DNA from: Pyrinomonadaceae bacterium
GTDB lineage: Bacteria; Acidobacteriota; Blastocatellia; Pyrinomonadales; Pyrinomonadaceae
NCBI GenBank assembly: GCA_021228405.1
Contig: JAJQRF010000004.1
Coordinates: 310,001 to 374,000 of the forward strand
Reading direction: 5' to 3'
DNA length: 64,000 nucleotides
Within the stretch, counting starts at the first letter, position 1. Each line of letters opens with the position of its first letter. The notes under the pieces are model-generated. The model made no database searches and had not been told where the DNA came from. It saw nothing but the letters and a program-made list of their open reading frames with translations. Both the position numbers and the translations under genes were made by a program. Of the stretch, positions 1 through 64,000 are shown piece after piece.

Positions 1-370
1 CATCAAATAAATACAAGGCAAACGGCAACAGCCAGATAAAATCGTTGGTCAGATTCATAATCAAAGCCGAAAACGTCCATTTGCCAAGATAAATGTAATA
101 AAAAATTCCGATCGGACCTAAAACTTTTCCGACGAAACCGACTAATGCAAGTATAAAGCCGCGTTCGGGTTTCCGTGCAATTTCCAGATAAACTATACCG
201 TAAAGCCCGACGACCATTCCGACGCAAACGAAAATTTCGGGATAATTCGGCAGTTCCATCTGCGCGAACCGAAAAAGCCAGTTCGGATCGATGCTCACCC
301 ACAACCCCCAGCAAATATTATAAATTCCCGCCAGAATAAACGTAGCGCGATGAATATTTTTTCTCTTCAT
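1..370 (-). CDS. Small membrane protein (C-terminus outside window)
   Basis: Translating back from the ATG at 368-370 gives an open frame running off the left edge (start MKRKNIHRATFILAGIYNIC). It shows at least three hydrophobic segments, near residues 9-25, 47-68 and 75-98, so it is an integral membrane protein. The start lies 3 bp after the stop codon of the upstream DMT transporter gene, so the two are probably co-transcribed. I do not recognise the family and assign no function. The frame is supported by the codon pattern typical of the neighbours. Confidence 0.7.
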   Translation of the reverse strand, partial: MKRKNIHRATFILAGIYNICWGLWVSIDPNWLFRFAQMELPNYPEIFVCVGMVVGLYGIVYLEIARKPERGFILALVGFVGKVLGPIGIFYYIYLGKWTFSALIMNLTNDFIWLLPFALYLFD

Positions 371-373
371 TTT

Positions 374-1261
374 TTATGCGACCGACGCTTCGATCTTTTC
401 GATCTCGCGCTGTCGGCGGCTGTAAATCACGCTCGAAACCACGCCTGCAACAACCAATAACATTCCGAGCAAAGACTCGAAGGATTGCGGTTCGCCGAAC
501 ACGAACCAACCGAAACCCAAACCGTAAAGCAACCCCGAATAATTGATGATCGCCACGCTCGCCGCTTTTTCTTTTTGCAGTGCATTCGTCAAAAATATCT
601 GCCCGACCTGCGAAGCCACGCCGATCAAAAAAAGATAAACCCAATCCAAACCGACAGGCGTTTTCCAGTTAAAGATCGTAAACAAAAATCCCGCGACCAT
701 CCCGACCAGTTGAAAATGAAAAACGACCGTCAGAGGATGTTCGCGTTCCCGCAAACTGCGGACGAGATTATACGCCATTCCCGAACCGAACGCCGACAAA
801 ATGCCGAGAAAAAGATAATAAAGCGAAATGCGCGTGTCGAATTGTTCGATAAAAACAACGCCCGCAAACGCGATCGCGTAGAAAAACCATTGCAGAAGCT
901 TGACCTTTTCCTTGAGCAGAAATATCGCGATGATCGTCGTAAAGATCGGCGAAAGATACTGGATCGTCTGCGCCGAAGCGAGCGGAATATTCTGCACCGT
1001 CAGAAAGAAAAAATAAAGCGCGGACGTGCCGAAAAGTCCGCGCAAGAGTAACATTGTGCGGTTCGAGCCTTTCCAATCGGCGTTCGCTTTCCGCAAACCG
1101 TAATAACAGAACATCACGCCGAACAGACAGCGAAAAAAGACTATCTCCATTGTCGGCAGATGCGAAACCTGTTTGACGAAAACATTTGCCAAAGAAAAAG
1201 CGAGCGTCGAAAAAAACATCGAACGCACGCCTTCCGTGAAAATTTGATCGTTATTGCTCAA
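374..1261 (-). CDS. EamA/DMT-family transporter
   Basis: This 295-residue, very hydrophobic protein has the size and pattern of a drug/metabolite-transporter exporter: about ten membrane segments in two homologous halves. Landmarks include the LLLRGLFGTSALYFFF stretch and the SAQTIQYLSPIFTTIIAIFLL motif at the end of the first EamA repeat, with a matching INYSGLLYGLGFGWFVFGE element in the second. It probably moves a small metabolite across the inner membrane; the substrate cannot be read from sequence. It lies upstream of a small membrane protein gene and downstream of the feo genes. Confidence 0.88.
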   Translation of the reverse strand: MSNNDQIFTEGVRSMFFSTLAFSLANVFVKQVSHLPTMEIVFFRCLFGVMFCYYGLRKANADWKGSNRTMLLLRGLFGTSALYFFFLTVQNIPLASAQTIQYLSPIFTTIIAIFLLKEKVKLLQWFFYAIAFAGVVFIEQFDTRISLYYLFLGILSAFGSGMAYNLVRSLREREHPLTVVFHFQLVGMVAGFLFTIFNWKTPVGLDWVYLFLIGVASQVGQIFLTNALQKEKAASVAIINYSGLLYGLGFGWFVFGEPQSFESLLGMLLVVAGVVSSVIYSRRQREIEKIEASVA

Positions 1262-1271
1262 ATTTCAATTA

Positions 1272-1418
1272 TTAATTTTTTGTTTTCGCTTCGCAACCGC
1301 ACTCGTTCCCGCAAGCCTTTTTCGGCGAAAATGACTTCACTCTTTTCAAAAGCATCGACCCGACATAAAGCAACGCCGCCAGAATAATGATCGCCGCGAT
1401 GATCGTTTGTGTTTCCAT
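1272..1418 (-). CDS. FeoB-associated Cys-rich membrane peptide
   Basis: A 48-residue ORF with one N-terminal membrane helix (residues 4-24), a basic stretch, and a C-terminal cysteine cluster KKACGNECGCEAK. This is the layout of the small FeoB-associated Cys-rich proteins encoded next to feoB in many bacteria, thought to assist ferrous-iron uptake. It lies downstream of feoB on the same strand, separated by about 115 bp that hold a snapback repeat. No strong ribosome site is visible before the ATG. The assignment rests on composition and position. Confidence 0.8.
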   Translation of the reverse strand: METQTIIAAIIILAALLYVGSMLLKRVKSFSPKKACGNECGCEAKTKN

Positions 1419-1427
1419 AACTAAAAA

Positions 1428-1522
1428 TTTAAGATTCAAAATTCAAGATTTAAGATTAACTTCAGATTGAGCGGTAAATTCAAGTTAAAGTTGTTTTATC
1501 CTGAATCTTAAATCTTAAATTC
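1428..1522. repeat. Snapback word repeat after feoB
   Basis: The left arm is built of AAGATT/TTCAAAATTC words (about 1428-1456) and the right arm (about 1500-1522) carries the complementary AATCTTAAATC words, so the spacer between feoB and the Cys-rich peptide can fold into a long hairpin. It is the same kind of element as the ATTTTGGATT repeats in the RNA island. Confidence 0.65.
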
Positions 1523-1532
1523 TTGAGTCCCA

Positions 1533-3587
1533 TCATCCGAATCCCAAAAACTTCCCGCCCTGATAGGTCAGAAAAGCCGCGATATATGCCAAAATTGTCA
1601 TATAACCGACCATAAACAGCGTCCAAGCCCACGAATTCGTTTCGCGCCTGACGACCGCGACCGTTGACATACACTGCATTGCCAACACAAAGAAAACCAT
1701 CAGCGTCAGCGCAGTCAAAGGTGTCCAAACGGGCGTTCCGTCTTCCTTTTTCGCATCTTTGATCGCGGAGATCAGCGTTTCCGATTCTTCGTTTTCGTCT
1801 TTTCCGACGTTGTAAATAATGCTCAATGTCGAAACCAGAACTTCACGCGCCGCAAAACTCGCGATCAATGCCACACCGATCTTCCAATCGAAACCGAGCG
1901 GCTGAATCACGGGTTCGATTACGTGCCCGATCCTTCCCGCATAACTGTTTTTGATCTGTTCGCTTTGCCGAAAATCCTCGTTCGCTTTTTGAATTTCTTC
2001 AACGCTCGGCGGATTGCCGTTCGCATCGTTTGCCATTAAAACTTCCGTGTTCGCCGTGCGCGGAAAATATGTGATCGCCCAGAGAATGATCGAAATTGCC
2101 AAAATCACCGTTCCGGCGCGTTTCAGAAAAAGTCCGGCGCGCGTCAGCATATTTTGAAAGACCGTGCGAAGATTCGGCAGACGATACGGCGGAAGTTCCA
2201 TTACGAACGGCGGCGGCGGCGATTTCAGGATCGTGCGCTTCATAATGAAAGCGGCGATGATCGCGGTCAAAACCCCGAAAGCATACATCGCCAGCATCAA
2301 AACCGCACCGACCGAAATAAAACCGAAAAACGATTGTCCTGCAAAAAACGTCGCGATCATTAAAGAGTAAACGGGCAACCGCGCCGAACAACTCATAAAC
2401 GGCGCGATCATAATCGTCGCCAGACGGTCTTTCGGATTTTCGATCGTCCGCGTCGCCATAATTCCCGGAATCGCACAGGCAAAACTCGAAAGAAGCGGCA
2501 AAAACGCTTTGCCGTGAAGCCCGAAACGCGACATCAATTTGTCGAGCAGAAAAGCCGCCCGCGCCATATATCCCGTGTCTTCCAAGATCGAAAGAAACAG
2601 GAAAAGCAGTAAAATCTGCGGCAGAAATACCAGAACCCCGCCGACTCCGGCAATAATGCCGTCCACGATCAGATCGTTGAGCATTCCTTCGGGCAAGGTC
2701 GTTCTAACGAAATCGCCGAGCGCGCCGAAAGCGTTTTCCAGTAAATCCATCGGTAAGCTCGCCCACGAAAAGATCGTCTGGAAAACCAGCAAAAGAATAC
2801 CGACCAAAATAATCAAACCGAAAAATTTATGTGTTAAAAATCCGTCGATCTTCTCCGAAACGTTTCTTTCAACCGTGTTAAGTTGCTTGACGCTTTCCTG
2901 ATAAACCTCGGAAATAAAATTATACCGCGCAAAAATTTTCTTGTTTGCCGCCGCGTCGTCCGATAAACTCAGGTGAATTTCGTCATCTTCCAGAATGTAT
3001 TCGGAATCTGCAAGCCACGGAATATGCGGCAGAGTTTCCGTTTTTGCCGCCTTCATAACGGCTGACGATAATTCCTGAATTCCCTGTTTTTGTGACGCGA
3101 TAACCGGAATGACCGGAACTTGTAAAAGTTCGGACATCTTTTTCGCATCGATCTGCAAACTTTGTTTCTCAGCCGAATCCATCATCGTTAAGGCGACGAC
3201 GACCGGAATTCTAAATTCGAGAATCTGTGTGACGAGATAAAGATTTCTTTCGAGATTAGTCGCGTCAACAACCGCAATCACGGCATCGGGTTGCGGGAGG
3301 TTCGGGACTTTTCCCGTCAAAACGTCGCAGGCGATTTGCTCGTCGAGCGATGTCACGTCGAGGCTGTAAAGTCCGGGAAGATCGATCAATTGCAGACTTT
3401 CGCCTTCCAGTTTCCAGATTCCTTCCTTACGTTCGACCGTCACGCCCGGATAATTGGCGATTTTCTGGCGCAATCCGGTCAGAACGTTGAAAAGCGTCGT
3501 CTTTCCCGCATTCGGATTTCCCGCAATCGCAATCGTTATTTCCTTTTTTGACGTGGGAGTTTTGGTAATTTGTTTTTCGGTTTTCAT
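1533..3587 (-). CDS. feoB: Ferrous iron transporter FeoB
   Basis: Inner-membrane Fe(II) permease with an N-terminal G domain, 684 residues. The P-loop GNPNAGKTT is at 23-31, the switch region follows, and G3 DLPG is at 69-72. The membrane part carries both Gate regions (for example ILEDTGYMARAAFLLDKL and FACAIPGIMATRTI). The G4 motif, normally N-x-x-D, reads TMMD at 134-137, so Asn is replaced by Thr. The start overlaps the feoA stop by 4 bp (ATGA type), showing translational coupling. Confidence 0.97.
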   Translation of the reverse strand: MKTEKQITKTPTSKKEITIAIAGNPNAGKTTLFNVLTGLRQKIANYPGVTVERKEGIWKLEGESLQLIDLPGLYSLDVTSLDEQIACDVLTGKVPNLPQPDAVIAVVDATNLERNLYLVTQILEFRIPVVVALTMMDSAEKQSLQIDAKKMSELLQVPVIPVIASQKQGIQELSSAVMKAAKTETLPHIPWLADSEYILEDDEIHLSLSDDAAANKKIFARYNFISEVYQESVKQLNTVERNVSEKIDGFLTHKFFGLIILVGILLLVFQTIFSWASLPMDLLENAFGALGDFVRTTLPEGMLNDLIVDGIIAGVGGVLVFLPQILLLFLFLSILEDTGYMARAAFLLDKLMSRFGLHGKAFLPLLSSFACAIPGIMATRTIENPKDRLATIMIAPFMSCSARLPVYSLMIATFFAGQSFFGFISVGAVLMLAMYAFGVLTAIIAAFIMKRTILKSPPPPFVMELPPYRLPNLRTVFQNMLTRAGLFLKRAGTVILAISIILWAITYFPRTANTEVLMANDANGNPPSVEEIQKANEDFRQSEQIKNSYAGRIGHVIEPVIQPLGFDWKIGVALIASFAAREVLVSTLSIIYNVGKDENEESETLISAIKDAKKEDGTPVWTPLTALTLMVFFVLAMQCMSTVAVVRRETNSWAWTLFMVGYMTILAYIAAFLTYQGGKFLGFG

Positions 3588-3805
3588 TCGCTGACTTCGA
3601 TCGTTTCGGCTTCGTTTCTCCGCATTGCCAGGCTGTAACCGCGCACACGAACTTCGATCGGATCGCCGAAAGGTGCCGTTTTAATAACTTTGATCGAAAC
3701 TCCCGGAATTACGCCCATTTCCATCAAACGCCTGGTGATTGCGCTGTTACCGTTGATCTTTATTACCTTCGCTTCCTTTCCTATGGATAATTTCGCCAGA
3801 TTCAT
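3584..3805 (-). CDS. feoA: Ferrous iron transport protein A
   Basis: A 73-residue SH3-like FeoA protein. It has the family pattern RRLMEMGVIPG followed by an APFGDPIEVRVRGYSLAMRR strand-rich C-terminus. FeoA is a small cytoplasmic partner of FeoB. It is the first gene of the feoAB operon and overlaps feoB by 4 bp. A promoter with an overlapping palindrome lies about 40-55 bp upstream. Confidence 0.96.
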   Translation of the reverse strand: MNLAKLSIGKEAKVIKINGNSAITRRLMEMGVIPGVSIKVIKTAPFGDPIEVRVRGYSLAMRRNEAETIEVSE

Positions 3806-3827
3806 ATTCTTTACGGCAGGTCTGCCA

Positions 3828-3862
3828 ATTTAGATACTATCCTAATTGAAAATAACTTTCAA
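3828..3862 (-). promoter_or_regulatory. feoAB promoter with overlapping palindrome (possible Fur-type site)
   Basis: Reading the minus strand, TTGAAA (3862-3857), a 17-bp spacer and TAGTAT form a sigma70-type promoter pointing at feoA. The -35 region overlaps the palindrome TTGAAA-N5-TTTCAA (3846-3862). An AT-rich interrupted palindrome on an iron-uptake promoter suggests iron-responsive repression; the regulator's identity is inference. Confidence 0.5.
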
Positions 3863-3915
3863 TTTCATTTCAATAAAAGCCGTTGTTTTCCTGCGTTAGA
3901 AAAACTTATCAATCG

Positions 3916-5469
3916 TTAAGGTTTGACTTGCGCTTCGGTGATGAGATCGGCTTGGAAAGTTCCGATGGAAAATCTCAAGGGCAAACGTTTATCGTCGTTT
4001 CCGAGCCATAGACGGATTCCCTGCATATCGAGTTGCTGATTTCCCGTGACGACCGTGACGAGCTGTGCCGAAACCTTTTCGCCGCGCAGATTGATGATCT
4101 CCGCATTTGAAGGTCGGAGAATGAAAATATAAGGTTGTTTATCCCAAAATACGGCAACGCGTGTGTCGTTTACGGGATTATTCGGGTCTTTGCTCGGTTT
4201 CAGATTAAAGGAACGAACGGCATAGATCAACGAAAGCAGACTATGCGTTCCGACCGGAGATTCCATCCGATTCGTGCCGTTCAGCGTTATGAAACCCGTT
4301 CGCTGATCGAATTGTGTAGTTTGATTGAAACTGCTCAAACTCCCGGTAAATTTGACTTCGATCTGTTGCGGCGCAAGCGTATCGGGGTTTACGTTAGCAA
4401 TAATTCCGTCATTCACTTTAAAGATCGCATTTCCCTGCGAACTTGTAACAACGGCGGTCAAAAACAAACTGTCTTGTCCCTGAAACTGTTTTCTTTCCTT
4501 TGCCTGAAGCCTGAAAATGCCGATATTCTGGTTGTTTTGCGTGATTTGATAATCAAGTATTTCTCCAAGTTCAAAAGGCAATTCCCTGAGCAAAGGTTGG
4601 TTATCCTGATACGGAACAGGAGTCGGAATCGGTTTCGGCGTTACTTGCGGACGCGGCGTTTGAATCGGTGTCGGAGTCGGTAGAGTTTCGCCTTCGGGTT
4701 CAATCACCTGTAAGCTCGCCAGACTTGCTCGAAATTCGCCCTTGTCGGTTTTAAATCGAATCAGAACCGGAACTTTGTTTTCATCCGAGGTGAAATTTAT
4801 CCTTAAATCCTTGAGTCCCTTTTCGATCAAATATTGACTTTGCACAATCGCAACGTTGGTTTCAAACTCGCCGCCGTCGGTTTTGACCTTTTCGACTCCG
4901 CTTGTGACAAGGTTGAAATTAAAAATTCTCTCATCTTCGGCGAAATTGAAACTCCCGTTTCCGCCCGCCCGCCTGATCTGATAAATAATCGAAAGCAGAT
5001 CGTGATCGGATGTCGGGTTGATCAAATAATTTTTAACCGTTTCCTTCGGGAGAACACTCGAATTTTCGATATATTTCGCATAGAGCGGCATTCCCGTTTC
5101 CGCCGATGCGTAAGTCACCCGCGTTTCGTCAATTTCGTAAAAAGCCGCACTGACCAGATTGTTGGTTTTGATCTTTGAACGAAGCTCGACCGCGTCCTTA
5201 TTGCCGAGCTTCCCGCTTGAAACGACAAACATTTCGGCGTAACCGATATTGTCGAACTTTCCGAACGAAATGTTGTAGGTGATTCTTTCGCCGACTTTGA
5301 AAAGATTTTGGGTTGCGGGCGGTTTAACGGTCGGATTTTGGGCTGAAACGAAGTGAAATTGTGAGCCGAATGCAAAAAACGCACACGATAAAACTAAAAA
5401 GCCGATCAAGATTTTTAGTTTGTAAAATTTTCTGTGAAGTCCTGTAAATAGAAGTTTTTGTTCGCTCAT
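3916..5469 (-). CDS. Secreted protein with two DUF3108-like domains
   Basis: A 517-residue exported protein. An N-terminal signal segment around residues 19-43 ends near VSAQ. Two similar halves follow, each starting with an F(K/E)xGExxxYxI motif (FKVGERITYNISFG and FELGEILDYQITQ), separated by a Pro/Thr-rich linker (about 265-295) full of PTP and PxP. The F-x-x-GE-x-x-x-Y start is typical of DUF3108 proteins, whose function is not established. It is the last gene of a minus-strand operon, 20 bp after pyrF. The tandem domain arrangement may reflect an internal duplication. Confidence 0.75.
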   Translation of the reverse strand: MSEQKLLFTGLHRKFYKLKILIGFLVLSCAFFAFGSQFHFVSAQNPTVKPPATQNLFKVGERITYNISFGKFDNIGYAEMFVVSSGKLGNKDAVELRSKIKTNNLVSAAFYEIDETRVTYASAETGMPLYAKYIENSSVLPKETVKNYLINPTSDHDLLSIIYQIRRAGGNGSFNFAEDERIFNFNLVTSGVEKVKTDGGEFETNVAIVQSQYLIEKGLKDLRINFTSDENKVPVLIRFKTDKGEFRASLASLQVIEPEGETLPTPTPIQTPRPQVTPKPIPTPVPYQDNQPLLRELPFELGEILDYQITQNNQNIGIFRLQAKERKQFQGQDSLFLTAVVTSSQGNAIFKVNDGIIANVNPDTLAPQQIEVKFTGSLSSFNQTTQFDQRTGFITLNGTNRMESPVGTHSLLSLIYAVRSFNLKPSKDPNNPVNDTRVAVFWDKQPYIFILRPSNAEIINLRGEKVSAQLVTVVTGNQQLDMQGIRLWLGNDDKRLPLRFSIGTFQADLITEAQVKP

Positions 5470-5489
5470 TAAAAGTAAATATTATCTTT

Positions 5490-6239
5490 TTATTCTTCGA
5501 TTTCGGCTAAGATGCGCTTGACGGCAGCTAATTTGTCCTGGGCTTTCGTGATCGGTCTGCCGATGACGAGATAATCCGAACCGCTTTCGACCGCTTCTTT
5601 CGGAGTCATTACACGTTTCTGATCGTCGTTCGTTGCAAAACTTGGACGAATTCCCGGCGTAACGATCAAAAATTCCTTATTTTCGATGTTTTCTCTAATC
5701 AATGCGGTTTCAAGCGGCGAAGCAACCACGCCGTCCAACCCACATTTTGCCGTAAGTTCAGCCAAATTCAAAACTTGCTCGTTTACTTTTCCGCCGATTC
5801 CCGTTTCCGCCAGAGTTTCGTCAGTTGAACTCGTCAAAACGGTTACAGCAATTATTTTCGGTCTTTGAAGCTTTTCCTTTTCGCAAAACTCCGCAACTTC
5901 TTCGAGCGTCCGGCGCATCATCTCACTGCCGCCGAGGGCGTGCAAATTAAACATCCAAACGCCGAGCCGCGCAACTTCAATAGATGCTTTGGCGACCGTA
6001 TTCGGTATGTCGTGAAATTTCACGTCGAGAAAAAGTTTCACGCCCGAAGCGACGACTTCGCGCACAAATCCCGCACCTGCCGAAGTAAAAAGCTGTAAGC
6101 CGATCTTGTATGCGCCGACCTCGTTGCCGATCTCGTCAATTATTTTTCGCGCTTCGCCGGCGGTTTCGACATCGAGCGGAACGATTATTTTGTCTTTTGC
6201 TTTTGTCATTTCCGAAAATGCTTTTTGTGGTTCGGACAT
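5490..6239 (-). CDS. pyrF: Orotidine 5'-phosphate decarboxylase
   Basis: Catalyses decarboxylation of OMP to UMP, the last step of pyrimidine synthesis. The 249-residue TIM-barrel protein has the catalytic D-x-K-x-x-D motif in DVKFHDIPNTV, the substrate strand IIVPLDV near the N-terminus, and the phosphate-binding end VTPGIRP and SDYLVIGRPIT. The length matches the short bacterial group. The Met at residue 11 is a possible alternative start. It lies 5 bp after the TPR gene, so the operon mixes pyrF with proteins of unknown role. Confidence 0.96.
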   Translation of the reverse strand: MSEPQKAFSEMTKAKDKIIVPLDVETAGEARKIIDEIGNEVGAYKIGLQLFTSAGAGFVREVVASGVKLFLDVKFHDIPNTVAKASIEVARLGVWMFNLHALGGSEMMRRTLEEVAEFCEKEKLQRPKIIAVTVLTSSTDETLAETGIGGKVNEQVLNLAELTAKCGLDGVVASPLETALIRENIENKEFLIVTPGIRPSFATNDDQKRVMTPKEAVESGSDYLVIGRPITKAQDKLAAVKRILAEIEE

Positions 6240-6244
6240 AATTT

Positions 6245-7459
6245 TTAATCTTCCAAAATTTGATTGACGAGTTCACGAAAAAATCCGGTCAGGCGCAATG
6301 AACTGTTTATCAAAATACGCTTTTCCTTGTTATGAAAATTTACAAACGGCAGTGCGTCTTCAAATTCGGGCTGACGTTTTCCCTTCAAATATTCAAGCGA
6401 TTGCCCGCCCGCACTGGCATATTTTTTTGCCTTTTCAAATGCCGAACTTTCAGCCGAAGTTTCGCCCAGTTTTCTGTAAACAACACTTTTCATAAACCAA
6501 GCGTCGGGATAATTTTCATCGATCTCGACGGCATTTTTCAGAAAACTCAAGGCTGACTGATAATTTTTTAACTGGAAATACGCACAACCGATCAAATACT
6601 GGAGTTCGGGCAATTCATTTTTCCGGTCGGCTTCCTTGAAGGCGGCAATGCTTTCCGTCCAGTTTTTTTCCTGCGCCGCCAGCATTCCCCAAACGTAGTC
6701 AACTAAACGCGCCGTTTTTTCGGAATTTGCCAGAACGCTCAACAATCGACGTGCTCTTTCTCCGTCGCCTTCATCGGCGTAAATCGCGCCCAAAAGCATT
6801 AATATCTTTGAATTTGTCGGCGAATGCTGAAAGATTCTTTCGAGATATTTTTTCGCATCGCTGAATTTATCCGCGTTGAAAAGCTTTTCTGCGATAAAAA
6901 CGTAAAGCGAAACGTTTTGCGGCGACAAGAGCGCGGCGCGTTCGAGCATTTGAAAAGCTTGCTTTTCGTCTTCCTCCAACAGCTTAACGCCGTGATTCAA
7001 AATATGTTTGAAAAGTTCGGCATTCGGATTCGTATGTTCGGCGACGATCTCATCGAACAACTGCTTTTTCCGCCCGGCATCGACTATTTTTCTCTGACTG
7101 TTTTTATAAATCTGCCGCTGATTTTGCTTGAAACGTTCCGATAATTGCGGATCAAACTCATCGAGCGTTTTTAGAAATGCCTGAATCATAATGTGATCCT
7201 TCTTGAATTCTTCGGTTTCGCCGGAAAACAGCTCGTAGGTCATTTGCAGTTTTTCCAAAACCTGCGCCAGACGCAGTTCAAGAAAAGTAACTCTTTCCAG
7301 CAAATGATCTTCGTAGAAAGACGGCACTTGATTCGTGTCGTATTGAAGCGAATTCGGGAAAACGACGATCAACAGCCGCGTTCCGCACTCCTGGCAATGC
7401 GTGTCGCGCAAACTGTTGACTTTTCGGCAGTTTTGGCAATATATCGACGGTCTTTCCAC
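6245..7459 (-). CDS. Zinc-ribbon protein with TPR repeats
   Basis: A 404-residue soluble protein. The N-terminus has a four-cysteine zinc ribbon (CQNC at 8-11 and CQEC at 22-25). Then come a coiled-coil-rich region and several TPR units (about 180-350), for example GDGERARRLLSVLANSEK and NYPDAWFMKSVVYRKLGETS. The architecture suggests a scaffold; no enzymatic motif is seen. It is 5 bp from both the CPCC-peptide gene before it and pyrF after it. Confidence 0.8.
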   Translation of the reverse strand: MERPSIYCQNCRKVNSLRDTHCQECGTRLLIVVFPNSLQYDTNQVPSFYEDHLLERVTFLELRLAQVLEKLQMTYELFSGETEEFKKDHIMIQAFLKTLDEFDPQLSERFKQNQRQIYKNSQRKIVDAGRKKQLFDEIVAEHTNPNAELFKHILNHGVKLLEEDEKQAFQMLERAALLSPQNVSLYVFIAEKLFNADKFSDAKKYLERIFQHSPTNSKILMLLGAIYADEGDGERARRLLSVLANSEKTARLVDYVWGMLAAQEKNWTESIAAFKEADRKNELPELQYLIGCAYFQLKNYQSALSFLKNAVEIDENYPDAWFMKSVVYRKLGETSAESSAFEKAKKYASAGGQSLEYLKGKRQPEFEDALPFVNFHNKEKRILINSSLRLTGFFRELVNQILED

Positions 7460-7464
7460 GACAA

Positions 7465-7752
7465 CTAATCAAAATCGAGAGGATTTCTGTAAGGTTCATC
7501 CTTCACTTCGTCAGCGCGTTTCATCGCTTCTTTGAACTTTTCTTCGAGCAATCTTTCGCGGTCTTTCATCGACGACATTTCCTGCGCGAAGATTTGTTCG
7601 CGTAAATCCTTCTGTTTACTTAATTCGCCTTTTAAATCTTCAAACGAACCGAGAACTTTCTTTTTTTCCTCGTGCGCCAACAACGCGCCGGTCTTTGCAT
7701 CGATGGTCAGCGTCGCTTCACAACAGGGACAAATTATGCTGAATTTTTCCAT
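7465..7752 (-). CDS. Small CPCC-motif protein with coiled coil
   Basis: A 95-residue protein beginning MEKFSIICPCCEATLTID, so a half zinc-ribbon (CPCC at 8-11), followed by a charged helix likely to form a coiled coil (about 30-85). It is not a family I can name. Its tight spacing with the zinc-ribbon/TPR gene (5 bp) suggests the two products act together. Confidence 0.75.
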   Translation of the reverse strand: MEKFSIICPCCEATLTIDAKTGALLAHEEKKKVLGSFEDLKGELSKQKDLREQIFAQEMSSMKDRERLLEEKFKEAMKRADEVKDEPYRNPLDFD

Positions 7753-7825
7753 AACAAGATCGATTATAACTCAATTTTTTCAACTTACGTTAAACCGCAA
7801 CGGACGGCTTACGCAAATTCGGCAA

Positions 7826-8419
7826 TTACTGCTTTTTGCCCGGATTATCCGTCGCCGTTTGATTTTGTTCAGCCAGTTTCTTCAAGTCAACTCCGGCGGC
7901 TTCGAGGATCGTTCCCGGCGCGGTCACGGCAAAGGTGGGCAGTTTGTCTTCCCCGACCTCGACGACTTTTCCGTTTTTCAGGTATATTTTTATCTTTTTG
8001 TTCGGAATCGTGGAAATGCGTTCGACCTTGATGAGATAAGGATTGTCAATAAAAGTTCGGGTTTCCGTGGCGATTCCCTTTGCATCCATTGTTGTCTTGA
8101 ACGTCGATTTATCGGGTGCAGGTCTGCCGTAAATGCCCGACGTGTTCTTGTCCTGCTTCGGATCGACGGTCACGATCTTCACATTTGACTCGGGTTTTGC
8201 ATTAAAGGCGTTCGGATCGACATTTTGAACGACCTGCGTCGGTCCGCTCGAAGTGATTGACGACGACGGGTTCGACTGTGCGTTATTCGTTGCCGACGCA
8301 ACCGAAGAATTTGCCGTGACGGTGTTCGAGCTCGCCGAGTTCGTTTCCGAACTCTTTGAAGAACAGCCCGCAAAAATAAATAAAGAGAAAAAAATCGAAC
8401 AAGTTATGAATTTTTTCAT
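7826..8419 (-). CDS. Lipoprotein of unknown function
   Basis: A 197-residue predicted lipoprotein. The signal peptide ends in the lipobox FAGC, with Cys at 19, followed by a Ser/Asn/Thr-rich spacer (about 20-70) and a compact C-terminal domain with a KIKIYLKNGKVVEVGEDKLP segment. It is the first gene of the five-gene minus operon that ends with the DUF3108 protein. A Shine-Dalgarno-like AGGAG lies upstream of the ATG. Function unknown. Confidence 0.8.
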   Translation of the reverse strand: MKKFITCSIFFSLFIFAGCSSKSSETNSASSNTVTANSSVASATNNAQSNPSSSITSSGPTQVVQNVDPNAFNAKPESNVKIVTVDPKQDKNTSGIYGRPAPDKSTFKTTMDAKGIATETRTFIDNPYLIKVERISTIPNKKIKIYLKNGKVVEVGEDKLPTFAVTAPGTILEAAGVDLKKLAEQNQTATDNPGKKQ

Positions 8420-8846
8420 TAATTAAAACTCCTGAAAAGTGCGATAAATCAAATTATCATCATACCCGATTAAACTGAAACCTGAAATTTGCCGACTTGC
8501 AAAATCTCTGTTTCCAATAATTTTTCTTCATAAAAAATCATTCTTAATCTTTACACTTTCGTTTGCTGAATCAGTTTCTTATTTTTATGCAATATCTTTT
8601 TTATTTTTCCGTTCAGAAACTTAAGGATCGTGGAAAAGGGCGAGTTTTGGTTGTATATTTAGCGAATTCACATTTCACCTATCTTATATCCAAATCATAA
8701 ATTTCCTACAAATAAATAGATTCTAACGGAAAACTGTTTGTTTTTAACCAGTTTTTTCCGAATACGTAAGACGGTCACACTCGGCGCGGATGTAACAAAA
8801 TTGGATTTTCTCAGTTCATACACTTAAATGAACGTAAAACACAAAA
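8420..8846. other. AT-rich intergenic region between lipoprotein gene and glnA terminator
   Basis: Very AT-rich spacer of about 430 bp. It contains the ribosome site and probably the promoter of the lipoprotein gene at its left end, and a short hairpin (GGAAAACTG ... CCAGTTTTTTCC) near 8727-8760. I found no ORF, tRNA-like or convincing RNA structure in it. Confidence 0.5.
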
Positions 8847-8885
8847 AATAGAAAAAGACCGAAAAGGTTCGGTCTTTTTCTATTT
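8847..8885 (-). terminator. Rho-independent terminator of glnA
   Basis: AGAAAAAGACCGAA and its exact complement TTCGGTCTTTTTCT form a long hairpin with a four-base loop just beyond the glnA stop codon. It has A and U tracts on both sides, so it could act in both directions. Confidence 0.88.
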
Positions 8886-8903
8886 ACAAATGAAAGATGA
8901 ATT

Positions 8904-10325
8904 TTAGATGTCGTAATACATCGAAAATTCGAGCGGGTGCGGACGCAGACGTAGCGGTGTAACTTCTTTTTCGCGTTTGTAGCTGATCCAGCGTTCGATC
9001 ATTTGAGTCGTGAACACGTCGCCTTTCAGCAGAAATTCGTGATCTTTTTCCAAAGCGTCCAACGCTTCTTCCAGACTTCCCGGCAGTGACGGAACGCTTG
9101 CCAATTCTTCGGGCGGAAGATCATAAATGTCCTTATCGAGCGGCGCGCCCGGATCGATCTGGTTTTGTATACCGTCAAGCCCTGCGAGCAGTAAAGCCGC
9201 AAAAGTCAGATACGGATTGCACGACGGGTCGGGCGGACGAAATTCCAGACGTTTTGCTTTCGGCGAGCTTGAAAACATCGGAATGCGAACCGCCGCCGAA
9301 CGGTTTCTTGCCGAATATGCCAGATTTACGGGAGCTTCAAAGCCCGGAACGAGCCGTTTGTAGCTGTTCGTCGTCGGAGCCGCAAAAGCGACCAGTGCCG
9401 GAGCGTGTTTCAGAAGTCCGCCGATGTAATGTTTCGCCATTTCCGAAAGTCCGGCGTATTGATCGCCCGCAAAAAGCGGCGAACCGTCTTTCCAAAGCGA
9501 TTGGTGACAGTGCATTCCCGAACCGTTGTCGCCGTAGATCGGTTTCGGCATAAACGTTGCCGTTTTTCCGTGTGCAAACGCCGTGTTTTTGACGACATTT
9601 TTGAACAGCATCACGTTATCGGCAGTATGCAGAAGATTCGAGAATTTAAAGTCGATCTCACATTGTCCGGCGGTCGCAACTTCGTGATGATGACATTCGA
9701 CGTGTATGCCAACATCCGCCAGAATCAGCGAAACAGCATTGCGAAAATCGATCAAAGTGTCCATCGGAGCGACCGGAACATAGCCTTCCTTCGGGCGAAT
9801 GTGATAACCGAAATTCGGTGAAACCGCATCGCCTTTTCGCCTGCTGTTCCAGTGTCCTTCTTCGCTGTTTACCGAAAATCCGGCTGAATTCTGCTCATTG
9901 TGATAATTAACTTCATCGAAAACGAAGAATTCCGCTTCGGGTCCGACAAAGCACGTGTCGGCAACTCCGGTAAATTTCAGGTAGCTTTCCGCACGAATCG
10001 CAACCGAGCGCGGATCGAGCCCGTAGCCTTCCTTCGTGATCGGGTCAACCACATTTGCGATTAAACAGATTGTCGTTTCATCCGCAAACGGGTCAACCCA
10101 GCAACGCGACGGATCGGGCACGAGCAACATATCCGATTCATTAATTGCCGCCCAACCGCGCAGACTGGATGCGTCAAAACCGAAACCTTCTTCAAAACTG
10201 TCTTCTGTTAATTGTTCGATCGGATATGTAAGATGGTGCCAGGCACCGGGCAAATCCGTAAAACGCACGGAAACAAAGCGCGCGCCTTGATCCGCAGCGT
10301 AATTCAAAACATTTTTAGCGTTCAT
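8904..10325 (-). CDS. glnA: Glutamine synthetase type I
   Basis: Makes glutamine from glutamate, ammonia and ATP; a dodecameric cytoplasmic enzyme. The 473-residue length and motifs fit GSI: the beta-Grasp region [12 protein letters not shown], the Mg-binding [11 protein letters not shown], the [10 protein letters not shown] segment and the ATP-binding [13 protein letters not shown]. The adenylylation-site sequence IYDLPPEE near residue 400 has the modifiable Tyr, which places it in the beta subgroup controlled by adenylylation. A TAGGAG ribosome site stands just before the ATG. It appears monocistronic with its own terminator. Confidence 0.97.
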
Positions 10326-10371
10326 CTAAACTCCTAAATTGGCTTTATAAGTTATTGTGTTAAATATTGAC

Positions 10372-10395
10372 GTAATTGCTTTTCAAAGCAATTAC
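10372..10395. promoter_or_regulatory. 24-bp palindrome upstream of glnA
   Basis: GTAATTGCTTT-TC-AAAGCAATTAC is a perfect 11-bp inverted repeat about 50 bp before the glnA start, just upstream of an AT-rich TATAAA-like -10 region on the minus strand. It may be an operator or activator site for nitrogen control, or a leader hairpin. The regulator is unknown. Confidence 0.5.
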
Positions 10396-10520
10396 TGAAA
10401 AATTCTACATTACTTTTTCGTAACTTTAAAGCCGGAGAACTGAAAATCGTTACTATTCAATTTTTTTTCTTTTTCTGCATCTTATTCCTACAATTTTGTA
10501 ATATTTGGCTTTTTACGTAA

Positions 10521-10567
10521 AAAAAGCAGGGATGCTTTAATCAATTGCTTCTCTGCTCTTTAGTTTT
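10521..10567 (-). terminator. Terminator-like hairpin downstream of the 608-residue gene
   Basis: AGCAGGGATGC pairs with GCTTCTCTGCT (10525-10557) with one mismatch and an 11-base loop, flanked by an A tract and a T-rich stretch. It lies just past the stop codon of the minus-strand gene starting at 12415. Confidence 0.65.
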
Positions 10568-10588
10568 TGAATTTTCCGCGTTTTGTGT

Positions 10589-12415
10589 TTACTCCGGCGC
10601 GGTTTGAATCGTCACACCGTTGGCATTACCCTGCCCGACGGTTCTGCCTTTTTTATCGAGAATCTGTATTTTTCGATAACCTTTCGTTTGACCTTCATTG
10701 AGAATATTTTTCAGGATTTCTTCGCGTTTTTCCAGATCGAGCAAATCCCACGCCGGCGTTGCTACGGCATAGTAAGTTTCCTCGGAGATTCTGGCAGTTT
10801 GGAAATATTCCTTGTAATACGAATCCTGAACGTTTACTTTTTTGACTCCTTCGGAAGTGATATTTTGAGTTGAAAAATATTCAACCCAAACATACAAACT
10901 TCCGCAAACCAGACAAACTAGAACCAGAAGTATCGCCAGCCATTTGTTGATGGCTAAAGGATGCGGTGCTTTTTCTTTTTGTAAGGCAAGCTCTGTTTGT
11001 AAAGCCTTCAAACTTTCTGCGCTGATGAGAATCGTTTTGTCTTCGCCGTCGTCCTCGTTTTCCTTTTCTTCGGCATTAATTTCTCTTAAAAGTTCAACGA
11101 GTTGTAAGGTTTTGCTGGTTGCGTCGGAAATAGCCTGATCGTGCAAAAACCCGTATTTATCCTGCAAAGTGTCCGAATTAGCCTTTCTTCTTTCCCGTTC
11201 AATGAGTTCGACGTATTGATTTCCGATGTGAATATTGCATTCGATGGCGGCAACGGCAACGGATGGAGCAAAAAACAGTTCGTTGGTGCTTTCCTTGTAA
11301 AGTCTCAACCGATTAAAGAAATCATTTGCCACCAACTCGTCAAAATTCAGTGCTTTTTCCGCCTCGTTTATGAAATCCTTGAATTTCATAATTGCCTGGA
11401 CAATTTCAGGGCATTTTTCGTCTTCGGGATAAAGTTGAATACTTTCCCATTCGGCGTAAAGGTCTTTGAGATGTTTGGTCATCTCGTCCTTTGTAAAGAC
11501 GAGCTCGCGGCGTTCCTTGCCGAGTTCGCGGGAAAAAAGCTTTGTAATAACGAGATCGAATTTGCTTCGGACAGATTCGGTGTAAGGCAGGTTGCGATAA
11601 AATCTGGCTAAAGCGAGCAACGCCTGTGAACTGAGAACCGGACGCGTCGTTTCGCAATAGCGGCGCAGATGCGCCACGGAAATTCGCCTGTCGCGGTGCG
11701 AAAGTGCGGAACACCAGTTTTGAGTTTCCTGCATTAGCTGATATTCGGTCTGTGCGTGTTCGGGCGAATCAACGTCCTCAACTACCTGTATGAACATATG
11801 CAGAGCTTTTTTCACGCCCAGATCGTCATACGGTTTCGGCGCGACTTTCATTTGTTCGCGCTCAACGCCGGAAATCACGTGCTCGACCATCTGCAAACCC
11901 GAAACTTCCTCCATCGCTCTTTTCCGATAGAATTCCTTTTCGCTGACGGGTTTGGCGGCTTCGGCAGGTTGGTAAAAATGTTCCTGTTGCTGAAACGGGG
12001 TTTGATGTTCCGAAAAATCCGTTTCCTGAAGATCGTCATTCGGCGTAAACTCGAAAGCGTCACTTTCTGCCGCAAATTCGCGACTTGTTTCAAAAGAATC
12101 GGGCGGCATCGCTTCCGTCTGCTCGTTGTGTAATGAAGCGTTAATCGTTTCGCTTTCTTCAAAACCGGTAATAATATCTGAAGAAGCGACTTCAAACATC
12201 GGCGAATTTGTTTCGGCACCCACAAATTCCTCGTGATCTGTTTGTCCCGCAAAAGTTTGCGGTTCTTCATCCAAAATAAAATCAGCCGCCTCAACGGGAA
12301 AAGTTTCCACTTTATCCTGTTTCGGCGGTTTTGGTGCCTGTTTATCGGCAACGGGCGTATTTTCGAGTAGGTTTTCTTCTTTTAATTCTTCGATTAAATC
12401 TTCAAAAATATTCAT
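10589..12415 (-). CDS. Large acidic protein with C-terminal membrane anchor
   Basis: A 608-residue protein of no recognised family. Residues 1-150 are acidic and probably disordered (many E, D, Q, P). Residues 165-470 are helical and charged. A single membrane helix (WLAILLVLVCLVCGSLYVWV) sits near 490-515, followed by a small extracytoplasmic domain of about 95 residues ending KGRTVGQGNANGVTIQ. It follows the pilin-like gene by 46 bp on the same strand, so a surface-structure role is possible but unproven. Confidence 0.7.
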   Translation of the reverse strand: MNIFEDLIEELKEENLLENTPVADKQAPKPPKQDKVETFPVEAADFILDEEPQTFAGQTDHEEFVGAETNSPMFEVASSDIITGFEESETINASLHNEQTEAMPPDSFETSREFAAESDAFEFTPNDDLQETDFSEHQTPFQQQEHFYQPAEAAKPVSEKEFYRKRAMEEVSGLQMVEHVISGVEREQMKVAPKPYDDLGVKKALHMFIQVVEDVDSPEHAQTEYQLMQETQNWCSALSHRDRRISVAHLRRYCETTRPVLSSQALLALARFYRNLPYTESVRSKFDLVITKLFSRELGKERRELVFTKDEMTKHLKDLYAEWESIQLYPEDEKCPEIVQAIMKFKDFINEAEKALNFDELVANDFFNRLRLYKESTNELFFAPSVAVAAIECNIHIGNQYVELIERERRKANSDTLQDKYGFLHDQAISDATSKTLQLVELLREINAEEKENEDDGEDKTILISAESLKALQTELALQKEKAPHPLAINKWLAILLVLVCLVCGSLYVWVEYFSTQNITSEGVKKVNVQDSYYKEYFQTARISEETYYAVATPAWDLLDLEKREEILKNILNEGQTKGYRKIQILDKKGRTVGQGNANGVTIQTAPE

Positions 12416-12461
12416 ATTTATTCACCGGAGCAATGGAGAACAGATTTGTAATTGAAAATGA

Positions 12462-12878
12462 TTAAGGCAATACTTGAGTGATTTTGCCGCTTTGATTGAC
12501 AGTAATCAGATAAGGAATGTCACCATAACTGCGGGTGGCAGTAATTTCATAGGTGGTTTTTAATTCTTCGTCGGACGGAACGGTAGGTGTCATTTCAAGT
12601 CTGAATTTGCCGTGTCTGACTATTTCACCCTGAGTCGTTCCGAAAACACCTTTTTGATCGGAATTTAATTCTTTCAATAACGCATAACGTCGATGTTGTG
12701 AGTAATAAGTCATTTGCGCAGTTGAAATTGAGCGCATCAGTGAAAATGAGTTGCCGTTTTCGGCTGATTCAACTGCTCTTTGGAAATACGGTGTGCCAAC
12801 AACGGCGATAATGCCGATAATGACCATAACCACTAACAATTCTAACAATGAAAATCCGTTTTGACTAGTTTTTTTCAT
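12462..12878 (-). CDS. Type IV pilin-like protein
   Basis: A short basic leader MKKTSQNG is followed by the prepilin-peptidase site G|F and the hydrophobic helix FSLLELLVVMVIIGIIAVVG with Glu at mature position 5, the signature of type IV pilins and pseudopilins. The ATG at 12878 is preferred over an ATG 51 bp upstream because GAGGA stands 8 bases before it and the leader then has normal length (138 residues). The C-terminal domain has no disulphide pair. It may be a minor pilin or a type II secretion pseudopilin. Confidence 0.85.
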   Translation of the reverse strand: MKKTSQNGFSLLELLVVMVIIGIIAVVGTPYFQRAVESAENGNSFSLMRSISTAQMTYYSQHRRYALLKELNSDQKGVFGTTQGEIVRHGKFRLEMTPTVPSDEELKTTYEITATRSYGDIPYLITVNQSGKITQVLP

Positions 12879-13206
12879 AAAATTATCCTCACATTTTTTC
12901 GTGAATATTTTTATGCCATTTTTTGTCACTTATTTTTTGACAAGTTACGGCATAATTATCAAAGTTTTTACTACAAAAGCGCGAAGTTTATTGAGTTTTC
13001 TTATATATTTTCAGTCTATTTCAACTTTTCCCGTTTTTTCTATAGCAACGCTTATGCCATTTTTTTTCTTCCAATAGGATGGATTTTCAATAGCTTGGCA
13101 AAAATAGTTGTTGTTATGGTTTTTGTTTTTTGCTAAATTTCTATTAAGCTATAAATTTTTATCTTGAAAGTTAGAAATCCGAACTTCTTCGTTGGAGCCA
13201 CGTAAA
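12879..13206. promoter_or_regulatory. Divergent promoter region, pilin / speA
   Basis: A strongly AT-rich 328-bp spacer between divergent genes. It contains the motif TTATGCCATTTTTT twice (12911 and 13052) and its complement GGCATAA at 12949, plus an interrupted TTGTCA/TGACAA inverted repeat (about 12924-12942). These look like regulatory repeats for one or both promoters; no regulator can be named. Confidence 0.45.
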
Positions 13207-15138
13207 TTGAGCGCAGTTATAGAGCAAACTATTGAAACATACGGAATTGGAAATTGGGGAGCAGATTATTTCGGGGTCAACCGCAAAGGAAATTTGATTG
13301 TTAAATCTCCAGAAAACGAAAACCTAACCGCCGATGTAAAAGAAATTATTGACGATTTGAGCAAAAGAGGTATTCACACCCCGATTTTATTGCGTTTCCC
13401 GCAACTTCTATTTGGTCAGATCAGAAAACTTCAAACCGCTTTCAAAAAATCGATCAAGGAATTTGATTATCAGGGCGGGCATCTTTGCGTCTATCCGATG
13501 AAGGTCAACCAGAATCGCGCGGTGCTCGAAGAATATCTGCGCGAAGGTTCGCGTTACAATTTCGGTTTGGAGGCAGGTTCCAAAGCCGAACTTTACGCGG
13601 CGGTCGCGCTCGACCAAGCCGACGACAGTTTGCTCGTTTTGAACGGATTTAAGGATCGTGAATTCGTCGAGCTCGCTTTTGCCGGAGCGCAGGCGGGAAA
13701 AAACGTCGTCATCGTAATCGAAAAACTCAGCGAGCTCGACCACACTTTGAAGATCGCCGAAGAAGTTGTTACCGAAAATCCCGATGCCAAGCTTCCGATG
13801 GTCGGCGTGCGCGTCAAACTTTACTCGAAAGGTTCGGGAAAATGGGAAAAATCCGGCGGTGAAGCGGCTAAATTCGGATTGACGACGACCGAGATTCTCG
13901 AAGTTATCCGCCGTTTAAACGAAGCCGGAAGAACCGATATGCTGAAACTTCTTCATTTTCACATCGGCTCGCAATTGACCGACATCAAACGCATCAAAAA
14001 TGCGATGAAGGAAGCGGCACGAACTTACGCGAAAATTCATCAAATGGGAATTCCGATCGAATTTCTCGATGTCGGCGGCGGAATGGCAGTCGATTACGAC
14101 GGTTCGCGCACGTCTTTTGAATCTTCGGCAAACTACAATGCGCGCGAGTTTGCAAACGACGTAATTTACGTTATCAAAACGGTTTGCGACGATGAGAATG
14201 TTCCGCATCCGACGATCATTCAGGAATCTGGACGCTATCTTTCGGCTTATCACGCGATTTTGGTGACGAATGTTTTAGATGAAATAGAAACTGTCGTCGA
14301 AGACATTACGCCGATGGTCGTTGACAATGACGATCCGCAAGTCGTCCGCGAACTGCACGATCTGCGTGAAACCATCAACGGGAAAAATTACCGCGAATAT
14401 TACCACGACGCGCTCGAAAACCGTGACGAACTTTTCACGATGTTCAATCTCGGCTTAATTTCGCTCGAAGATCGCGGTAAAGGCGAAGTGCTTTTTTGGG
14501 ATATTTGCGAAAGGGCTGATTTTTTTGCCCAGCAGAAAAAATATGTTTCGGAAGAATTCAACGATCTGCGTCAATTGATGTGCGCAAAATATCTGGCGAA
14601 TTTTTCGGTTTTTCGCTCGATGCCCGACAATTGGGCGTTGGAGCAACTTTTTCCGATCATTCCGATACATAAATTGAACAAAAAACCGACGGAATATGCT
14701 ACGCTGTGCGATGTAACCTGCGATTCGGACGGTATCGTTGACAAATTCGTTGACTTGCACGATGTCAAACCCGTTTTGGAACTCCATAAATTAGTCAAGA
14801 ATGAACCGTATTATCTGGCGATGATGCTGGTCGGTGCGTATCAGGAAGTAATGGGAAACAACCATAATCTTTTCGGAGTTCCGCACGAAGCGCATATCCA
14901 CATCGGCGAAGACGGGCATATTATCAAAAAAGTTATTTACGGCGCGACGCTCGGCGAATCTTTGTCGAGTGCACGTTTCGACGCAGTTCAACTGCACGAT
15001 CAATTTCGCCGCCGCGTGATGAAAAAAATTAAAGACGGCGAACTTTCGACAAAGGTCGGCAATCAATTGATCGAGTTTTACGAAAATCAAAGTGAAAGCT
15101 ATACATATCTTTCGCCGAACGGAAGTTCAGAAGATTAA
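13207..15138 (+). CDS. speA: Biosynthetic arginine decarboxylase
   Basis: PLP-dependent, alanine-racemase-fold decarboxylase converting arginine to agmatine. Visible are the PLP lysine motif VYPMKVNQ, the GLEAGSKAEL and HFHIGSQLTDI motifs, the phosphate-binding DVGGGMAVDYDGS, and the C-terminal Cys motif CDVTCDSDG. About 643 residues, as expected for SpeA. The TTG at 13207 is preferred because GGAG lies 9 bases before it; a TTG at 13192 in the same frame would add five residues. First gene of the polyamine operon. Confidence 0.95.
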   Translation: MSAVIEQTIETYGIGNWGADYFGVNRKGNLIVKSPENENLTADVKEIIDDLSKRGIHTPILLRFPQLLFGQIRKLQTAFKKSIKEFDYQGGHLCVYPMKVNQNRAVLEEYLREGSRYNFGLEAGSKAELYAAVALDQADDSLLVLNGFKDREFVELAFAGAQAGKNVVIVIEKLSELDHTLKIAEEVVTENPDAKLPMVGVRVKLYSKGSGKWEKSGGEAAKFGLTTTEILEVIRRLNEAGRTDMLKLLHFHIGSQLTDIKRIKNAMKEAARTYAKIHQMGIPIEFLDVGGGMAVDYDGSRTSFESSANYNAREFANDVIYVIKTVCDDENVPHPTIIQESGRYLSAYHAILVTNVLDEIETVVEDITPMVVDNDDPQVVRELHDLRETINGKNYREYYHDALENRDELFTMFNLGLISLEDRGKGEVLFWDICERADFFAQQKKYVSEEFNDLRQLMCAKYLANFSVFRSMPDNWALEQLFPIIPIHKLNKKPTEYATLCDVTCDSDGIVDKFVDLHDVKPVLELHKLVKNEPYYLAMMLVGAYQEVMGNNHNLFGVPHEAHIHIGEDGHIIKKVIYGATLGESLSSARFDAVQLHDQFRRRVMKKIKDGELSTKVGNQLIEFYENQSESYTYLSPNGSSED

Positions 15139-15184
15139 AGGCATTTACAATTTTTAATACAAAATTATTTTATACGGAGAATTT

Positions 15185-16246
15185 ATGACAGCTCAAAAGA
15201 AAACAAAGGCTTCAAAATTTTTAACTGTTCCGACCCGACCGATTCCGGTCGATCGTGACCGTTCGGTCGCGGGTTTGTTGGAAAAGATGGAAGGAGCCGG
15301 ATTCGGCGCAAAACAATTGGCGGAAGCACATCGCATCTGGCTCGATATGCTTGACGATAATTCGACGATCTACTTATGCGGATCGGGAAATCTGATTCCT
15401 TCTGGAATGCGCCGCCTTTTGGCTTATGTAATCAAAAACAGATTCGTTGACGTGCTCGTTTTGTCGGGTTCGGTCATTTTCCACGACATTCACGAAACGC
15501 TCGGACGCAATCATTACCAGGCGCATCCGAGTATGGACGATGAAGAATTGGAAGGCGCGGAAGTTGCCCGCATCGGCGATATGCTCGCCAATCACGAAGA
15601 ATACCGCGAAGCCGACGAATGGATCGGAAGCGTTATCAATCAATTAGAATTGACGCGTTCATATTCGGTTCGTGAATTTTTGCACCTGCTCGGACGCGAA
15701 CTCGCCGAGATCGCCCACGAAGACGGAATCTTAACCGCCGCGTTTAAATCGCGCGTTCCCGTTTTCTGTCCCGATGTTTTGAGCACAGAGCTTTCGGTCG
15801 GCATCGCCAGAAGCCGTTTTGAAAAGAAAAATCAGTTCAATTTCGACATTACGCAGGATACGATGGAAATGATGCAGATCGCCCAACGCACAAGAAATTC
15901 GGGCATTATTACGCTGGGCAGTGTTTGCAGTCAGAATATGGTCAATATGTCGGAAATTTCGTCATATATCACCCGCACCAACGTTCGCGGGCACAAATAC
16001 GCGGTTTCGATCACGACCGATTCGGTTCCGCTCGACATCAGAACGCCTTCGTTCGGCGGCAATCATACCCAGGTTTTCGGCAAACTTTTGAAAGGCGCAA
16101 CGACCGCCTTCGTTCCGTCCGACCCGTCGATCGCTCTGCCGATGCTGATTACGGCACTTTCGCAAACCGCCGCGAAATTTATGAAAGGACGCAAACGTCC
16201 GAATTTCAGTTTTGCGGGCAAAGATTTGGGCGTTGATGTTCCGTAA
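15185..16246 (+). CDS. Deoxyhypusine synthase family protein (probable polyamine aminobutyltransferase)
   Basis: A 353-residue protein of the deoxyhypusine synthase fold (NAD-dependent aminobutyl transfer from spermidine or a similar diamine). Typical motifs are YLCGSGNLIPSG, DVLVLSGSVIFHD, VPVFCPDVLSTEL and the C-terminal FGGNHTQVFGKLLKGA, which carries lysines in the region of the catalytic Lys. Bacteria generally lack the eIF5A substrate, so bacterial members are thought to make homospermidine or a related polyamine. Its place 46 bp after speA and before speB supports that; the exact product is inference. Confidence 0.85.
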   Translation: MTAQKKTKASKFLTVPTRPIPVDRDRSVAGLLEKMEGAGFGAKQLAEAHRIWLDMLDDNSTIYLCGSGNLIPSGMRRLLAYVIKNRFVDVLVLSGSVIFHDIHETLGRNHYQAHPSMDDEELEGAEVARIGDMLANHEEYREADEWIGSVINQLELTRSYSVREFLHLLGRELAEIAHEDGILTAAFKSRVPVFCPDVLSTELSVGIARSRFEKKNQFNFDITQDTMEMMQIAQRTRNSGIITLGSVCSQNMVNMSEISSYITRTNVRGHKYAVSITTDSVPLDIRTPSFGGNHTQVFGKLLKGATTAFVPSDPSIALPMLITALSQTAAKFMKGRKRPNFSFAGKDLGVDVP

Positions 16247-16265
16247 ATTGTTCGTGATTTTATTT

Positions 16266-16313
16266 CAAAAGTCGGGAGAAAACTGCTGAAGTTAGTTCCC
16301 GGCTTTTGATTTT
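16266..16313 (+). terminator. Hairpin between the DHS-family gene and speB
   Basis: CAAAAGTCGGGA pairs with TCCCGGCTTTTG (12 bp, one G-U) just after the DHS-family stop. It is terminator-like with a T-rich tail, so it could end or attenuate transcription before speB. Confidence 0.6.
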
Positions 16314-16324
16314 CATCGAGTTTT

Positions 16325-17236
16325 ATGAGCGAATCAGCAAATCTGCCGATGAACTTCGGGGGAATCTCCGAACCGATTCATTCCGATTTCGATTCATCGG
16401 AAATTTTGGTTTTGCCCGTTTCCTACGAAGGAACCGTTTCTTACGGAACGGGAACGGGAAAAGGCGCGGCGGCGATCATCGACGCTTCGCGCAATCTCGA
16501 ACTTTACGACGAGGAAACCGACACCGAAGTTTTCAGGCTCGGCATCAATACATTAGCGGATTTTACCCCGCGCGAAACGCCCGAAAAGATGATGAATGAG
16601 CTTTACGAACATTCAAAATCGCTGCTGAAAACACATAAATTTCTCTGCACCATCGGCGGCGAACATTCGATTTCCGCTCCGATAATTCAGGCACATTCCG
16701 AAAAATTTCATAATTTAAGCGTTTTGCAGATCGATGCCCACGCCGATCTGCGCGACGAATACGACGGAACGAAACATTCGCACGCTTCGGTGATGGCGCG
16801 GGTCGTTAAAGATTTGCGAATCCCGTCCGTCCAGATCGGGATTCGCTCGATCTCAGCCGATGAAATGCGCTCGCTCGCAAGCGGTTTGCCGACGAAAATA
16901 TTTTGGGCAAAGGACATTGTCAGAAATTCCGAGTGGATCGAACCGGCGGTCAATTGTCTGACCGAAAACGTTTATTTAACTATCGATATAGACGGGCTTG
17001 ATCCGTCGATAATGCCGACCACAGGAACGCCGGAGCCGGGCGGTTTGGATTGGTATGAAGTTTTGGAATTGATTAAGACTGTCGCCGAAAGGAAAAGAAT
17101 CGTCGGGATGGATTTGGTCGAATTTTCGCACGTCGAAGGACAAACTGCGCCGGCTTTCTTGTGCGCGAAGCTGATTTACAAAGTTCTTTCGTATATTTTC
17201 AAAGAAGATTCGCCGAAAATTATCGGCAGGTTGTGA
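16325..17236 (+). CDS. speB: Agmatinase
   Basis: Ureohydrolase-family enzyme hydrolysing agmatine to putrescine and urea. The 303-residue protein keeps the Mn-binding motifs GGEHS, DAHADLRDEY and DIDGLDPS. It completes the SpeA-SpeB route to putrescine within the same gene group. A nearby hairpin separates it from the DHS-family gene, so it may be partly uncoupled. Confidence 0.95.
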   Translation: MSESANLPMNFGGISEPIHSDFDSSEILVLPVSYEGTVSYGTGTGKGAAAIIDASRNLELYDEETDTEVFRLGINTLADFTPRETPEKMMNELYEHSKSLLKTHKFLCTIGGEHSISAPIIQAHSEKFHNLSVLQIDAHADLRDEYDGTKHSHASVMARVVKDLRIPSVQIGIRSISADEMRSLASGLPTKIFWAKDIVRNSEWIEPAVNCLTENVYLTIDIDGLDPSIMPTTGTPEPGGLDWYEVLELIKTVAERKRIVGMDLVEFSHVEGQTAPAFLCAKLIYKVLSYIFKEDSPKIIGRL

Positions 17237-17367
17237 TTTTTCTTATTTGTGAAAAAATTTACATATTTTTCGGAACTTGCGAAAATTCAAAACGTAATTA
17301 CATTGTCATTTTAAAATGGAATAGAATGTAAAAAACTTAATCTAGTGATTTAGTTGGAGAAATAAAA

Positions 17368-18852
17368 ATGAGAATTAGATTTTTTTCGGTTTTATTAATT
17401 TTGGGTTCGCTTGCGGTTTTCTCGGGTTGCAAATCGAACCTTCTAACGGGCGAACAGACGACTATTCAACCGCCGCCGCCCGCGCCGAGTGCGCCGATCG
17501 TGGTTGACGGCGTGAGAACATCTTATGCCGATGTGGTTGAAAAAACTTCTCCGGCAGTTGTCCGTATCGAATCCCAGATCAAAACGCAAGCCCAACAGCA
17601 ACAACTTCCTTTCAACGATGATGATTTCTTCAGACAATTTCAAACACCGCGTCAGAATCAAAGACCGCAAGTCGAACGCGGGCTCGGTTCGGGCGTGATC
17701 GTCAGCGCGGACGGCACTATTTTAACCAACAACCACGTGGTCGAAGGCGCGGATAAAATCACCGTGTTTATGAGCGACAACAAAACCTTTGAAGCTAAAT
17801 TGGTCGGCTCGGACAAACCGAGCGATCTCGCCGTTTTAAAGCTCGAAGGTCAGCAAAATCTTCCCTTTTTGAATCTCGGAAATTCGGACAACGTTCGTAT
17901 CGGCGATATTGTATTGGCGATCGGCAATCCGCTCGGCATCGGTCAGACCGTAACGCAGGGCATCATTTCGGCAAAAGGTCGCCGAACGGGTTTGAGCGAC
18001 GGCAGTTATGAAGATTTTCTGCAAACCGACGCGGCGATCAATCGCGGAAATTCGGGCGGCGCACTGGTAAATCTGCAAGGCGAACTGATCGGCATCAATT
18101 CGCAAATTCTTTCTCCTTCGGGCGGAAATATCGGCATCGGGTTTTCGATTCCGTCGAATATGGCAAAATCCGTGATGGATCAACTTATCGAACACGGCAA
18201 GGTTCGCCGAGGTTTCCTCGGGGTCAATATCCAGAACATCACGGAAGCTACGGCGAAAGCTCTCGACCTGAAGGAAGCGAAAGGAGTTTTGGTCAGCAAT
18301 GTTAAAGCCGGCGGTTCTGCCGATAAAGCCGGAGTCAAACGCGGCGATATTATTATTGCCATCAACGGCGATAAGATCGACGACGGCAACACGCTCCGTA
18401 ACAAGGTTGCCGGAACACTGCCGGGAAATCCTATTAAATTGACCGTGGTCAGAAACGGAGCCGAACAGGAGCTAACCGCCACGCTTGACGAGTTTCAATC
18501 AGAAAACGACAAGGCATCGAATAACGGTTCGGAAGGCGAAAGAGGCAATGAATCCGAAAACAAACCGACCGGGAAACTCGGTTTGAGTTTACAGCCTGTT
18601 ACGCCGCAAGTCGCCAAACAACTTAATCTGGATTCGGATGGCGAGGGTTTGGTCGTAGTGGATGTCGATCCGAACGGAGCTTCGGCTGAGGCGGGAATTA
18701 TGCGCGGCGATGTCATTCTGGAAATTAACAAGAAAACCGTTGCGACGCTCGACGACGCGCAAAAGGCAATCGAACTGTCGGAAGGCAAACCCGTATTGTT
18801 GCTTGTTAATCGAAAAAATCAAGTCATTTACGTCCCTGTAAGCCCTAAATAA
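17368..18852 (+). CDS. degP: DegP/HtrA-type periplasmic serine protease (lipoprotein)
   Basis: Envelope quality-control protease of 494 residues. An N-terminal lipobox FSGC suggests lipid anchoring. The catalytic triad is His in LTNNHVV, Asp in SDLAVLKL and Ser in NRGNSGGAL. Two PDZ domains follow (about 275-365 and 395-485), separated by a Ser/Glu/Asn-rich linker. It follows speB by 131 bp with its own TTGGAGAAA ribosome site and is probably transcribed on its own. Confidence 0.95.
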   Translation: MRIRFFSVLLILGSLAVFSGCKSNLLTGEQTTIQPPPPAPSAPIVVDGVRTSYADVVEKTSPAVVRIESQIKTQAQQQQLPFNDDDFFRQFQTPRQNQRPQVERGLGSGVIVSADGTILTNNHVVEGADKITVFMSDNKTFEAKLVGSDKPSDLAVLKLEGQQNLPFLNLGNSDNVRIGDIVLAIGNPLGIGQTVTQGIISAKGRRTGLSDGSYEDFLQTDAAINRGNSGGALVNLQGELIGINSQILSPSGGNIGIGFSIPSNMAKSVMDQLIEHGKVRRGFLGVNIQNITEATAKALDLKEAKGVLVSNVKAGGSADKAGVKRGDIIIAINGDKIDDGNTLRNKVAGTLPGNPIKLTVVRNGAEQELTATLDEFQSENDKASNNGSEGERGNESENKPTGKLGLSLQPVTPQVAKQLNLDSDGEGLVVVDVDPNGASAEAGIMRGDVILEINKKTVATLDDAQKAIELSEGKPVLLLVNRKNQVIYVPVSPK

Positions 18853-18870
18853 TTTTTCGGAAATTATCGA

Positions 18871-18913
18871 AAAGCAGTTTCAGAAAATAATGAATTCTGA
18901 AACTGCTTTTTTT
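18871..18913 (+). terminator. Terminator of degP
   Basis: AAAGCAGTTTCAGAA and TTCTGAAACTGCTTT are exact complements around a nine-base loop, followed by a run of seven or more T. Confidence 0.93.
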
Positions 18914-18947
18914 GTATTCCTTTCTCTAATATGTTAAAACTTCGTCT

Positions 18948-19457
18948 ATGTGGACAAAAATTTATCTGATTGCCTTAGCGATTGCCATTATTCCGACGGT
19001 TCTTTTGACCTATTATTCTTACAGTTGGCTCAAAAGCATCGGCGCACCTTTGGATTCCGCGGCAAATTTCGAGTATTTTTCAAATATTTCGGTTAATTAT
19101 CTCTGGATTTCGACCTTGATCTTATTGATTCTGGGCAATATTCTGCTCTGGAAAACACGTAAATCCTGGGCTTTATGGGCAACGTTGGGATATTTTTCAG
19201 TTTTTGTCATCGCGAAATATTTCTGGCTCGACGTGGCATTTTCACAATTCAGACAGATTAAAGGATTACCCGAAACGGGAATTGCCGTCGGAGTTTTTAT
19301 GGGCGTTTTTTACTGCCTGTTTTTCGCAATAATCATCTTCTTCGATCAATTCATCGTGTTGCGTATGAATGGAAAAATGTATCCTCAGCTCACAACGCCC
19401 TCAGCCCCGGAAAATGAGTTAGCCGAGGAAAGCGCGCCGCCAACCGGAAACGAATAA
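18948..19457 (+). CDS. Four-helix membrane protein of unknown function
   Basis: 169 residues with four predicted membrane segments (about 5-26, 50-68, 72-92 and 112-136) and a short acidic, Pro-rich C-terminal tail (TTPSAPENELAEESAPP). No catalytic or transport motif is recognisable. It stands alone between degP and the AraC-family regulator. Confidence 0.75.
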   Translation: MWTKIYLIALAIAIIPTVLLTYYSYSWLKSIGAPLDSAANFEYFSNISVNYLWISTLILLILGNILLWKTRKSWALWATLGYFSVFVIAKYFWLDVAFSQFRQIKGLPETGIAVGVFMGVFYCLFFAIIIFFDQFIVLRMNGKMYPQLTTPSAPENELAEESAPPTGNE

Positions 19458-19550
19458 AATTTACACTTTTTTCACGCTCCTAACTTGAATGATTTAATAC
19501 ACTTCCCTTTTTATACTGCGCACCGCGAGAAAACTCTCTCGAGAAAGACG

Positions 19551-19580
19551 TTGACATTTTGGAATTAATGGGTTTACAGT
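19551..19580 (+). promoter_or_regulatory. Promoter upstream of the AraC-family gene
   Basis: TTGACA (19551-19556), an 18-bp spacer and TACAGT (19575-19580) form a plausible sigma70 promoter. A CTCTCGAGA palindrome lies just upstream. About 160 bases of leader follow before the ATG. Confidence 0.5.
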
Positions 19581-19738
19581 AAGCAAATTAAACAGCAAGC
19601 AACGGATTTAAGCAGTCGGCATTTTTGGAAATTCCGTTAAATTCGTTTTTGAATACGATAAGCTTTTCCGTTTTCCCTGCCCGGAATTGCTTAAGGTCGT
19701 TTTTTTTGTTTTTCAATCGTGATTTTTGAATAAATTGT

Positions 19739-20578
19739 ATGGAGTCAACTATGAACTTAAACCATATAATCGGAAACGAAAAAAAGGGGACTCTTCAAAG
19801 CCGCCAAAAAACCGTCGAACGCGTAATCACAACCATTAGTGAAAAATTAGACGAACAATATTCTCTATCGGATATGGCACACATCGCCTATCTGAGCCCG
19901 TTTCATTTCAACCGTATCTTTCATCAAATCACCGGATTACCGCCGTCGCAGTTTCTTTACGCGTTGCGTTTAGAACAAGCAAAACGCTTGCTTTTGACAA
20001 CCGAAATGAGCGTTACGGACATTTGTTTCGAGGTCGGCTATAACAGCCTGGGAACTTTTACATCCCGTTTTACCGAGCTTGTCGGGCTTTCCCCGCGCGA
20101 TTACCGCCGTTTAGGTGAGAAAATTCGTTCATTCGATTGGGAAAAACTCTTTCGCGAAGGATGGAAAACGAGATCCGACTGTCCGACTAAACCATTTCTG
20201 AGCGGAACGATCTATGCGCCCGAAGGGTTTGAAGGATTGATTTTCACGGGTTTATTTCAACAAATGATACCGCAGAATTTTCCGGTTGCGGGCACCCTGA
20301 TGGTGCACAGCGGTTCGTTTGTCATAGATTCATTGCCCGACGGAGAATTCCACTTATTGTCTGCCGCGCTTCCTCACTCAAAAGATGCGATCAAATATCT
20401 GCTTCCCGATTTTTCCGAAATTTTGGTCGGAGTCAGCGAAACAACAATTTCAATAACTTCTAAGCGAAATATTAAAGATTTAGAGATTTATTTACGCCCG
20501 TTTGAAATTACTGACCCGCCAATTCTTCTGGCTTTACCGAATTTACTGGTAAACAGTCTTACGAGCCTCAGTTCATAG
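19739..20578 (+). CDS. AraC-family transcriptional regulator
   Basis: 279 residues. The two-helix AraC DNA-binding domain is N-terminal (about 25-125: SLSDMAHIAYLSPFHFNRIFHQITGLPPS, then VTDICFEVGYNSLGTFTSRF), and the C-terminal half is a separate sensing domain without a recognised ligand motif. This N-terminal HTH order is less common than the reverse. It is followed by genes of the ABM, DUF6073-like, aminotransferase and haem peroxidase types and may regulate them. Confidence 0.9.
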   Translation: MESTMNLNHIIGNEKKGTLQSRQKTVERVITTISEKLDEQYSLSDMAHIAYLSPFHFNRIFHQITGLPPSQFLYALRLEQAKRLLLTTEMSVTDICFEVGYNSLGTFTSRFTELVGLSPRDYRRLGEKIRSFDWEKLFREGWKTRSDCPTKPFLSGTIYAPEGFEGLIFTGLFQQMIPQNFPVAGTLMVHSGSFVIDSLPDGEFHLLSAALPHSKDAIKYLLPDFSEILVGVSETTISITSKRNIKDLEIYLRPFEITDPPILLALPNLLVNSLTSLSS

Positions 20579-20597
20579 TTTGTTTAGTCATAAATCG

Positions 20598-20634
20598 TAG
20601 TTGCCGATAACTCAAATTAAGTTATCGGCAACTA
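20598..20634. terminator. Bidirectional terminator between convergent genes
   Basis: TAGTTGCCGATAACT pairs exactly with AGTTATCGGCAACTA, between the AraC-family gene and the convergent gene ending at 20643. Confidence 0.85.
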
Positions 20635-20642
20635 TCTACAGA

Positions 20643-21335
20643 CTATTTTTTATTTATTTTTTCGACTTTGAACTGCCCTAGAGGATTTGTTACTTTTTTC
20701 CAACCCCTGATACGCCTTGCTTCATTTACACCTTCTAAGAACTCTTCCGGCGAAATTGTTCTCATTCCCCAACAGCATCCGCGTCCGAAGGCAATTCCGA
20801 TTTTTCTGTCTTCAAAAGGTTTTTCAAAAGCTACCAAAACGTTTCGCGGCGGAATCCCCATAATCGGCGTACAAAGTGCCACTCCCATCTGAGCATCGAC
20901 AATTTTTCGGTCTGCCACATAAACATCATAACAGGCACTGTAAACGATAGTCGCCGGGAAATCAGACCCGTCCTGATTAGAAAAGCAAATGCTTTTCGGT
21001 TGTTTTTGCGGCGGCGGGGTTAAACTGAACGTAACATAAGCGTCCATTTCAAATTTCTCAGAGAGAATTTCGCTTCTTCCGTGAAGTTCCCAAACTTCAA
21101 TATTAAACTCAAACTGAGTGCGATTTAGCTGGGTGACGACACGCCTCTCCAGACCCAACCGCATAAATGCTTTAAAGTCAATATATTCTGTGCTTATCCA
21201 TCCGTTTCTTAGTTGTGCCATAATCGGTAACGATATTGTTGAACCTTCAAATTCGGTCTGCGACCCAACCGGAAAATGTCCAAAACTTCCGTTCACAACT
21301 GACTTAAATTTTTCAGAACCAAATAACTCTTCCAT
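20643..21335 (-). CDS. Conserved-looking protein of unknown family (230 residues)
   Basis: A soluble 230-residue protein with no signal peptide. The segment CTPIMGIPPRNVLVAFEKPFED followed by a Gly- and Cys-containing IGIAFGRGCCWG looks like the core of a globular domain, possibly ligand-binding. I do not recognise the family. It is transcribed against its neighbours, with a T-rich spacer before it, and lies inside the accessory-looking AraC to ABC1-kinase stretch. Confidence 0.65.
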   Translation of the reverse strand: MEELFGSEKFKSVVNGSFGHFPVGSQTEFEGSTISLPIMAQLRNGWISTEYIDFKAFMRLGLERRVVTQLNRTQFEFNIEVWELHGRSEILSEKFEMDAYVTFSLTPPPQKQPKSICFSNQDGSDFPATIVYSACYDVYVADRKIVDAQMGVALCTPIMGIPPRNVLVAFEKPFEDRKIGIAFGRGCCWGMRTISPEEFLEGVNEARRIRGWKKVTNPLGQFKVEKINKK

Positions 21336-21577
21336 AAATTTTCACCTCGTTTTATGAATTTAACCAATTGACGAAATTTGTTGATCGACAAAACAATTTT
21401 TAGTTTTGCTGATTTTGAAAGATCAGCTTTTATTTTACTTCTTCCATATTGCTATGTTTGTCGTAAGACTCCGGGTTGTTGGAAATACAGTTAAAATAAA
21501 ATTAGCAATTTGAAAGAAGTAATGGAAAATACTCAGGCATAAAATGACCTCCTACATTAAAACTTAGGAGGTCATTT

Positions 21578-21991
21578 ATGTACGCTGGTATTACAATCAT
21601 GCATTATCCGCCGAAAAAGACTGATGATGTATATAGACACATCCGTGAAGTTCTTGTCCCTTTTCATACGGAAATGCGTTCGCAAGGACTCGAAGACGCT
21701 ATTTTTCTGGTCAATCCTGAAAACTGTCAGGGCATCGGGATCGCTATCTGGAACGATCCCCAAATGTTGCGCACGCTGGAACAGGGAACTTCCCGCGATA
21801 TGTCGAGAGCGATGAGAGATTCCGAAACTGCGCCGACCGAATACACGCGTCTGCGCGCTAAATGGGTCGAAGACCTGAGCGGCGGCATTGTCAGCACGGA
21901 TTGGTATGAAGTGGTTGGAAAGGTTTCATCCACTTCAAATTTGTGGGTTCCGACTGGAGCGGAAAAGAAAGAAGGCGAAAAATGGGAGTAA
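21578..21991 (+). CDS. ABM-like dimeric alpha/beta-barrel protein
   Basis: A 137-residue protein whose pattern (YAGITIMHYPPKKTDDVYRHIREVLVPFHTEM, then GIGIAIWNDPQMLRTLEQ, then WYEVVGK) resembles small dimeric alpha+beta barrel proteins of the antibiotic-monooxygenase/stress-response type. The ATG follows AGGAGGTC. Role unknown; it may be an oxygenase or a ligand carrier linked to the following genes. Confidence 0.6.
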   Translation: MYAGITIMHYPPKKTDDVYRHIREVLVPFHTEMRSQGLEDAIFLVNPENCQGIGIAIWNDPQMLRTLEQGTSRDMSRAMRDSETAPTEYTRLRAKWVEDLSGGIVSTDWYEVVGKVSSTSNLWVPTGAEKKEGEKWE

Positions 21992-22167
21992 TTTAACCGA
22001 ATTTTTTTTGCGGAAAATTTTTTGTCTAAGATCAATTTCAGCAAAATCGGTTATCGCTCGCTCATTGGAAAGTTTTTGGCAGTTCTTCTTCCTGAAATCT
22101 TTTCATATCGTTGAAAGGTCGTAACCTGTTTTGTCTGAACAAGAAAATTTATAAAGAGGAGTTTGTT

Positions 22168-22797
22168 ATGTATCAGGAAAAAAATGGATTTGCCGTTGCC
22201 CTTGAACGGAATAATGAAACAAACCTTTTACCAAATCCGAAAACGGTTGCCGACCTGCGCGTTCAGGCAATGCCCGAAGGCGGTGTCGATAAACTTAATT
22301 TCATCGCCTGGGACACGATCGAGGTGCTCGGTTTTGGTGAAGAAACTATCGAATTACGCGGACATTATGTCATCGACCGCGCTAATCCGACTGACAGCGA
22401 CTGGGAAAAAGCTTCAGTCGATATACGAATGGCGGAAATGAGTGTGAAAGGAGTCAGTTCCCTTTTCGGACCCGTTCGCGCCAGCGTAAATCACGACATC
22501 GGCATCCAATCGCGCGGTCAGGTCAGAGCGGGAACGGTGTATCCCGGCGTTGCCGATTCGCCGAAATTATGCGAAATGGAAGGATATATGAAATTTGAGT
22601 TGCCCGAAGCGGCAATGACCGTTTTCAACAAGGAAAAAATTCTGCTTCAGCATAAGATCACGCATATTCCGCCCGTCGGACAGGGCGGCGGAACAGGCGA
22701 AGTGGCGATCAAGCTTTACAACGTCGAAGACCCGGACGGTCCGCACGTTGCCGTTTTGAAACAGGTCAGAACACATATCGGTTCGTGGGTGAGATAA
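22168..22797 (+). CDS. DUF6073-like protein
   Basis: 209 residues starting at the ATG preceded by AGAGGAG. An ATG 57 bp upstream lacks such a site. The sequence FNKEKILLQHKITHIPPVGQGGGTGEVAIKLYN suggests a beta-rich globular domain, and the whole resembles proteins annotated as DUF6073. Function unknown. It leads the gene group containing the aminotransferase, haem peroxidase and ABC1 kinase. Confidence 0.6.
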   Translation: MYQEKNGFAVALERNNETNLLPNPKTVADLRVQAMPEGGVDKLNFIAWDTIEVLGFGEETIELRGHYVIDRANPTDSDWEKASVDIRMAEMSVKGVSSLFGPVRASVNHDIGIQSRGQVRAGTVYPGVADSPKLCEMEGYMKFELPEAAMTVFNKEKILLQHKITHIPPVGQGGGTGEVAIKLYNVEDPDGPHVAVLKQVRTHIGSWVR

Positions 22798-22877
22798 CTG
22801 TTCTCTAATTTATTCGGAAATTCACGAAAGCATCGATTAATTTGATGCTTTCGTGAAACTAAAAGGGAGAAAATCAG

Positions 22878-24089
22878 ATGATGGAATCGGCTATTTCCCA
22901 AAAACTCGGTGGTGTTTTTTCGGCATCGAAACCATTTGTAGAATTCCTGACGCAATCGAAATGGGCAAGCCGGATGGGAAGTGCGGATATTTGCGATTTC
23001 GTAGTCGGAACTCCGCACGAACAGGCAATTCCCGAGTATGTCGAAGCCATCCGAAAAGCGAGCGTTCCGCTTCGTCCCGATTGGTTCGGCTACAAAGTGA
23101 ACGATCCGCAAGCGCGGGAAATTGCCGCCGAAGCCTTGCGCCAACGCGTCGGCGCGGCGTTTGAAAATGAGGATTTATTTTTAACCAACGGCGCATCGAG
23201 TGCTTTAATAATTGCCCTGTCTGCGATTCTCGACCCCGGCGATGAAGTTATCTTTCTGAGTCCGCCGTGGTTTTTTTATGAATCGATGATAAATTTTACG
23301 CACGGAAATGCGATTCAGGTAAAAGTCGATCCGCAGAGTTTTGATATTGACGTTGAAGCCGTTGCTTCTGCAATTACGCCGCGAACACGTGCAATTATCG
23401 TAAATTCGCCGAATAATCCGACCGGAAAAATTTATCCGCCCAAAACGCTTGACCGTTTGGCAGAAGTTTTAACGACCGCCTCGGAAAAATTCGGGAAAGC
23501 AATTTATCTTATTTCCGATGAATCTTACAATCGCCTTGTTTTCGATGAGAGAAAATTTTCAAGCCCGACTGCGCATTATCCGAATTCATTTCTGATCTAC
23601 AGTTACGCCAAAGCACTTTTAACTCCCGGGCAAAGACTCGGATATATTGCGATTTCGCCGACAATGAACGAACGCGCAAAACTCCGCCGCGCCGTTCAGC
23701 TTACGCAATACAATCTTTATGCTTTTCCCGATGCCGTTCATCTCCACGCGTTGTGTGAGATCGAACCCTTGATTTTTGATCTTGACCGCCTTCAAAGGCG
23801 GCGCGATTTAATGGCAAAAGCCCTATTGGAACAGGGCTATGAATTACAAATTCCCGAAGGCGCGTGGTATCTTTTGCCGAAAACCCCGATTCCAGATGAT
23901 GTCGAATTTGCAGAGATTTTAGCCGCACAGGACGTTTATGTTTTGCCGGGAAGCATTATCGAATTGCCGGGTTATCTGCGTATTTGTTTGACGGCAAATG
24001 ACGAAATGGTGCAAAGATCATTGCCTGTTTTTGAATCTGCGATCAAGTCGTTTACAGGCAAAAAAACCGTTCCTTTAGCAACGGCTTGA
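22878..24089 (+). CDS. Class I/II PLP-dependent aminotransferase
   Basis: 403 residues with the fold-type I signature: LTNGASSALIIAL, NSPNNPTGKIYP, ISDESYNRLVFDE, and the PLP lysine in SYAKALLTPGQRLGYIA. The substrate cannot be read from the sequence. The stop TGA overlaps an in-frame ATG of the next ORF by 4 bp. A methionine-rich or aromatic amino-acid substrate is possible but not supported. Confidence 0.9.
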   Translation: MMESAISQKLGGVFSASKPFVEFLTQSKWASRMGSADICDFVVGTPHEQAIPEYVEAIRKASVPLRPDWFGYKVNDPQAREIAAEALRQRVGAAFENEDLFLTNGASSALIIALSAILDPGDEVIFLSPPWFFYESMINFTHGNAIQVKVDPQSFDIDVEAVASAITPRTRAIIVNSPNNPTGKIYPPKTLDRLAEVLTTASEKFGKAIYLISDESYNRLVFDERKFSSPTAHYPNSFLIYSYAKALLTPGQRLGYIAISPTMNERAKLRRAVQLTQYNLYAFPDAVHLHALCEIEPLIFDLDRLQRRRDLMAKALLEQGYELQIPEGAWYLLPKTPIPDDVEFAEILAAQDVYVLPGSIIELPGYLRICLTANDEMVQRSLPVFESAIKSFTGKKTVPLATA

Positions 24090-24136
24090 TGATTCCAATT
24101 TTTTTTTATCTGCCGCATTCATTGGAGAAATCAACA

Positions 24137-25834
24137 ATGAAAAAAAATCTGACCCAACCGAAACCGCCGCCTTCTGCTGAAAATACAAATCTAAAATTTC
24201 ACGGCTCACAACTTCGCGGGCTCGATTCGGTCGCTTCGTCGTTTTTACCCGAAGGGCGTTTCGGGCGAATGTTCAGAAATGCGCCCGTTTATGACCACAA
24301 ACCCGATAATCTAAAGGCACTTGCCCAAAGTATGATCGTTCCGGCTAATCCGAAGGACACAAAACCGATAAATAATCCCGAGCCTAACGAACAGGAAAAC
24401 CCGTCAATCTCCTCAGGTTATGTGTATTTCGGACAATTTATAGACCACGATATTACCTTCGATCCAGCCTCAAGTTTACAGCGTCAGAACGACCCCGACG
24501 CGCTTCACAACTTTCGCACGCCGCGCTTTGACCTTGACTCGGTTTACGGTCGCGGACCGGCGGATCAACCTTATCTTTACCAAAACTCAGATCAGCCGTT
24601 GCCGCATCCGAAGTTTGGTTTCGACCAACGCGGAATTACGTTTTTGATCGATGAAAGACTCGACCTGCACGAAGCCGATTTGCCCCGAAACAAAAACGGT
24701 CGTGCATTGATCGGCGATCCGCGCAACGACGAAAACCTGATCGTTTCCCAACTTCATCTTGTTTTTTTGAAATTTCATAACAAGATGGTCGAATATGTTT
24801 TTCAGCAAAGCGGTTTGACCGGGCAGGATTTATTTCTGGAAGCGCAACGAATGGTTCGTTGGCATTATCAATGGGCGATAATCTACGATTTTCTGCCGAG
24901 AATTCTGGACGGAAAACCTGAAAAACCCGACAATCCCGATTCAAATACGATCAGCGATATTCTGATTCGGGAGAAATATTCCACCGTTAAAGGCGAGAGC
25001 GGCAGTTTTCTGAAAGCCAATCTACGTTTTTATCATTGGCATAATAAACCGTATTTACCTGTAGAATTTTCGGTCGCTGCTTACAGGTTCGGGCATTCGA
25101 TGGTGCGCCCATCCTATTTTTTGAATGATTTCGTCAGAAAAGAAACCAAAGACGCACGCATTCCGATCTTTTCGGCAAGCCGCAACCCTTTTCAAAATCT
25201 GAACGGATTTCGCCCGTTGCCGAATCGTTGGGGTATTCAGTGGAAATATTTTTTCAATGTCGAGCCGTCTTTCCAACCGCAGTTAAGCTTTAGAATCGAC
25301 ACGAAAATTGCAAACCCTTTGGGCAATCTCCCTGCTCATCCGGATATGGCAAATCTGGCACTTAGAAATTTACTGCGCGGCTTGAATATGAATCTGCCTT
25401 CAGGACAAAGCATTGCGAAAGCGATGGGAATTCAGCCGCTTTCGGATGCCGATCTGCAACTGACGAAACGCGGTGCTCCCGATTTTGAAGGCGACGCGCC
25501 GCTTTGGTTTTATATTCTCAGAGAAGCCGAGCTTCTCGCCGACGGTTTACATCTCGGGTCGGTCGGCGGAAGGATCGTCGGTGAAGTTCTCATCGGACTG
25601 CTCGCGGGCGATCCGCTTTCCTGGTTTAATATTGAACCGCATTGGAAACCGCCGCTCTCAAAAAACGGGAAATTCAGAATAGGCGATTTGATTAATTTTG
25701 CGGTCGGTGAATCTTCCGAAATTCCCGCGTCAACAGGAATAGAAAAAACAGATTCCGAATCAGACATCTACCGGCATTGGCGTGAGGTTTTTCCACAGGA
25801 AAATTCATCGTCATCTACGTTTGTGCCTAATTAA
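24137..25834 (+). CDS. Animal-type haem peroxidase (An_peroxidase family)
   Basis: 565 residues, soluble, no signal peptide. It shows the landmarks of the animal haem peroxidase superfamily: the distal-His motif YFGQFIDHDITFD, FRTPRFDLDSVYGRGP, ALIGDPRNDENLIVSQLH, and the proximal His in YRFGHSMVRPS. The ATG at 24137 has GGAG 9 bases before it and is preferred to one at 24086 overlapping the aminotransferase. Bacterial relatives include peroxicin and oxylipin-forming enzymes; the substrate here is unknown. Confidence 0.9.
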   Translation: MKKNLTQPKPPPSAENTNLKFHGSQLRGLDSVASSFLPEGRFGRMFRNAPVYDHKPDNLKALAQSMIVPANPKDTKPINNPEPNEQENPSISSGYVYFGQFIDHDITFDPASSLQRQNDPDALHNFRTPRFDLDSVYGRGPADQPYLYQNSDQPLPHPKFGFDQRGITFLIDERLDLHEADLPRNKNGRALIGDPRNDENLIVSQLHLVFLKFHNKMVEYVFQQSGLTGQDLFLEAQRMVRWHYQWAIIYDFLPRILDGKPEKPDNPDSNTISDILIREKYSTVKGESGSFLKANLRFYHWHNKPYLPVEFSVAAYRFGHSMVRPSYFLNDFVRKETKDARIPIFSASRNPFQNLNGFRPLPNRWGIQWKYFFNVEPSFQPQLSFRIDTKIANPLGNLPAHPDMANLALRNLLRGLNMNLPSGQSIAKAMGIQPLSDADLQLTKRGAPDFEGDAPLWFYILREAELLADGLHLGSVGGRIVGEVLIGLLAGDPLSWFNIEPHWKPPLSKNGKFRIGDLINFAVGESSEIPASTGIEKTDSESDIYRHWREVFPQENSSSSTFVPN

Positions 25835-25838
25835 ATGT

Positions 25839-27119
25839 ATGTTGGCTTTACGTTTAATGGTTAGATCGGTTTTCCTTTGCCGAATTTTCATTGTCCGATC
25901 TGTTTCGTTCGGACTGTTAATTTTTTACAAAAGATTTTTGGTTAAAGGCGAATACTCTTTCGACAAAAAACTCGGAGAAACGATTGCCGAGTTTTGTCAA
26001 AAATCCGGCGGTGCATTTATCAAGATCGGACAAATTCTCGGCACTCGCTACGATATTTTTTCTGATGAAATTTTAATTCCGCTCCAAAAATTGCAAGATA
26101 ATGTTCGACCTGCCGATACCTCTCAGATCATCGAAATCATCGAAAGGAATTTGAAAAATAAAATAGAAAATATTTTCATTGATTTTGAATACAAACCGAT
26201 TGCAAGCGCAAGCATTTCAGAAGTTTACCGCGCCGCTTTAAGACATAACAGGCAAAAGGTAGCGATCAAAGTTTTATCTCCCGGAATTGGTAAAAAATAT
26301 GAAAATGATCTTTTATTGCTGAAATTTTTCATCAAATTTCTGAATCGGTTCAACTTTTTCAAAGAAATTCCGTTAATCGAATCCTTTGACTTGATTGCCG
26401 AATCGCTCAGACGGCAGACCGATCTACTCACCGAAGCCGAAAATAACAGGCGATTTCAGATCGGATTCAACCCGCTGACCCGCGTAAAACTACCAAAGAT
26501 AATTCACGAACTTTCAACCGATGAAGTTTTGGTAATGGAATATTTTGACAACCTGAAAAAAGTCAGTGAGCTTGCTCCCGAAGAAAGTAAAAAATTAGTG
26601 ATACACGCCTTAAAAGCTTTATACAGAATGATTTTCCTGAACGGCTTTGTTCATTGCGATTTGCATCAGAGTAACTTTTTTCGTCTTAAACCCGACGAAT
26701 TGGTTTTACTCGATACCGGATTTACCGCCGAAATTGAAAATAATGTCAGAATTTCGTTTTGCGATTTTTTTGAAAGCATTGTTCATAACGATGCCAAAAA
26801 TTGTTCGCGAATTATTATTAAATCAGCCTTGAGATTAAAACCCGATTTTGATTGTTTCGCCTTTGAAAACGAAATCGGCAAACTCATTAACCAGTATTCG
26901 GCAGTAGATGTGCGAAACTTTCAAATCAGCCGATTCGTGTTAAGTCTGTTCAAAACGCAGAGAAAATATGGAGTTTACAGCACGCCTCATTTTACTCTGC
27001 CGATTCTTTCAATGCTCGTTTTTGAGGGAACGACTAAAAAATATTGTCCCGAACTCAACTTTCAGAAAATAGCCATACCTTTCCTGATCTCCGCCCTAAA
27101 TGCAAAAGCCGCCGCATAA
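25839..27119 (+). CDS. ABC1/UbiB atypical kinase-like protein
   Basis: About 426 residues with the UbiB signature: KxGQ loop in FIKIGQILGTR, the Ala-rich loop PIASASISEVYRA, VAIKVLSP lysine, EAENNRRF, and the catalytic HCDLHQSNFF and LLDTGF (in place of DFG). These proteins bind ATP and support quinone or lipid metabolism. I take ATG 25839; the ORF opens at 25782 inside the peroxidase gene. Being last after a haem peroxidase suggests a lipid-redox function for the group (inference). Confidence 0.85.
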   Translation: MLALRLMVRSVFLCRIFIVRSVSFGLLIFYKRFLVKGEYSFDKKLGETIAEFCQKSGGAFIKIGQILGTRYDIFSDEILIPLQKLQDNVRPADTSQIIEIIERNLKNKIENIFIDFEYKPIASASISEVYRAALRHNRQKVAIKVLSPGIGKKYENDLLLLKFFIKFLNRFNFFKEIPLIESFDLIAESLRRQTDLLTEAENNRRFQIGFNPLTRVKLPKIIHELSTDEVLVMEYFDNLKKVSELAPEESKKLVIHALKALYRMIFLNGFVHCDLHQSNFFRLKPDELVLLDTGFTAEIENNVRISFCDFFESIVHNDAKNCSRIIIKSALRLKPDFDCFAFENEIGKLINQYSAVDVRNFQISRFVLSLFKTQRKYGVYSTPHFTLPILSMLVFEGTTKKYCPELNFQKIAIPFLISALNAKAAA

Positions 27120-27150
27120 AAACTCAAAACCCAACCGGAATTCAAAATAA

Positions 27151-27181
27151 AAAAGACTTTCGAGTAAACTCGAAAGTCTTT
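27151..27181. terminator. Bidirectional terminator
   Basis: AAAGACTTTCGAGT and its exact complement ACTCGAAAGTCTTT form a 14-bp hairpin between the ABC1-kinase gene and the convergent tRNA-Pro. Confidence 0.9.
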
Positions 27182-27189
27182 AAATCAGA

Positions 27190-27263
27190 TCGGGATGGCG
27201 AGATTTGAACTCACGACCTTTCGCACCCCAAGCGAACGCGCTACCAGGCTGCGCTACATCCCG
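27190..27263 (-). tRNA. tRNA-Pro (GGG)
   Basis: Complete 74-nt cloverleaf on the minus strand. Acceptor CGGGATG/CATCCCG, D stem GCGC, anticodon loop TTGGGGT giving GGG, and T arm GTGAG-TTCAAAT-CTCGC with one mismatched pair. Discriminator A, CCA not encoded. It stands alone and looks like an ordinary chromosomal tRNA, unlike the island copies. Confidence 0.93.
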
Positions 27264-27309
27264 AAAAGGCGAATGACTAGAGTAAATTTTCGGGACGTTT
27301 TTGTCAAAT

Positions 27310-27858
27310 TCAATAACGACGAAGATGCTTTGCGGCTTCTTCGGTTTGATTTGTTTTCAACATTTCCCGTAATTCTAAAAGCTGTGAAGCAAGCGATTTC
27401 AATGCTTCGCGTTTATCGTCGCTCAGTTCGATGTGTTCGGAAGCCGAAGTTTGCTCATAGCTTTCGCTTACTTCTTCTTCATCGTCGATAAAATCTTCAA
27501 TTTCAAAATCTTCCTCGACAGGCGGCGGGGCTTCGACCGCTTTCAAATAATCGCGCTCTTTTTGGGGTTCGGGATGAACGATCTTCAATCTTGTCGATTC
27601 GCGCAGTTCCGACTGCAATTTCTTTTTCGCGCCCGCGATCGTGTAAAGATCATCGTAAAGAAGTTCTTTGATGCGGAGTGCGATCTCCACGTCGCGGCGA
27701 CGATAACTTCTTTGTCCCGAACGGTTTTTTTGCGGCGAAAGCATTGGAAACTCGGTTTCCCAATAGCGCAAAACGTGAGCCTGCACATCTACGATGTCGC
27801 AAACTTCACCGATTTTGAAGAATATTTTTTCAGGTATCGCAATAGCTGCTTGTCCCAT
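27310..27858 (-). CDS. MerR-family regulator
   Basis: 182 residues. The N-terminal winged-helix (about 12-80) begins [28 protein letters not shown] and continues through [20 protein letters not shown], the MerR pattern. The C-terminal half is acidic and lacks the cysteines of metal sensors. A GAGG ribosome site precedes the ATG. It is divergent from thiL. The effector is unknown; similar short acidic MerR proteins are widespread in Gram-negative phyla. Confidence 0.9.
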
Positions 27859-27942
27859 ATTAACCTCGATTGTGTTAAAGTTTTGTATAAAATCCGCCGT
27901 CGTTATTGTAAGTATTTATTGTGTTTGTGTCAATATTTTTCT

Positions 27943-28908
27943 ATGAAAACCGAATTTGAGTTTCTCGCTAAACTTAAAAATCAATACAACTTAACCAAAA
28001 TCGGCGACGATTGTGCGGTTTTGCCGAAAAACTCAAAAACCGATACGGTCATCACGACCGATCTTTTGGTCGAAGATATTGATTTTCGGCTTTCGTGGAC
28101 AAAGCCCGAATTTCTCGGTCACAAAAGCCTTGCCGTTTCCCTTTCCGACATCGCCGCGATGGGCGCAAAGCCTGTCTGGTCAATGCTTTCAATAGGTGTT
28201 CCGCCAAAAATCTGGAAGACTGATTTTGTCGAAAAATTTTACGAGGGATATATGCGATTGGCAAAAAAATCTGATGTCGAACTCGTCGGCGGCGACGTTT
28301 CAAAAACTCCCGATAAAGTCGTTGTCGATTCGATAGTTGCAGGCGAAGTAAAAAAAGGAAAAGCAATTTTACGTTCGGGCGCAAAAGTCGGCGATTTGAT
28401 CTATGTGACCGGATTCTTGGGCGGCGCAAGCCTTGGTTTAGAACTTCTGGAAAACGGCAAAAATTTTCAAAATTCCAAGTATAAAAATCTGCTTTTGCGC
28501 CAACTTTCGCCTGACCCGCAAACCGAGATCGGGCAAATTTTAGGTTCAAAAAATCTGGCAACTTCGATGATCGATCTCAGCGACGGAATCTCTTCGGATT
28601 TGAAACATATCTGTTCGGCAAGCCGGGTCGGGGCAAAGATTTTCACGAAAAATCTTCCTGTCGAACCTGAAATTTTTAATTTTGAATCAAAACTTCGGGA
28701 CAAAATTTCGTATACGCTCGACGGTGGAGAGGATTTTGAACTGCTTTTTACAGTCGCTCCGAAAAAAAATTTTCAGCTTCAAAAAGCGTTGAAAAATCAC
28801 CATTTCTCACAGCTCGGTGTAATCACTTCAAATAGAGAAATAATTGAGCTTATCACCGCCAGTGAAACGTCTGTTTTACCCTCGAAAGGATTTCAGCATT
28901 TCGAGTAG
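27943..28908 (+). CDS. thiL: Thiamine-monophosphate kinase
   Basis: Phosphorylates thiamine monophosphate to the diphosphate cofactor. 321 residues with the PurM-like motifs KIGDDCAVL, TTDLLVEDIDF, HKSLAVSLSDIAAMGA, LVGGDVSK and SMIDLSDGISSDLKHI. ATG 27943 is chosen: the longer open frame that begins at 27433 lies in the divergent MerR gene and is a shadow. Confidence 0.95.
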   Translation: MKTEFEFLAKLKNQYNLTKIGDDCAVLPKNSKTDTVITTDLLVEDIDFRLSWTKPEFLGHKSLAVSLSDIAAMGAKPVWSMLSIGVPPKIWKTDFVEKFYEGYMRLAKKSDVELVGGDVSKTPDKVVVDSIVAGEVKKGKAILRSGAKVGDLIYVTGFLGGASLGLELLENGKNFQNSKYKNLLLRQLSPDPQTEIGQILGSKNLATSMIDLSDGISSDLKHICSASRVGAKIFTKNLPVEPEIFNFESKLRDKISYTLDGGEDFELLFTVAPKKNFQLQKALKNHHFSQLGVITSNREIIELITASETSVLPSKGFQHFE

Positions 28909-28944
28909 AAAAATCGCTTCGGCAAAAAAAATTCAAAAAAAGTC

Positions 28945-28974
28945 TTGACAATGGATTTTTAGTCGTGCTAAAAC
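28945..28974 (+). promoter_or_regulatory. Promoter upstream of the small ORF at 29027
   Basis: TTGACA (28945-28950) and an extended -10 TGC-TAAAAC (28966-28974), with an 18-bp spacer, point into the RNA island. It serves the 54-codon ORF at 29027 and may also begin the long RNA-gene stretch. Confidence 0.55.
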
Positions 28975-29026
28975 TTTCAACTGTTTGCTGATGAAGTTCA
29001 GCGAATTTTTTTTAGGAGATAATTTT

Positions 29027-29191
29027 GTGATTCGGAATTGGATACATACAGCGCAAACCACGATTGACTTCGCCGCGAATAATGAGATGCGGTCAGGAAG
29101 AAGTCTGTCAGCAGATTTGTGCGGCAATTTTGATAAACCTGATTATCGACCGACACTCGGCGGCGTACTCCGTCAGGATAAAGAGATTTAG
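29027..29191 (+). CDS. Possible 54-residue peptide
   Basis: A GTG start with TAGGAGA 7 bases upstream and a promoter 55 bases upstream opens a 54-residue frame (VIRNWIHTAQTTIDFAANNE ... LRQDKEI). It is not a family I recognise. Start signals and the hairpin after the stop support expression, but the coding nature is uncertain. Confidence 0.45.
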   Translation: MIRNWIHTAQTTIDFAANNEMRSGRSLSADLCGNFDKPDYRPTLGGVLRQDKEI

Positions 29192-29196
29192 AAAAG

Positions 29197-29319
29197 CGGG
29201 AGCGGCAGTTTCCGCTCCCGAAACGTAAAAATTCAGCGGAATTATTATAAAATTCCGAAATTGTTTTAGGAGCGGTAACGCAAAAGTTCTCGAAAGAAAC
29301 TTTAACAGTTACCGCTCCT
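29197..29319 (+). ncRNA. Two consecutive strong hairpins sharing the GGAGCGG core
   Basis: The first, CGGGAGCGG/CCGCTCCCG (29197-29220), has a six-base loop. The second pairs AGGAGCGGTAAC (29268-29279) with GTTACCGCTCCT (29308-29319) and holds an inner AAAGTTCT/AGAAACTTT stem, then a T run. They may be terminators of the small ORF or a small RNA; the shared core means each 5' arm can also pair with the other's 3' arm. Confidence 0.5.
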
Positions 29320-29381
29320 TTTCGTTTTTTAGCGATATTTGACAATTGAATAACCGAAAACAGTTCGGAGATTTCGGCGAT

Positions 29382-29507
29382 ATGTGCGCGAAGATGCGGC
29401 AGTCGCCGGGATTGTCCGAACAGAAACAGAAAAAGGCAGAGAGTTTGGAAAGATTTCTTCTCGCGTTAAAAACTTTGGCGAGTTCCGACGAGAAAAAATC
29501 TTGTTGA
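29382..29507 (+). CDS. Possible 41-residue helical peptide
   Basis: ATG at 29382, with GGAG 11 bases upstream, opens a frame with predicted helix SEQKQKKAESLERFLLALKT. Low complexity is mild and there is no homologue I can name. It lies within a long-range inverted repeat (29431-29443 with 29547-29559), so the region could instead be a structured RNA. Confidence 0.28.
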   Translation: MCAKMRQSPGLSEQKQKKAESLERFLLALKTLASSDEKKSC

Positions 29508-29589
29508 CTTTATTCGGGGCATAATTGCGTCCGAAGTGTGCCTAAATCTCTGCCTTTTTCATTTTTACACAATTTTTTTGATTTTTCAC

Positions 29590-29671
29590 GCATCGTTCGC
29601 CGTCGGCTAAGGCAAGCAGTCTGTAAAACTGTGGCGGAAACGCCCGGAAGGTTCAAATCCTTCACGATGCA
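29590..29671 (+). tRNA. tRNA-Tyr (GTA)
   Basis: 82 nt, class II with a long variable arm (GGCGG-AAA-CGCCC), anticodon loop CTGTAAA. Acceptor GCATCGT/ACGATGC is identical to that of the tRNA-Gly after rtcB, and T arm is GAAGG-TTCAAAT-CCTTC. First tRNA of the island. Confidence 0.93.
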
Positions 29672-29679
29672 ATCAAACC

Positions 29680-29752
29680 GTGAGCGAAACTCAAACGGCT
29701 GAGTGCCGGTCTTCCAAACCGGATGTTGCGGGTTCGATTCCCGTCGCTCACT
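29680..29752 (+). tRNA. tRNA-Gly (TCC)
   Basis: 73 nt, acceptor GTGAGCG/CGCTCAC, anticodon loop CTTCCAA, T loop TTCGATT. Discriminator T. It starts 8 bp after tRNA-Tyr. Confidence 0.92.
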
Positions 29753-29895
29753 TTTATTTTGGATTTTAGATTTTGGATTTTGGATTGGTCTATGGTGAAA
29801 GTCTTCAGTTAAATCGTAAATTGCATCCATTTTTAGCAAAATTGTGAGTAGATAGATAAAAAGCAAATCCAAAATCCAAAATCTAAAATCCTCAG

Positions 29896-29968
29896 AGGCG
29901 CGTAGTTTCAATTGGCAAAATGTCGGTTTCCAAAACCGAAGTTCTCAGTTCAAATCCGAGTGCGCCTG
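29896..29968 (+). tRNA. tRNA-Trp (CCA)
   Basis: 73 nt, acceptor AGGCGCG/TGCGCCT, anticodon loop TTCCAAA. The T stem CTCAG/CCGAG contains an A-C mismatch, and the D stem is weak, so it is structurally sub-optimal. Confidence 0.85.
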
Positions 29969-30102
29969 TCAATTTTTCTCCTCCAAAAGCCGTGAAGAAA
30001 AACGTGATTTCTTCTCCTCTCACCTCACAATTAGATTTTGGATTTCGGATTAATGCTATTTCTTCAATCCGAAATTCAAAATCTAAAATCCAAAATTCCC
30101 TT

Positions 30103-30179
30103 GGGGACGTGGCGCAATCGGAATTTAGCGCAGCTCCGTGCGAAGGAGCAGGTTGGAGGTTCGAGTCCTCTCGTTCCCT
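30103..30179 (+). tRNA. tRNA-Arg (GCG)
   Basis: 77 nt, acceptor GGGGACG/CGTTCCC, D stem GCGC, anticodon loop GTGCGAA, T arm GGAGG-TTCGAGT-CCTCT. Bacteria usually read CGN with an ACG (inosine) anticodon, so a GCG anticodon is unusual. The D loop is large (12 nt). Confidence 0.87.
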
Positions 30180-30189
30180 TTTGTTTTTA

Positions 30190-30264
30190 GGCTTCGTAGC
30201 TCAACGGATTTAGAGCGCAAGAACTCGAATCTTGAAGTTGCGGGTTCAAATCCTGCCGGAGCCG
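30190..30264 (+). tRNA. tRNA-Arg (TCG)
   Basis: 75 nt, acceptor GGCTTCG/CGGAGCC, D stem GCTC/GAGC, T arm GCGGG-TTCAAAT-CCTGC. The anticodon loop ACTCGAA has C at position 33, where U is nearly invariant. Confidence 0.83.
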
Positions 30265-30328
30265 TTTCGATTTGGGATTTCAGATTTCGGATTGAAAGTT
30301 TCGTAATTTGAAATTCGTAATTGAATAT

Positions 30329-30399
30329 TTCGGGTTCGTCTAACGGCAGGACGGCTGACTTTGAATCAGTAAATAGAGGTTCGAATCCTTTACCCGAAG
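30329..30399 (+). tRNA. tRNA-Gln (TTG)
   Basis: 71 nt, acceptor TTCGGGT/ACCCGAA, anticodon loop CTTTGAA, T arm AGAGG-TTCGAAT-CCTTT, discriminator G. Confidence 0.9.
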
Positions 30400-30415
30400 C
30401 CAATTTTTTTCTTAA

Positions 30416-30490
30416 CCGGGTGTTCCGCAGATGGCTACACGGGCTTGCCTTGGGAGCAAGTGTTCGCTGGTTCGAATCCAGCTACCCGGA
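30416..30490 (+). tRNA. tRNA-Pro (TGG)
   Basis: 75 nt, acceptor CCGGGTG/TACCCGG, anticodon loop CTTGGGA, T arm GCTGG-TTCGAAT-CCAGC, discriminator A. Confidence 0.9.
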
Positions 30491-30501
30491 TTTTTTCTTA
30501 A

Positions 30502-30575
30502 GCCGGCGTGGTCTAAATGGCAAAGACGCGAGTCTTAGAAACTCGTTAATGTGAGTTCAAATCTCACCGCCGGTA
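30502..30575 (+). tRNA. tRNA with anticodon TAG (Leu codon CUA) but short variable loop
   Basis: 74 nt, acceptor GCCGGCG/CGCCGGT, D stem GTCT/AGAC, anticodon loop CTTAGAA, T arm GTGAG-TTCAAAT-CTCAC. The variable region is only TTAAT, whereas bacterial tRNA-Leu normally has a long class II variable arm. The charging identity is therefore doubtful. Confidence 0.82.
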
Positions 30576-30642
30576 TTTTGATTTTAGATTTCGGATTTTG
30601 GATTTTAGATTAAGTTGAAATCCGAAATCTAAAATCGCGTTT

Positions 30643-30717
30643 GGGTTGGTGATGTAATTGACAGCATAGAAGTCTTGCAAACTTCCTGTAAGGGTTTGAA
30701 TCCCTTCCGATCCACCA
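30643..30717 (+). tRNA. tRNA-Ala (TGC)
   Basis: 75 nt including an encoded ACCA end, acceptor GGGTTGG/CCGATCC, anticodon loop CTTGCAA. The T loop TTTGAAT has U instead of C at position 56, which breaks the usual G19-C56 contact. Confidence 0.83.
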
Positions 30718-30801
30718 GATTAGATTTTGGATTTTAGATTTTGGATTTTGGATTGAAAGGAGATCATTAATCCAAAATCTAAAACACGCAGTCCATTTCA
30801 A

Positions 30802-30873
30802 GAGGACGAATACAAAGGGTCGCGTGGCTGGTCTTTCAAGCCGGAGAAGCGGGTTTGAGTCCCGCCGTTCTTG
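30802..30873 (+). tRNA. tRNA-Glu (TTC), weak D arm
   Basis: 72 nt, acceptor GAGGACG/CGTTCTT with two G-U pairs, anticodon loop CTTTCAA on a wobble-rich stem, T arm GCGGG-TTTGAGT-CCCGC (U at 56). The D arm is poorly formed. Confidence 0.7.
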
Positions 30874-30947
30874 CCAAAATCATTCAAGATTTAAGGTTCA
30901 AACTCGTAAGTTTTTCAGACTTGAATTTTGAATCTTGAATCTTACCC

Positions 30948-31021
30948 GCGAGCATAGCCAAGCGGACGAAGGCGTTGGTCTGCAAAACCAATCACCGTCG
31001 GTTCAAATCCGACTGCTCGCT
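30948..31021 (+). tRNA. tRNA-Cys (GCA)
   Basis: 74 nt, acceptor GCGAGCA/TGCTCGC, D stem GCC/GGC, anticodon loop CTGCAAA, T arm GTCGG-TTCAAAT-CCGAC, discriminator U, as usual for tRNA-Cys. Confidence 0.92.
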
Positions 31022-31036
31022 TCAATTTTTCTTTTT

Positions 31037-31119
31037 GGAAACGTGATGAAACGGTAGCCATTGCGGTTTGCTAAACCGTCGGGTGAAAGCCTGTGCAGGT
31101 TCGAGTCCTGTCGTTTCCG
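31037..31119 (+). tRNA. tRNA-Ser (GCT)
   Basis: 83 nt, class II with a long variable arm, acceptor GGAAACG/CGTTTCC, anticodon loop TTGCTAA, T arm GCAGG-TTCGAGT-CCTGT, discriminator G. Confidence 0.9.
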
Positions 31120-31127
31120 TCAGATTT

Positions 31128-31194
31128 CGGGCGAATGCCGAAATGATTACATCAACTGTTAATTGAAAAGCATCATTTCGATTTTTGTCGCCCA
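31128..31194 (+). ncRNA. Y-RNA-like RNA, copy 1 (compact, no tRNA-like insert)
   Basis: A 67-nt hairpin. The terminal stem GGGCGA (31129-31134) pairs with TCGCCC (31188-31193), then an internal loop (AUGC against AUUUUUG), then an exact 9-bp stem CGAAATGAT (31139-31147) with ATCATTTCG (31172-31180). It shows the family marks: AATGCCG after the first stem, ATTACAT after the second, and TTGT before the closing CGCC. Confidence 0.72.
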
Positions 31195-31204
31195 ATTCAA
31201 TTTC

Positions 31205-31340
31205 AGGCGAATGCCGAAGCTGACTACACCGGTAGAGCGTTCGAGATAAAAAACTCGAAAGGTCGTCGGTTTAATTCCGACAGTTTGCGAAAGCGGACTT
31301 AGCTCAGTCAAAACAAAATGTCACTTCCCTCTTGTCGCCT
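31205..31340 (+). ncRNA. Y-RNA-like RNA, copy 2, with circularly permuted tRNA domain
   Basis: The terminal stem AGGCGA (31205-31210) pairs with TCGCCT (31335-31340). The inner GAAG-c-TGAC pairs with GTCACTTC. Between them lie, in order: D-stem 3' strand GAGC (31235-31238), an anticodon-like hairpin TTCGAG/CTCGAA, AGGTC, T arm GTCGG-TTTAATT-CCGAC (31265-31281), acceptor 3' strand AGTTTGC (31282-31288), a GAAA linker, acceptor 5' strand GCGGACT (31293-31299), TA, and D-stem 5' strand GCTC (31302-31305). That is a tRNA permuted at the D loop. Confidence 0.75.
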
Positions 31341-31350
31341 TTATTTTTAT

Positions 31351-31424
31351 GTGGTTCGTAGCTTAATCGGCAAAGCACTGCACTGTGAATGCAGCAAATG
31401 CGGGTTCAAATCCCGTCGTTCCAC
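31351..31424 (+). tRNA. tRNA-His (GTG)
   Basis: 74 nt including the G at position -1 opposite C73. Anticodon loop CTGTGAA, T arm GCGGG-TTCAAAT-CCCGT. The acceptor TGGTTCG/CGTTCCA holds two adjacent T-T mismatches (4-69 and 5-68), which is unusual for a functional tRNA. Confidence 0.82.
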
Positions 31425-31562
31425 CCAAAACATTTTGGATTTTAGATTTTGGATTTTGGATTTACTTTGAGGTTTAAAGGAGAGTTTTACAGTTCGATGG
31501 AGAGGTGAATTTTAGTTTAATCTTCAATCCGAAATCCGAAATCTAAAATCCAAAATCACTAT

Positions 31563-31635
31563 GGGGCTGTGGCAGAAAGGTTGATGCACTTCACTGTCTA
31601 TGAAGACGATGACGGTTCGAGTCCGTTCGGTCCCG
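31563..31635 (+). tRNA. tRNA-Asp (GTC)
   Basis: 73 nt, acceptor GGGGCTG/CGGTCCC, anticodon loop CTGTCTA, T arm GACGG-TTCGAGT-CCGTT, discriminator G. Confidence 0.88.
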
Positions 31636-31647
31636 CTCAAATTTTAT

Positions 31648-31719
31648 GGCTGAATAGCTGAGAAAGATTAGCGCAAGTTTGAAAAACTTGAGAGGTCGGT
31701 GCGATACCGACTTCAGCCA
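31648..31719 (+). tRNA. tRNA-Phe (GAA) with aberrant T loop
   Basis: 72 nt, acceptor GGCTGAA/TTCAGCC, anticodon loop TTGAAAA, discriminator A. The T arm is GTCGG-TGCGATA-CCGAC: position 55, normally U (pseudouridine), is G. The D stem is short. Confidence 0.82.
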
Positions 31720-31753
31720 TTTTACTTAAAACCGATCAACCTCAATATTTTTC

Positions 31754-31828
31754 AGCCGATTAGCTCAGTGGATCGAGAGCGGAAGTCTTCTAAACTTCAG
31801 GTCGTTGGTTCAAATCCAACATCGGCTA
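31754..31828 (+). tRNA. tRNA-Arg (TCT)
   Basis: 75 nt, acceptor AGCCGAT/ATCGGCT, D stem GCTC/GAGC, anticodon loop CTTCTAA, T arm GTTGG-TTCAAAT-CCAAC. Fully regular. Confidence 0.92.
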
Positions 31829-31842
31829 ATTCGATTTGTGAT

Positions 31843-31866
31843 TAAGGTTCAAATCCTTTTGTTCCG
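31843..31866 (+). pseudogene. tRNA 3'-end fragment
   Basis: AAGG-TTCAAAT-CCTT followed by TTGTTCC looks like a T arm plus acceptor 3' strand, with no matching 5' part nearby. Probably a broken tRNA gene. Confidence 0.45.
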
Positions 31867-31924
31867 AAATACATATGACAACTTTTAGTTTTTAACTTTG
31901 AATTTCCAGAAAATCCTACCTTAA

Positions 31925-32036
31925 CAAACGCGGACGAAAATTTGCGAGGACGAAAGAATGCTGAATCGATCATTCCTTTGTTCGCAACGAACACACTTGT
32001 CTTTTGTCTGAAGATGCAACTTAAAGTCCGCGTTTG
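31925..32036 (+). ncRNA. Structured RNA candidate with 11-bp closing stem
   Basis: CAAACGCGGAC (31925-31935) pairs exactly with GTCCGCGTTTG (32026-32036). Inside, GGACGAAAGAATG (31948-31960) can pair with CATTCCTTTGTTC (31971-31983), 13 bp with one bulge and G-U pairs, and GTTCG-CAA-CGAAC is an alternative hairpin. It lacks the GGCGAATGCCG mark of the Y-like family. A CCGAAA/TTTCGG hairpin at 32041-32056 follows. Confidence 0.55.
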
Positions 32037-32087
32037 CCTACCGAAACCGCTTTCGGTTCGGGGTTTTGGAAGACAGAAAAATTTTAT

Positions 32088-32160
32088 TGACGGATAACTC
32101 AATCGGTAGAGTGTCGCTCTGTTAAAGCGAAAGTTGCGGGTTCGAGTCCCGCTCTGTCAG
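32088..32160 (+). tRNA. tRNA-Asn (GTT)
   Basis: 73 nt, acceptor TGACGGA/TCTGTCA, D arm ACTC-AATCGGTA-GAGT, anticodon loop CTGTTAA, T arm GCGGG-TTCGAGT-CCCGC, discriminator G. Confidence 0.93.
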
Positions 32161-32250
32161 CCAATTCGATTTTGGATTGGGGATTGCGGATTGCGGATTA
32201 ATCAAAAACGTATAATCCGAAATCCGCAATCCCCAATCCAAAATCCTTTC

Positions 32251-32323
32251 AGGTCGGTAGCTAAGTGGTTAAAGCACTCGCCTTTTAAGCGAGGTATCGT
32301 GGGTTCAAATCCCACCCGACCTA
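32251..32323 (+). tRNA. tRNA-Lys (TTT)
   Basis: 73 nt, acceptor AGGTCGG/CCGACCT, anticodon loop CTTTTAA, T arm GTGGG-TTCAAAT-CCCAC, discriminator A. Last tRNA of the main array. Confidence 0.93.
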
Positions 32324-32405
32324 TTTCGATTTTGGATTTAGATTTTGGATTTTGGATTTTTTTTCAATCCGCAATCCCCAATCAAAAGCCGAAATCTCAA
32401 ACAGT

Positions 32406-32547
32406 TTGGCGAATGCTGAAAGGACTACATTGCCTGAGTAGCACGAGGTCGTTGGTTCGATTCCAGCCTTTCCGGTTTTTTAATTTGTCGGAAAGTAGCT
32501 CAGATGGTAGAGCGCGTAAAAAGTGTCCTTTCCAATCTTGTCGCCAA
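32406..32547 (+). ncRNA. Y-RNA-like RNA, copy 3, with tRNA domain permuted at the anticodon arm
   Basis: Terminal stem TTGGCGA (32406-32412) with TCGCCAA (32541-32547). Inner stem GAAAGGAC (32418-32425) with GTCCTTTC (32525-32532), exact. Between them: T arm GTTGG-TTCGATT-CCAGC (32451-32467), acceptor 3' strand CTTTCCG (32468-32474), a T-rich linker, acceptor 5' strand CGGAAAG (32489-32495, a perfect complement), TA, and a complete D arm GCTC-AGATGGTA-GAGC (32498-32513). The anticodon arm is replaced by the Y stem. Confidence 0.75.
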
Positions 32548-32612
32548 CTTTTCATTTAACATTCAGTATTTATCATTTATCGAAATTCTTACCTGTTAAA
32601 TGATAAATGTTT

Positions 32613-32721
32613 CGGGTGAATGCCGAAAAGACTATATCTCCAAACGTGCCTCGCGGAGTCAGATAACTCCGGTGATCCTAAGCTGTTCATGCACAAACTG
32701 TCTTTTGAATCTTGTCACCCT
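32613..32721 (+). ncRNA. Y-RNA-like RNA, copy 4
   Basis: Terminal stem GGGTGA (32614-32619) with TCACCC (32715-32720), which is a compensated C-G to T-A change against copies 1 and 7. Inner stem AAAAGAC with GTCTTTT. Family marks AATGCCG, ACTATAT and TTGT are present. The interior has a GGAGT/ACTCC hairpin and GTGC/GCAC pairing but no clear tRNA mimicry. It lies 116 bp upstream of rsr. Confidence 0.7.
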
Positions 32722-32735
32722 ATTCGAGTTGCAGA

Positions 32736-32820
32736 GTTGGAGAGTTGCAGTTAGTTGACTGAGTTTTACTCTTCAAATTTCTGCCAACTTTCTGTAACTA
32801 ACTGTAAACCCTGTCAACTA
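32736..32820. repeat. GTTGCAG/GTTGACTG word snapback before rsr
   Basis: GTTGCAGAGTTGGAGAGTTGCAG words (left) face TTTCTGCCAACTTTCTGTAAC words (right), giving a hairpin just ahead of the rsr ribosome site. The same word family reappears after rtcB. Confidence 0.6.
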
Positions 32821-32836
32821 TATTCAGGAGGAAACT

Positions 32837-34402
32837 ATGGCTAACAAAAATTTATTTCAAACCGTGAAAGGTCTTTTCACACCGAAAGCCGATACCGTCA
32901 ACGAAGCGGGCGGAAAAGCTTATAAACTTCTGCCGAAACACGCTCTGGCGCAATATGCGGCGACGGGTTGTTTCTCGAACACGTTCTACGCGGATGCGGG
33001 CGAACAGCTTGACAAAGTTCTCGAACTAACCCGCGAGCTCGATGCCGAATTCGTTGCGAAAACCGCCGTTTATGCGCGTGAAAAAGGCTATATGAAGGAT
33101 ATGCCTGCCTTTCTAGTCGCAATTCTTTCGACGAAGGATAAAGCTCTTTTCGAGAAAGTTTTCCCGCGTGTCATCGAAAACGGCAAGATGCTGAGAAACT
33201 TCGTGCAGATTATGCGTTCGGGCGCGGTCGGGCGAAAATCGCTCGGTTCACTGCCGAAACGTATGGTGCGCGAATGGTTTGAAACGCGCCGCGCCGAAAC
33301 CATTTTCAAACAGTCCATCGGTCAAACGCCTTCGTTCGCCGACATTCTGAAAATGGTTCACCCGAAACCGAAGGACGCTGAAAAAGAAGCTCTTTACGGT
33401 TATTTCATCGGGCGCGAGATCGATGCGGACAAGCTTCCCGAAATCGTCAAAGCCTTTGAGAAATTCAAAAACGGCGACACTCTGGAAGTTCCGAACGTTC
33501 CGTTCCAGATGCTGACGGCTCTGCCGATCTCGACCAAAGAATGGACGCAGATCGCGCGAAATGCGCCTTGGCAAATGACCCGTATGAATCTCAACACATT
33601 CCAGCGTCACGGAGTTTTGAAGGATGCCGGAATGGTTGAGATGATCGCGAATCGTCTGCGCGACCGCGAAGCGATCCGTAAGGCGAAGGTTTTTCCTTAT
33701 CAACTGCTTTCGGCTTACACGGCGGCTTCCGCAAACCGCGAGATTCCGCGTGAAATTACCGAAGCATTACAGGACGCAATGGAAATTGCGACCGAAAATG
33801 TTCCTGAAATCAAAGGTAAAGTTTACGTTTTGCCTGATATTTCGGGTTCGATGCACTCGGCAGTGACGGGTTATCGCAAAGGCGCAACGTCGGCGGTGCG
33901 CTGTATCGACGTGGCGGCTCTGGTCGCGGCGGCGATTCTTCGTAAAAATCCGACGGCGGAAGTGATTCCGTTCTCGGACAATATCGTGAAGGCTGACCTG
34001 AATCCGCGTGATTCGGTGATGACCAACGCGCAAAAGCTCGCAAGACTGCCTTCGGGCGGCACGAACTGTTCCGCGCCGCTGGTTTCTCTCAACGCCAAAA
34101 ACGCGGGCGGCGATCTGGTCATCTACGTTTCCGATAACGAATCGTGGATGGACAGCAAACGCACGTGGAACAGCGGAACCGAAACGATGAAACAATGGAA
34201 CGCGTTTGCGGCTCGTAACAAAGACGCGAAACTCGTCTGCATCGACATCCAGCCTTACGCTCACACCCAAGCCCAGGAACGCGCCGACATCCTGAACGTC
34301 GGCGGCTTCAGCGACCAGGTATTCTCACTGATCGCCGAATTCGCCAACGGCACGATGAACGCCAATCATTGGGTTGGTGAGATCGAAAAAGTGGAATTGT
34401 AA
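32837..34402 (+). CDS. rsr: Ro60 homologue (TROVE + vWA domain)
   Basis: 521 residues. An N-terminal TROVE/HEAT-repeat ring (about 1-330) binds the ends of misfolded RNA and the stem of Y RNA. The C-terminal von Willebrand A domain has the MIDAS motif DISGSMHS with GGTNCS and SDNES. In Salmonella and Deinococcus, Rsr works with Y RNA and exonucleases in RNA quality control and stress recovery. GGAGGAAAC precedes the ATG. Y-like RNAs stand both before and after this gene, and rtcB follows 2.6 kb later, after inserted elements. Confidence 0.95.
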   Translation: MANKNLFQTVKGLFTPKADTVNEAGGKAYKLLPKHALAQYAATGCFSNTFYADAGEQLDKVLELTRELDAEFVAKTAVYAREKGYMKDMPAFLVAILSTKDKALFEKVFPRVIENGKMLRNFVQIMRSGAVGRKSLGSLPKRMVREWFETRRAETIFKQSIGQTPSFADILKMVHPKPKDAEKEALYGYFIGREIDADKLPEIVKAFEKFKNGDTLEVPNVPFQMLTALPISTKEWTQIARNAPWQMTRMNLNTFQRHGVLKDAGMVEMIANRLRDREAIRKAKVFPYQLLSAYTAASANREIPREITEALQDAMEIATENVPEIKGKVYVLPDISGSMHSAVTGYRKGATSAVRCIDVAALVAAAILRKNPTAEVIPFSDNIVKADLNPRDSVMTNAQKLARLPSGGTNCSAPLVSLNAKNAGGDLVIYVSDNESWMDSKRTWNSGTETMKQWNAFAARNKDAKLVCIDIQPYAHTQAQERADILNVGGFSDQVFSLIAEFANGTMNANHWVGEIEKVEL

Positions 34403-34426
34403 AACGTGTGCTCTTGCGCGGAAAAC

Positions 34427-34649
34427 GTAGGGGCGGGTCTTGTGCGGAAAATGTAGGGGCAGGTCTTGTGCCGAGAATGTAGGGGCAGGTCTTGTGCCTG
34501 CCCAATCAGCCGAACGGCTGAAATATCGTTTGAATTTTGCGGCGTTTTATTTCCAACGGCATCTAAAACATCGTTTCTATTTTTGCGGTGTTTTATTTTT
34601 AATGAAATTTTCGCTTCGCTCATTGGGCAGGTACAAGACCTGCCCCTAC
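34427..34649. repeat. REP/BIME unit A
   Basis: Three direct copies of GTAGGGGC(A/G)GGTCTTGTGC (starting 34427, 34453, 34479). The last is followed by about 120 bp and an inverted copy GGGCAGGTACAAGACCTGCC (34625 onward). This flanks the RAYT gene's 3' side. Unit B (35207-35333) is its relative on the other side. Confidence 0.88.
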
Positions 34650-34652
34650 ATT

Positions 34653-35147
34653 TTAACTATAAAACTTCTCTAAATCCGGTTCGCCGTAATATTTCCAGTC
34701 CGTCCAAACTTTTACTAAATTTGCTTTGACGGGATTTTCGCGGATGTATTCAACGGTTTCGAGAAAGTCGATCTCATTTCTGATAATGTGGTCAAAAAAC
34801 TGTCTTTGCCACATTTTACCTTTGTAATATCTCCAAAATTCACGCGTCGAGAGGCTTTTGAAATCTCCGCAAATTCTGCCAAGCGTCATTTTCGATTCAC
34901 CGGTGCCGATCAACGCGTGAAAATGATCCGGCATAAAACAAAATGAATATAAATTGAATCGGTATTTTTTACGAAGATTTAGCAGAATTTCGACCGAGGC
35001 TTCGGTGATTCGCTTATCATCAAAGATTTTTTGACGATTTTCAGCAACAATGGTGACGAAATTTGAATGCGAGAGCGAATAATCAAAGCCTTTCAACCGA
35101 AGCGAATTTTTGCGGATATTCCAATCATCACATTTTTCGTCGGACAT
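34653..35147 (-). CDS. REP-associated tyrosine transposase (RAYT)
   Basis: 164 residues of the single-strand Y1 transposase family (IS200/IS605-like fold). The HUH metal motif is in FMPDHFHALIG, and the catalytic tyrosine lies in VEYIRENPVKANLV. Length and motifs match RAYTs, which act on REP palindromes. REP/BIME units stand on both sides (34427-34649 and 35207-35333), so the domesticated transposase and its target repeats form a unit inserted between rsr and the Uma2 gene. Confidence 0.92.
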   Translation of the reverse strand: MSDEKCDDWNIRKNSLRLKGFDYSLSHSNFVTIVAENRQKIFDDKRITEASVEILLNLRKKYRFNLYSFCFMPDHFHALIGTGESKMTLGRICGDFKSLSTREFWRYYKGKMWQRQFFDHIIRNEIDFLETVEYIRENPVKANLVKVWTDWKYYGEPDLEKFYS

Positions 35148-35206
35148 AGATTTTTTCTCATTGGGTAAAAATTAATATTAAAGAAACGATTTATCCACGA
35201 TTATAT

Positions 35207-35333
35207 GTAGGGGCAGGTCTTGTGCCTGCCCAATCAGCCGAACGGCTGAAATATCGTTTGAATTTTACGGTATTTTATTTTCAACGAAATTTTTCGCTAT
35301 CGCTCATTGGGTAGGCACAAGACCTGCCCCTAC
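35207..35333. repeat. REP/BIME unit B
   Basis: GTAGGGGCAGGTCTTGTGCC (35207 onward), about 80 bp nearly identical to the middle of unit A (AATCAGCCGAACGGCTGAAA...), and an inverted GACCTGCCCCTAC end (35321-35333). Confidence 0.88.
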
Positions 35334-35394
35334 GATTTTCTCACGAATTTTATTTATCGTTTTAACATAATTTTACTATCTTTCCAATATTTTT

Positions 35395-35506
35395 TGGCGA
35401 ATGCCGTCGGGATTACATGGCAATGACCTTTACGGTTTAGCGAGTTCAAATCTCGCCCGCTCCTTTTTGATCTTACGGAGCGGAAATCTCGGCAATTTTG
35501 TCGCCA
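35395..35506 (+). ncRNA. Y-RNA-like RNA, copy 5, with T-arm/acceptor minihelix
   Basis: Terminal stem TGGCGA (35395-35400) with TCGCCA (35501-35506). Inner stem GTCGGGAT with ATCTCGGC (8 bp with G-U). Inside: T arm GCGAG-TTCAAAT-CTCGC (35440-35456), directly joined to CCGCTCC (35457-35463), linker, GGAGCGG (35477-35483, perfect complement). That is an acceptor/T-arm minihelix with the acceptor ends joined by 13 nt. The D arm is missing. It ends 48 bp before the Uma2 start. Confidence 0.73.
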
Positions 35507-35554
35507 TTATTACTGCTTTTTTGTGTTAAAATCTTTGCTAAGGAACTAAATAAA

Positions 35555-36175
35555 ATGGACGCACAAATAACGCTTGAAAGCACGACGATCTATATGCCGC
35601 GTGCCGAATTTACTTTTTATTTCAGCAATCGAAAGAAACCGACCATTGCCGAGTTCGAGAAAATTTGCCGCAATAACCGCGATATGCAGATCGAAATGAG
35701 TAAAGAAGGAGAAATTTCCGTTATGCCGCCGGTTCACAGCGATACGAGCGAAAAAAATTCCGAAATTATTTATCAGCTAAAGGATTGGTCGAAAAAGGAT
35801 AAAAGCGGAAAAGTTTATGAATCTTCGGGCGGTTTCGTGTTGCCTAACGGCGCGGTTCGTGCGCCTGATGCTTGCTGGATTTTGAAGGAAAGACTTGACA
35901 GTTTGAGCGTGAAAGAACGGCAGGGATTTATGAATATTTGTCCCGATTTTGTGGTCGAACTGCGCTCTGCATCGGATTCACTGCCGAAATTAAAAGCCAA
36001 AATGTCGGAATATATCGAAAACGGTGCGAAACTCGGTTGGTTGATCGATTCGGGCAAAAATAAGGTTTACGTTTATCGTCAAAAAAAAGCGGTCGAAGTT
36101 CTGGAAAATCCGGCTTCCCTTTCCGGCGAAGATATTTTGAAAGGATTTGAACTGGACTTAAAAGAAATTCTTTAA
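35555..36175 (+). CDS. Uma2-family (DUF820) putative endonuclease
   Basis: 206 residues. The PD-(D/E)xK-like core shows APDACWI, then CPDFVVELRSASDSLPKLKAKMSEYIENGAKLGWLID, the Uma2 pattern. These small nuclease-fold proteins are common in cyanobacteria and some Acidobacteria, and their role is unresolved. Start at ATG 35555 is preferred (AAGGA upstream); the frame extends upstream into RNA copy 5 only by chance. Confidence 0.85.
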   Translation: MDAQITLESTTIYMPRAEFTFYFSNRKKPTIAEFEKICRNNRDMQIEMSKEGEISVMPPVHSDTSEKNSEIIYQLKDWSKKDKSGKVYESSGGFVLPNGAVRAPDACWILKERLDSLSVKERQGFMNICPDFVVELRSASDSLPKLKAKMSEYIENGAKLGWLIDSGKNKVYVYRQKKAVEVLENPASLSGEDILKGFELDLKEIL

Positions 36176-36204
36176 AACACTTTCTCCTAGAATACAATTA
36201 GAAA

Positions 36205-36300
36205 TTGGCGAATGCCGCCTCGGATTCGGTTCAGAGTCCCTTCTTTAGAAGGCTTTTCGCACAAGCTTTTGCCGCGTAAACGCGGGACTCTCAACGCTTA
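36205..36300 (+). ncRNA. Degenerate Y-RNA-like copy 6
   Basis: TTGGCGAATGCCG (36205-36217) is the family 5' signature, but no TTGTCGCC 3' partner follows. Instead AGAGTCCC and GGGACTCT enclose hairpins CCTTC-TTTA-GAAGG and CCGCG-TAAA-CGCGG. Probably a decayed or divergent copy. Confidence 0.4.
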
Positions 36301-36460
36301 AAAATTATTTATGAGATGTGTTCCAGTATTTTTAATTTTCAAATTCTAATTTGAAACACAATTTTAAGCAAAAAATTTTCCCTGAACATTAAACCCGCAA
36401 TAAAAATTGCGCCCGCGAACCGGCGCAATTTCAAGATAAATCCCATACGGAACACGTTCG

Positions 36461-36788
36461 AGCGCAAACTCTCTTAAACGCAAACTCTGAATTTACGTTC
36501 GCACTCTCTGAACCGGCGTGCGCCAACCTTGAATTGGTGTCTGCCAAGTTTGAATTGAAACCTGCAAAGTTTGAACTGTCACCTGCCAAGTTTGAATTAG
36601 CGACTGCACACTCTGAACTGTCACCTGCAAAGTTTGAACTGACACCTGCACATTCTGAACTGTCACCTGCACATTTTGAACTGTCACCTGCAAAGTTTGA
36701 ATTGGAGTCTGCAAAGTTTGAATTGGCGACTGCACACTCTGAATTGGCGACTGCACACTCTGAATTGGCGACTGCACATTCAGATTTT
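36461..36788. repeat. Degenerate 21-bp tandem repeat (about 14 units)
   Basis: Units such as CCTGCAAAGTTTGAACTGTCA and ACTGCACACTCTGAATTGGCG repeat with 21-bp spacing from about 36490 on, with weaker units to 36461. Both strands are open for much of this length, as expected from an in-frame 21-bp unit, so the long ORFs here (heptads AHSEL/KFEL or VQSPIQ) are probably artefacts. Confidence 0.9.
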
Positions 36789-36850
36789 TGATCGCAAACG
36801 TCTTTTTTAACCGCCGAAACCCCCTGTTCGGCATCGAATAACTTTAACTT

Positions 36851-36921
36851 CGGGCGAATGCCGGAATGACTACATTTCTTTAGGGAAGAAAACCGTCCGT
36901 CATTTCATAAATTGTCGCCCT
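36851..36921 (+). ncRNA. Y-RNA-like RNA, copy 7 (compact)
   Basis: Terminal stem GGGCGA (36852-36857) with TCGCCC (36915-36920). Inner stem GGAATGAC (36863-36870) with GTCATTTC (36899-36906). The last pair against copy 1 changes from A-T to G-C while keeping pairing. Loop motif ACTACAT present. It lies 112 bp before the rtcB start. Confidence 0.72.
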
Positions 36922-36924
36922 TTT

Positions 36925-37022
36925 CATTTATCATTTATCATTTACCATTTATCATTGAGCGTTTATCTGTCGAAATTCACTTCCAACATTTCGATAAATG
37001 ATGAACGGTAAATGATAAATGT
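36925..37022. repeat. CATTTATCATTTA word snapback before rtcB
   Basis: CATTTATCATTTATCATTTACC words face AAATGATGAACGGTAAATGATAAATG just upstream of rtcB. A shorter example lies before Y-like copy 4 (about 32555-32610). Confidence 0.6.
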
Positions 37023-37032
37023 AAGGAGAAAT

Positions 37033-38211
37033 ATGCCATACAACAAACTAAATATTTCGGGCGCAAAGGCGGATGTGCTGGCTTGGGTGCATCACGACCT
37101 GTCGCTCGACGAACAAAATATGCTGCGCAACGTTTCGCGTCTGCCGTGTCTTTTTAAACACGTCGCGCTGATGCCCGACGCTCACCTGGGAATCGGTTCG
37201 ATGGTCGGCTCGGTCGTCGCGACGAAGGAAGCCGTCATCCCCGCCACCGTCGGCGTTGACATCGGCTGCGGAATGGCGGCGATCAAAACGCCTTTCAAGA
37301 GCGGTATTCTTGACGGAAAACTAAAAGAACTCCGTCACGAGATCGAACGCGCCATTCCCGTCGGCTTCAATGCCCACAAAGAAACCGATTGGCACGCATC
37401 GCGCTGGAAGGGTTGGGAAACTTTTGAAGACCTACACGACAAAGTGCAAGACCGCAAGGTTAAAGCAATGCGTCAGATGGGAAGTCTCGGCGGCGGCAAC
37501 CACTTCATCGAAGTCTGCCTCGACACCGAAGACAATGTCTGGCTGATGCTTCATTCCGGTTCGCGCAACATCGGAAAGGAAATCGCCGAACGTCACATTG
37601 CAACGGCGAAAACGCTTCACCGGCTGAACGAGCTGCCCGATCCGAATCTCGCTTATTTTATTCAGGGAACCGACGAGTTCAAGAATTACTGGCGCGATCT
37701 GGAATGGGCGCAAAGTTACGCGATGATGAATCGTCAAGTGATGATGAAACGCTTGCTGAAATCGTTCAACCGAATGTTCAACAAGCAGAAGGAATTTCGT
37801 CCCGAGATCGAGGTCAACTGTCACCACAACTACGTGGCACTCGAACAACATTTCGGCGAAGAAGTTTTCGTCACCCGCAAAGGTGCGATCAACGCCGAAC
37901 AGGGACGCTACGGAATCATTCCCGGTTCGATGGGCGCGAAATCGTTCATCATCAAAGGGCTCGGAAATCCTGAAAGCTACAATTCCTGCTCACACGGCGC
38001 AGGAAGAAAGATGTCGCGCACGGCGGCAAAAAAACGCTTTACGCGCGAAGACCTCGAACGTATGACCAAAGGCGTTGAATGCCGCAAAGACGCAGGCGTG
38101 ATCGACGAAATTCCCGGCGCATACAAAGACATCGATCAGGTGATGAGAAACCAATCCGATCTGGTCGAAATCGTCGCGGAACTGAAGCAGGTCGTTTGCG
38201 TGAAAGGATAA
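37033..38211 (+). CDS. rtcB: RNA-splicing ligase RtcB
   Basis: 392 residues. RtcB joins 2',3'-cyclic phosphate or 3'-phosphate ends to 5'-OH ends with GTP and Mn. Motifs: VGVDIGCGMAA (metal Cys), GGGNHFIEV, LMLHSGSRNIG, CHHNYV and NSCSHGAGRKMSR (guanylylated His). Start at ATG 37033, after AAGGAG; an upstream ATG at 37012 lies in the word repeat. Length suits the shorter bacterial RtcB type. Together with rsr and the Y-like RNAs it parallels the Salmonella rsr-Y RNA-rtcBA repair operon, but no rtcA or rtcR is in the window. Confidence 0.95.
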   Translation: MPYNKLNISGAKADVLAWVHHDLSLDEQNMLRNVSRLPCLFKHVALMPDAHLGIGSMVGSVVATKEAVIPATVGVDIGCGMAAIKTPFKSGILDGKLKELRHEIERAIPVGFNAHKETDWHASRWKGWETFEDLHDKVQDRKVKAMRQMGSLGGGNHFIEVCLDTEDNVWLMLHSGSRNIGKEIAERHIATAKTLHRLNELPDPNLAYFIQGTDEFKNYWRDLEWAQSYAMMNRQVMMKRLLKSFNRMFNKQKEFRPEIEVNCHHNYVALEQHFGEEVFVTRKGAINAEQGRYGIIPGSMGAKSFIIKGLGNPESYNSCSHGAGRKMSRTAAKKRFTREDLERMTKGVECRKDAGVIDEIPGAYKDIDQVMRNQSDLVEIVAELKQVVCVKG

Positions 38212-38215
38212 AAAA

Positions 38216-38405
38216 GTTGACAGATAGTTGACAGAGTTACAGATAGTTGCAGATAGTTGACAGAAAGTTGACAGAGTTACAGAAAGTTGACAGAGTTACA
38301 GAAAGTTGACAGATAGTAATGGGATTTTTCTTCTAACTATCAATTAACTTCCTGCAAACTATCTGTAACTTTCTGTCAACTATCTGCAACTTTCTGTCAA
38401 CTTTT
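38216..38405. repeat. GTTGACAG word snapback after rtcB
   Basis: The left arm repeats ACAGATAGTTGACAGAGTTAC words (38216-38320) and the right arm the complements (CTATCTGTAACTTTCTGTC, about 38355-38405). It forms a long hairpin between rtcB and the tRNA-Gly. Confidence 0.75.
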
Positions 38406-38408
38406 TAA

Positions 38409-38480
38409 GCATCGTTAGTCCAGCGGTTAAGATTTCGGCTTGCCATGCCGAAGACAGCGGTTCGAGTCCCCTACGATGCT
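38409..38480 (+). tRNA. tRNA-Gly (GCC)
   Basis: 72 nt, acceptor GCATCGT/ACGATGC (the same as the island's first tRNA), anticodon loop TTGCCAT. The T stem AGCGG/CCCCT has a C-C mismatch. Discriminator T. Last RNA gene of the island. Confidence 0.8.
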
Positions 38481-38489
38481 TCAATATTT

Positions 38490-38741
38490 TATTCTTTTGT
38501 ATTTTTTATCCTCTGATTTTATCTTTATTAAGTCGATTCAGACCTTTATAAACTCAAATTTCACCTTTATAGAGTCAATTTTGATGGATATAAACACAAA
38601 TCCGACCAATATAAAGTCTTTTTCGATGGATATATTGGTAATTTTGACCAATATATCCATCTTTAAGACGAATATAACCATCTGCGAAACCAATATATTG
38701 GTAATTTTCGTCTTTATATTGGTCTCGAAGATGAATATTTA
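38490..38741. repeat. Degenerate 21-bp tandem repeat (about 11 units, AT-rich)
   Basis: Units such as AATATATCCATCTTTAAGACG and GATATATTGGTAATTTTGACC repeat at 21-bp spacing from just after the tRNA-Gly. The 100-codon plus-strand ORF here only mirrors the repeat (heptads with N-I-x-x-x). No similarity to the array at 36.5 kb except period. Confidence 0.85.
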
Positions 38742-38828
38742 ACCGAAATTTTCGATTCTCGCGGACGGAAAAGGTTTTGCCATTCCGGTTCTTGGCAAGT
38801 CTCGTGTGCCGTGCCGTCTGCCGGAAAG

Positions 38829-38860
38829 GGCGGATTCGATGCAAATAATCCGCCTTTTTT
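38829..38860. terminator. Terminator closing the RNA island
   Basis: GGCGGATT/AATCCGCC hairpin followed by six T on the plus strand, between the island and the convergent TPR gene. Confidence 0.75.
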
Positions 38861-38872
38861 ATATTTCTCTTT

Positions 38873-40741
38873 TTAATAAAAGATCGAAGTCGGGAAACTT
38901 TCGTCCCAATCTTCCAAAATTGCTTTTGAAGAATCGTCCAAAATGCTGTCGTATTTTTGAAGATATTCCTGAATTATCCGATGTGCTTCGTCCAAACAAG
39001 ACTGGGCGCGGTTCATCGTGCCTTTGTAGAATTGCACCGAATTGACGTTGCCGTTTTTGCGGTCTGATTCTTGAGCACGGCGAAGCTTGGCAGCGGCATT
39101 GGCATAATTTGCGTCTAACTCCTTCAAACGCGCGATCAATGCGTCAAAATCAGTCAAGGCTTGTCCGACGAGTTTGGTATTTACGGGTTTTGAAGTTTTT
39201 CTCTGCCCGCCCGACAAATTTCCTTCACGCGCCAGATTCGCCTGAACCTGACGTTGCCATTCGGCGTTTTCGGCTTCCCATTTTGCCTTCCATTCGGCTT
39301 GCTGTTTGTTGTAGGCGGGCATCGCGGCGGCGACTTCGGCGCGCTTTTCCCTCAAACCCGGATATTTCGGGTTGAGCTTGTCGAGTTCGGCAAGCGTTTC
39401 CATCGCAATATCGGGACGTTTTTCGAGCAAAGTGACGGTTGCATAACCGAACAGAGCGCGTTCGCGGCATTCTCCCGCCGAATGTTGCAACGCACTGCGA
39501 AACCTGTTTTCGGCTTCGACGTAATTTTGCAGTTTTAGATAAGCGTCGCCTTGTGCCGCACTTTCAAAACATCTTCCCAACCAGCGAAAACCGCCGGTCA
39601 GATGACTTTTATAAATGCTGTCGAATTTTACGATCGCTTCTTCATAACGATTTTGATCGATAAGCAAAACCGCTTGCAAAATAACGTAATCGTCATTTTT
39701 CGGTTCAAGATACAGAGCCTTACCGATGTTCGTCATTGCCAAATCGATTTCGCCGATTTCGCGGTAAAGCAGAGATTTTTCCAGAAACAAAACTCCTGAT
39801 TTCGGTTGAAGTTTTTCGGCTTCGGCGTAATCTTTCAACGCAAGATCGTAATTTTTCTTTGTCCGTCTTGCAGTCCCGCGATTCATAAATGCCTGAAAAT
39901 TTTTCGGATTGAGCGAAGCGGCTTTGTCGAAATCGGCAATCGCTTCGTCATAATCGCCGAGGATGTATTTCAAACGTCCGCGATTGTTGTATGAATCAGA
40001 AGTTTTCGGGTTGATCTCGATGGCTTTATTAAAATCGGCGAGCGCAGTATTTACATCTTTGATAATAATTTCGTTGAGATTTTCCCTGCCCGGATTTGTC
40101 GCGTAGCGGTCAAGCTCGGCAAGGCTTTGCGTTCCTCTGCCGAAATAACCGAATTCGTTATTCGGTTCAAGCCGAATCAACGCCTCGAACGCCTCACGGC
40201 AACGGGTTACGGTTTGCAGACACCAAACGCCGATCGATTGATAGATCGGCGAAAAATTCGGATCGAGTTCCTTCGCCTTCAAATAATCATAAAGGATCGG
40301 GTCTTTCGGAGCATTCAGGCGAATATTTGCCCGCAGACGATTGCCGTAAGCCTTGACGAATTTCGGATCGATCGAAATCGCCTCCGAATAATCGGCAACT
40401 GCGCCCGCGTAATCTTTTTTGTTGTATTTAACGAGTCCGCGCACGTTTAACGCGATGACATTTTTCGGATCGATGCTAAGAATTTTCTCCGCGTCGGCAA
40501 AGGCTTCCGCATCTTTTCCGATCAAAATATGCACACGCGCGCGTTGCGTCAAACCCTCGGCGTTCGAGGGTTCTTTACCGAGCAGAATGTTTAAATCCTT
40601 GAGCGCGGATTCGTAATCGCCTTTATCGAACGCGGCTTGCACCTGCTTCAATAAAACGTCTGCCGTCTGCGCGTGAATGACGGAAAAACAACAAAACATC
40701 ACTGCAAAAACAATCGTTAGTGAAAAAATTTTAGCTTTCAT
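38873..40741 (-). CDS. Secreted or periplasmic TPR-repeat protein
   Basis: 622 residues. The N-terminus is a signal peptide ending near VIHAQ. About ten TPR units run from 28 to 450 (for example GDYDEAIADFDKAASLNPKN, KKNYDLALKDYAEAEKLQPK). A charged helical C-terminal region (about 460-600) follows. It is likely a scaffold in the cell envelope; no enzymatic domain is seen. Its 3' end converges with the RNA island terminator. Confidence 0.85.
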   Translation of the reverse strand: MKAKIFSLTIVFAVMFCCFSVIHAQTADVLLKQVQAAFDKGDYESALKDLNILLGKEPSNAEGLTQRARVHILIGKDAEAFADAEKILSIDPKNVIALNVRGLVKYNKKDYAGAVADYSEAISIDPKFVKAYGNRLRANIRLNAPKDPILYDYLKAKELDPNFSPIYQSIGVWCLQTVTRCREAFEALIRLEPNNEFGYFGRGTQSLAELDRYATNPGRENLNEIIIKDVNTALADFNKAIEINPKTSDSYNNRGRLKYILGDYDEAIADFDKAASLNPKNFQAFMNRGTARRTKKNYDLALKDYAEAEKLQPKSGVLFLEKSLLYREIGEIDLAMTNIGKALYLEPKNDDYVILQAVLLIDQNRYEEAIVKFDSIYKSHLTGGFRWLGRCFESAAQGDAYLKLQNYVEAENRFRSALQHSAGECRERALFGYATVTLLEKRPDIAMETLAELDKLNPKYPGLREKRAEVAAAMPAYNKQQAEWKAKWEAENAEWQRQVQANLAREGNLSGGQRKTSKPVNTKLVGQALTDFDALIARLKELDANYANAAAKLRRAQESDRKNGNVNSVQFYKGTMNRAQSCLDEAHRIIQEYLQKYDSILDDSSKAILEDWDESFPTSIFY

Positions 40742-40975
40742 AGGGTGTAAAAATAAAATCCGGAAAATTAATGCCGAAAAACCTCTTGATTAATAACGCA
40801 GTATTCACCAAATAATAAGGTCAATCGGCTGTCATAATTCTTGTTTTTTTTCTTGGAGTTCAATTCGTGTCGATTTTAGCGCATACCGTAAAAAATTGTC
40901 CAAGTGCTTCGGATTCAACTTTGACGGGTTGAATCGTCCCGATCAGTAATAATTTTTCAGATTTCAAAATAAAAA

Positions 40976-41004
40976 GAAAGGCAAAGTTGCCGCTTTGCCC
41001 TTCT
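40976..41004 (-). terminator. Terminator after the DUF11-like secreted protein gene
   Basis: GAAAGGCAAAG faces CTTTGCCCTTC with a six-base loop, beside A- and T-rich tracts and immediately downstream (minus strand) of the stop at 41026. Confidence 0.75.
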
Positions 41005-41025
41005 TCTTTTTGAGTTTGCTTTTCC

Positions 41026-41847
41026 TTATTGAATGCAAACCCGGTATGCGCTGTTGTAAATGCTTGTCGGGATGAATGTCGTCAAGCCTTCAAAACAAGT
41101 GTTCGACGTTGCATACCCGACGAAATCCGCGCCGCTGTTTCCGCTGGTGAGAGCGAAATGAAGTTGCTGCGGCGAAGCCGATTGATCCCAAGTTCCGATA
41201 TATTGCCCTTGATAGGTGATAGTCATATCCGAATTTAGCTCGAATATATGCGATTGCTGCGAGCTCGGAAAAAGTTCGCATTCAAAAAATGAAGTCATTC
41301 CGCGTCCGGTGCAGCTTGTTTTCAAAACGGTTGCTGACGTAATCGGATTTGACGGATAAGCCGGAACGGGAAAGATTGAGGCAAAGTTATTATTCTGATT
41401 CGCTTCGTTCGTCGAAAGCGTCGAAGCCGTCGCTTTGACCTGAATCGTCTGCGAAGTGACGGGAAACGCGTAGGTAAAGGTGAAAACTTTCGTCTGATTT
41501 TGTCCCGAAGCCGTAATGTTTCCGAGCGCACAGTTCAATTTCCGCGAAACGATCTGACAGCGCGAATCGATGCCCGATAGATTTCCGAGAATGTATTTCT
41601 GCGGACTCGTGTTCGTTTCGGGAAAATCGACGACAACCGAAACGGTCGAAGCGGTCGAACCGCCGATATTTTTAACCGTGACCGTGTAAAGATATGGCGT
41701 TCTGACCTGTGCCGAACCTGGTCCGGTAGCTGTCACATTCAGATTCGGCGGCTGCGGCGGCGCGGCAAAGACCGCATTTGCCGCGAACATCAAAAACATA
41801 AACGTAAAAAGCAAAGTCGAGCTTTTTGTAAAATAAATTTTCTTCAT
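41026..41847 (-). CDS. Secreted protein with DUF11-like repeat domain
   Basis: 273 residues. The signal peptide (to about residue 27, ending ANAVFA) is followed by a beta-sandwich domain of the DUF11/CARDB type (LNVTATGPGSAQVRTPYLYTVTVKNIGGSTASTV), then a second C-terminal domain with four cysteines. The start MKKIYF at 41847 follows TTAGGAG; an ATG 30 bp upstream is less likely. It is probably a surface or envelope protein, function unknown. Confidence 0.8.
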   Translation of the reverse strand: MKKIYFTKSSTLLFTFMFLMFAANAVFAAPPQPPNLNVTATGPGSAQVRTPYLYTVTVKNIGGSTASTVSVVVDFPETNTSPQKYILGNLSGIDSRCQIVSRKLNCALGNITASGQNQTKVFTFTYAFPVTSQTIQVKATASTLSTNEANQNNNFASIFPVPAYPSNPITSATVLKTSCTGRGMTSFFECELFPSSQQSHIFELNSDMTITYQGQYIGTWDQSASPQQLHFALTSGNSGADFVGYATSNTCFEGLTTFIPTSIYNSAYRVCIQ

Positions 41848-42189
41848 AGTTTTTCTCCTAAAATTCAAAATCAGCAATCAGTTTTTCAAGTTACCGACAG
41901 TTTATTTTGTCGTGCGATTTTAGGAACGAGGACTTAAAATTTTTCTTGCAACCTTTTTTATATTTTTTGTAAACTGCTGTTTTTCGATGTATTTACAAGC
42001 GCGACCAAGCCGCAAGGCGGAAATATTAGATTTGCGGTTTAAGAGTTCACAAAAATTTTCATATACAAAACGGATAAAAATCGGGTAATATAGTGGCAGT
42101 ATTTTACAGATGGCACAATATATTGTGATTTTGTCCGTTTTGCGTTTGAATTCATCCATATAAACCCAATAATTCAGGAGGTGATTCCA
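41848..42189. other. AT-rich spacer between divergent genes
   Basis: 342 bp between the secreted-protein gene (minus) and the HNH gene (plus). It must hold both promoters. No convincing RNA or repeat found; a shadow ORF on the minus strand has unlike codon use and was not accepted. Confidence 0.5.
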
Positions 42190-42747
42190 TTGATAACAGG
42201 TAGAGTTCTGCTGTTGAACTTTTCTTACGAACCGCTCGGCACGATCGGTGTGGCGCGGGCAATTTGTATGTGGTTTTCGGGTAAAGTAACCGTTGAAGAA
42301 AAAGACGGCGAAAATGTTCTGCATTCGCCTTCGACAACGATTCCGGTGCCGTCGGTCGTGCGTCTGCGAAACTATGTGCACGTCAAACGCCGCCGTCAGG
42401 AAACCACCATGAAACGCGCCCGAATCTATATTCGTGACCGCTATTGCTGTCAGTATTGCGGCGAACACAAACACGCCAAAGATTTGACGCTCGACCATAT
42501 TTTACCGCGTGCACAAGGCGGCGAAAGCACGCCGCACAATCTTGTTTCCGCCTGCGTAAAATGCAATCAACGCAAAGGAAACCGCACGCCCGAACAAGCC
42601 AGAATGCCGCTTCTGACTTCGCAAAAACTTCTGCGTTTGGGCTTGGATCACGTTTTGCTTTGTCATTACGCCGAATCGCGTCCCGAATGGAAAAAATATC
42701 TGTTTATGGACGAAACGGAAGATTTTGAAATGCAAATTGCGGCTTAG
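42190..42747 (+). CDS. HNH endonuclease family protein
   Basis: 185 residues. HNH with zinc ligands: CQYCGEHKHAKDLTLDHILPRAQGG, then SACVKCNQRKG. The N-terminus (LITGRVLLLNFSYEPLGTI) is typical of a widespread chromosomal HNH family, not of homing enzymes. The TTG at 42190 is chosen: AGGAGGTGA, an excellent Shine-Dalgarno, ends 5 bases before it, and the alternative GTG at 42181 lies inside that site. Confidence 0.87.
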   Translation: MITGRVLLLNFSYEPLGTIGVARAICMWFSGKVTVEEKDGENVLHSPSTTIPVPSVVRLRNYVHVKRRRQETTMKRARIYIRDRYCCQYCGEHKHAKDLTLDHILPRAQGGESTPHNLVSACVKCNQRKGNRTPEQARMPLLTSQKLLRLGLDHVLLCHYAESRPEWKKYLFMDETEDFEMQIAA

Positions 42748-42790
42748 AAAAATAAGGATCGTTATTTTGAAATAACGATCCTTATTTTTT
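42748..42790 (+). terminator. Terminator of the HNH gene
   Basis: AAATAAGGATCGTTATTT and its exact complement AAATAACGATCCTTATTT around a two-base loop, with T-rich tail. Confidence 0.93.
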
Positions 42791-42823
42791 ATTAATTACC
42801 GAAAAACTTCGGTTATTTCAGGC

Positions 42824-44347
42824 TTAGGAATTCTTTTCCGTATTTATCTCCTTTTCCAGTTTGAGGTAAATGCTAATTGCCGAATTATTTGTGTTCCTCA
42901 TTATATTTAATAATTTCAACTTTTCTTCAGTATTTTTTAATTCAAGAATCTCCTGTTTCAAATCATCGAATTGGAGAAACCATTCGGAGGTATAATCTCT
43001 TTCAATTTGTTTATCATTGAGCAGTTTAAGATATTCGTTTACGATCTTTTCTTTAAAGGAAATGATCGGCGACTCGACTAAAAGAAGTCTTAAAAGTAAA
43101 CATTTCTGGTGAAAAACATCAATCGATTCTTCATCTTCTGCTTCTTTCAGAGCAAGAACGAATTCAAGCGTTTTAGAAAATTCTTCCTGCCATTTCTGCC
43201 CTTCTCTTACTTCCGAGTAAGTTTTGTTTGCTTCTTCCCAATTTTGCAGATTTCTGATTTTCTTTAAGGCTTCCTTAGATTTTCCTGCCGTGAAATATTG
43301 CGTCGGGAAATCAATCGTTTCTATTTCGGACGGACTTAAATCTTCATTTTGAAGCGGCAGATCATAGTTAAAAATTTTACTTGCTTCGGCGACATAAAGA
43401 GGGACTTTTACCGTTGTATTGTTCTGTTCATTTTCACTGATTACTTTGCCGTTTCTTGTTTCATATTCCAGGTTGTCGCGGCATCTTTTTCCTCTTAAAT
43501 TCTTTTGTAAGAATTGTTTGTATGAACGGCTCAGTTCTTCGCTCAATGAAGGATTCGTCATCAATTTTCTGTATAATTGAAATATATCCCGATTGAGAGT
43601 TTCAAAATTCATTTGGTAAGAAAAAGCCCGAACATCGCCGGAAATTCCTTTCAGAGATTTATTAAAAACTTCCGCGAGATTTAAAATTTCATCATTTGTT
43701 AAATCTATCGATAAAAGCATATTAATGATCGGAGAAATTTGTGTAGGTGATGTCATATTTTCGACATATGAGGCGAGAAAGGTAATTCTTTGTCCTTGTT
43801 TAATTTGTTCATTTGAAAAAGCTATCTCTGAAATATTCTCTACCAAACCATAAAAAGATGCGGTATCGGGCAATAGAAAATCTTGACAAGACAGCGGTTT
43901 CAAATAGAGGTTCGGTGATATTTCCTTGAATAATTCCAAAGCACGAACAGAGTCTATTTTCAGCATTTCGGAAACGATTCCGGTCTGCAATGATAAGGAG
44001 TCTAAATTATTCCTTTTTGAATTTGATATAAATGTTTGACGAATTGTCAGAACTTGTCCGTCGAAAGATATTATTTTTTTAGAAGTTTTCTCATTGACTT
44101 GAAATGTAAGGTAAAAGGCATCTTCAAGTAGTTTTTTAACTGCCTTTTTGTTTTTGATTTTTCCCGATGCAATTATTTTCAGATAAATATCAACCGTAAT
44201 TTCAGGACTGAGAGTCGCGGCTTCTAAAATTACTTTATTAATTTCGTGCGGAATAATATTTTCTTCTTTTTGGTGAGGAATTTTTTGAGCGAAAGCCGCC
44301 GCAGATAGCGACATACATATTAATACTGTCAAAAACAACTTATTCAT
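42824..44347 (-). CDS. Secreted protein of unknown function
   Basis: 507 residues with a signal peptide (MNKLFLTVLICMSLSAAAFA). The rest is largely alpha-helical, charged and low in glycine, with no motif I can name. It may be a repeat solenoid. It is the product of a lone gene in a locally more AT-rich stretch than its neighbours. Confidence 0.7.
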   Translation of the reverse strand: MNKLFLTVLICMSLSAAAFAQKIPHQKEENIIPHEINKVILEAATLSPEITVDIYLKIIASGKIKNKKAVKKLLEDAFYLTFQVNEKTSKKIISFDGQVLTIRQTFISNSKRNNLDSLSLQTGIVSEMLKIDSVRALELFKEISPNLYLKPLSCQDFLLPDTASFYGLVENISEIAFSNEQIKQGQRITFLASYVENMTSPTQISPIINMLLSIDLTNDEILNLAEVFNKSLKGISGDVRAFSYQMNFETLNRDIFQLYRKLMTNPSLSEELSRSYKQFLQKNLRGKRCRDNLEYETRNGKVISENEQNNTTVKVPLYVAEASKIFNYDLPLQNEDLSPSEIETIDFPTQYFTAGKSKEALKKIRNLQNWEEANKTYSEVREGQKWQEEFSKTLEFVLALKEAEDEESIDVFHQKCLLLRLLLVESPIISFKEKIVNEYLKLLNDKQIERDYTSEWFLQFDDLKQEILELKNTEEKLKLLNIMRNTNNSAISIYLKLEKEINTEKNS

Positions 44348-44521
44348 ATCACTCGCTCACACTGAAAATCATCCGAATTTTACTTTGTCACTCTCTTTTT
44401 TGCAACAATTATTTATCTTATAAATTCATCTCCGAAACGCCATTTTTATTTCTTGCTTTACTGCTCCGGAATCTTTGAAAACGTAGTCGATTTTATTTAA
44501 TTCAAAAATAAACCTAGACTT

Positions 44522-44550
44522 TTGCCTTTTTAATTTATAAAATTTACTAT
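44522..44550 (+). promoter_or_regulatory. Promoter of the GH13 gene
   Basis: TTGCCT (44522-44527), 17-bp spacer, TACTAT (44545-44550), 25 bp before the ATG. Confidence 0.5.
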
Positions 44551-44575
44551 TGTGAATTAATTATCAAGGCGGGTT

Positions 44576-46243
44576 ATGTCTAATCAAAACGAAGTTTACG
44601 AATACACATTTCAACTTTTTGCGCCATACAACAACGGCGCGGAACTAATTGCCGATTTCAACGATTGGAAACCGATCGAAATGGAAAAAGGCGACGACGG
44701 CTTTTTTCGCACAACGCAGAAATTGGCTGACGGCACTTATCAATACAAATTCAATATTCAATCGAAAAGCTGGTTTTACGAGGAAAACGAAGTGAAAACC
44801 ATCGCCGATCCGTATGCGACCGACATCGATCAGGAAACGCAAAATTCGATTTTGAAACTGAAAAACGGCGAAAAGATCGTTGACGAATACGTTTGGCGGC
44901 ACGACGAAACGCCGTTGCCGAACAACACGCAGATCGTAATCTACGAAATGCACGTCGGCGATTTTTCGGGCGGCGAAGCGGACGGTTTTACACGCGGAAA
45001 ATATACCGATGTCATCGCCAAACTAGATTATCTGGCGGAATTGGGAATTAACGCCATCGAATTGATGCCGCTCAAGGAATCGCCCGGAGATTTTAACTGG
45101 GGTTATTCGCCGATTCATTATTTTTCGCCCGATTCGTCTTACGGTTCGACCGCCGAACTCAAAGAATTGATCGATAAATGTCACGCTTTGGGAATCCGTG
45201 TGATCGTTGACGGCGTTTACAATCACGCCAACACCGACACGCCTTTGACGCAGATCGACCACGATTACTGGTTTAGAAAAGAAGGCAAAGACCCTGAACA
45301 AAACTGGGGTCCCGAATTCGATTACGACAAACACGACGAAAATTTGAATGTGATGCCCGCACGGAAATTTATCTGCGATTCGATCCGCTACTGGATTCAC
45401 GAATACCGCATCGACGGAATCCGTTTCGACGCGGCGAAACAGATCGACAATTTCGACGTTTTGGGCGAATTCGTCAGATATTCGCGTGAAATGGCTTCGA
45501 TGAAACCGTTTTTCACGGTCGCCGAATACATTCCGCCGATTCCCGACATTACCGAACCGCTCGGTCCCGTCGAAAGCTGTTGGAACGACAGTTTTATGTA
45601 TATTCTGGTCGATTATCTGACGGGCGAAGGCTTTAATCTGGAAGAGATCAAAAACGCCGTCGATGCGAAACGTTTAGGTTTTGAAACCGGTACGAGTGTG
45701 ACGAATTATCTGGCAAATCACGACCAGAACCGTTTGTTTTTGAAGCTCGGCGAGAAAGGGATTCTCGATGAAGAAGCTTATCTTCGCGCAAAGCTCGGTG
45801 CATTGATCCTGATGAGTGCGGTCGGCGTTCCGATGCTTTGGATGGGCGAAGAATTCGGCGAATATGTGCCGATGTCGGAAGAAAGCAACAAGATAAACTG
45901 GACTTTGCTCGAAAACGAGCGCAACAAGGATTTGTTCAATTATTATAAATCGCTGATCGCACTTCGCAAGACAAATGCGGCGTTTTTCACACCGAATGTC
46001 GAGTTTTTTCACGAAGATTCGGAAAACGGAGTTCTTGCCTTTCGGCGTTTTGACGACAATGCAAATACGGCAGTCGTTGTTTTGAATCTTTCCGACAACG
46101 ACCTCGAAAATTATGAGATCGCAAACTTCCCTGCCGACGGAGCTTGGCACGAATGGACGAAGAATTTCGATGTCGAAATCAACGAAAATCGTTTTATTTC
46201 AACCTTAAAACGACGCGAAGGATTGATCTTTGTGAAGTCATAA
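44576..46243 (+). CDS. GH13 alpha-glucan enzyme with CBM48-like N-terminus
   Basis: 555 residues. The N-terminal 90 residues look like a CBM48 glucan-binding domain (LFAPYNNGAELIADFNDW). The (beta/alpha)8 barrel contains the GH13 motifs VDGVYNH, GIRFDAAKQ (nucleophile Asp), FTVAEYIPP (acid Glu) and YLANHDQN (third Asp). No signal peptide, so it is cytoplasmic. It resembles trehalose-trehalohydrolase/branching-type or alpha-amylase enzymes; substrate not certain. Confidence 0.87.
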   Translation: MSNQNEVYEYTFQLFAPYNNGAELIADFNDWKPIEMEKGDDGFFRTTQKLADGTYQYKFNIQSKSWFYEENEVKTIADPYATDIDQETQNSILKLKNGEKIVDEYVWRHDETPLPNNTQIVIYEMHVGDFSGGEADGFTRGKYTDVIAKLDYLAELGINAIELMPLKESPGDFNWGYSPIHYFSPDSSYGSTAELKELIDKCHALGIRVIVDGVYNHANTDTPLTQIDHDYWFRKEGKDPEQNWGPEFDYDKHDENLNVMPARKFICDSIRYWIHEYRIDGIRFDAAKQIDNFDVLGEFVRYSREMASMKPFFTVAEYIPPIPDITEPLGPVESCWNDSFMYILVDYLTGEGFNLEEIKNAVDAKRLGFETGTSVTNYLANHDQNRLFLKLGEKGILDEEAYLRAKLGALILMSAVGVPMLWMGEEFGEYVPMSEESNKINWTLLENERNKDLFNYYKSLIALRKTNAAFFTPNVEFFHEDSENGVLAFRRFDDNANTAVVVLNLSDNDLENYEIANFPADGAWHEWTKNFDVEINENRFISTLKRREGLIFVKS

Positions 46244-46248
46244 AGAAA

Positions 46249-46339
46249 ATTTGCCCGCGAAGCACACGAAAAAAGGAAAAAGAAAATCTTTAATTTGTTT
46301 TCTTGTTTCGTTTCTTTCGTGTATTTCGCGGGCAAATTT
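46249..46339. repeat. CACGAAA inverted repeat, copy 1
   Basis: AAATTTGCCCGCGAAGCACACGAAAAAAGG and TTTCGTGTATTTCGCGGGCAAATTT face each other, followed directly by the methyltransferase gene. A second copy of the element is at 63672-63800. Confidence 0.85.
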
Positions 46340-46354
46340 CTTATTCTTAAATTT

Positions 46355-47104
46355 ATGCCGAGAAAACTATACGAAGAAACGTGGCTTTTCGATCTGGTTC
46401 ACGAAAAACCGCCCGACGGCGAGCAGGTTTCTTTTTACGAACGGCAGATCGAACGTTTCGGTCAGCCTGTTTTAGAACTTGCGGTCGGAACGGGCAATTA
46501 TCTCGTGACGCTTTCGGAAAGCGATTACGACATTTTCGGCGCGGACAAATTTGACGAAATGCTCGATGCGACGCGCGAAAAAGCCGAAACGCGCAACGTC
46601 GAAACAAATCTTTACAGCGCGGATATGCGGAATTTCAACTTACCGCAAAAGTTTAATTTAATATTTATCGCACAAAACGCGCTTCAGCATCTCAAGACGA
46701 CTTCGGAAGTTGCCGATTGTTTCGCGTCCGTCAAACGTCATCTGAAACCGAACGGCAGATTTATCGTCGAAGTTTTCAATCCTTCGATCGAACTGCTAAA
46801 CCGCGATCCGAATCAGCGTTATTTCGTCGGCGAATACAAATCCGCCGACGGCTGGATCGTTCTGGAAACGAACGTTTTTTACGATGCGGCGACGCAGGTC
46901 AACCACATCGACTGGCATTACAAAAACCAATATTGGAAGGAAGAAAAAACCGTTTCCTTTGCTATGCGCCAATTTTTCCCGCAGGAATTGGACGCAATTT
47001 TTCAGTTTAATAATTTCGAGATCGAAGCCAAATACGGCGATTTCGACGAATCTGCTTTCAATTCAAATTCACCGAAACAATTGATCGTTGCAAAACTCAA
47101 ATAA
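46355..47104 (+). CDS. Class I SAM-dependent methyltransferase
   Basis: 249 residues. The SAM motif is LELAVGTGNYLV, followed by an acidic strand-2 end (FGADKFDEMLDATREKA), ADMRNF and FIAQNALQHL. Target unknown. Start ATG 46355 is used; a longer reading frame from 46295 is inside the CACGAAA repeat and unlikely. Confidence 0.87.
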   Translation: MPRKLYEETWLFDLVHEKPPDGEQVSFYERQIERFGQPVLELAVGTGNYLVTLSESDYDIFGADKFDEMLDATREKAETRNVETNLYSADMRNFNLPQKFNLIFIAQNALQHLKTTSEVADCFASVKRHLKPNGRFIVEVFNPSIELLNRDPNQRYFVGEYKSADGWIVLETNVFYDAATQVNHIDWHYKNQYWKEEKTVSFAMRQFFPQELDAIFQFNNFEIEAKYGDFDESAFNSNSPKQLIVAKLK

Positions 47105-47219
47105 ATTTCTGGTTATTCACTTGATTTTTAGATGATTTCCGTTTTACAATCACCGTTCAAAATTAAACGGAACGAATCGGTTCAAACCTTTTCGTTCCGT
47201 TATTTTTTTTGGAGAAAAT

Positions 47220-47627
47220 ATGAAATATACAAATGAAAATGAGATCAAAAAGTTGGTCGAATCTTTTGAAAACGCTACGATTTCCCGCAAAGCCTGGGGT
47301 CACACCGAACATCTTGTCGTCGGGGTTTATTACGTTTGGAATAACGATTTCGACACGGCTTTAAACAAAATGCGTAAAGGAATTTTCAATCTTTTGGACG
47401 CTTTCGGCGTTGACCGAACCAAAGAAGACCCGTATCACGAAACGCTCACGCATTTCTGGATCAAAACGCTCGATGATTATAAAAATTTAAGATTTGAAAA
47501 TTCATTGATCGAAAACTGCCGCGGGATCGTTGAAAATTTCGATAAGAATTACCCTTTAAATTATTACAGCCGCGAGCTTCTTTTTTCCGCCGAGGCACGA
47601 AAGGAGTTTGTGGCGGCGGATTTATAA
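47220..47627 (+). CDS. Conserved-looking protein of unknown family (135 residues)
   Basis: A small soluble protein with TEHLVVGVYYVWN and LTHFWIKTLDDYK motifs. Conserved His/Trp spacing (AWGHTEH) suggests a real folded family, but I cannot name it. GGAGA precedes the ATG. Confidence 0.7.
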   Translation: MKYTNENEIKKLVESFENATISRKAWGHTEHLVVGVYYVWNNDFDTALNKMRKGIFNLLDAFGVDRTKEDPYHETLTHFWIKTLDDYKNLRFENSLIENCRGIVENFDKNYPLNYYSRELLFSAEARKEFVAADL

Positions 47628-47668
47628 AAAAATTTCACAGAATGAAGTTTTTGTGTTATAAAATTTCT

Positions 47669-47740
47669 ATGCTCTTGAAGCCTACAAAAAATCTGCTCAA
47701 CGAACTCGGTGTCGCGCCGAAGGAATCCTGTTGTAAATAA
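47669..47740 (+). CDS. Possible 23-residue peptide ending CCK
   Basis: ATG at 47669, with a TATAAA-like element just upstream, opens MLLKPTKNLLNELGVAPKES then CCK and a TAA stop. Basic-amphipathic, and the terminal Cys pair is notable. No Shine-Dalgarno seen; coding is a guess. Confidence 0.28.
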   Translation: MLLKPTKNLLNELGVAPKESCCK

Positions 47741-47841
47741 TCCGCTCCGACAATTAATTTCCCATTTTCGGTTTTTTATTTTGAAAATCCGATTGTTTAT
47801 TGTTTTGTTGTATCATTTACATTTTAGGAAAAATTTAATTT

Positions 47842-49242
47842 ATGCTTAGATTTCATAACACTTTATCAAATCAACTCGAAGATTTTCATCCGCTTAACGG
47901 CAACGAAGTAAAGATGTATATTTGCGGTCCGACCGTTTGGAACTTTGCGCACATCGGCAATTTCCGCTCGTTCACTTTCGGCGATATTCTGGCGCGTTAT
48001 CTTCGCTACAAGGGCTATCGAGTGACGCACGTGATGAATTTAACCGACGTTGACGACCGCATTATCAACGAATCGGCAAAGAAAAATATTTCGATCGACG
48101 AAATGACCGCGCCGTTTATCACCGCGTTTTGGGAAGATATGGACGCAATCGGAAACTTGCGTCCCGATATTGCGCCGCGCGCAACCGAACACGTCGCCGA
48201 AATGATCGAAATCATTCAAACTTTGCTCGACAACGGAAAGGCTTACGAATCGGACGGCTCGATCTATTTCCGCATTACGGCTTTTCCCGAATACGGCAAG
48301 CTTTCAAAGATAAAATTTGAAGGCAACAAGGTCGGCGGTTCGGAGAGAATCGACACGGACAAATACGAAAAGGAAGACGCACGCGATTTCGCGCTCTGGA
48401 AACTGGTCGATAAAAGCGATCCGGCGGGTTGGGACGCGCCTTTCGGATACGGTCGTCCGGGCTGGCACATCGAATGTTCGGCGATGTCGATGAAGTATCT
48501 CGGCGAAACTTTCGATATTCACGCTGGCGGGATCGATCTGCAATTTCCGCATCACGAAAACGAAATCGCGCAAAGCGAAGGCGCGACCGGCAAACTGTTT
48601 GCAAAATATTGGCTCCACGGTGAATTTTTGAAGATCGACAATGAAAAAATGTCGAAAAGTTTGGGTAACGAATTCACTTTGCGCGACATTATCGGTCGCG
48701 GTTTCAAGCCTTTGGCAATTCGCTATCTGCTGTTCAGCGTTCCGTATGACAAGCAGTTGAATTTCACTTTTGAAAACCTGAAAGGCGCGGAAAGCACGAT
48801 CGACCGTTTGCAGGATTTCAAAAAACGTTTGCAGGAAGCGCATCTGACCGACGGAATAAACACCGACCTGCAAGAAAAAGTGCGTGGATTTCTGAATGAT
48901 TTTGAAGAAGCGATGGACGACAACTTAAATACTTCGGTCGCACTGGCTTCGCTTCATAATCTCGTCCGCGAAGTAAACACGGCACTTGCACATGAAACCG
49001 TTCTGACCGAAGACCGCAGTGAAATTCTGCATATCATTGATAAATACGATTCCGTTTTCGGCATTTTCGGCGAAGCAAAAGAAGAAATTCTCGACGCTGA
49101 GATCGAAAAACTCATCGAAGAACGCCAAGAAGCCAGACGCAACCGAAATTTCGGGCGTTCCGACGAAATCCGCGATCTTCTTGCGGAAAAAGGAATCATT
49201 CTAGAAGACACGAAAGACGGCGTAAGATGGAAACGGAAATAG
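47842..49242 (+). CDS. cysS: Cysteinyl-tRNA synthetase
   Basis: Charges tRNA-Cys. 466 residues with the class I HIGH variant HIGN in TVWNFAHIGNFRSF, KMSKS in NEKMSKSLGN, and zinc ligands (Cys in MYICGPTVW, WHIECSAMS, GGIDLQFPHHENE). Length and motifs are standard. Confidence 0.97.
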   Translation: MLRFHNTLSNQLEDFHPLNGNEVKMYICGPTVWNFAHIGNFRSFTFGDILARYLRYKGYRVTHVMNLTDVDDRIINESAKKNISIDEMTAPFITAFWEDMDAIGNLRPDIAPRATEHVAEMIEIIQTLLDNGKAYESDGSIYFRITAFPEYGKLSKIKFEGNKVGGSERIDTDKYEKEDARDFALWKLVDKSDPAGWDAPFGYGRPGWHIECSAMSMKYLGETFDIHAGGIDLQFPHHENEIAQSEGATGKLFAKYWLHGEFLKIDNEKMSKSLGNEFTLRDIIGRGFKPLAIRYLLFSVPYDKQLNFTFENLKGAESTIDRLQDFKKRLQEAHLTDGINTDLQEKVRGFLNDFEEAMDDNLNTSVALASLHNLVREVNTALAHETVLTEDRSEILHIIDKYDSVFGIFGEAKEEILDAEIEKLIEERQEARRNRNFGRSDEIRDLLAEKGIILEDTKDGVRWKRK

Positions 49243-49246
49243 ATTT

Positions 49247-49687
49247 ATGAACATACTTTCAAGGGTTTTCATATTTTTGATGTTTTGTTTTCTATTGTGT
49301 TGCAATAGTGGCTTTAAATCGAATAAACCAACTTCTGATTCAGAAGTTGTCGGGCATTTTGATTTGAAATCGGCTTGCCTGAATTTGTCGTCACCGATAA
49401 ATTTTGAAAAAGATGTCTGCGAAATGCCATTTAGTAAATCGCTAGAAACCAATTCTGAAAGCCAATTGGTCAAATTGAATTTTTGCAATGGTCAACTTAA
49501 AAATAGTTGTTTGGAACCATTTCAAAATCCGACCAACAATCCGCCTGAAACAATTAAAATCCGAGATAAAAACTCGAATCTGATTTCTTCTTGGGGCAAG
49601 GTGAAAACTCAAGTTGAAATTGCGGATAAAACTAAAAATACCGCAATAAAACCTTTGGTGATTGAAATTACAGAAATTAAAAAATAA
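49247..49687 (+). CDS. Small lipoprotein of unknown function
   Basis: 146 residues. Signal peptide with lipobox LLCC (near 17-19). The remainder is polar, with cysteines, no recognised motif. It is wedged 4 bp after cysS and 4 bp before the ADP-ribosylglycohydrolase start, suggesting one transcript. Its codon use is more AT-rich than that of either neighbour. Confidence 0.6.
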   Translation: MNILSRVFIFLMFCFLLCCNSGFKSNKPTSDSEVVGHFDLKSACLNLSSPINFEKDVCEMPFSKSLETNSESQLVKLNFCNGQLKNSCLEPFQNPTNNPPETIKIRDKNSNLISSWGKVKTQVEIADKTKNTAIKPLVIEITEIKK

Positions 49688-49691
49688 GTTT

Positions 49692-50624
49692 ATGATTCCT
49701 CAAAAAGATAGAATAAAAGGCGGACTTGTCGGTTTGCTCGTCGGCGACGCGCTCGGCGTTCCGTATGAATTTCACGACAGACTTTCAATTCCGTCTTTTG
49801 ACGAAATCGAATTTGAGCCGCCCGGTAATTTTCGACGCGCTCATTCGGGCATTCCAATCGGAACCTGGTCGGACGACGGCGCACAGGCTTTGATCTTGCT
49901 CAACACTTTGCTCGAATGCAATAAATTCGACGCGGCGCATTTTGCCGGAGGCTTGATAGATTGGTATGACAAAGGTTTTATGGCGGTCAGCGGTGTGGTG
50001 TTTGATGTCGGAATTCAAACCGCAAACGCAATTCGCGAATTAAAACGCGGTATCGAGCCGCTTTTCGCAGGCGGAAAAGACGAATATTCAAACGGAAACG
50101 GTGCGCTGATGCGTGTTTTGCCGCTTGCGCTCTGGCATCAGGGTTCAGATTCGGAATTGATCGCCGACGCTTTCGCTCAATCTGCCGTCACGCACGGACA
50201 TCTGCGCTCAAAACTTTGCTGTGCTTTTTATTGCCTGTGGGCGCGCAGGATTTTGCAAAACGTCGAAAATCCCCGGGAAAATGCGGTCGAAACACTTTAT
50301 CAAATTTTTCCGGAAGGAACGAACGAAAACATCGAATTTGAAACGCGGATTTGTCCGAAAGATGCGATTTTCGATGTAACCGGAAGCGGTTATGTCGTGA
50401 ATAGTTTACGTGCTTCGCTCTGGGCAAATAGCCATCAAACTTATGAAGAAACCGTGAAAGCCGCGATTTCACTCGGCGACGATACCGACACGACGGCTTG
50501 CATCGCGGGCGGAATCGCCGGAATTAAATTCGGTTTGGAAGCAATTCCGAATCGTTGGAGAGAAAATCTGCGCGGGAGGGAAATTTACGAACCTTTGCTT
50601 GAAAAACTGCTTGAGAGGTTTTGA
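49692..50624 (+). CDS. ADP-ribosylglycohydrolase family protein
   Basis: 310 residues. Motifs GLLVGDALGVPYEFHD, TWSDDGAQALILL and SLGDDTDTTACIAGGIAG are those of the ARH/DraG fold, with the acidic residues that hold two Mg ions. It removes ADP-ribose from proteins or other targets; specificity is not visible. ATG 49692 is chosen; the frame extends upstream into the lipoprotein gene only. Confidence 0.9.
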   Translation: MIPQKDRIKGGLVGLLVGDALGVPYEFHDRLSIPSFDEIEFEPPGNFRRAHSGIPIGTWSDDGAQALILLNTLLECNKFDAAHFAGGLIDWYDKGFMAVSGVVFDVGIQTANAIRELKRGIEPLFAGGKDEYSNGNGALMRVLPLALWHQGSDSELIADAFAQSAVTHGHLRSKLCCAFYCLWARRILQNVENPRENAVETLYQIFPEGTNENIEFETRICPKDAIFDVTGSGYVVNSLRASLWANSHQTYEETVKAAISLGDDTDTTACIAGGIAGIKFGLEAIPNRWRENLRGREIYEPLLEKLLERF

Positions 50625-50628
50625 TCTC

Positions 50629-52140
50629 TTACTTTGAAACTTCGACCAAAAACGCCTTCAGACCATTCACATCGATCTCTTTCGGCGTTCCGATCTTGTA
50701 GCCTTTTTCCTTCAAAATATTGAGCGGCGGGTGAAATTCGTTCCATTTCATATCGCGAAAGGCGACGTAAAATCGATTTTCGTTAAAGACGTTCGCGTCG
50801 GCAGTTTCGACTTGATCGAATCCGCGCGGCAGAAAATACGCTTTGTCCTCGATCATTTCGGGAACGTCTTTGACCCTGACAACTAGAATTTTATCGGTGT
50901 CACGGAAAGCGAACCAGAAATGATAAGCGACCAAATCTTCAAAAACGTAGATTTTTCGAGCTTGATCTTTGTCTATATTTTCAGCGAGTTTTTCCCACGC
51001 ACACCAGATAAATTGCGGTTTCGGTCTTTGAATCTGAAACAGAAACGCACCCGCAAAAATTATCGCCAAAACACTGAATATCAAATATTTCAAAGGCTTT
51101 AATTCGACCTTGTTGAGCATCAGACTCAGCAGGATCGCGGTCGGGGCAAACAAAATTATCAGATGCCGCGTTCCCCAAAACGAAAAAGGCAAAATCCAGC
51201 TTGCGATAAAAACTATCCACGCCGGAATCTTTGTAAAAATCAGTAAAAACAGAAAGTTACGTTTATCGGTTTCGCTCTGGTCTTTCCAACCCGCAAAGTA
51301 AAATGCGATTCCCGTAAATAAAACGATCAGAAGCGGAATGGAAAACAGGAAATTTGAAATCGGTTCGACGTTCGATTGCTGAAAATAAAACGGTTCGAGA
51401 AAATTTAAGACTGATTTGACCAAAACGAAAAGATTGGGGCGTTCGATCCAGCCGATATTTTGTCCCAAATCCGCATTTATATTTGCCGAACGGAAAATCA
51501 TCAAAATCCACGGAATATATGCGGCGAGAACGATTCCGAACATTGTTAAAATCTGCCGAATCTTGATTCTTTGGAAATACAATATCGCCAAAATCTCGGT
51601 AATGACCACCAGCCAACCGAAATAATGCGTGTAAACGAGCAGAAAATTGATGATCGTGAGAATCCAGATATTTTTTCCCAAATCCAAAAACCGCACGAAA
51701 AGCCAGATCGAAAACAGCGAAAGACACAGCAAAAGGCTATACATTCTGACTTCCTGCGAATATTTTATCAGTGCGCCGTTAAAGGTAAAAAATGCCAGCG
51801 CAAGCACGAAAGAGGGAAACTCGAATTTCAGTTGACGGCAAAGATAGGAAAAAGGAATCAGTGAAACTATCGCAAACAAAGCGGGAAAAATCCGCAGAAA
51901 ATACAGATTTTCCCCGCCGACCGAAATCCATAATTTCAGCAGAACGTAAAAAAGCGGCGGATGAATCAGGTCTTGCGCAACGAACGAAAAAATATTTCTC
52001 CAGCTTTGTTCGGCGGCGTGCACGCTGAAAAGCTCGTCAAACCAAAGACACGAACCGGTCAGATTCCAGAAACGAAGCAAAATAAAAACGACAAAAAAAA
52101 GCGCAATAAATATCCGGCTTAAGTTGTCGTTTGATCTCAT
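50629..52140 (-). CDS. GT39-like membrane glycosyltransferase
   Basis: 503 residues with about ten or more membrane helices. The first loop has the acidic LWFDELFSVHAAEQSW motif (Asp-Glu) typical of GT-C transferases that use polyprenyl-phosphate sugars. It may glycosylate an envelope lipid or protein; acceptor unknown. Convergent with the ADP-ribosylglycohydrolase, 4 bp apart. Confidence 0.85.
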   Translation of the reverse strand: MRSNDNLSRIFIALFFVVFILLRFWNLTGSCLWFDELFSVHAAEQSWRNIFSFVAQDLIHPPLFYVLLKLWISVGGENLYFLRIFPALFAIVSLIPFSYLCRQLKFEFPSFVLALAFFTFNGALIKYSQEVRMYSLLLCLSLFSIWLFVRFLDLGKNIWILTIINFLLVYTHYFGWLVVITEILAILYFQRIKIRQILTMFGIVLAAYIPWILMIFRSANINADLGQNIGWIERPNLFVLVKSVLNFLEPFYFQQSNVEPISNFLFSIPLLIVLFTGIAFYFAGWKDQSETDKRNFLFLLIFTKIPAWIVFIASWILPFSFWGTRHLIILFAPTAILLSLMLNKVELKPLKYLIFSVLAIIFAGAFLFQIQRPKPQFIWCAWEKLAENIDKDQARKIYVFEDLVAYHFWFAFRDTDKILVVRVKDVPEMIEDKAYFLPRGFDQVETADANVFNENRFYVAFRDMKWNEFHPPLNILKEKGYKIGTPKEIDVNGLKAFLVEVSK

Positions 52141-52162
52141 TTCCAGTTTAATTTGTCGGGAT

Positions 52163-52735
52163 TTAAAGTTTTATTCCGTCGCACAATTTGCCGTCGATGC
52201 TCGTGTAACAAAGCGAAACTTCCTTGAAAGTATCGGTGTCGCGGCAATAGGAAAGACATTTGTCGTAAGGTTTTGAATAGATGTGCAAACTGACGGCGCG
52301 TTCGTCGAATTCGGGAAGATTCAGAACTTGGTGAATCGGTTCTTCCAGTTCGACCTTTGCGGCAAGACAATCGGAAAGATCGAACTGATCGGTTTCTGCA
52401 AGCTTGCAAAATCCTTTTTTTTCATCAATATCGAGGACTTTAAAATTCTGCCCGCGCAGTTTTCCGGTCGTGACCATCATCCAGCATTTTTGATCCCAAT
52501 GATTGTGAATGCGCGAAATTTGTCCTTTTTCCCAGCAAATCGCCATCACTTCAAAACGCTCGTCCTTGTAGATCAGGTTACGCGTGTAGAAATTTTCGCT
52601 CCAGAAAAAATATTTCGAGATCGAATCCGTATCGACCGGATTTTCACTCAAAAATCGATAAACATTATCGCAGGTAAATTTCTCTTCAGGAATCGAACGT
52701 AATCCGTCCAAAAGTTTTTCGACCGAAACAAACAT
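52163..52735 (-). CDS. Cysteine dioxygenase-like protein
   Basis: 190 residues of the cupin family. The iron histidines are in RIHNHWDQK and LHIYSK. The Cys in DQKCWMMV and Tyr in HIYSKPYDKC lie where mammalian cysteine dioxygenase has its Cys93-Tyr157 crosslink; many bacterial members have Gly there. It probably converts cysteine to cysteine sulfinate. Confidence 0.85.
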   Translation of the reverse strand: MFVSVEKLLDGLRSIPEEKFTCDNVYRFLSENPVDTDSISKYFFWSENFYTRNLIYKDERFEVMAICWEKGQISRIHNHWDQKCWMMVTTGKLRGQNFKVLDIDEKKGFCKLAETDQFDLSDCLAAKVELEEPIHQVLNLPEFDERAVSLHIYSKPYDKCLSYCRDTDTFKEVSLCYTSIDGKLCDGIKL

Positions 52736-52833
52736 AATAATTTTATTCTAAATTCTTTATTAAATTAAGCAACAACAACCATTTATCGAGTTTAATCGAT
52801 CGCTGAACCGATTCCCAAACGCATCTTGAGAAA

Positions 52834-53928
52834 TTACTGGAGCAAGCCCCTGTAATAAACCCGTTTGATCTCGGTTCGCGTGCATTTGCCGTCCGTCAAT
52901 TCGTCGCCAGTGTCGCGGCAACAGGGCTGTAAACGACTGCAACTTAAACCGATTTTCAAGAGTTTCGACAATTCGTTTTGCCCGAGTCCCGAAGGATGAA
53001 AACAATCGCAACAGGAAAGCTGATCGGCGTTGAATTTATAAAACCACGGCGCGTCCGAATAAACGAAATCGGTTCCCGTGGTTTTGGTTGCGCCGCCCAC
53101 CATTTCGTTTCCGATAAAGACGACGGGCGAATTTCCGCCGACAGGAATCGCCGCATATTCAGCCGTAACGCGTTTTAAGATTTCACGATACGAATTCATC
53201 GTCGCATAGGTGTCGATGATTCGCGCATTTGAACAATCACGCGTGAGCGTCCCGCAAATGTTGACCACGCCCCACAAAAACTGACAAGTTCCGCCGACCT
53301 GACAATTGGATTTTGCGGTGAAATTACAAAGTTGCGAAACGCGAACCGGCGAAACGACACCGATGCGCGTGTTCGGCGTGGTGATTAAAATATCCAAACC
53401 TTTGCGGAATTCGCGCTCGAACGAATCGGGTTTCGTTTTGCAATAATTATTCGGGTCCTGGTCAGCGGACGCACAGGAAGCGTTCGTTTTCGTCAAACTT
53501 CCACTGCAATTGTCGTTATGTCCGAGAAAAACGGCGGCTAATCTCTGCCCGTTCTGCGCGCCCAGATAAGTTTTGATGCTGTTCGATTGATTGACGAAAT
53601 CGCTCAACATCCGCGCTCCTGAAGCCGCCGAGTTCGGATTTTTGGCTAAAATATTGGTGTTGAAATCGCATTCCAAACGTTCCAGAAAACTGAAAACGTT
53701 TTCGCTTCCCGCTCCGCAAAAATTCGCGCCGTGCGTGTCGCTCGTCAGCCAGTTAAATTGCTCCTGATCGCCGTTTGAACAAGGAAACGCGCTTGCCGCA
53801 TTAAAGCCTTTTGAAATACTGTCGCCCGCCACATCAATTGCCTGCACGGTCAATTGCGCCGCCGCTTGCAACGAAAATGCAAACCAAACGATCCATACCG
53901 ACACGAAAACGCCGAAAGTTTTTTTCAT
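52834..53928 (-). CDS. Secreted SGNH/GDSL-type hydrolase
   Basis: 364 residues. Signal peptide to about 24 (SLQAAA). The catalytic Ser motif is AGDSISKGF, a Gly/Asn block AVFLGHNDNC and the C-terminal Asp-x-x-His in DCFHPSGLGQ complete the SGNH set. Many paired cysteines suggest disulphides. Substrate may be an ester or acyl group on envelope polymer. Confidence 0.85.
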   Translation of the reverse strand: MKKTFGVFVSVWIVWFAFSLQAAAQLTVQAIDVAGDSISKGFNAASAFPCSNGDQEQFNWLTSDTHGANFCGAGSENVFSFLERLECDFNTNILAKNPNSAASGARMLSDFVNQSNSIKTYLGAQNGQRLAAVFLGHNDNCSGSLTKTNASCASADQDPNNYCKTKPDSFEREFRKGLDILITTPNTRIGVVSPVRVSQLCNFTAKSNCQVGGTCQFLWGVVNICGTLTRDCSNARIIDTYATMNSYREILKRVTAEYAAIPVGGNSPVVFIGNEMVGGATKTTGTDFVYSDAPWFYKFNADQLSCCDCFHPSGLGQNELSKLLKIGLSCSRLQPCCRDTGDELTDGKCTRTEIKRVYYRGLLQ

Positions 53929-53982
53929 TGTCGAAACTCCTCCGCAGATTTTAGATTTTTAGAATTTTATCGAAACAGCTAT

Positions 53983-55893
53983 CTAATTCTTATTCGCTTT
54001 TTGTAAAAAATCAACAAACTCCACCGAATTTCGCGTCAAACCGGGAAAGGTCGAAACGGTTTTCCCGTCCGCTTCGAGAATCGCGTAATAAGGCAAGGCG
54101 ACGGTTTGGAAATTCGTTTCCTGATATTTTTGTTGTTTTTCGTAAATTTCGCCCTCGCCGTCGGTAAAAAGACGCGCCAGAACAAATTTACTCATCTCGG
54201 CTTCGACTTCTTTTTTGACAAAAACATTCGCTTCCATCCAACGGCAATTCGTGCAGGTGTAACCCGTAAAATCGATGAAAACCCTTTTATTTTCAGCTTT
54301 GGCTTGCGCCAGGGCTTTTTCCAGATCGTTATCGATCCATTTTAATTCCTCTTTTGAATTGCCCGCAACGCGAAACGAATTAGTTTCCAGCTCGGGCGGC
54401 AAAAAAGATTCGAGTTCGCCGAGTTTTGCACCGAAAAGTCCGGTCAAAAGATAAAAACTCATCGCCAGACTGACGATTGCCGAAACGAGTCGAAGCGCGC
54501 CGATTCTTTCGGGTTTGGTGTCGTGAAAGAGTTGAAATTTGCCCAGTAAATAAATCGCCAAAACGATCCCGATGGCGATCCAAACGGCTAAAACGACGCT
54601 TCGCGTGAAAATTCCCCATTTCCAGATCAGATCGACGTTCGAGATAAATTTCATCGCCGCCGCGACTTCGAGAAAGCCCATCGCGACTTTGACCGAATTC
54701 ATCCAACCGCCCGCCCGCGGAAGCTGGGAAACCAATTGCGGCGCGAGCGCAAGCACGAAAAACGGCAGTGCGAAAATTGTTGAAAACGCGAGCATTCCGA
54801 CGAGCGGCATTTGCCAATCGCCTTTTGAAGCCGAAACAAGGATTGTCCCGACAAACGGCGAAGTGCAGGTAAAGCTCGTCAAAGTAAACGTCAAACCCAT
54901 TAAAAGCGCGCCGACGATGCCGCTTCCCTCACCTTCCTGACTGCGCGTAAAATTGTCGAGCTTCGTCAAAATTCCGGTCGGAACGGTGATTTCATACGCG
55001 CCGAAAAGATTGAACGCGAAAAATAGAAAAATGGTCGTGATAACGATATTTACCCACGGATTTGCGGCAAAAAGATTGATTCCCGCCGCGCCGACAAAGA
55101 TCGCCAGAAGCATTCCGAGCAAGGTAAACGTCGCAATAATCCCGATCGAATAAATCGCCGCTAGTTTGATCGCATTTGCACGGCTTCGGCTCGAATGATT
55201 TGTAAAATACGAAACCGTGATCGGAATCATCGGGAAAACGCACGGCGTTAGAAGCGATAGCGCGCCGAGTGTGATCGCCAGCCAGATAAATGAAGATAAG
55301 GGCAAATCATTTGGATTTTGGGTTTCGGATTTCGGATTTTGGATTTGGTTTTCTTGTTTTGATCCAGTTGTAACAGGCGCAGTTGTCGAAGAAACTGACT
55401 TTTTAACATCCTCAAAACCCGTGAAAGTTACTTTGACGGTTTTCGGCGGCAAACAAAGCGTATCGTCGCAAACCTGATATTTTACGTTTATCGCCAGATC
55501 GTCGCCTTTTGCTTCGGCGGTCGCTTTGAGCGGTACGTTAAATTCCGCTTCCTTAGCGAAAAATTTCGTGTCGATATTAAAATTCGGATCGAATTTCGTG
55601 ATCGGCGCGGGCGATTCGGTTTTTCCGTCGAGTTGAACCGGCAGGTTTTCGGAAACCGTGATTTTTGTCGGGAAAGGTCCGCCTTCGGGCTGTTCGACCG
55701 CGTAAAGATGCCATTCGCCTTCGATCTTCGCTTTTAATTTGGCTTTAAATTTTTCTTCCGCTTTGAGCGTTTTCCCCTTCGCGTCCGACTCCAAGCTCCA
55801 CGAAACGGGATTTTGTCCGAGCACGAAAACCGGAAACAAAAGAAAAGCAAAGAATATTAGGGATTTGACCTGAAATTGATTTTGAAAAGACAT
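53983..55893 (-). CDS. DsbD-type thiol-disulphide reductase, with repeat-derived linker
   Basis: About 636 residues. Signal (FFAFLLFPVFVLG), a periplasmic N-terminal domain with the VCDDTLCLPP cysteine pair, eight membrane helices with the reactive Cys in LLTPCVFPMIP and FTCTSPFVG, then a C-terminal thioredoxin domain with CTNC. Between the N-terminal domain and helix 1 lies NQIQNPKSETQNPNDL, encoded by an ATTTTGGATT word repeat (55311-55350). Start ATG 55893 is preferred; the ORF opens 33 bp earlier. Confidence 0.9.
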   Translation of the reverse strand: MSFQNQFQVKSLIFFAFLLFPVFVLGQNPVSWSLESDAKGKTLKAEEKFKAKLKAKIEGEWHLYAVEQPEGGPFPTKITVSENLPVQLDGKTESPAPITKFDPNFNIDTKFFAKEAEFNVPLKATAEAKGDDLAINVKYQVCDDTLCLPPKTVKVTFTGFEDVKKSVSSTTAPVTTGSKQENQIQNPKSETQNPNDLPLSSFIWLAITLGALSLLTPCVFPMIPITVSYFTNHSSRSRANAIKLAAIYSIGIIATFTLLGMLLAIFVGAAGINLFAANPWVNIVITTIFLFFAFNLFGAYEITVPTGILTKLDNFTRSQEGEGSGIVGALLMGLTFTLTSFTCTSPFVGTILVSASKGDWQMPLVGMLAFSTIFALPFFVLALAPQLVSQLPRAGGWMNSVKVAMGFLEVAAAMKFISNVDLIWKWGIFTRSVVLAVWIAIGIVLAIYLLGKFQLFHDTKPERIGALRLVSAIVSLAMSFYLLTGLFGAKLGELESFLPPELETNSFRVAGNSKEELKWIDNDLEKALAQAKAENKRVFIDFTGYTCTNCRWMEANVFVKKEVEAEMSKFVLARLFTDGEGEIYEKQQKYQETNFQTVALPYYAILEADGKTVSTFPGLTRNSVEFVDFLQKANKN

Positions 55894-56005
55894 AATTCTG
55901 TTACTTGTCAGACTGAATATTAACATTTTTCAATTTAAAAGGCTTCAAAACTACCAACTTTATTCCCTATATTTTATCGGCACTTGAAAGAAAGTGTTCA
56001 AGGTA

Positions 56006-56035
56006 TTGCACAAATCGGCTTCTCTCAATTATACT
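56006..56035 (+). promoter_or_regulatory. Promoter of the pdh operon
   Basis: TTGCAC (56006-56011), 18-bp spacer, TATACT (56030-56035), 60 bp before the pdhA start. Confidence 0.55.
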
Positions 56036-56094
56036 TTTTATAGCTAAATTTATTAATTTTTACATTTTAACCAAAAGGCGCGGAGGAAAGAATT

Positions 56095-57246
56095 TTGCCT
56101 ACAAAAACAGCAACACGCCAACAAAAAACTGCGGAAAAAGATGCGAAATCGACGGCGAACGGTTCGCCGAAAACCGCATCGAAAAATTCAGCCAAGCTGA
56201 AAGAGATCGTGACGGACGAAGTAAATAAAAAAGAAGCGAAAGCGGAATTTCAGACCCGCAAAAAGTCGCAAACGAGCGCGCTCAAGAACACCGATCCCGA
56301 ATTATTGCGCGAAATGCTTTACCAGATGGTTCTGGGAAGAATTTTCGAGCAAAAATGTGCGGAAGTTTACCGCATCGGCAAGATCGGCGGATTTTGTCAC
56401 CTTTACATCGGTCAGGAAGCCGTCGGTGTCGGTTCGATGATGGCTTTGAAGGAAGGCGATTACACGATCACGTCTTATCGTGACCACGTTCAGGCGATGG
56501 TCGCGGGAATTTCGCCCGAAGAAGTTTTAGCCGAGCTTTACGGAAAAGCCGGCGGAAACGTTGGCGGAAAAGGCGGTTCGATGCACATGTTTTCAAAAGA
56601 AAAAGGATTTTTCGGCGGACACGGCATCGTCGGCGGTCAGATCGGCGTGGCGACGGGAATGGCTTACGCCCAGAAATATAAAGGCACGGATAACGTCACG
56701 CTTTGCTTTTTCGGCGAGGCGGCGGTCAATCAGGGAATCTTTCACGAATCGCTGAATATGGCACAGCTTTGGAAAATTCCCTGCATTTACATCTGCGAAA
56801 ATAACCAATACGGAATGGGAACGTCGCAAAAACGCGCGATGAGCATTTCAAACATCGCCTCGAAAGCCGAAGCTTACGGAATGGCAAACGAATTCGTTGA
56901 CGGGATGGACGTGATGGCGGTTCGTGAAGCGACGCTTCGCGCCATCGAACGCGCCCGCAAAGACGGTTCGCCGACGCTTTTGGAAATTCGTTGTTACCGT
57001 TATATGGGACATTCGATGTCCGATCCGGGCAAATACCGCACGACCGAAGAGATCAAAAAATATCAGGAACGCGATCCGATAGTGCTTTTCAAGGAATCCT
57101 TAAAAGCCGCAAAGGTTTTCGGCGACAAAGATTTTGAAGAAATCGAAACCAAAGCAAAAGAAGCGGTCGAAAAAGCCGTCAAATTCGCCGAAGAAAGTCC
57201 GTTTCCTGATGAAAGCGAATTGATGACGGACGTTTTAGCAGAGTAG
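56095..57246 (+). CDS. pdhA: Pyruvate dehydrogenase E1 alpha subunit
   Basis: 383 residues. ThDP-binding motif GEAAVNQG...ENN, GGSMHMFSKEKGFFGGHGIVG and the phosphorylation-loop-like YRYMGHSMSDPG are the E1-alpha marks. An N-terminal Lys/Ala-rich extension of about 60 residues is unusual. The TTG at 56095 is preceded by GGAGGAAAG. First gene of the operon. Confidence 0.95.
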   Translation: MPTKTATRQQKTAEKDAKSTANGSPKTASKNSAKLKEIVTDEVNKKEAKAEFQTRKKSQTSALKNTDPELLREMLYQMVLGRIFEQKCAEVYRIGKIGGFCHLYIGQEAVGVGSMMALKEGDYTITSYRDHVQAMVAGISPEEVLAELYGKAGGNVGGKGGSMHMFSKEKGFFGGHGIVGGQIGVATGMAYAQKYKGTDNVTLCFFGEAAVNQGIFHESLNMAQLWKIPCIYICENNQYGMGTSQKRAMSISNIASKAEAYGMANEFVDGMDVMAVREATLRAIERARKDGSPTLLEIRCYRYMGHSMSDPGKYRTTEEIKKYQERDPIVLFKESLKAAKVFGDKDFEEIETKAKEAVEKAVKFAEESPFPDESELMTDVLAE

Positions 57247-57706
57247 TCGGTGGTCAGTGATCGGTGATCAGTTTATGAGTTTTTACATAAGTATTTAGAG
57301 TATAAATAAATGGCTGTTCAAAACTACCGACAATTGATTGCTTGGCAAAAATCAATGGAATCAGTGACTCAAATTTATAATTTGACAAATGATTTTCCGA
57401 AAACAGAAATTTACGGCTTAACAAGTCAAATAAGGCGTGCCGCTGTTTCAATTCCTTCAAATATTGCAGAAGGGCAAGGAAGAGATTCAACCAAGGAATT
57501 TTTGCATCATCTTTCAATTGCTTACGGTTCTTTGATGGAGTTGGAAACACAATTATTAATTGCAGAAAGTTTAACTTATTTACCTGCTGAAACGGCTAAA
57601 TTTACTTTAGAGAAAACGGCAGAAACAGGTCGCTTAATCAATGGTCTTTCACGCTCGCTGAAAACTAAAATCTGACCATTGACCACCGACCACCGACAAC
57701 TGAATT
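57246..57706. repeat. GGTCGGTGGTC word inverted repeats flanking the S23-type gene
   Basis: GTCGGTGGTCAGTGATCGGTGATC (57246-57272) stands before, and complements GACCATTGACCACCGACCACC (57674-57697) after, the inserted four-helix gene, so the segment can fold back. Confidence 0.75.
57310..57675 (+). CDS. Four-helix-bundle S23-type protein
   Basis: 121 residues with the S23/intervening-sequence pattern: LIAWQKSMESVTQIYNLT, EIYGLTSQIRRAAVSIPSNIAEG, RDSTKEFLHHLSIAYGSLMELETQL. Function unknown; the family is known from 23S rRNA intervening sequences and from isolated chromosomal genes. It sits between pdhA and pdhB with its own flanking inverted words. Confidence 0.88.
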   Translation: MAVQNYRQLIAWQKSMESVTQIYNLTNDFPKTEIYGLTSQIRRAAVSIPSNIAEGQGRDSTKEFLHHLSIAYGSLMELETQLLIAESLTYLPAETAKFTLEKTAETGRLINGLSRSLKTKI

Positions 57707-57707
57707 T

Positions 57708-58691
57708 ATGGCAGAAATGACAATCCGCGATGCGCTGAATGCCGCGCTTCGTGAAGAATTAATCAGAGACGAAAACGTATTTATCATGGGCGAAGAAGTC
57801 GCCGAATATGACGGCGCATATAAGGTTACGCGTGGTCTTTGGAAAGAATTCGGCGATAAACGCGTGGTCGATTCGCCGATCACCGAACTCGGTTTTGCGG
57901 CTCTCGGAGTCGGCGCGGCAATGGCTGGATTGCGTCCCGTGATCGAATTTATGACCTTTAACTTTTCGATCCTCGCGGCTGACCAGATCATCAATCACGC
58001 GGCGAAAATGCTTTATATGTCGGGCGGACAATTTAATGTCCCGATCGTTTTTCGCGGTCCGAACGGTTCGGCGTTTCAAGTTTCGAGCCAGCACTCGCAG
58101 GCACTCGAAGCATTTTACGCAAACTTTCCCGGCTTGAAGGTCGTGATGCCTTCGACCGCCGCCGATGCGAAAGGACTTTTGAAATCTTCGATCCGCGACA
58201 ACAATCCGGTCGTTTTTCTCGAACAGGAAACGATGTATGGAATGAAATCGGAAGTGCCGGAAGATGAAGATTTTCTGATTCCTCTGGGCGTTGCCGACGT
58301 GAAGCGCGAAGGCTCGGATTGCACGATCGTAGCGCGTTCGTTCACCGTTCCGCAGGCTTTGAAGGCGGCGGAAATTATAAAAAGCGAATACGATGTTTCG
58401 GTCGAAGTCGTCGATCCGCGCACGATCAAACCGCTCGACATCGACACGATCACGGCATCCGTGAAAAAGACGAACCGCCTCGTAATTGCCGAAGAATCTC
58501 ATAGTTTTGCATCGGTCGGCGCGGAGATTTCGCATCAGGTGATGGAAAACGCGTTCGACTATTTAGATGCGCCGATCAAACGCATCTCGACCGTCGAAGC
58601 CCCGATGCCGTATGCGCGGAATCTGGAAGTCGCGGCACTTCCGAGCGTCGAAAAGATCGTCGCGGCGGTCAAGGAAGTTTGTTATTTGTAA
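57708..58691 (+). CDS. pdhB: Pyruvate dehydrogenase E1 beta subunit
   Basis: 327 residues with E1-beta landmarks MGEEVAEYDGAYKVTRGL, SPITELGFAALGVGAAMAGL, FRGPNGSAFQVSSQHSQ and SHQVMENAFDYLDAPI. Partner of PdhA; the pair decarboxylates pyruvate. Confidence 0.96.
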   Translation: MAEMTIRDALNAALREELIRDENVFIMGEEVAEYDGAYKVTRGLWKEFGDKRVVDSPITELGFAALGVGAAMAGLRPVIEFMTFNFSILAADQIINHAAKMLYMSGGQFNVPIVFRGPNGSAFQVSSQHSQALEAFYANFPGLKVVMPSTAADAKGLLKSSIRDNNPVVFLEQETMYGMKSEVPEDEDFLIPLGVADVKREGSDCTIVARSFTVPQALKAAEIIKSEYDVSVEVVDPRTIKPLDIDTITASVKKTNRLVIAEESHSFASVGAEISHQVMENAFDYLDAPIKRISTVEAPMPYARNLEVAALPSVEKIVAAVKEVCYL

Positions 58692-58706
58692 TTTTTTTCA
58701 GATTTT

Positions 58707-59042
58707 ATGAAAAAGTTATTTCAAATTACCGCGTTGATTCTTTGCCTGTCGGTTTTTACACAATTTGCTTGGGCGCAGACGGGCTTGCCGAAATTCAAGC
58801 AAGGCGAAAGTTATACGAGCGTGCGCAAGAAGATGCTGAAGGCGGGTTGGAAACCATACACTTCGCCCGACGCGGATAAATGCGGTGAAGGCGATAAGCG
58901 TTGCGAAGGCAGACCCGAAATGGAAGCCTGCGCCGGAACGGGCGAAGCGAATTGCGCTTTCTTGTGGAAACGCAAAGGCAAAACGGTTTCGCTTTTTACG
59001 ACAGGTGAAGACGCTAATTACAGCGGTTACAGATTTCAGTAA
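58707..59042 (+). CDS. Small secreted Cys-rich protein
   Basis: 111 residues. Signal peptide (MKKLFQITALILCLSVFTQFAWA), mature part with at least four cysteines (CGEGDKRCEGRPEMEACAGT..C) and a KTVSLFTTGEDANYSGYRF end. It lies 15 bp after pdhB and 10 bp before aceF, so it is translated within the pdh operon although it is exported. Function unknown. Confidence 0.75.
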   Translation: MKKLFQITALILCLSVFTQFAWAQTGLPKFKQGESYTSVRKKMLKAGWKPYTSPDADKCGEGDKRCEGRPEMEACAGTGEANCAFLWKRKGKTVSLFTTGEDANYSGYRFQ

Positions 59043-59052
59043 TTATTAAATT

Positions 59053-60405
59053 ATGGCGAACAAAATTATTATGCCCAAACTTTCTCCGACGATGGAGGAA
59101 GGACAAATTTCACGCTGGTTAAAGGCGGAAGGCGACGAGATCGAAGCGAATGAAACGATCGCCGAAGTCGATACCGACAAAGCGACGATGGAAATGACCT
59201 CGCTCGAAGCCGGAACGCTTTTAAAGATCATCGTTCCCGGCGGCGAAAATGCCAAGCTCGGTCAAACTATCGGAATCTTAGGAAAAAAAGGCGAAGATTT
59301 CTCCGCGCTTTTAGACGAAGCAACAGCTTCAAACGGAAGCAAGTCGGAACCACCTGCGGTAGCGGATGGGTCGAAAACCGAGGAATCGGCACCAAAAGAA
59401 ACTCCGAAAGCCGAAACCGCCGAAACGGGCGGACGCAGTTACGACGAACAGCGTCCCGAAGCCAAAGCCGATGCCAAAGACCAAAAACCAAAGACCGAAG
59501 ACCAACCGTCTAACGGCAGAATGATCGTTTCGCCGATCGCGGCACGAATGGCGGCGGAAAACGGTATTGATTTAAAAACTCTGAAAGGTTCGGGTCCGGG
59601 CGGGCGCATCATCAAACGCGACATCGAAGAAGCGATGGCGGGCGGAAAGGTTGAAGTAATTGAAGAAATTTCCGCAAGTCCGAAATCCGAAATCCAAAAT
59701 CCAAAATTGGAAGGCGCGTCTGCGTATCGTGAAGAGAATACTTCCAGGATGCGCCAGGTCATCGCGTCGCGTCTGGCGGAATCGATCGGACCGATTCCGA
59801 CGTTTTATCTGACGGTCGAGATCGAAATGGACGCGGCTCTCGAATTCCGCAAACAGATCAACGCTTCGATTCCCGAAGCCGACAAGGTTTCCGTCAACGA
59901 CATTATCGTTAAAGTCACCGCACAGGCATTGACCAAACACGCCTGGGCAAACGCTTCGTATCAGGACAAAACGATTCGTTTCTACGAAGATGCCGACATC
60001 GGTGTCGCGGTCGCCATCGAAGACGGGTTGATTACGCCCGTCATTCGCGCCGCCAACCGCAAAGGCATCGTCGAGATTTCCAAAGAGATCAAGGAAAAAG
60101 CCGTCCGCGCGCGTGAGAAAAAACTCCAGCCCGAAGAATACACGGGCGCGACGTTCTCTATTTCTAACCTCGGAATGTTCGGCATCAAGGAGTTTACGGC
60201 GATCATCAATCCGCCCGAAGCCGGAATCTTCGCCGTCGGCGCGGCAACCCCGACCCCGGTTGTCAGAAACGGCGAGATCGTCGTCCGGCAGATTATGAAC
60301 GTCACGATGAGCTGCGATCACCGCGTCATCGACGGCGCAACGGGCGCGAAATTCCTGCAAACATTCAAACAAATGCTCGAAAACCCGATTCTGATGCTGA
60401 TGTAA
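59053..60405 (+). CDS. aceF: Dihydrolipoamide acetyltransferase (E2), with repeat-derived linker
   Basis: 450 residues. Single lipoyl domain with the lipoyl Lys in EVDTDKATMEM (about residue 42), a peripheral-subunit-binding domain (IVSPIAARMAAENGIDL...KRDIEEAM, about 157-195) and the catalytic acyltransferase domain ending MNVTMSCDHRVIDGA. Between the last two, residues about 207-220 read SASPKSEIQNPKLEG, encoded by a dispersed word repeat. No E3 gene in the window. Confidence 0.95.
   Translation: MANKIIMPKLSPTMEEGQISRWLKAEGDEIEANETIAEVDTDKATMEMTSLEAGTLLKIIVPGGENAKLGQTIGILGKKGEDFSALLDEATASNGSKSEPPAVADGSKTEESAPKETPKAETAETGGRSYDEQRPEAKADAKDQKPKTEDQPSNGRMIVSPIAARMAAENGIDLKTLKGSGPGGRIIKRDIEEAMAGGKVEVIEEISASPKSEIQNPKLEGASAYREENTSRMRQVIASRLAESIGPIPTFYLTVEIEMDAALEFRKQINASIPEADKVSVNDIIVKVTAQALTKHAWANASYQDKTIRFYEDADIGVAVAIEDGLITPVIRAANRKGIVEISKEIKEKAVRAREKKLQPEEYTGATFSISNLGMFGIKEFTAIINPPEAGIFAVGAATPTPVVRNGEIVVRQIMNVTMSCDHRVIDGATGAKFLQTFKQMLENPILMLM
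59676..59712 (+). repeat. Word-repeat copy inside aceF
   Basis: CCGAAATCCGAAATCCAAAA followed by TCCAAAATTGG matches the repeat words between tRNA genes and in the DsbD gene. It stays in frame and encodes PKSEIQNPK. Confidence 0.9.
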
Positions 60406-60425
60406 TCGGACTCGAAAAAGCATTG

Positions 60426-60479
60426 AACCCCGCCTTCAGGCGGCTTTCGTTCAGAGAAAAGCCGCCTGAAGACGGGATT
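60426..60479. terminator. Long hairpin closing the pdh operon
   Basis: CCCGCCTTCAGGCGGCTTT pairs with AAAGCCGCCTGAAGACGGG (60429-60476) over about 19 bp with one mismatch. Confidence 0.8.
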
Positions 60480-60485
60480 CTAAGC

Positions 60486-61037
60486 TTAATTTCCATTGTG
60501 TTTTTTTACACTCTTAAACCTGAAAGTGTGCACCGTTCTGCCGCACTGTCTGCTTACTTTCACAAGCTCGTCGTCGAGGGCGGCAACGGCGTTTTCATAT
60601 TCAAACTCGCTCCGGCGTAATTTTTTCAGGATAATCAGTTCCTCCTGATATTTTTTTTCCATCGATTTCAAGTTTTTTTCCATCTTTTCCATCTGCTCGT
60701 CGGAAACTTCGAGGATTTTTTGATGGAGCTTCATAAAATTCAATCTCTTCCGGAGCACCTCGATACAATCCTGGGAAGTCGTCGGCGGATTTGACCGAGC
60801 GGCTTCGATCATATCATCCCATTCGTCCAGGATGTCGAATCTGGCATCTTCGCGTATCTCGAATTCATCGAGCAGACGCTCCCGAATCTCCTTCCAATCG
60901 TCACTCGTCAGATAATTCAATTCAGGATGCTCCAACAGATAAGCCCCCCAAGCCTTTGCCATATCATAAAACTCCGCCAAACTGCACGCCGAAGGATCGT
61001 CAAGAAATTCCTTAAAATTTTCGGGAACAACCACCAT
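60486..61037 (-). CDS. Helical protein of unknown function
   Basis: 183 residues, charged, with a coiled-coil region (about 105-165: EKMEKNLKSMEKKYQEELIILKKL). The N-terminal half is acidic and may be a globular helical domain. No recognised family. It is transcribed convergently with the pdh operon. Confidence 0.6.
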   Translation of the reverse strand: MVVVPENFKEFLDDPSACSLAEFYDMAKAWGAYLLEHPELNYLTSDDWKEIRERLLDEFEIREDARFDILDEWDDMIEAARSNPPTTSQDCIEVLRKRLNFMKLHQKILEVSDEQMEKMEKNLKSMEKKYQEELIILKKLRRSEFEYENAVAALDDELVKVSRQCGRTVHTFRFKSVKKHNGN

Positions 61038-61198
61038 CGCAAAACCTCTCTGAAATAATCCGGATAATTTTTTCAGACATCATACAACAAAATATTTTCC
61101 ATTTAAAGAAAAAAATCCCTGCCCCGCCGCCGTAAAAAACAGACGAAAGATTTGATATGCGACCAACAGCCTTTCGTCCGTTTATTTTTCCGTTCGTG

Positions 61199-61870
61199 TT
61201 ATGAATTAGGATTTGCGGGTGCTTCGTCCGCATCTTCCTTGTTGTCGCGGTCGATGTGGATGGCTGAATCCCAGGCGCGTTTGCGGGCGGGATTATTTTT
61301 GTATTTCAGCTTCATAATTCCCTGCAAAATACGGCGTGCGATCATTCCGCGACGCACGGCTTGGTCTAACTGCGCGGTCGCCTCGACCTTTGCTTCGGAA
61401 GACGATTCGGGTTCGGTCAGACTGTTCTCGAAAGCCGTGACCGCCGCCGTCAGATTCGGCAAAAACTGATTGCCCAGCCGTTTGCGCAAATCCGTTTCAT
61501 AGGTTGCGGATTGTTCGGCAAACGCCCGTGCGACGGCAAGCATTTGCGCGTCCGACAGATTGCGCGGAATGCGGAAAACAAGATCGATGCCCGTCACCTT
61601 ATAGGCGAGCGAACGGGCGGCGGTTTCAATATCTTCCAAAAGCTCGCGCAGATTTTCGCGGGCGATGCCCTTCGTATTATATGCGAAACGCACCTCGCCG
61701 AATCCCGCCGCCTGTTCTCCGCCGTATTGTTCGATCAGCGCGAGCACGGCTTCGATCTCGTCCATCTGCTCGGTTTCGTCCGTGTTTGCAGGAAAATCCG
61801 ACGGAAATTCGAGCCGAAAAGCTTTCATCCGTATAAAAGTATCGCGGTATCTTCTAACGTGAATATTCAT
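61199..61870 (-). CDS. Protein of unknown family (223 residues)
   Basis: A soluble, helix-rich 223-residue protein (MNIHVRRYRDTFIRMKAFRL, VRFAYNTKGIARENLRELLEDIETAA, AVRRGMIARRILQGIMKLK). No motif I recognise. An AGGAG precedes the start. The arrays upstream (61.9-62.2 kb) lie just before its promoter. Confidence 0.65.
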   Translation of the reverse strand: MNIHVRRYRDTFIRMKAFRLEFPSDFPANTDETEQMDEIEAVLALIEQYGGEQAAGFGEVRFAYNTKGIARENLRELLEDIETAARSLAYKVTGIDLVFRIPRNLSDAQMLAVARAFAEQSATYETDLRKRLGNQFLPNLTAAVTAFENSLTEPESSSEAKVEATAQLDQAVRRGMIARRILQGIMKLKYKNNPARKRAWDSAIHIDRDNKEDADEAPANPNS

Positions 61871-61917
61871 CTTTATCTCCTAATTTTTAGATTTTATCTG
61901 TATCTCAACTTTTCAAA

Positions 61918-62190
61918 AAACAACTGATATAACCAACTTTCACGTGATATAAGCATCTTTCGCGCTGATATGACCAACTTTCACGTGATATGACCATCTT
62001 TCACGCTGCGGAAAGCAACTTTCATCCGATATGACCAACTTTCATCTGATATGAGCATCTTTCACAATGCTAAGAGCAACTTTCACGTGATATGAGCATC
62101 TTTCATCTGATATAAGCATCTTTCAGAATAAAGTCTGTTCCGTCACGTGATATTTGCATCTGTCAAATGATTTCACCGTCTGTCAATTGA
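61918..62190. repeat. Degenerate 20/21-bp tandem repeat (about 13 units)
   Basis: Units such as CTGATATGACCAACTTTCACG and TGATATGAGCATCTTTCATC alternate 20 and 21 bp. There is no shared sequence with the arrays at 36.5 and 38.5 kb. No ORF spans it. Confidence 0.88.
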
Positions 62191-62430
62191 CAGATAAAAC
62201 TCTTCATCGAAAAAAGTTCATTTGTTTATTTTTTTTTGCTCATTTTTATAATCGAAAATTATAAATACAGACAACTGTCCAACAGTCATCAATAATTTAT
62301 CCCTTATGTATGCCTTGTATAGTGATTGTTTTACTTTATTTATTAATTAACTGTCAAGAAAAATATTGCGCGTTGAAATTCTTTCTGCTTCGCTATTGTG
62401 ATTTGAATTTGTTAGCATCTAGCTTTTGCG
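62191..62430. other. AT-rich spacer before the second EamA gene
   Basis: 240 bp of A/T-rich sequence following the 21-bp array. It must hold the promoter of the following gene. Nothing else recognised. Confidence 0.5.
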
Positions 62431-63360
62431 ATGGAAAGCAGTTCGTCAAAATTGGATAAAGGTTATGCGCCGATTCTGGCACTGCTCGGCGTGCAGGCGT
62501 TTTTCGGTTCTCTGCCTGTCTTCGGAAAGGTCGTTTTGAAGGTCATTCCGGCGTTTGCGCTGGTCGGGTTTCGCGTCGGGATTACGGCGTTGGCGTTGTT
62601 TGCGTTTCTGCGGTTCAAAAATGAACTGGCGTTGGCGGACAAGCGCGATTACCTGCGGTTTTTCGGGTTGAGTTTTTTTGCGGTGACGTTTAATCAACTC
62701 TTTTTTATCACGGGTTTGTCGCTCACGAAAGCGTCGAACACGTCGCTCTTGGCGGTCACGATTCCGCTTTTTACGCTCGGCATCGGCGCGGCAATCGGTG
62801 CGGAGAAATTAAGAAAACGCAAGATTTTCGGCATCGTGCTGGCGGCGATCGGCGTGATTCTTCTGATCGATCCGCGCAACGCTTCATTTTCGTCGGAAAC
62901 GACGCTCGGCGATTTTTTGATAATTCTCAACTCGCTCTGCTACGGAATTTATATTGCATTTTCAAAGGAACTCATCACGCGCAACGGTGCGTTGAGGTCG
63001 GTCGCGTGGGTGTTTATTTTCGCCTCGATCTTTGTCGTGCCGCTCGGTGTTTATTCGCTTCTGCAAGTCGATATTTACGCGGTCGAGGCGAAAATCTGGC
63101 TCGCGGTTTTGTATATCGGCGTGGTCGCAACCTTGCTTCCTTACCTGTTCAACGCGTGGGCTTTGGCGCGGGTCAATCCTTCGACGGTCGCGGTTTTCGT
63201 TTACCTGCAGCCGCTCATCGGTTTCGTGCTGGCGGTGTTTCTACTTGGCGAACCCGTCGGTTTTGTGGTAATAATTGCGGGAATATTAATTTTTACGGGC
63301 GTTTTTCTGGCGACAAAAAAATTTCGGCAAAGCGAAACCGAAATACTACATTTGACGTAG
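62431..63360 (+). CDS. EamA/DMT-family transporter (second)
   Basis: 309 residues with about ten membrane segments in two EamA halves; KASNTSLLAVTIPLFTLGIGA and LARVNPSTVAVFVYLQPLIGFVLAVFLLGEP mark the two repeats. Substrate unknown. Not a close copy of the transporter at the left edge. Confidence 0.88.
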   Translation: MESSSSKLDKGYAPILALLGVQAFFGSLPVFGKVVLKVIPAFALVGFRVGITALALFAFLRFKNELALADKRDYLRFFGLSFFAVTFNQLFFITGLSLTKASNTSLLAVTIPLFTLGIGAAIGAEKLRKRKIFGIVLAAIGVILLIDPRNASFSSETTLGDFLIILNSLCYGIYIAFSKELITRNGALRSVAWVFIFASIFVVPLGVYSLLQVDIYAVEAKIWLAVLYIGVVATLLPYLFNAWALARVNPSTVAVFVYLQPLIGFVLAVFLLGEPVGFVVIIAGILIFTGVFLATKKFRQSETEILHLT

Positions 63361-63383
63361 AAAAAGCATCAAACATAAAAGTT

Positions 63384-63668
63384 ATGCCGACACAAATTAC
63401 ACAGCTCGATGATGTCGAAAGAAATAAAACCGTTTTGCGCGTCGAAGGCGAGATGACTTTTGACGATGCCGTTCTGCTCGAAAAGATCGCGCTCCAAATG
63501 CGCGATGTCGGAAAGGACAACATCGTTTTAGACCTCGCCGACCTCGATTTTCTCGACAGCGAAAGCGCGCCCGTCCTCAAAAGAATGGAAGAAACTCACG
63601 GTTTCGAGATCGAAGGCATTCAGTTCTTCGTCCAAAACGTCATCAATGATACCGAGAGAATGAGTTAG
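63384..63668 (+). CDS. STAS-domain protein
   Basis: 94 residues. RVEGEMTFDDAVLLEKIALQ, VLDLADLDFLDSESAPVLKRM fits an anti-sigma-antagonist-like STAS domain, with the phosphorylatable Ser position in LDSESAP. Partner unknown. It follows the EamA gene by 23 bp. Confidence 0.72.
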   Translation: MPTQITQLDDVERNKTVLRVEGEMTFDDAVLLEKIALQMRDVGKDNIVLDLADLDFLDSESAPVLKRMEETHGFEIEGIQFFVQNVINDTERMS

Positions 63669-63671
63669 GAT

Positions 63672-63800
63672 TTTTTGCCCACGAAAGACACGAAAAGGAC
63701 GAAAAAAAGAAACTAAACCGTTAAGTTCATAAATCAATAGTTGGAATCGGCTTTTCACTGATTTTCGTTTCTCTCGTGTCTTTCGTGGGCAAAATCTCTA
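63672..63800. repeat. CACGAAA inverted repeat, copy 2
   Basis: TTTTTTGCCCACGAAAGACACGAAAAGG faces CTCTCGTGTCTTTCGTGGGCAAAAT, the same element as at 46249-46339 with small changes. Confidence 0.88.
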
Positions 63801-63836
63801 TTTGACTAAATCGAAAGGTTATTCAAAAATTTCGGT

Positions 63837-64000
63837 ATGAAGATTGTAGAAATTGCCGAATTTTTGAACGGGATTCTGATCGGCGAAGGCGAAACGGAAA
63901 TCAACAACATCGCAAGTCTGGATGCGGCAAAGGCGGGCGAAATATCGTTTCTCGACAAAGCCGATGCCGGATTTTCCACGAATGCTTCGTGTCTTTTAGT
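63837..64000 (+). CDS. lpxD: UDP-3-O-acylglucosamine N-acyltransferase, N-terminal part
   Basis: The first 54 codons (MKIVEIAEFLNGILIGEGET, then NNIASLDAAKAGEISFLDK) match the LpxD N-terminal domain. The enzyme acylates the glucosamine in lipid A synthesis, so the host probably makes lipopolysaccharide. Truncated by the window edge. Confidence 0.85.
   Translation, partial: MKIVEIAEFLNGILIGEGETEINNIASLDAAKAGEISFLDKADAGFSTNASCLL

What the first reader, a model, noticed from the sequence alone, without database searches (positions are those of the whole stretch)
31205..31340. Circularly permuted tRNA inside a Y-RNA-like hairpin, opened at the D loop
Inside copy 2 the parts of a tRNA occur in the order D-stem 3' half, anticodon-like hairpin, variable AGGTC, T arm, acceptor 3' strand, GAAA, acceptor 5' strand, TA, D-stem 5' half. 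Acceptor strands AGTTTGC and GCGGACT pair over 7 bp (two G-U), the D stem GCTC/GAGC closes across the Y helix, and the GAAA makes a tetraloop in place of the acceptor ends. It would fold as a near-complete tRNA whose D loop is the Y helix. tRNA mimicry by bacterial Y RNA (YrlA group) is established; this exact permutation is my reading of the sequence.
Basis: partly seen in the sequence, partly recalled or inferred. Interest (0 to 1): 0.9.

Follow-up and report, generated by a model that had tools for sequence, protein, structure and literature searches.

The report
D-loop-opened permuted tRNA in Y RNA
A small RNA encoded beside the Ro60 gene carries a whole tRNA shape whose pieces are in rotated order and opened at the D loop, a layout that recurs in several bacterial phyla and differs from the known bacterial tRNA-mimicking Y RNA.

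Summary
The RNA at 31205-31340 has a Ro60-type Y-RNA stem around the parts of a tRNA in rotated order: D-stem 3' half, anticodon-like hairpin, variable loop, T arm, acceptor 3' strand, GAAA, acceptor 5' strand, U8A9, D-stem 5' half. Known YrlA (RF02553) is also a permuted tRNA mimic but opens at the anticodon; one lies at 32406-32550. By eye I found the D-loop-opened form beside Ro60 in at least 21 of 80 loci, from Acidobacteriota, Planctomycetota, Verrucomicrobiota, a Bacteroidota bin and Alphaproteobacteria. In 22 aligned members 28 of 32 proposed pairs show double changes and RNAalifold finds the same cloverleaf unaided. Put back in tRNA order, 13 of 20 are called tRNAs by ARAGORN (native order 0 of 20, shuffles 0 of 600); 9 of those 13 have no proper anticodon, and acceptors are capped, so most cannot decode. 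The function, probably an adapter between Ro60 and tRNA-recognising proteins near RtcB, is inferred. The primary Y-RNA papers were not readable here, so novelty is provisional.

The parts
31205..31340 (+). D-loop-opened permuted tRNA-like Y RNA (the finding)
   Evidence: R2 95.8 bits (a training row)
31205..31210 (+). Ro60-type stem, 5' strand, with GGCGAATGCC motif running to 31215
   Evidence: pairs with 31335-31340; helix 97% paired in 22 sequences
31335..31340 (+). Ro60-type stem, 3' strand
31216..31224 (+). second Y helix 5' strand GAAG-C-TGAC (bulged C), pairing with 31320-31327
   Evidence: 77% of cells paired in this register; two of its pairs fail in 14 of 22 rows, and RNAalifold uses another register there
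31231..31234 (+). GGTA, equivalent of tRNA 18-21
   Evidence: GG present in 22 of 22 by eye
31235..31238 (+). D stem 3' half GAGC
   Evidence: 97.7% of D-stem cells paired, 2 of 4 pairs with double changes
31240..31259 (+). anticodon-like hairpin, 6 bp, 8-nt A-rich loop
31260..31264 (+). variable loop AGGTC (44-48)
   Evidence: C48 opposite G15 at 31307; 18 G-C, 2 A-U, 2 other of 22
31265..31281 (+). T arm, loop TTTAATT (U56 instead of C56)
31282..31299 (+). acceptor arm: AGTTTGC, GAAA cap, GCGGACT
31300..31307 (+). U8 A9, D stem 5' half GCTC, A14 G15
31129..31193 (+). neighbouring simple Y RNA (YrlB-like, far below threshold)
   Evidence: RF02565 24.4 bits over 31124-31196, gathering 97; fold z -3.6
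32406..32550 (+). anticodon-opened tRNA-like Y RNA (YrlA)
   Evidence: RF02553 62.1 bits, just below gathering 69, full length
32614..32720 (+). further Y-like RNA
   Evidence: fold z only -0.74
35395..35506 (+). Y RNA with T arm plus capped acceptor hairpin and no D arm
36852..36920 (+). further simple Y RNA
32837..34402 (+). Ro60 (Rsr) gene
   Evidence: Pfam vWA_Ro60 69.3 bits, TROVE 36.1 bits
37012..38211 (+). RtcB RNA ligase gene
   Evidence: Pfam RtcB 426 bits
29590..32323 (+). tRNA gene array surrounding the Y RNAs
   Evidence: 16 tRNAs by ARAGORN, two more by Rfam

Best explanation
A Ro60-linked noncoding RNA of the bacterial Y-RNA kind. Its effector end folds as a four-armed tRNA mimic that is circularly permuted and opened in the D loop, at about positions 16/17 to 18, where the Ro60 helix enters. 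Shown by comparison: the secondary structure, conservation of most tRNA tertiary-contact positions, the linkage to Ro60 and in most loci RtcB, and the loss of decoding features in most members. Inferred: the L shape, Ro60 binding, and the role, namely that the RNA tethers Ro60 to a protein that recognises the tRNA elbow (a tRNA-modifying, -repairing or -degrading enzyme) or holds such a protein off damaged tRNA. The closed acceptor would make it a stable, non-chargeable adapter. Unlike YrlA it also displays an anticodon arm.
For: 22 aligned members: 88.3% of cells paired (68.7 shuffled), 28 of 32 pairs with double changes, covariation score 0.516 against 0.167 shuffled and 0.065-0.165 with partners slid. 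RNAalifold without guidance gives the same cloverleaf, 30 of 34 pairs with double changes. Tertiary pair 15-48: 18 G-C and 2 A-U of 22; a member found later, in G376 (80.4 bits), again has A-U by eye, and its own minimum-energy fold closes the D stem. Reordered pieces are called tRNA in 13 of 20, native order 0 of 20, shuffles 0 of 600. All 23 D-opened RNAs checked outside the window lie on the Ro60 strand, and RtcB is detected in 20 of those 23 loci. Genome-wide: the 6 of 396 genomes of the phylum with an R2 match at 1e-12 (4 D-opened, 2 anticodon-opened) are all among the 24 with Ro60. YrlA is reported as a substrate of DusA and TruB and to bind PNPase by its tRNA-like domain (PMC8394870, passages).
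Against: No expression, probing or binding data. The window copy folded alone prefers a structure without the D stem, and L026 gives the D stem probability 0. Relatives that break the pattern: L079 5950 lacks the D stem; L126 11826 lacks the anticodon arm; L123 has a much reduced anticodon stem; L143/L160 lack a standard T loop; L171 and L173 have a D-stem mismatch; position 58 is not A in 5 of 22. The D stem varies little, so its covariation rests on two sequences. 7 of 20 reordered members are not called tRNA, and 2 of 22 could not be parsed. Shuffle controls do not correct for relatedness.
Confidence: 0.72

Rival explanations
1. A permuted tRNA gene, as in red algae: the transcript is cut at the joined acceptor and sealed (possibly by RtcB) to give a working tRNA.
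For: Same kind of rearrangement; algal type I opens in the D loop at 20/21 (PMC3978253, passages). RtcB is encoded nearby. ARAGORN assigns a three-letter anticodon to 4 of 13 reordered members, and the viral member L191 has a 7-nt loop by eye; I raised this rival's odds from 0.03 to 0.04 for that.
Against: The acceptor ends are joined by a 4-nt cap in 15 of 20 parsed members, and the window cap GAAA leaves no room for CCA. By the longest-stem parse 1 of 20 anticodon loops is 7 nt, and 9 of 13 ARAGORN calls have no proper anticodon. The outer Ro60 stem is conserved and covaries.
Confidence: 0.04
2. Tandem-tRNA debris inside a tRNA array that happens to look permuted.
For: The window copy lies in an array of at least 16 tRNAs, and neighbouring ordinary tRNA genes can fit a loose descriptor (L182).
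Against: The same order recurs in loci with 0 tRNAs (L100, L107, L121, L126, L136, L143, L146, L158, L171) with strong covariation. Strict descriptor: 1 hit in 58.5 Mb shuffled.
Confidence: 0.02
3. Same structure, different role: a decoy or sponge for anticodon nucleases or other tRNA-damaging enzymes, rather than a tether.
For: This class keeps an anticodon arm that YrlA lacks, and the locus is of the RNA-repair kind. PMC7790460 (passages) offers inhibition of the anticodon nuclease as one possible role of YrlA.
Against: Anticodon loops are of varied length and sequence, 9 of 20 being tetraloops, not a uniform cleavable 7-nt loop.
Confidence: 0.2

Closest known systems
YrlA bacterial Y RNA (Rfam RF02553; structure 6CU1)
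   Same: Ro60-type stem with GGCGAAUGC..UUGUCGCC; T arm, capped acceptor arm, U8A9 and D 5' strand in that order; circularly permuted tRNA mimic; Ro60/RtcB locus.
   Different: YrlA keeps the D arm as a hairpin and opens at the anticodon. Here the D arm is split by the Y helix and a separate anticodon-like hairpin is present. Rfam gives no YrlA match to the D-opened RNAs at gathering threshold in the 7 loci scanned, nor to the window copy at E 10.
Circularly permuted tRNA genes (Cyanidioschyzon type I, archaea)
   Same: tRNA halves in reversed order; type I junction in the D loop (PMC3978253, passages).
   Different: Short acceptor cap, no proper anticodon in most members, and embedded in a conserved Ro60-type stem. 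Processing was not tested.
YrlB (RF02565)
   Same: Ro60-type stem and nearby position.
   Different: No tRNA-like domain in the Rfam model shown; matches only the neighbouring short Y RNA, weakly.

Membership tests
bacterial Y RNA (Ro60-binding) | Ro60 stem motif at both ends | tested here: met
   AGGCGAATGCC..TTGTCGCCT; outer helix 97% paired in 22 sequences. The motif is recalled and agrees with the Rfam YrlA consensus.
bacterial Y RNA (Ro60-binding) | encoded beside a Ro60 (rsr) gene | tested here: met
   Window Ro60 gene starts 1.5 kb downstream; 23 of 23 others on the Ro60 strand (loci were mostly fetched by their Ro60 gene). Less biased: 6 of 6 R2-positive genomes in a 396-genome sample have Ro60.
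bacterial Y RNA (Ro60-binding) | binds Ro60 protein | not testable with these tools
   needs a binding experiment
YrlA RF02553 | score at or above gathering cut-off | tested here: not met
   No YrlA row for 31125-31350 even at E 10
YrlA RF02553 | intact D hairpin, opening at the anticodon | tested here: not met
   D strands lie on either side of the rest. The 19 R2 matches of 68 bits or more are D-opened by eye, the next (66.0) is anticodon-opened; below that both kinds occur.
YrlA RF02553 | T arm, capped acceptor, U8A9, D 5' strand in that order | tested here: met
tRNA mimic | tRNA tertiary-contact positions kept | tested here: met
   A14 22 of 22, U8 20, U55 21, C56 21, A58 17 of 22; 15-48 G-C or A-U in 20 of 22. 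Window copy has U56.
permuted tRNA gene | 7-nt anticodon loop able to decode | tested here: not met
   Window loop is 8 nt and ARAGORN gives it a four-letter anticodon; class: 1 of 20 by longest stem, 4 of 13 by ARAGORN's parse
permuted tRNA gene | processable acceptor junction with 5' and 3' ends | tested here: inconclusive
   joined by GAAA in the window, 4-nt caps in 15 of 20; cleavage not tested
permuted tRNA gene | bulge-helix-bulge splice motif | not tested
   no search made

The most novel reading that the evidence does not exclude
Ro60 Y RNAs carry several wirings of one tRNA fold: anticodon-opened (YrlA), D-loop-opened (this class, a complete four-armed mimic) and a T-arm-plus-acceptor form without D arm. 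Each could be a different frame cut from two neighbouring tRNA genes in a tandem array. That would make Ro60 loci a place where permuted tRNAs are made and kept, each presenting another face of tRNA to repair or decay enzymes.
Probability: 0.4. Interest if true: 0.8.

Novelty: new variant of a known kind. Interest (0 to 1): 0.66.

Why it matters
It extends bacterial tRNA mimicry from one permutation to at least two, in several phyla, with pair-by-pair evolutionary support including a tertiary pair. It gives structural biologists a near-complete tRNA mimic tethered at the elbow, and shows how freely the tRNA fold can be re-cut. It sharpens a testable question: which tRNA-recognising protein does Ro60 recruit, and why does one locus need differently opened mimics beside RtcB? 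It would also support a new Rfam family.

Tried and rejected
Single-sequence folding does not settle the D stem; the comparative alignment does. Rfam scans found no convincing family for the window copy. The first covariance model R1 (3 sequences) also matched ordinary tRNAs and other Y RNAs at roughly 10-65 bits, so the stronger hits were read by eye; the many weaker ones were not all read. The strict descriptor missed members with short or bulged acceptors; a looser one found no further member. In one search, 2 of 22 sequences (L077, L143) could not be parsed and were dropped. The G19 column is misaligned and is not used. The phylum search scored only 8 candidates per genome, so its 6 of 396 is a lower bound. 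The automatic scan counted at least one anticodon-opened RNA (L107) in its 18 'T-arm-plus-acceptor' loci. On first writing I took the best viral match for anticodon-opened; reading it (L191 9802-9929, 63.6 bits) showed a D-opened order with a 3-bp D stem, and L166 12057-12169 (56.2 bits) reads as a degenerate D-opened one. I read 13 of the 95 viral matches and 10 of the middle-range matches.

Full report
What is in the window. The stretch at 31205-31340 is flanked by the sequences typical of bacterial Y RNAs (GGCGAATGCC at the 5' side, TTGTCGCC at the 3' side). It lies in an array of tRNA genes: 16 by ARAGORN between 29590 and 32323 plus two more by Rfam. A Ro60 gene starts 1.5 kb downstream (Pfam vWA_Ro60 and TROVE) and an RtcB ligase gene follows at 37012. 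Other Y-like RNAs lie at 31129, 32406, 32614, 35395 and 36852.

Check of the observation. A description of this order inside a Y-RNA stem, written after the first members had been seen, found 7 hits, 5 of them distinct RNAs, in 5.85 Mb of real strands and 1 in 58.5 Mb of shuffled sequence. A looser description gave 13 rows, 7 of them false (anticodon-opened Y RNAs, ordinary neighbouring tRNAs in L182), and 2 in 23.4 Mb of shuffles.

What the known relative looks like. The neighbour at 32406-32550 matches Rfam YrlA over its full length at 62.1 bits (gathering score 69). The Rfam alignment shows the order anticodon-stem 3' side, T arm, acceptor, loop, acceptor, TA, D hairpin, anticodon-stem 5' side: a permuted tRNA opened at the anticodon (naming the outer pairs 'anticodon stem' is my reading). 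PMC11472068 (abstract and passages) states that bacterial Y RNA 6CU1 superposes on tRNAs with a circular permutation. The finding has no YrlA match even at E 10.

The class. Three close members (window, L026, L027) made model R1. With it, and by reading hits, I found D-loop-opened members beside Ro60 genes in other genomes of the window's family (L076, L077, L078) and in named records: Bryobacterales (L158), Planctomycetota (L101, L121, L146, L151, L173, and L107 with a tRNA-Leu-like D stem), Verrucomicrobia and PVC records (L100, L102, L108, L111, L126, L136, L152), a Bacteroidota bin (L123), Inquilinus limosus (L171), Labrys okinawensis (L143) and Labrys sp. (L160). By my hand-made list 21 of the 80 Ro60 loci kept by the scan carry one. 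An automatic scan of their plus strands finds anticodon-opened ones in 52 of 80 and T-arm-plus-acceptor ones in 18 of 80 (at least one of the 18 is misassigned), with none of either kind in three shuffles. Two weaker ones were read later: L166 (Massilia frigida, degenerate) and L191, on a 392-kb viral contig just upstream of its Ro60 gene.

Evolutionary test. In the alignment of 22 (A3), 88.3% of cells form standard pairs against 68.7% after shuffling, 28 of 32 pairs have changes on both sides, and the covariation score is 0.516 against 0.167 shuffled and 0.065-0.165 with partners slid by 1-3 columns. RNAalifold, given no structure, predicts the same permuted cloverleaf, with 30 of 34 pairs showing double changes. 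The D stem is nearly constant; its support is 97.7% pairing and two pairs with double changes. My register for the second Y helix is only 77% paired, and RNAalifold chose another. The tertiary Levitt pair 15-48 is G-C in 18, A-U in 2 and neither in 2 of 22. A member found with model R2 in another family, G376, again has A15-U48 by eye, and its own lowest-energy fold closes the D stem. In anticodon-opened Y RNAs, collected with position 15 limited to A or G, the same pair is G-C in 58 and A-U in 35 of 97, against a shuffled mean of 50.5 and maximum of 63 in 1000 shuffles. These shuffles do not correct for kinship.

Direct test of tRNA-likeness. Put into tRNA order with a CCA-type tail, 13 of 20 parsed members are called tRNA by ARAGORN; in native order 0 of 20; shuffled 0 of 600 (2 of 22 could not be parsed). 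Of the 13, 9 get no proper anticodon and 4 get a three-letter one (L026, L158, L102, L100). By the longest-stem parse 1 of 20 loops is 7 nt and 9 are tetraloops. Acceptor caps are 4 nt in 15 of 20, GNRA in 8. So most members are shape mimics that could not decode; the window copy has an 8-nt loop.

Specificity and linkage. Model R2 gives 19 matches of 68 bits or more in 94 sources, D-opened by eye (17 of them training rows); the next match, 66.0 bits, is anticodon-opened, and below that both kinds occur. In a sample of 396 genomes of the phylum, 6 have an R2 match at 1e-12, 4 of them D-opened and 2 anticodon-opened (G002, G016), and all 6 are among the 24 with Ro60. In 12 Ro60-bearing genomes searched more deeply, 5 had matches at 1e-8, and all 9 matches lie within about 1.5 kb of the Ro60 domain match; only one of the 9 is read as D-opened. 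Of 23 D-opened RNAs outside the window, all are on the Ro60 strand: 16 lie 102-555 bases downstream of the Ro60 match, 2 further downstream, and the 5 of the window's family 608-2854 bases upstream. RtcB is detected by tblastn in 20 of 23 loci, in 11 of them at under 30% identity.

Results against. The window copy and L026 folded alone do not favour the D stem. L079 5950 has lost the D stem, L126 11826 the anticodon arm, L123 most of the anticodon stem, L143 and L160 a standard T loop; L171 and L173 have a D-stem mismatch.

Function. Nothing here measures function. PMC8394870 (passages) reports that Y RNA links Ro60 to PNPase and that YrlA is modified by DusA and TruB; PMC7790460 (passages) describes the rsr-yrlBA-rtcBA operon, regulated by damaged tRNAs. 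By analogy the most likely role is an adapter between Ro60 and tRNA-recognising proteins in an RNA-repair locus. A decoy role is the main rival.

Novelty. Literature searches (listings; passages of eight papers read) showed no report of a D-loop-opened Y RNA, but the primary papers (Chen 2014, Wang 2018, Sim and Wolin 2018, Sim 2020) are not held here. D-loop opening is known for an algal permuted tRNA gene (PMC3978253, passages). I therefore call it a new variant of a known kind.

Noticed in passing
29590-32323 and loci L026-L030, L032-L035, L041, L042, L044, L045, L076-L078, L080: In 17 of 19 stretches of the window's family scanned, 9-35 tRNA genes with mostly different anticodons lie in the stretch, mostly upstream of Ro60 (L031 has 2 and L037 has 4). 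The 12 D-opened loci of other groups scanned have 0-5. A silent, stress-induced tRNA array is known in Anabaena (PMC10272220, passages).
   Followed up: partly
35395-35506; also L027, L028, L033, L044, L076, L077, L100, L102, L131, L134, L153, L159: A third kind of Y RNA: T arm plus capped acceptor hairpin, no D arm, with ACATGG or ACATNGG upstream that could supply the two D-loop G's.
   Followed up: partly
L191 9802-9929: A D-opened Y RNA on a 392-kb viral contig, just upstream of its Ro60 gene, with a 3-bp D stem and a 7-nt anticodon-like loop by eye.
   Followed up: partly
29756-29889, 30031-30086, 30580-30784, 31432-31557, 32168-32358: Spacers between the tRNA genes carry inverted repeats built of GATTTTGGATT/GATTTTAGATT units; 5 of 39 such units lie outside the array in the window.
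   Followed up: no
36493-36834: Short tandem protein-like repeat (TTTGAATTGGCGACTGCACAC-like units) between a Uma2-family gene and RtcB.
   Followed up: no
L171 11913-12053: Rfam tRNA hit of 30 bits bridges the end of a YrlA and the start of a D-opened Y RNA, so adjacent permuted mimics can be mis-annotated as one tRNA.
   Followed up: partly
L076 5094-5159; L041 6886-6955: ARAGORN calls parts of Y RNAs tRNA-SeC and tRNA-Ile, likely false annotations.
   Followed up: no
IMG/VR loci L174-L230: 57 viral contigs encode Ro60 relatives, many over 100 kb long; 38 of 57 have an R2 match at 1e-4, which includes tRNAs; RtcB is seen in 4 of 57, against 61 of 80 genome loci.
   Followed up: partly
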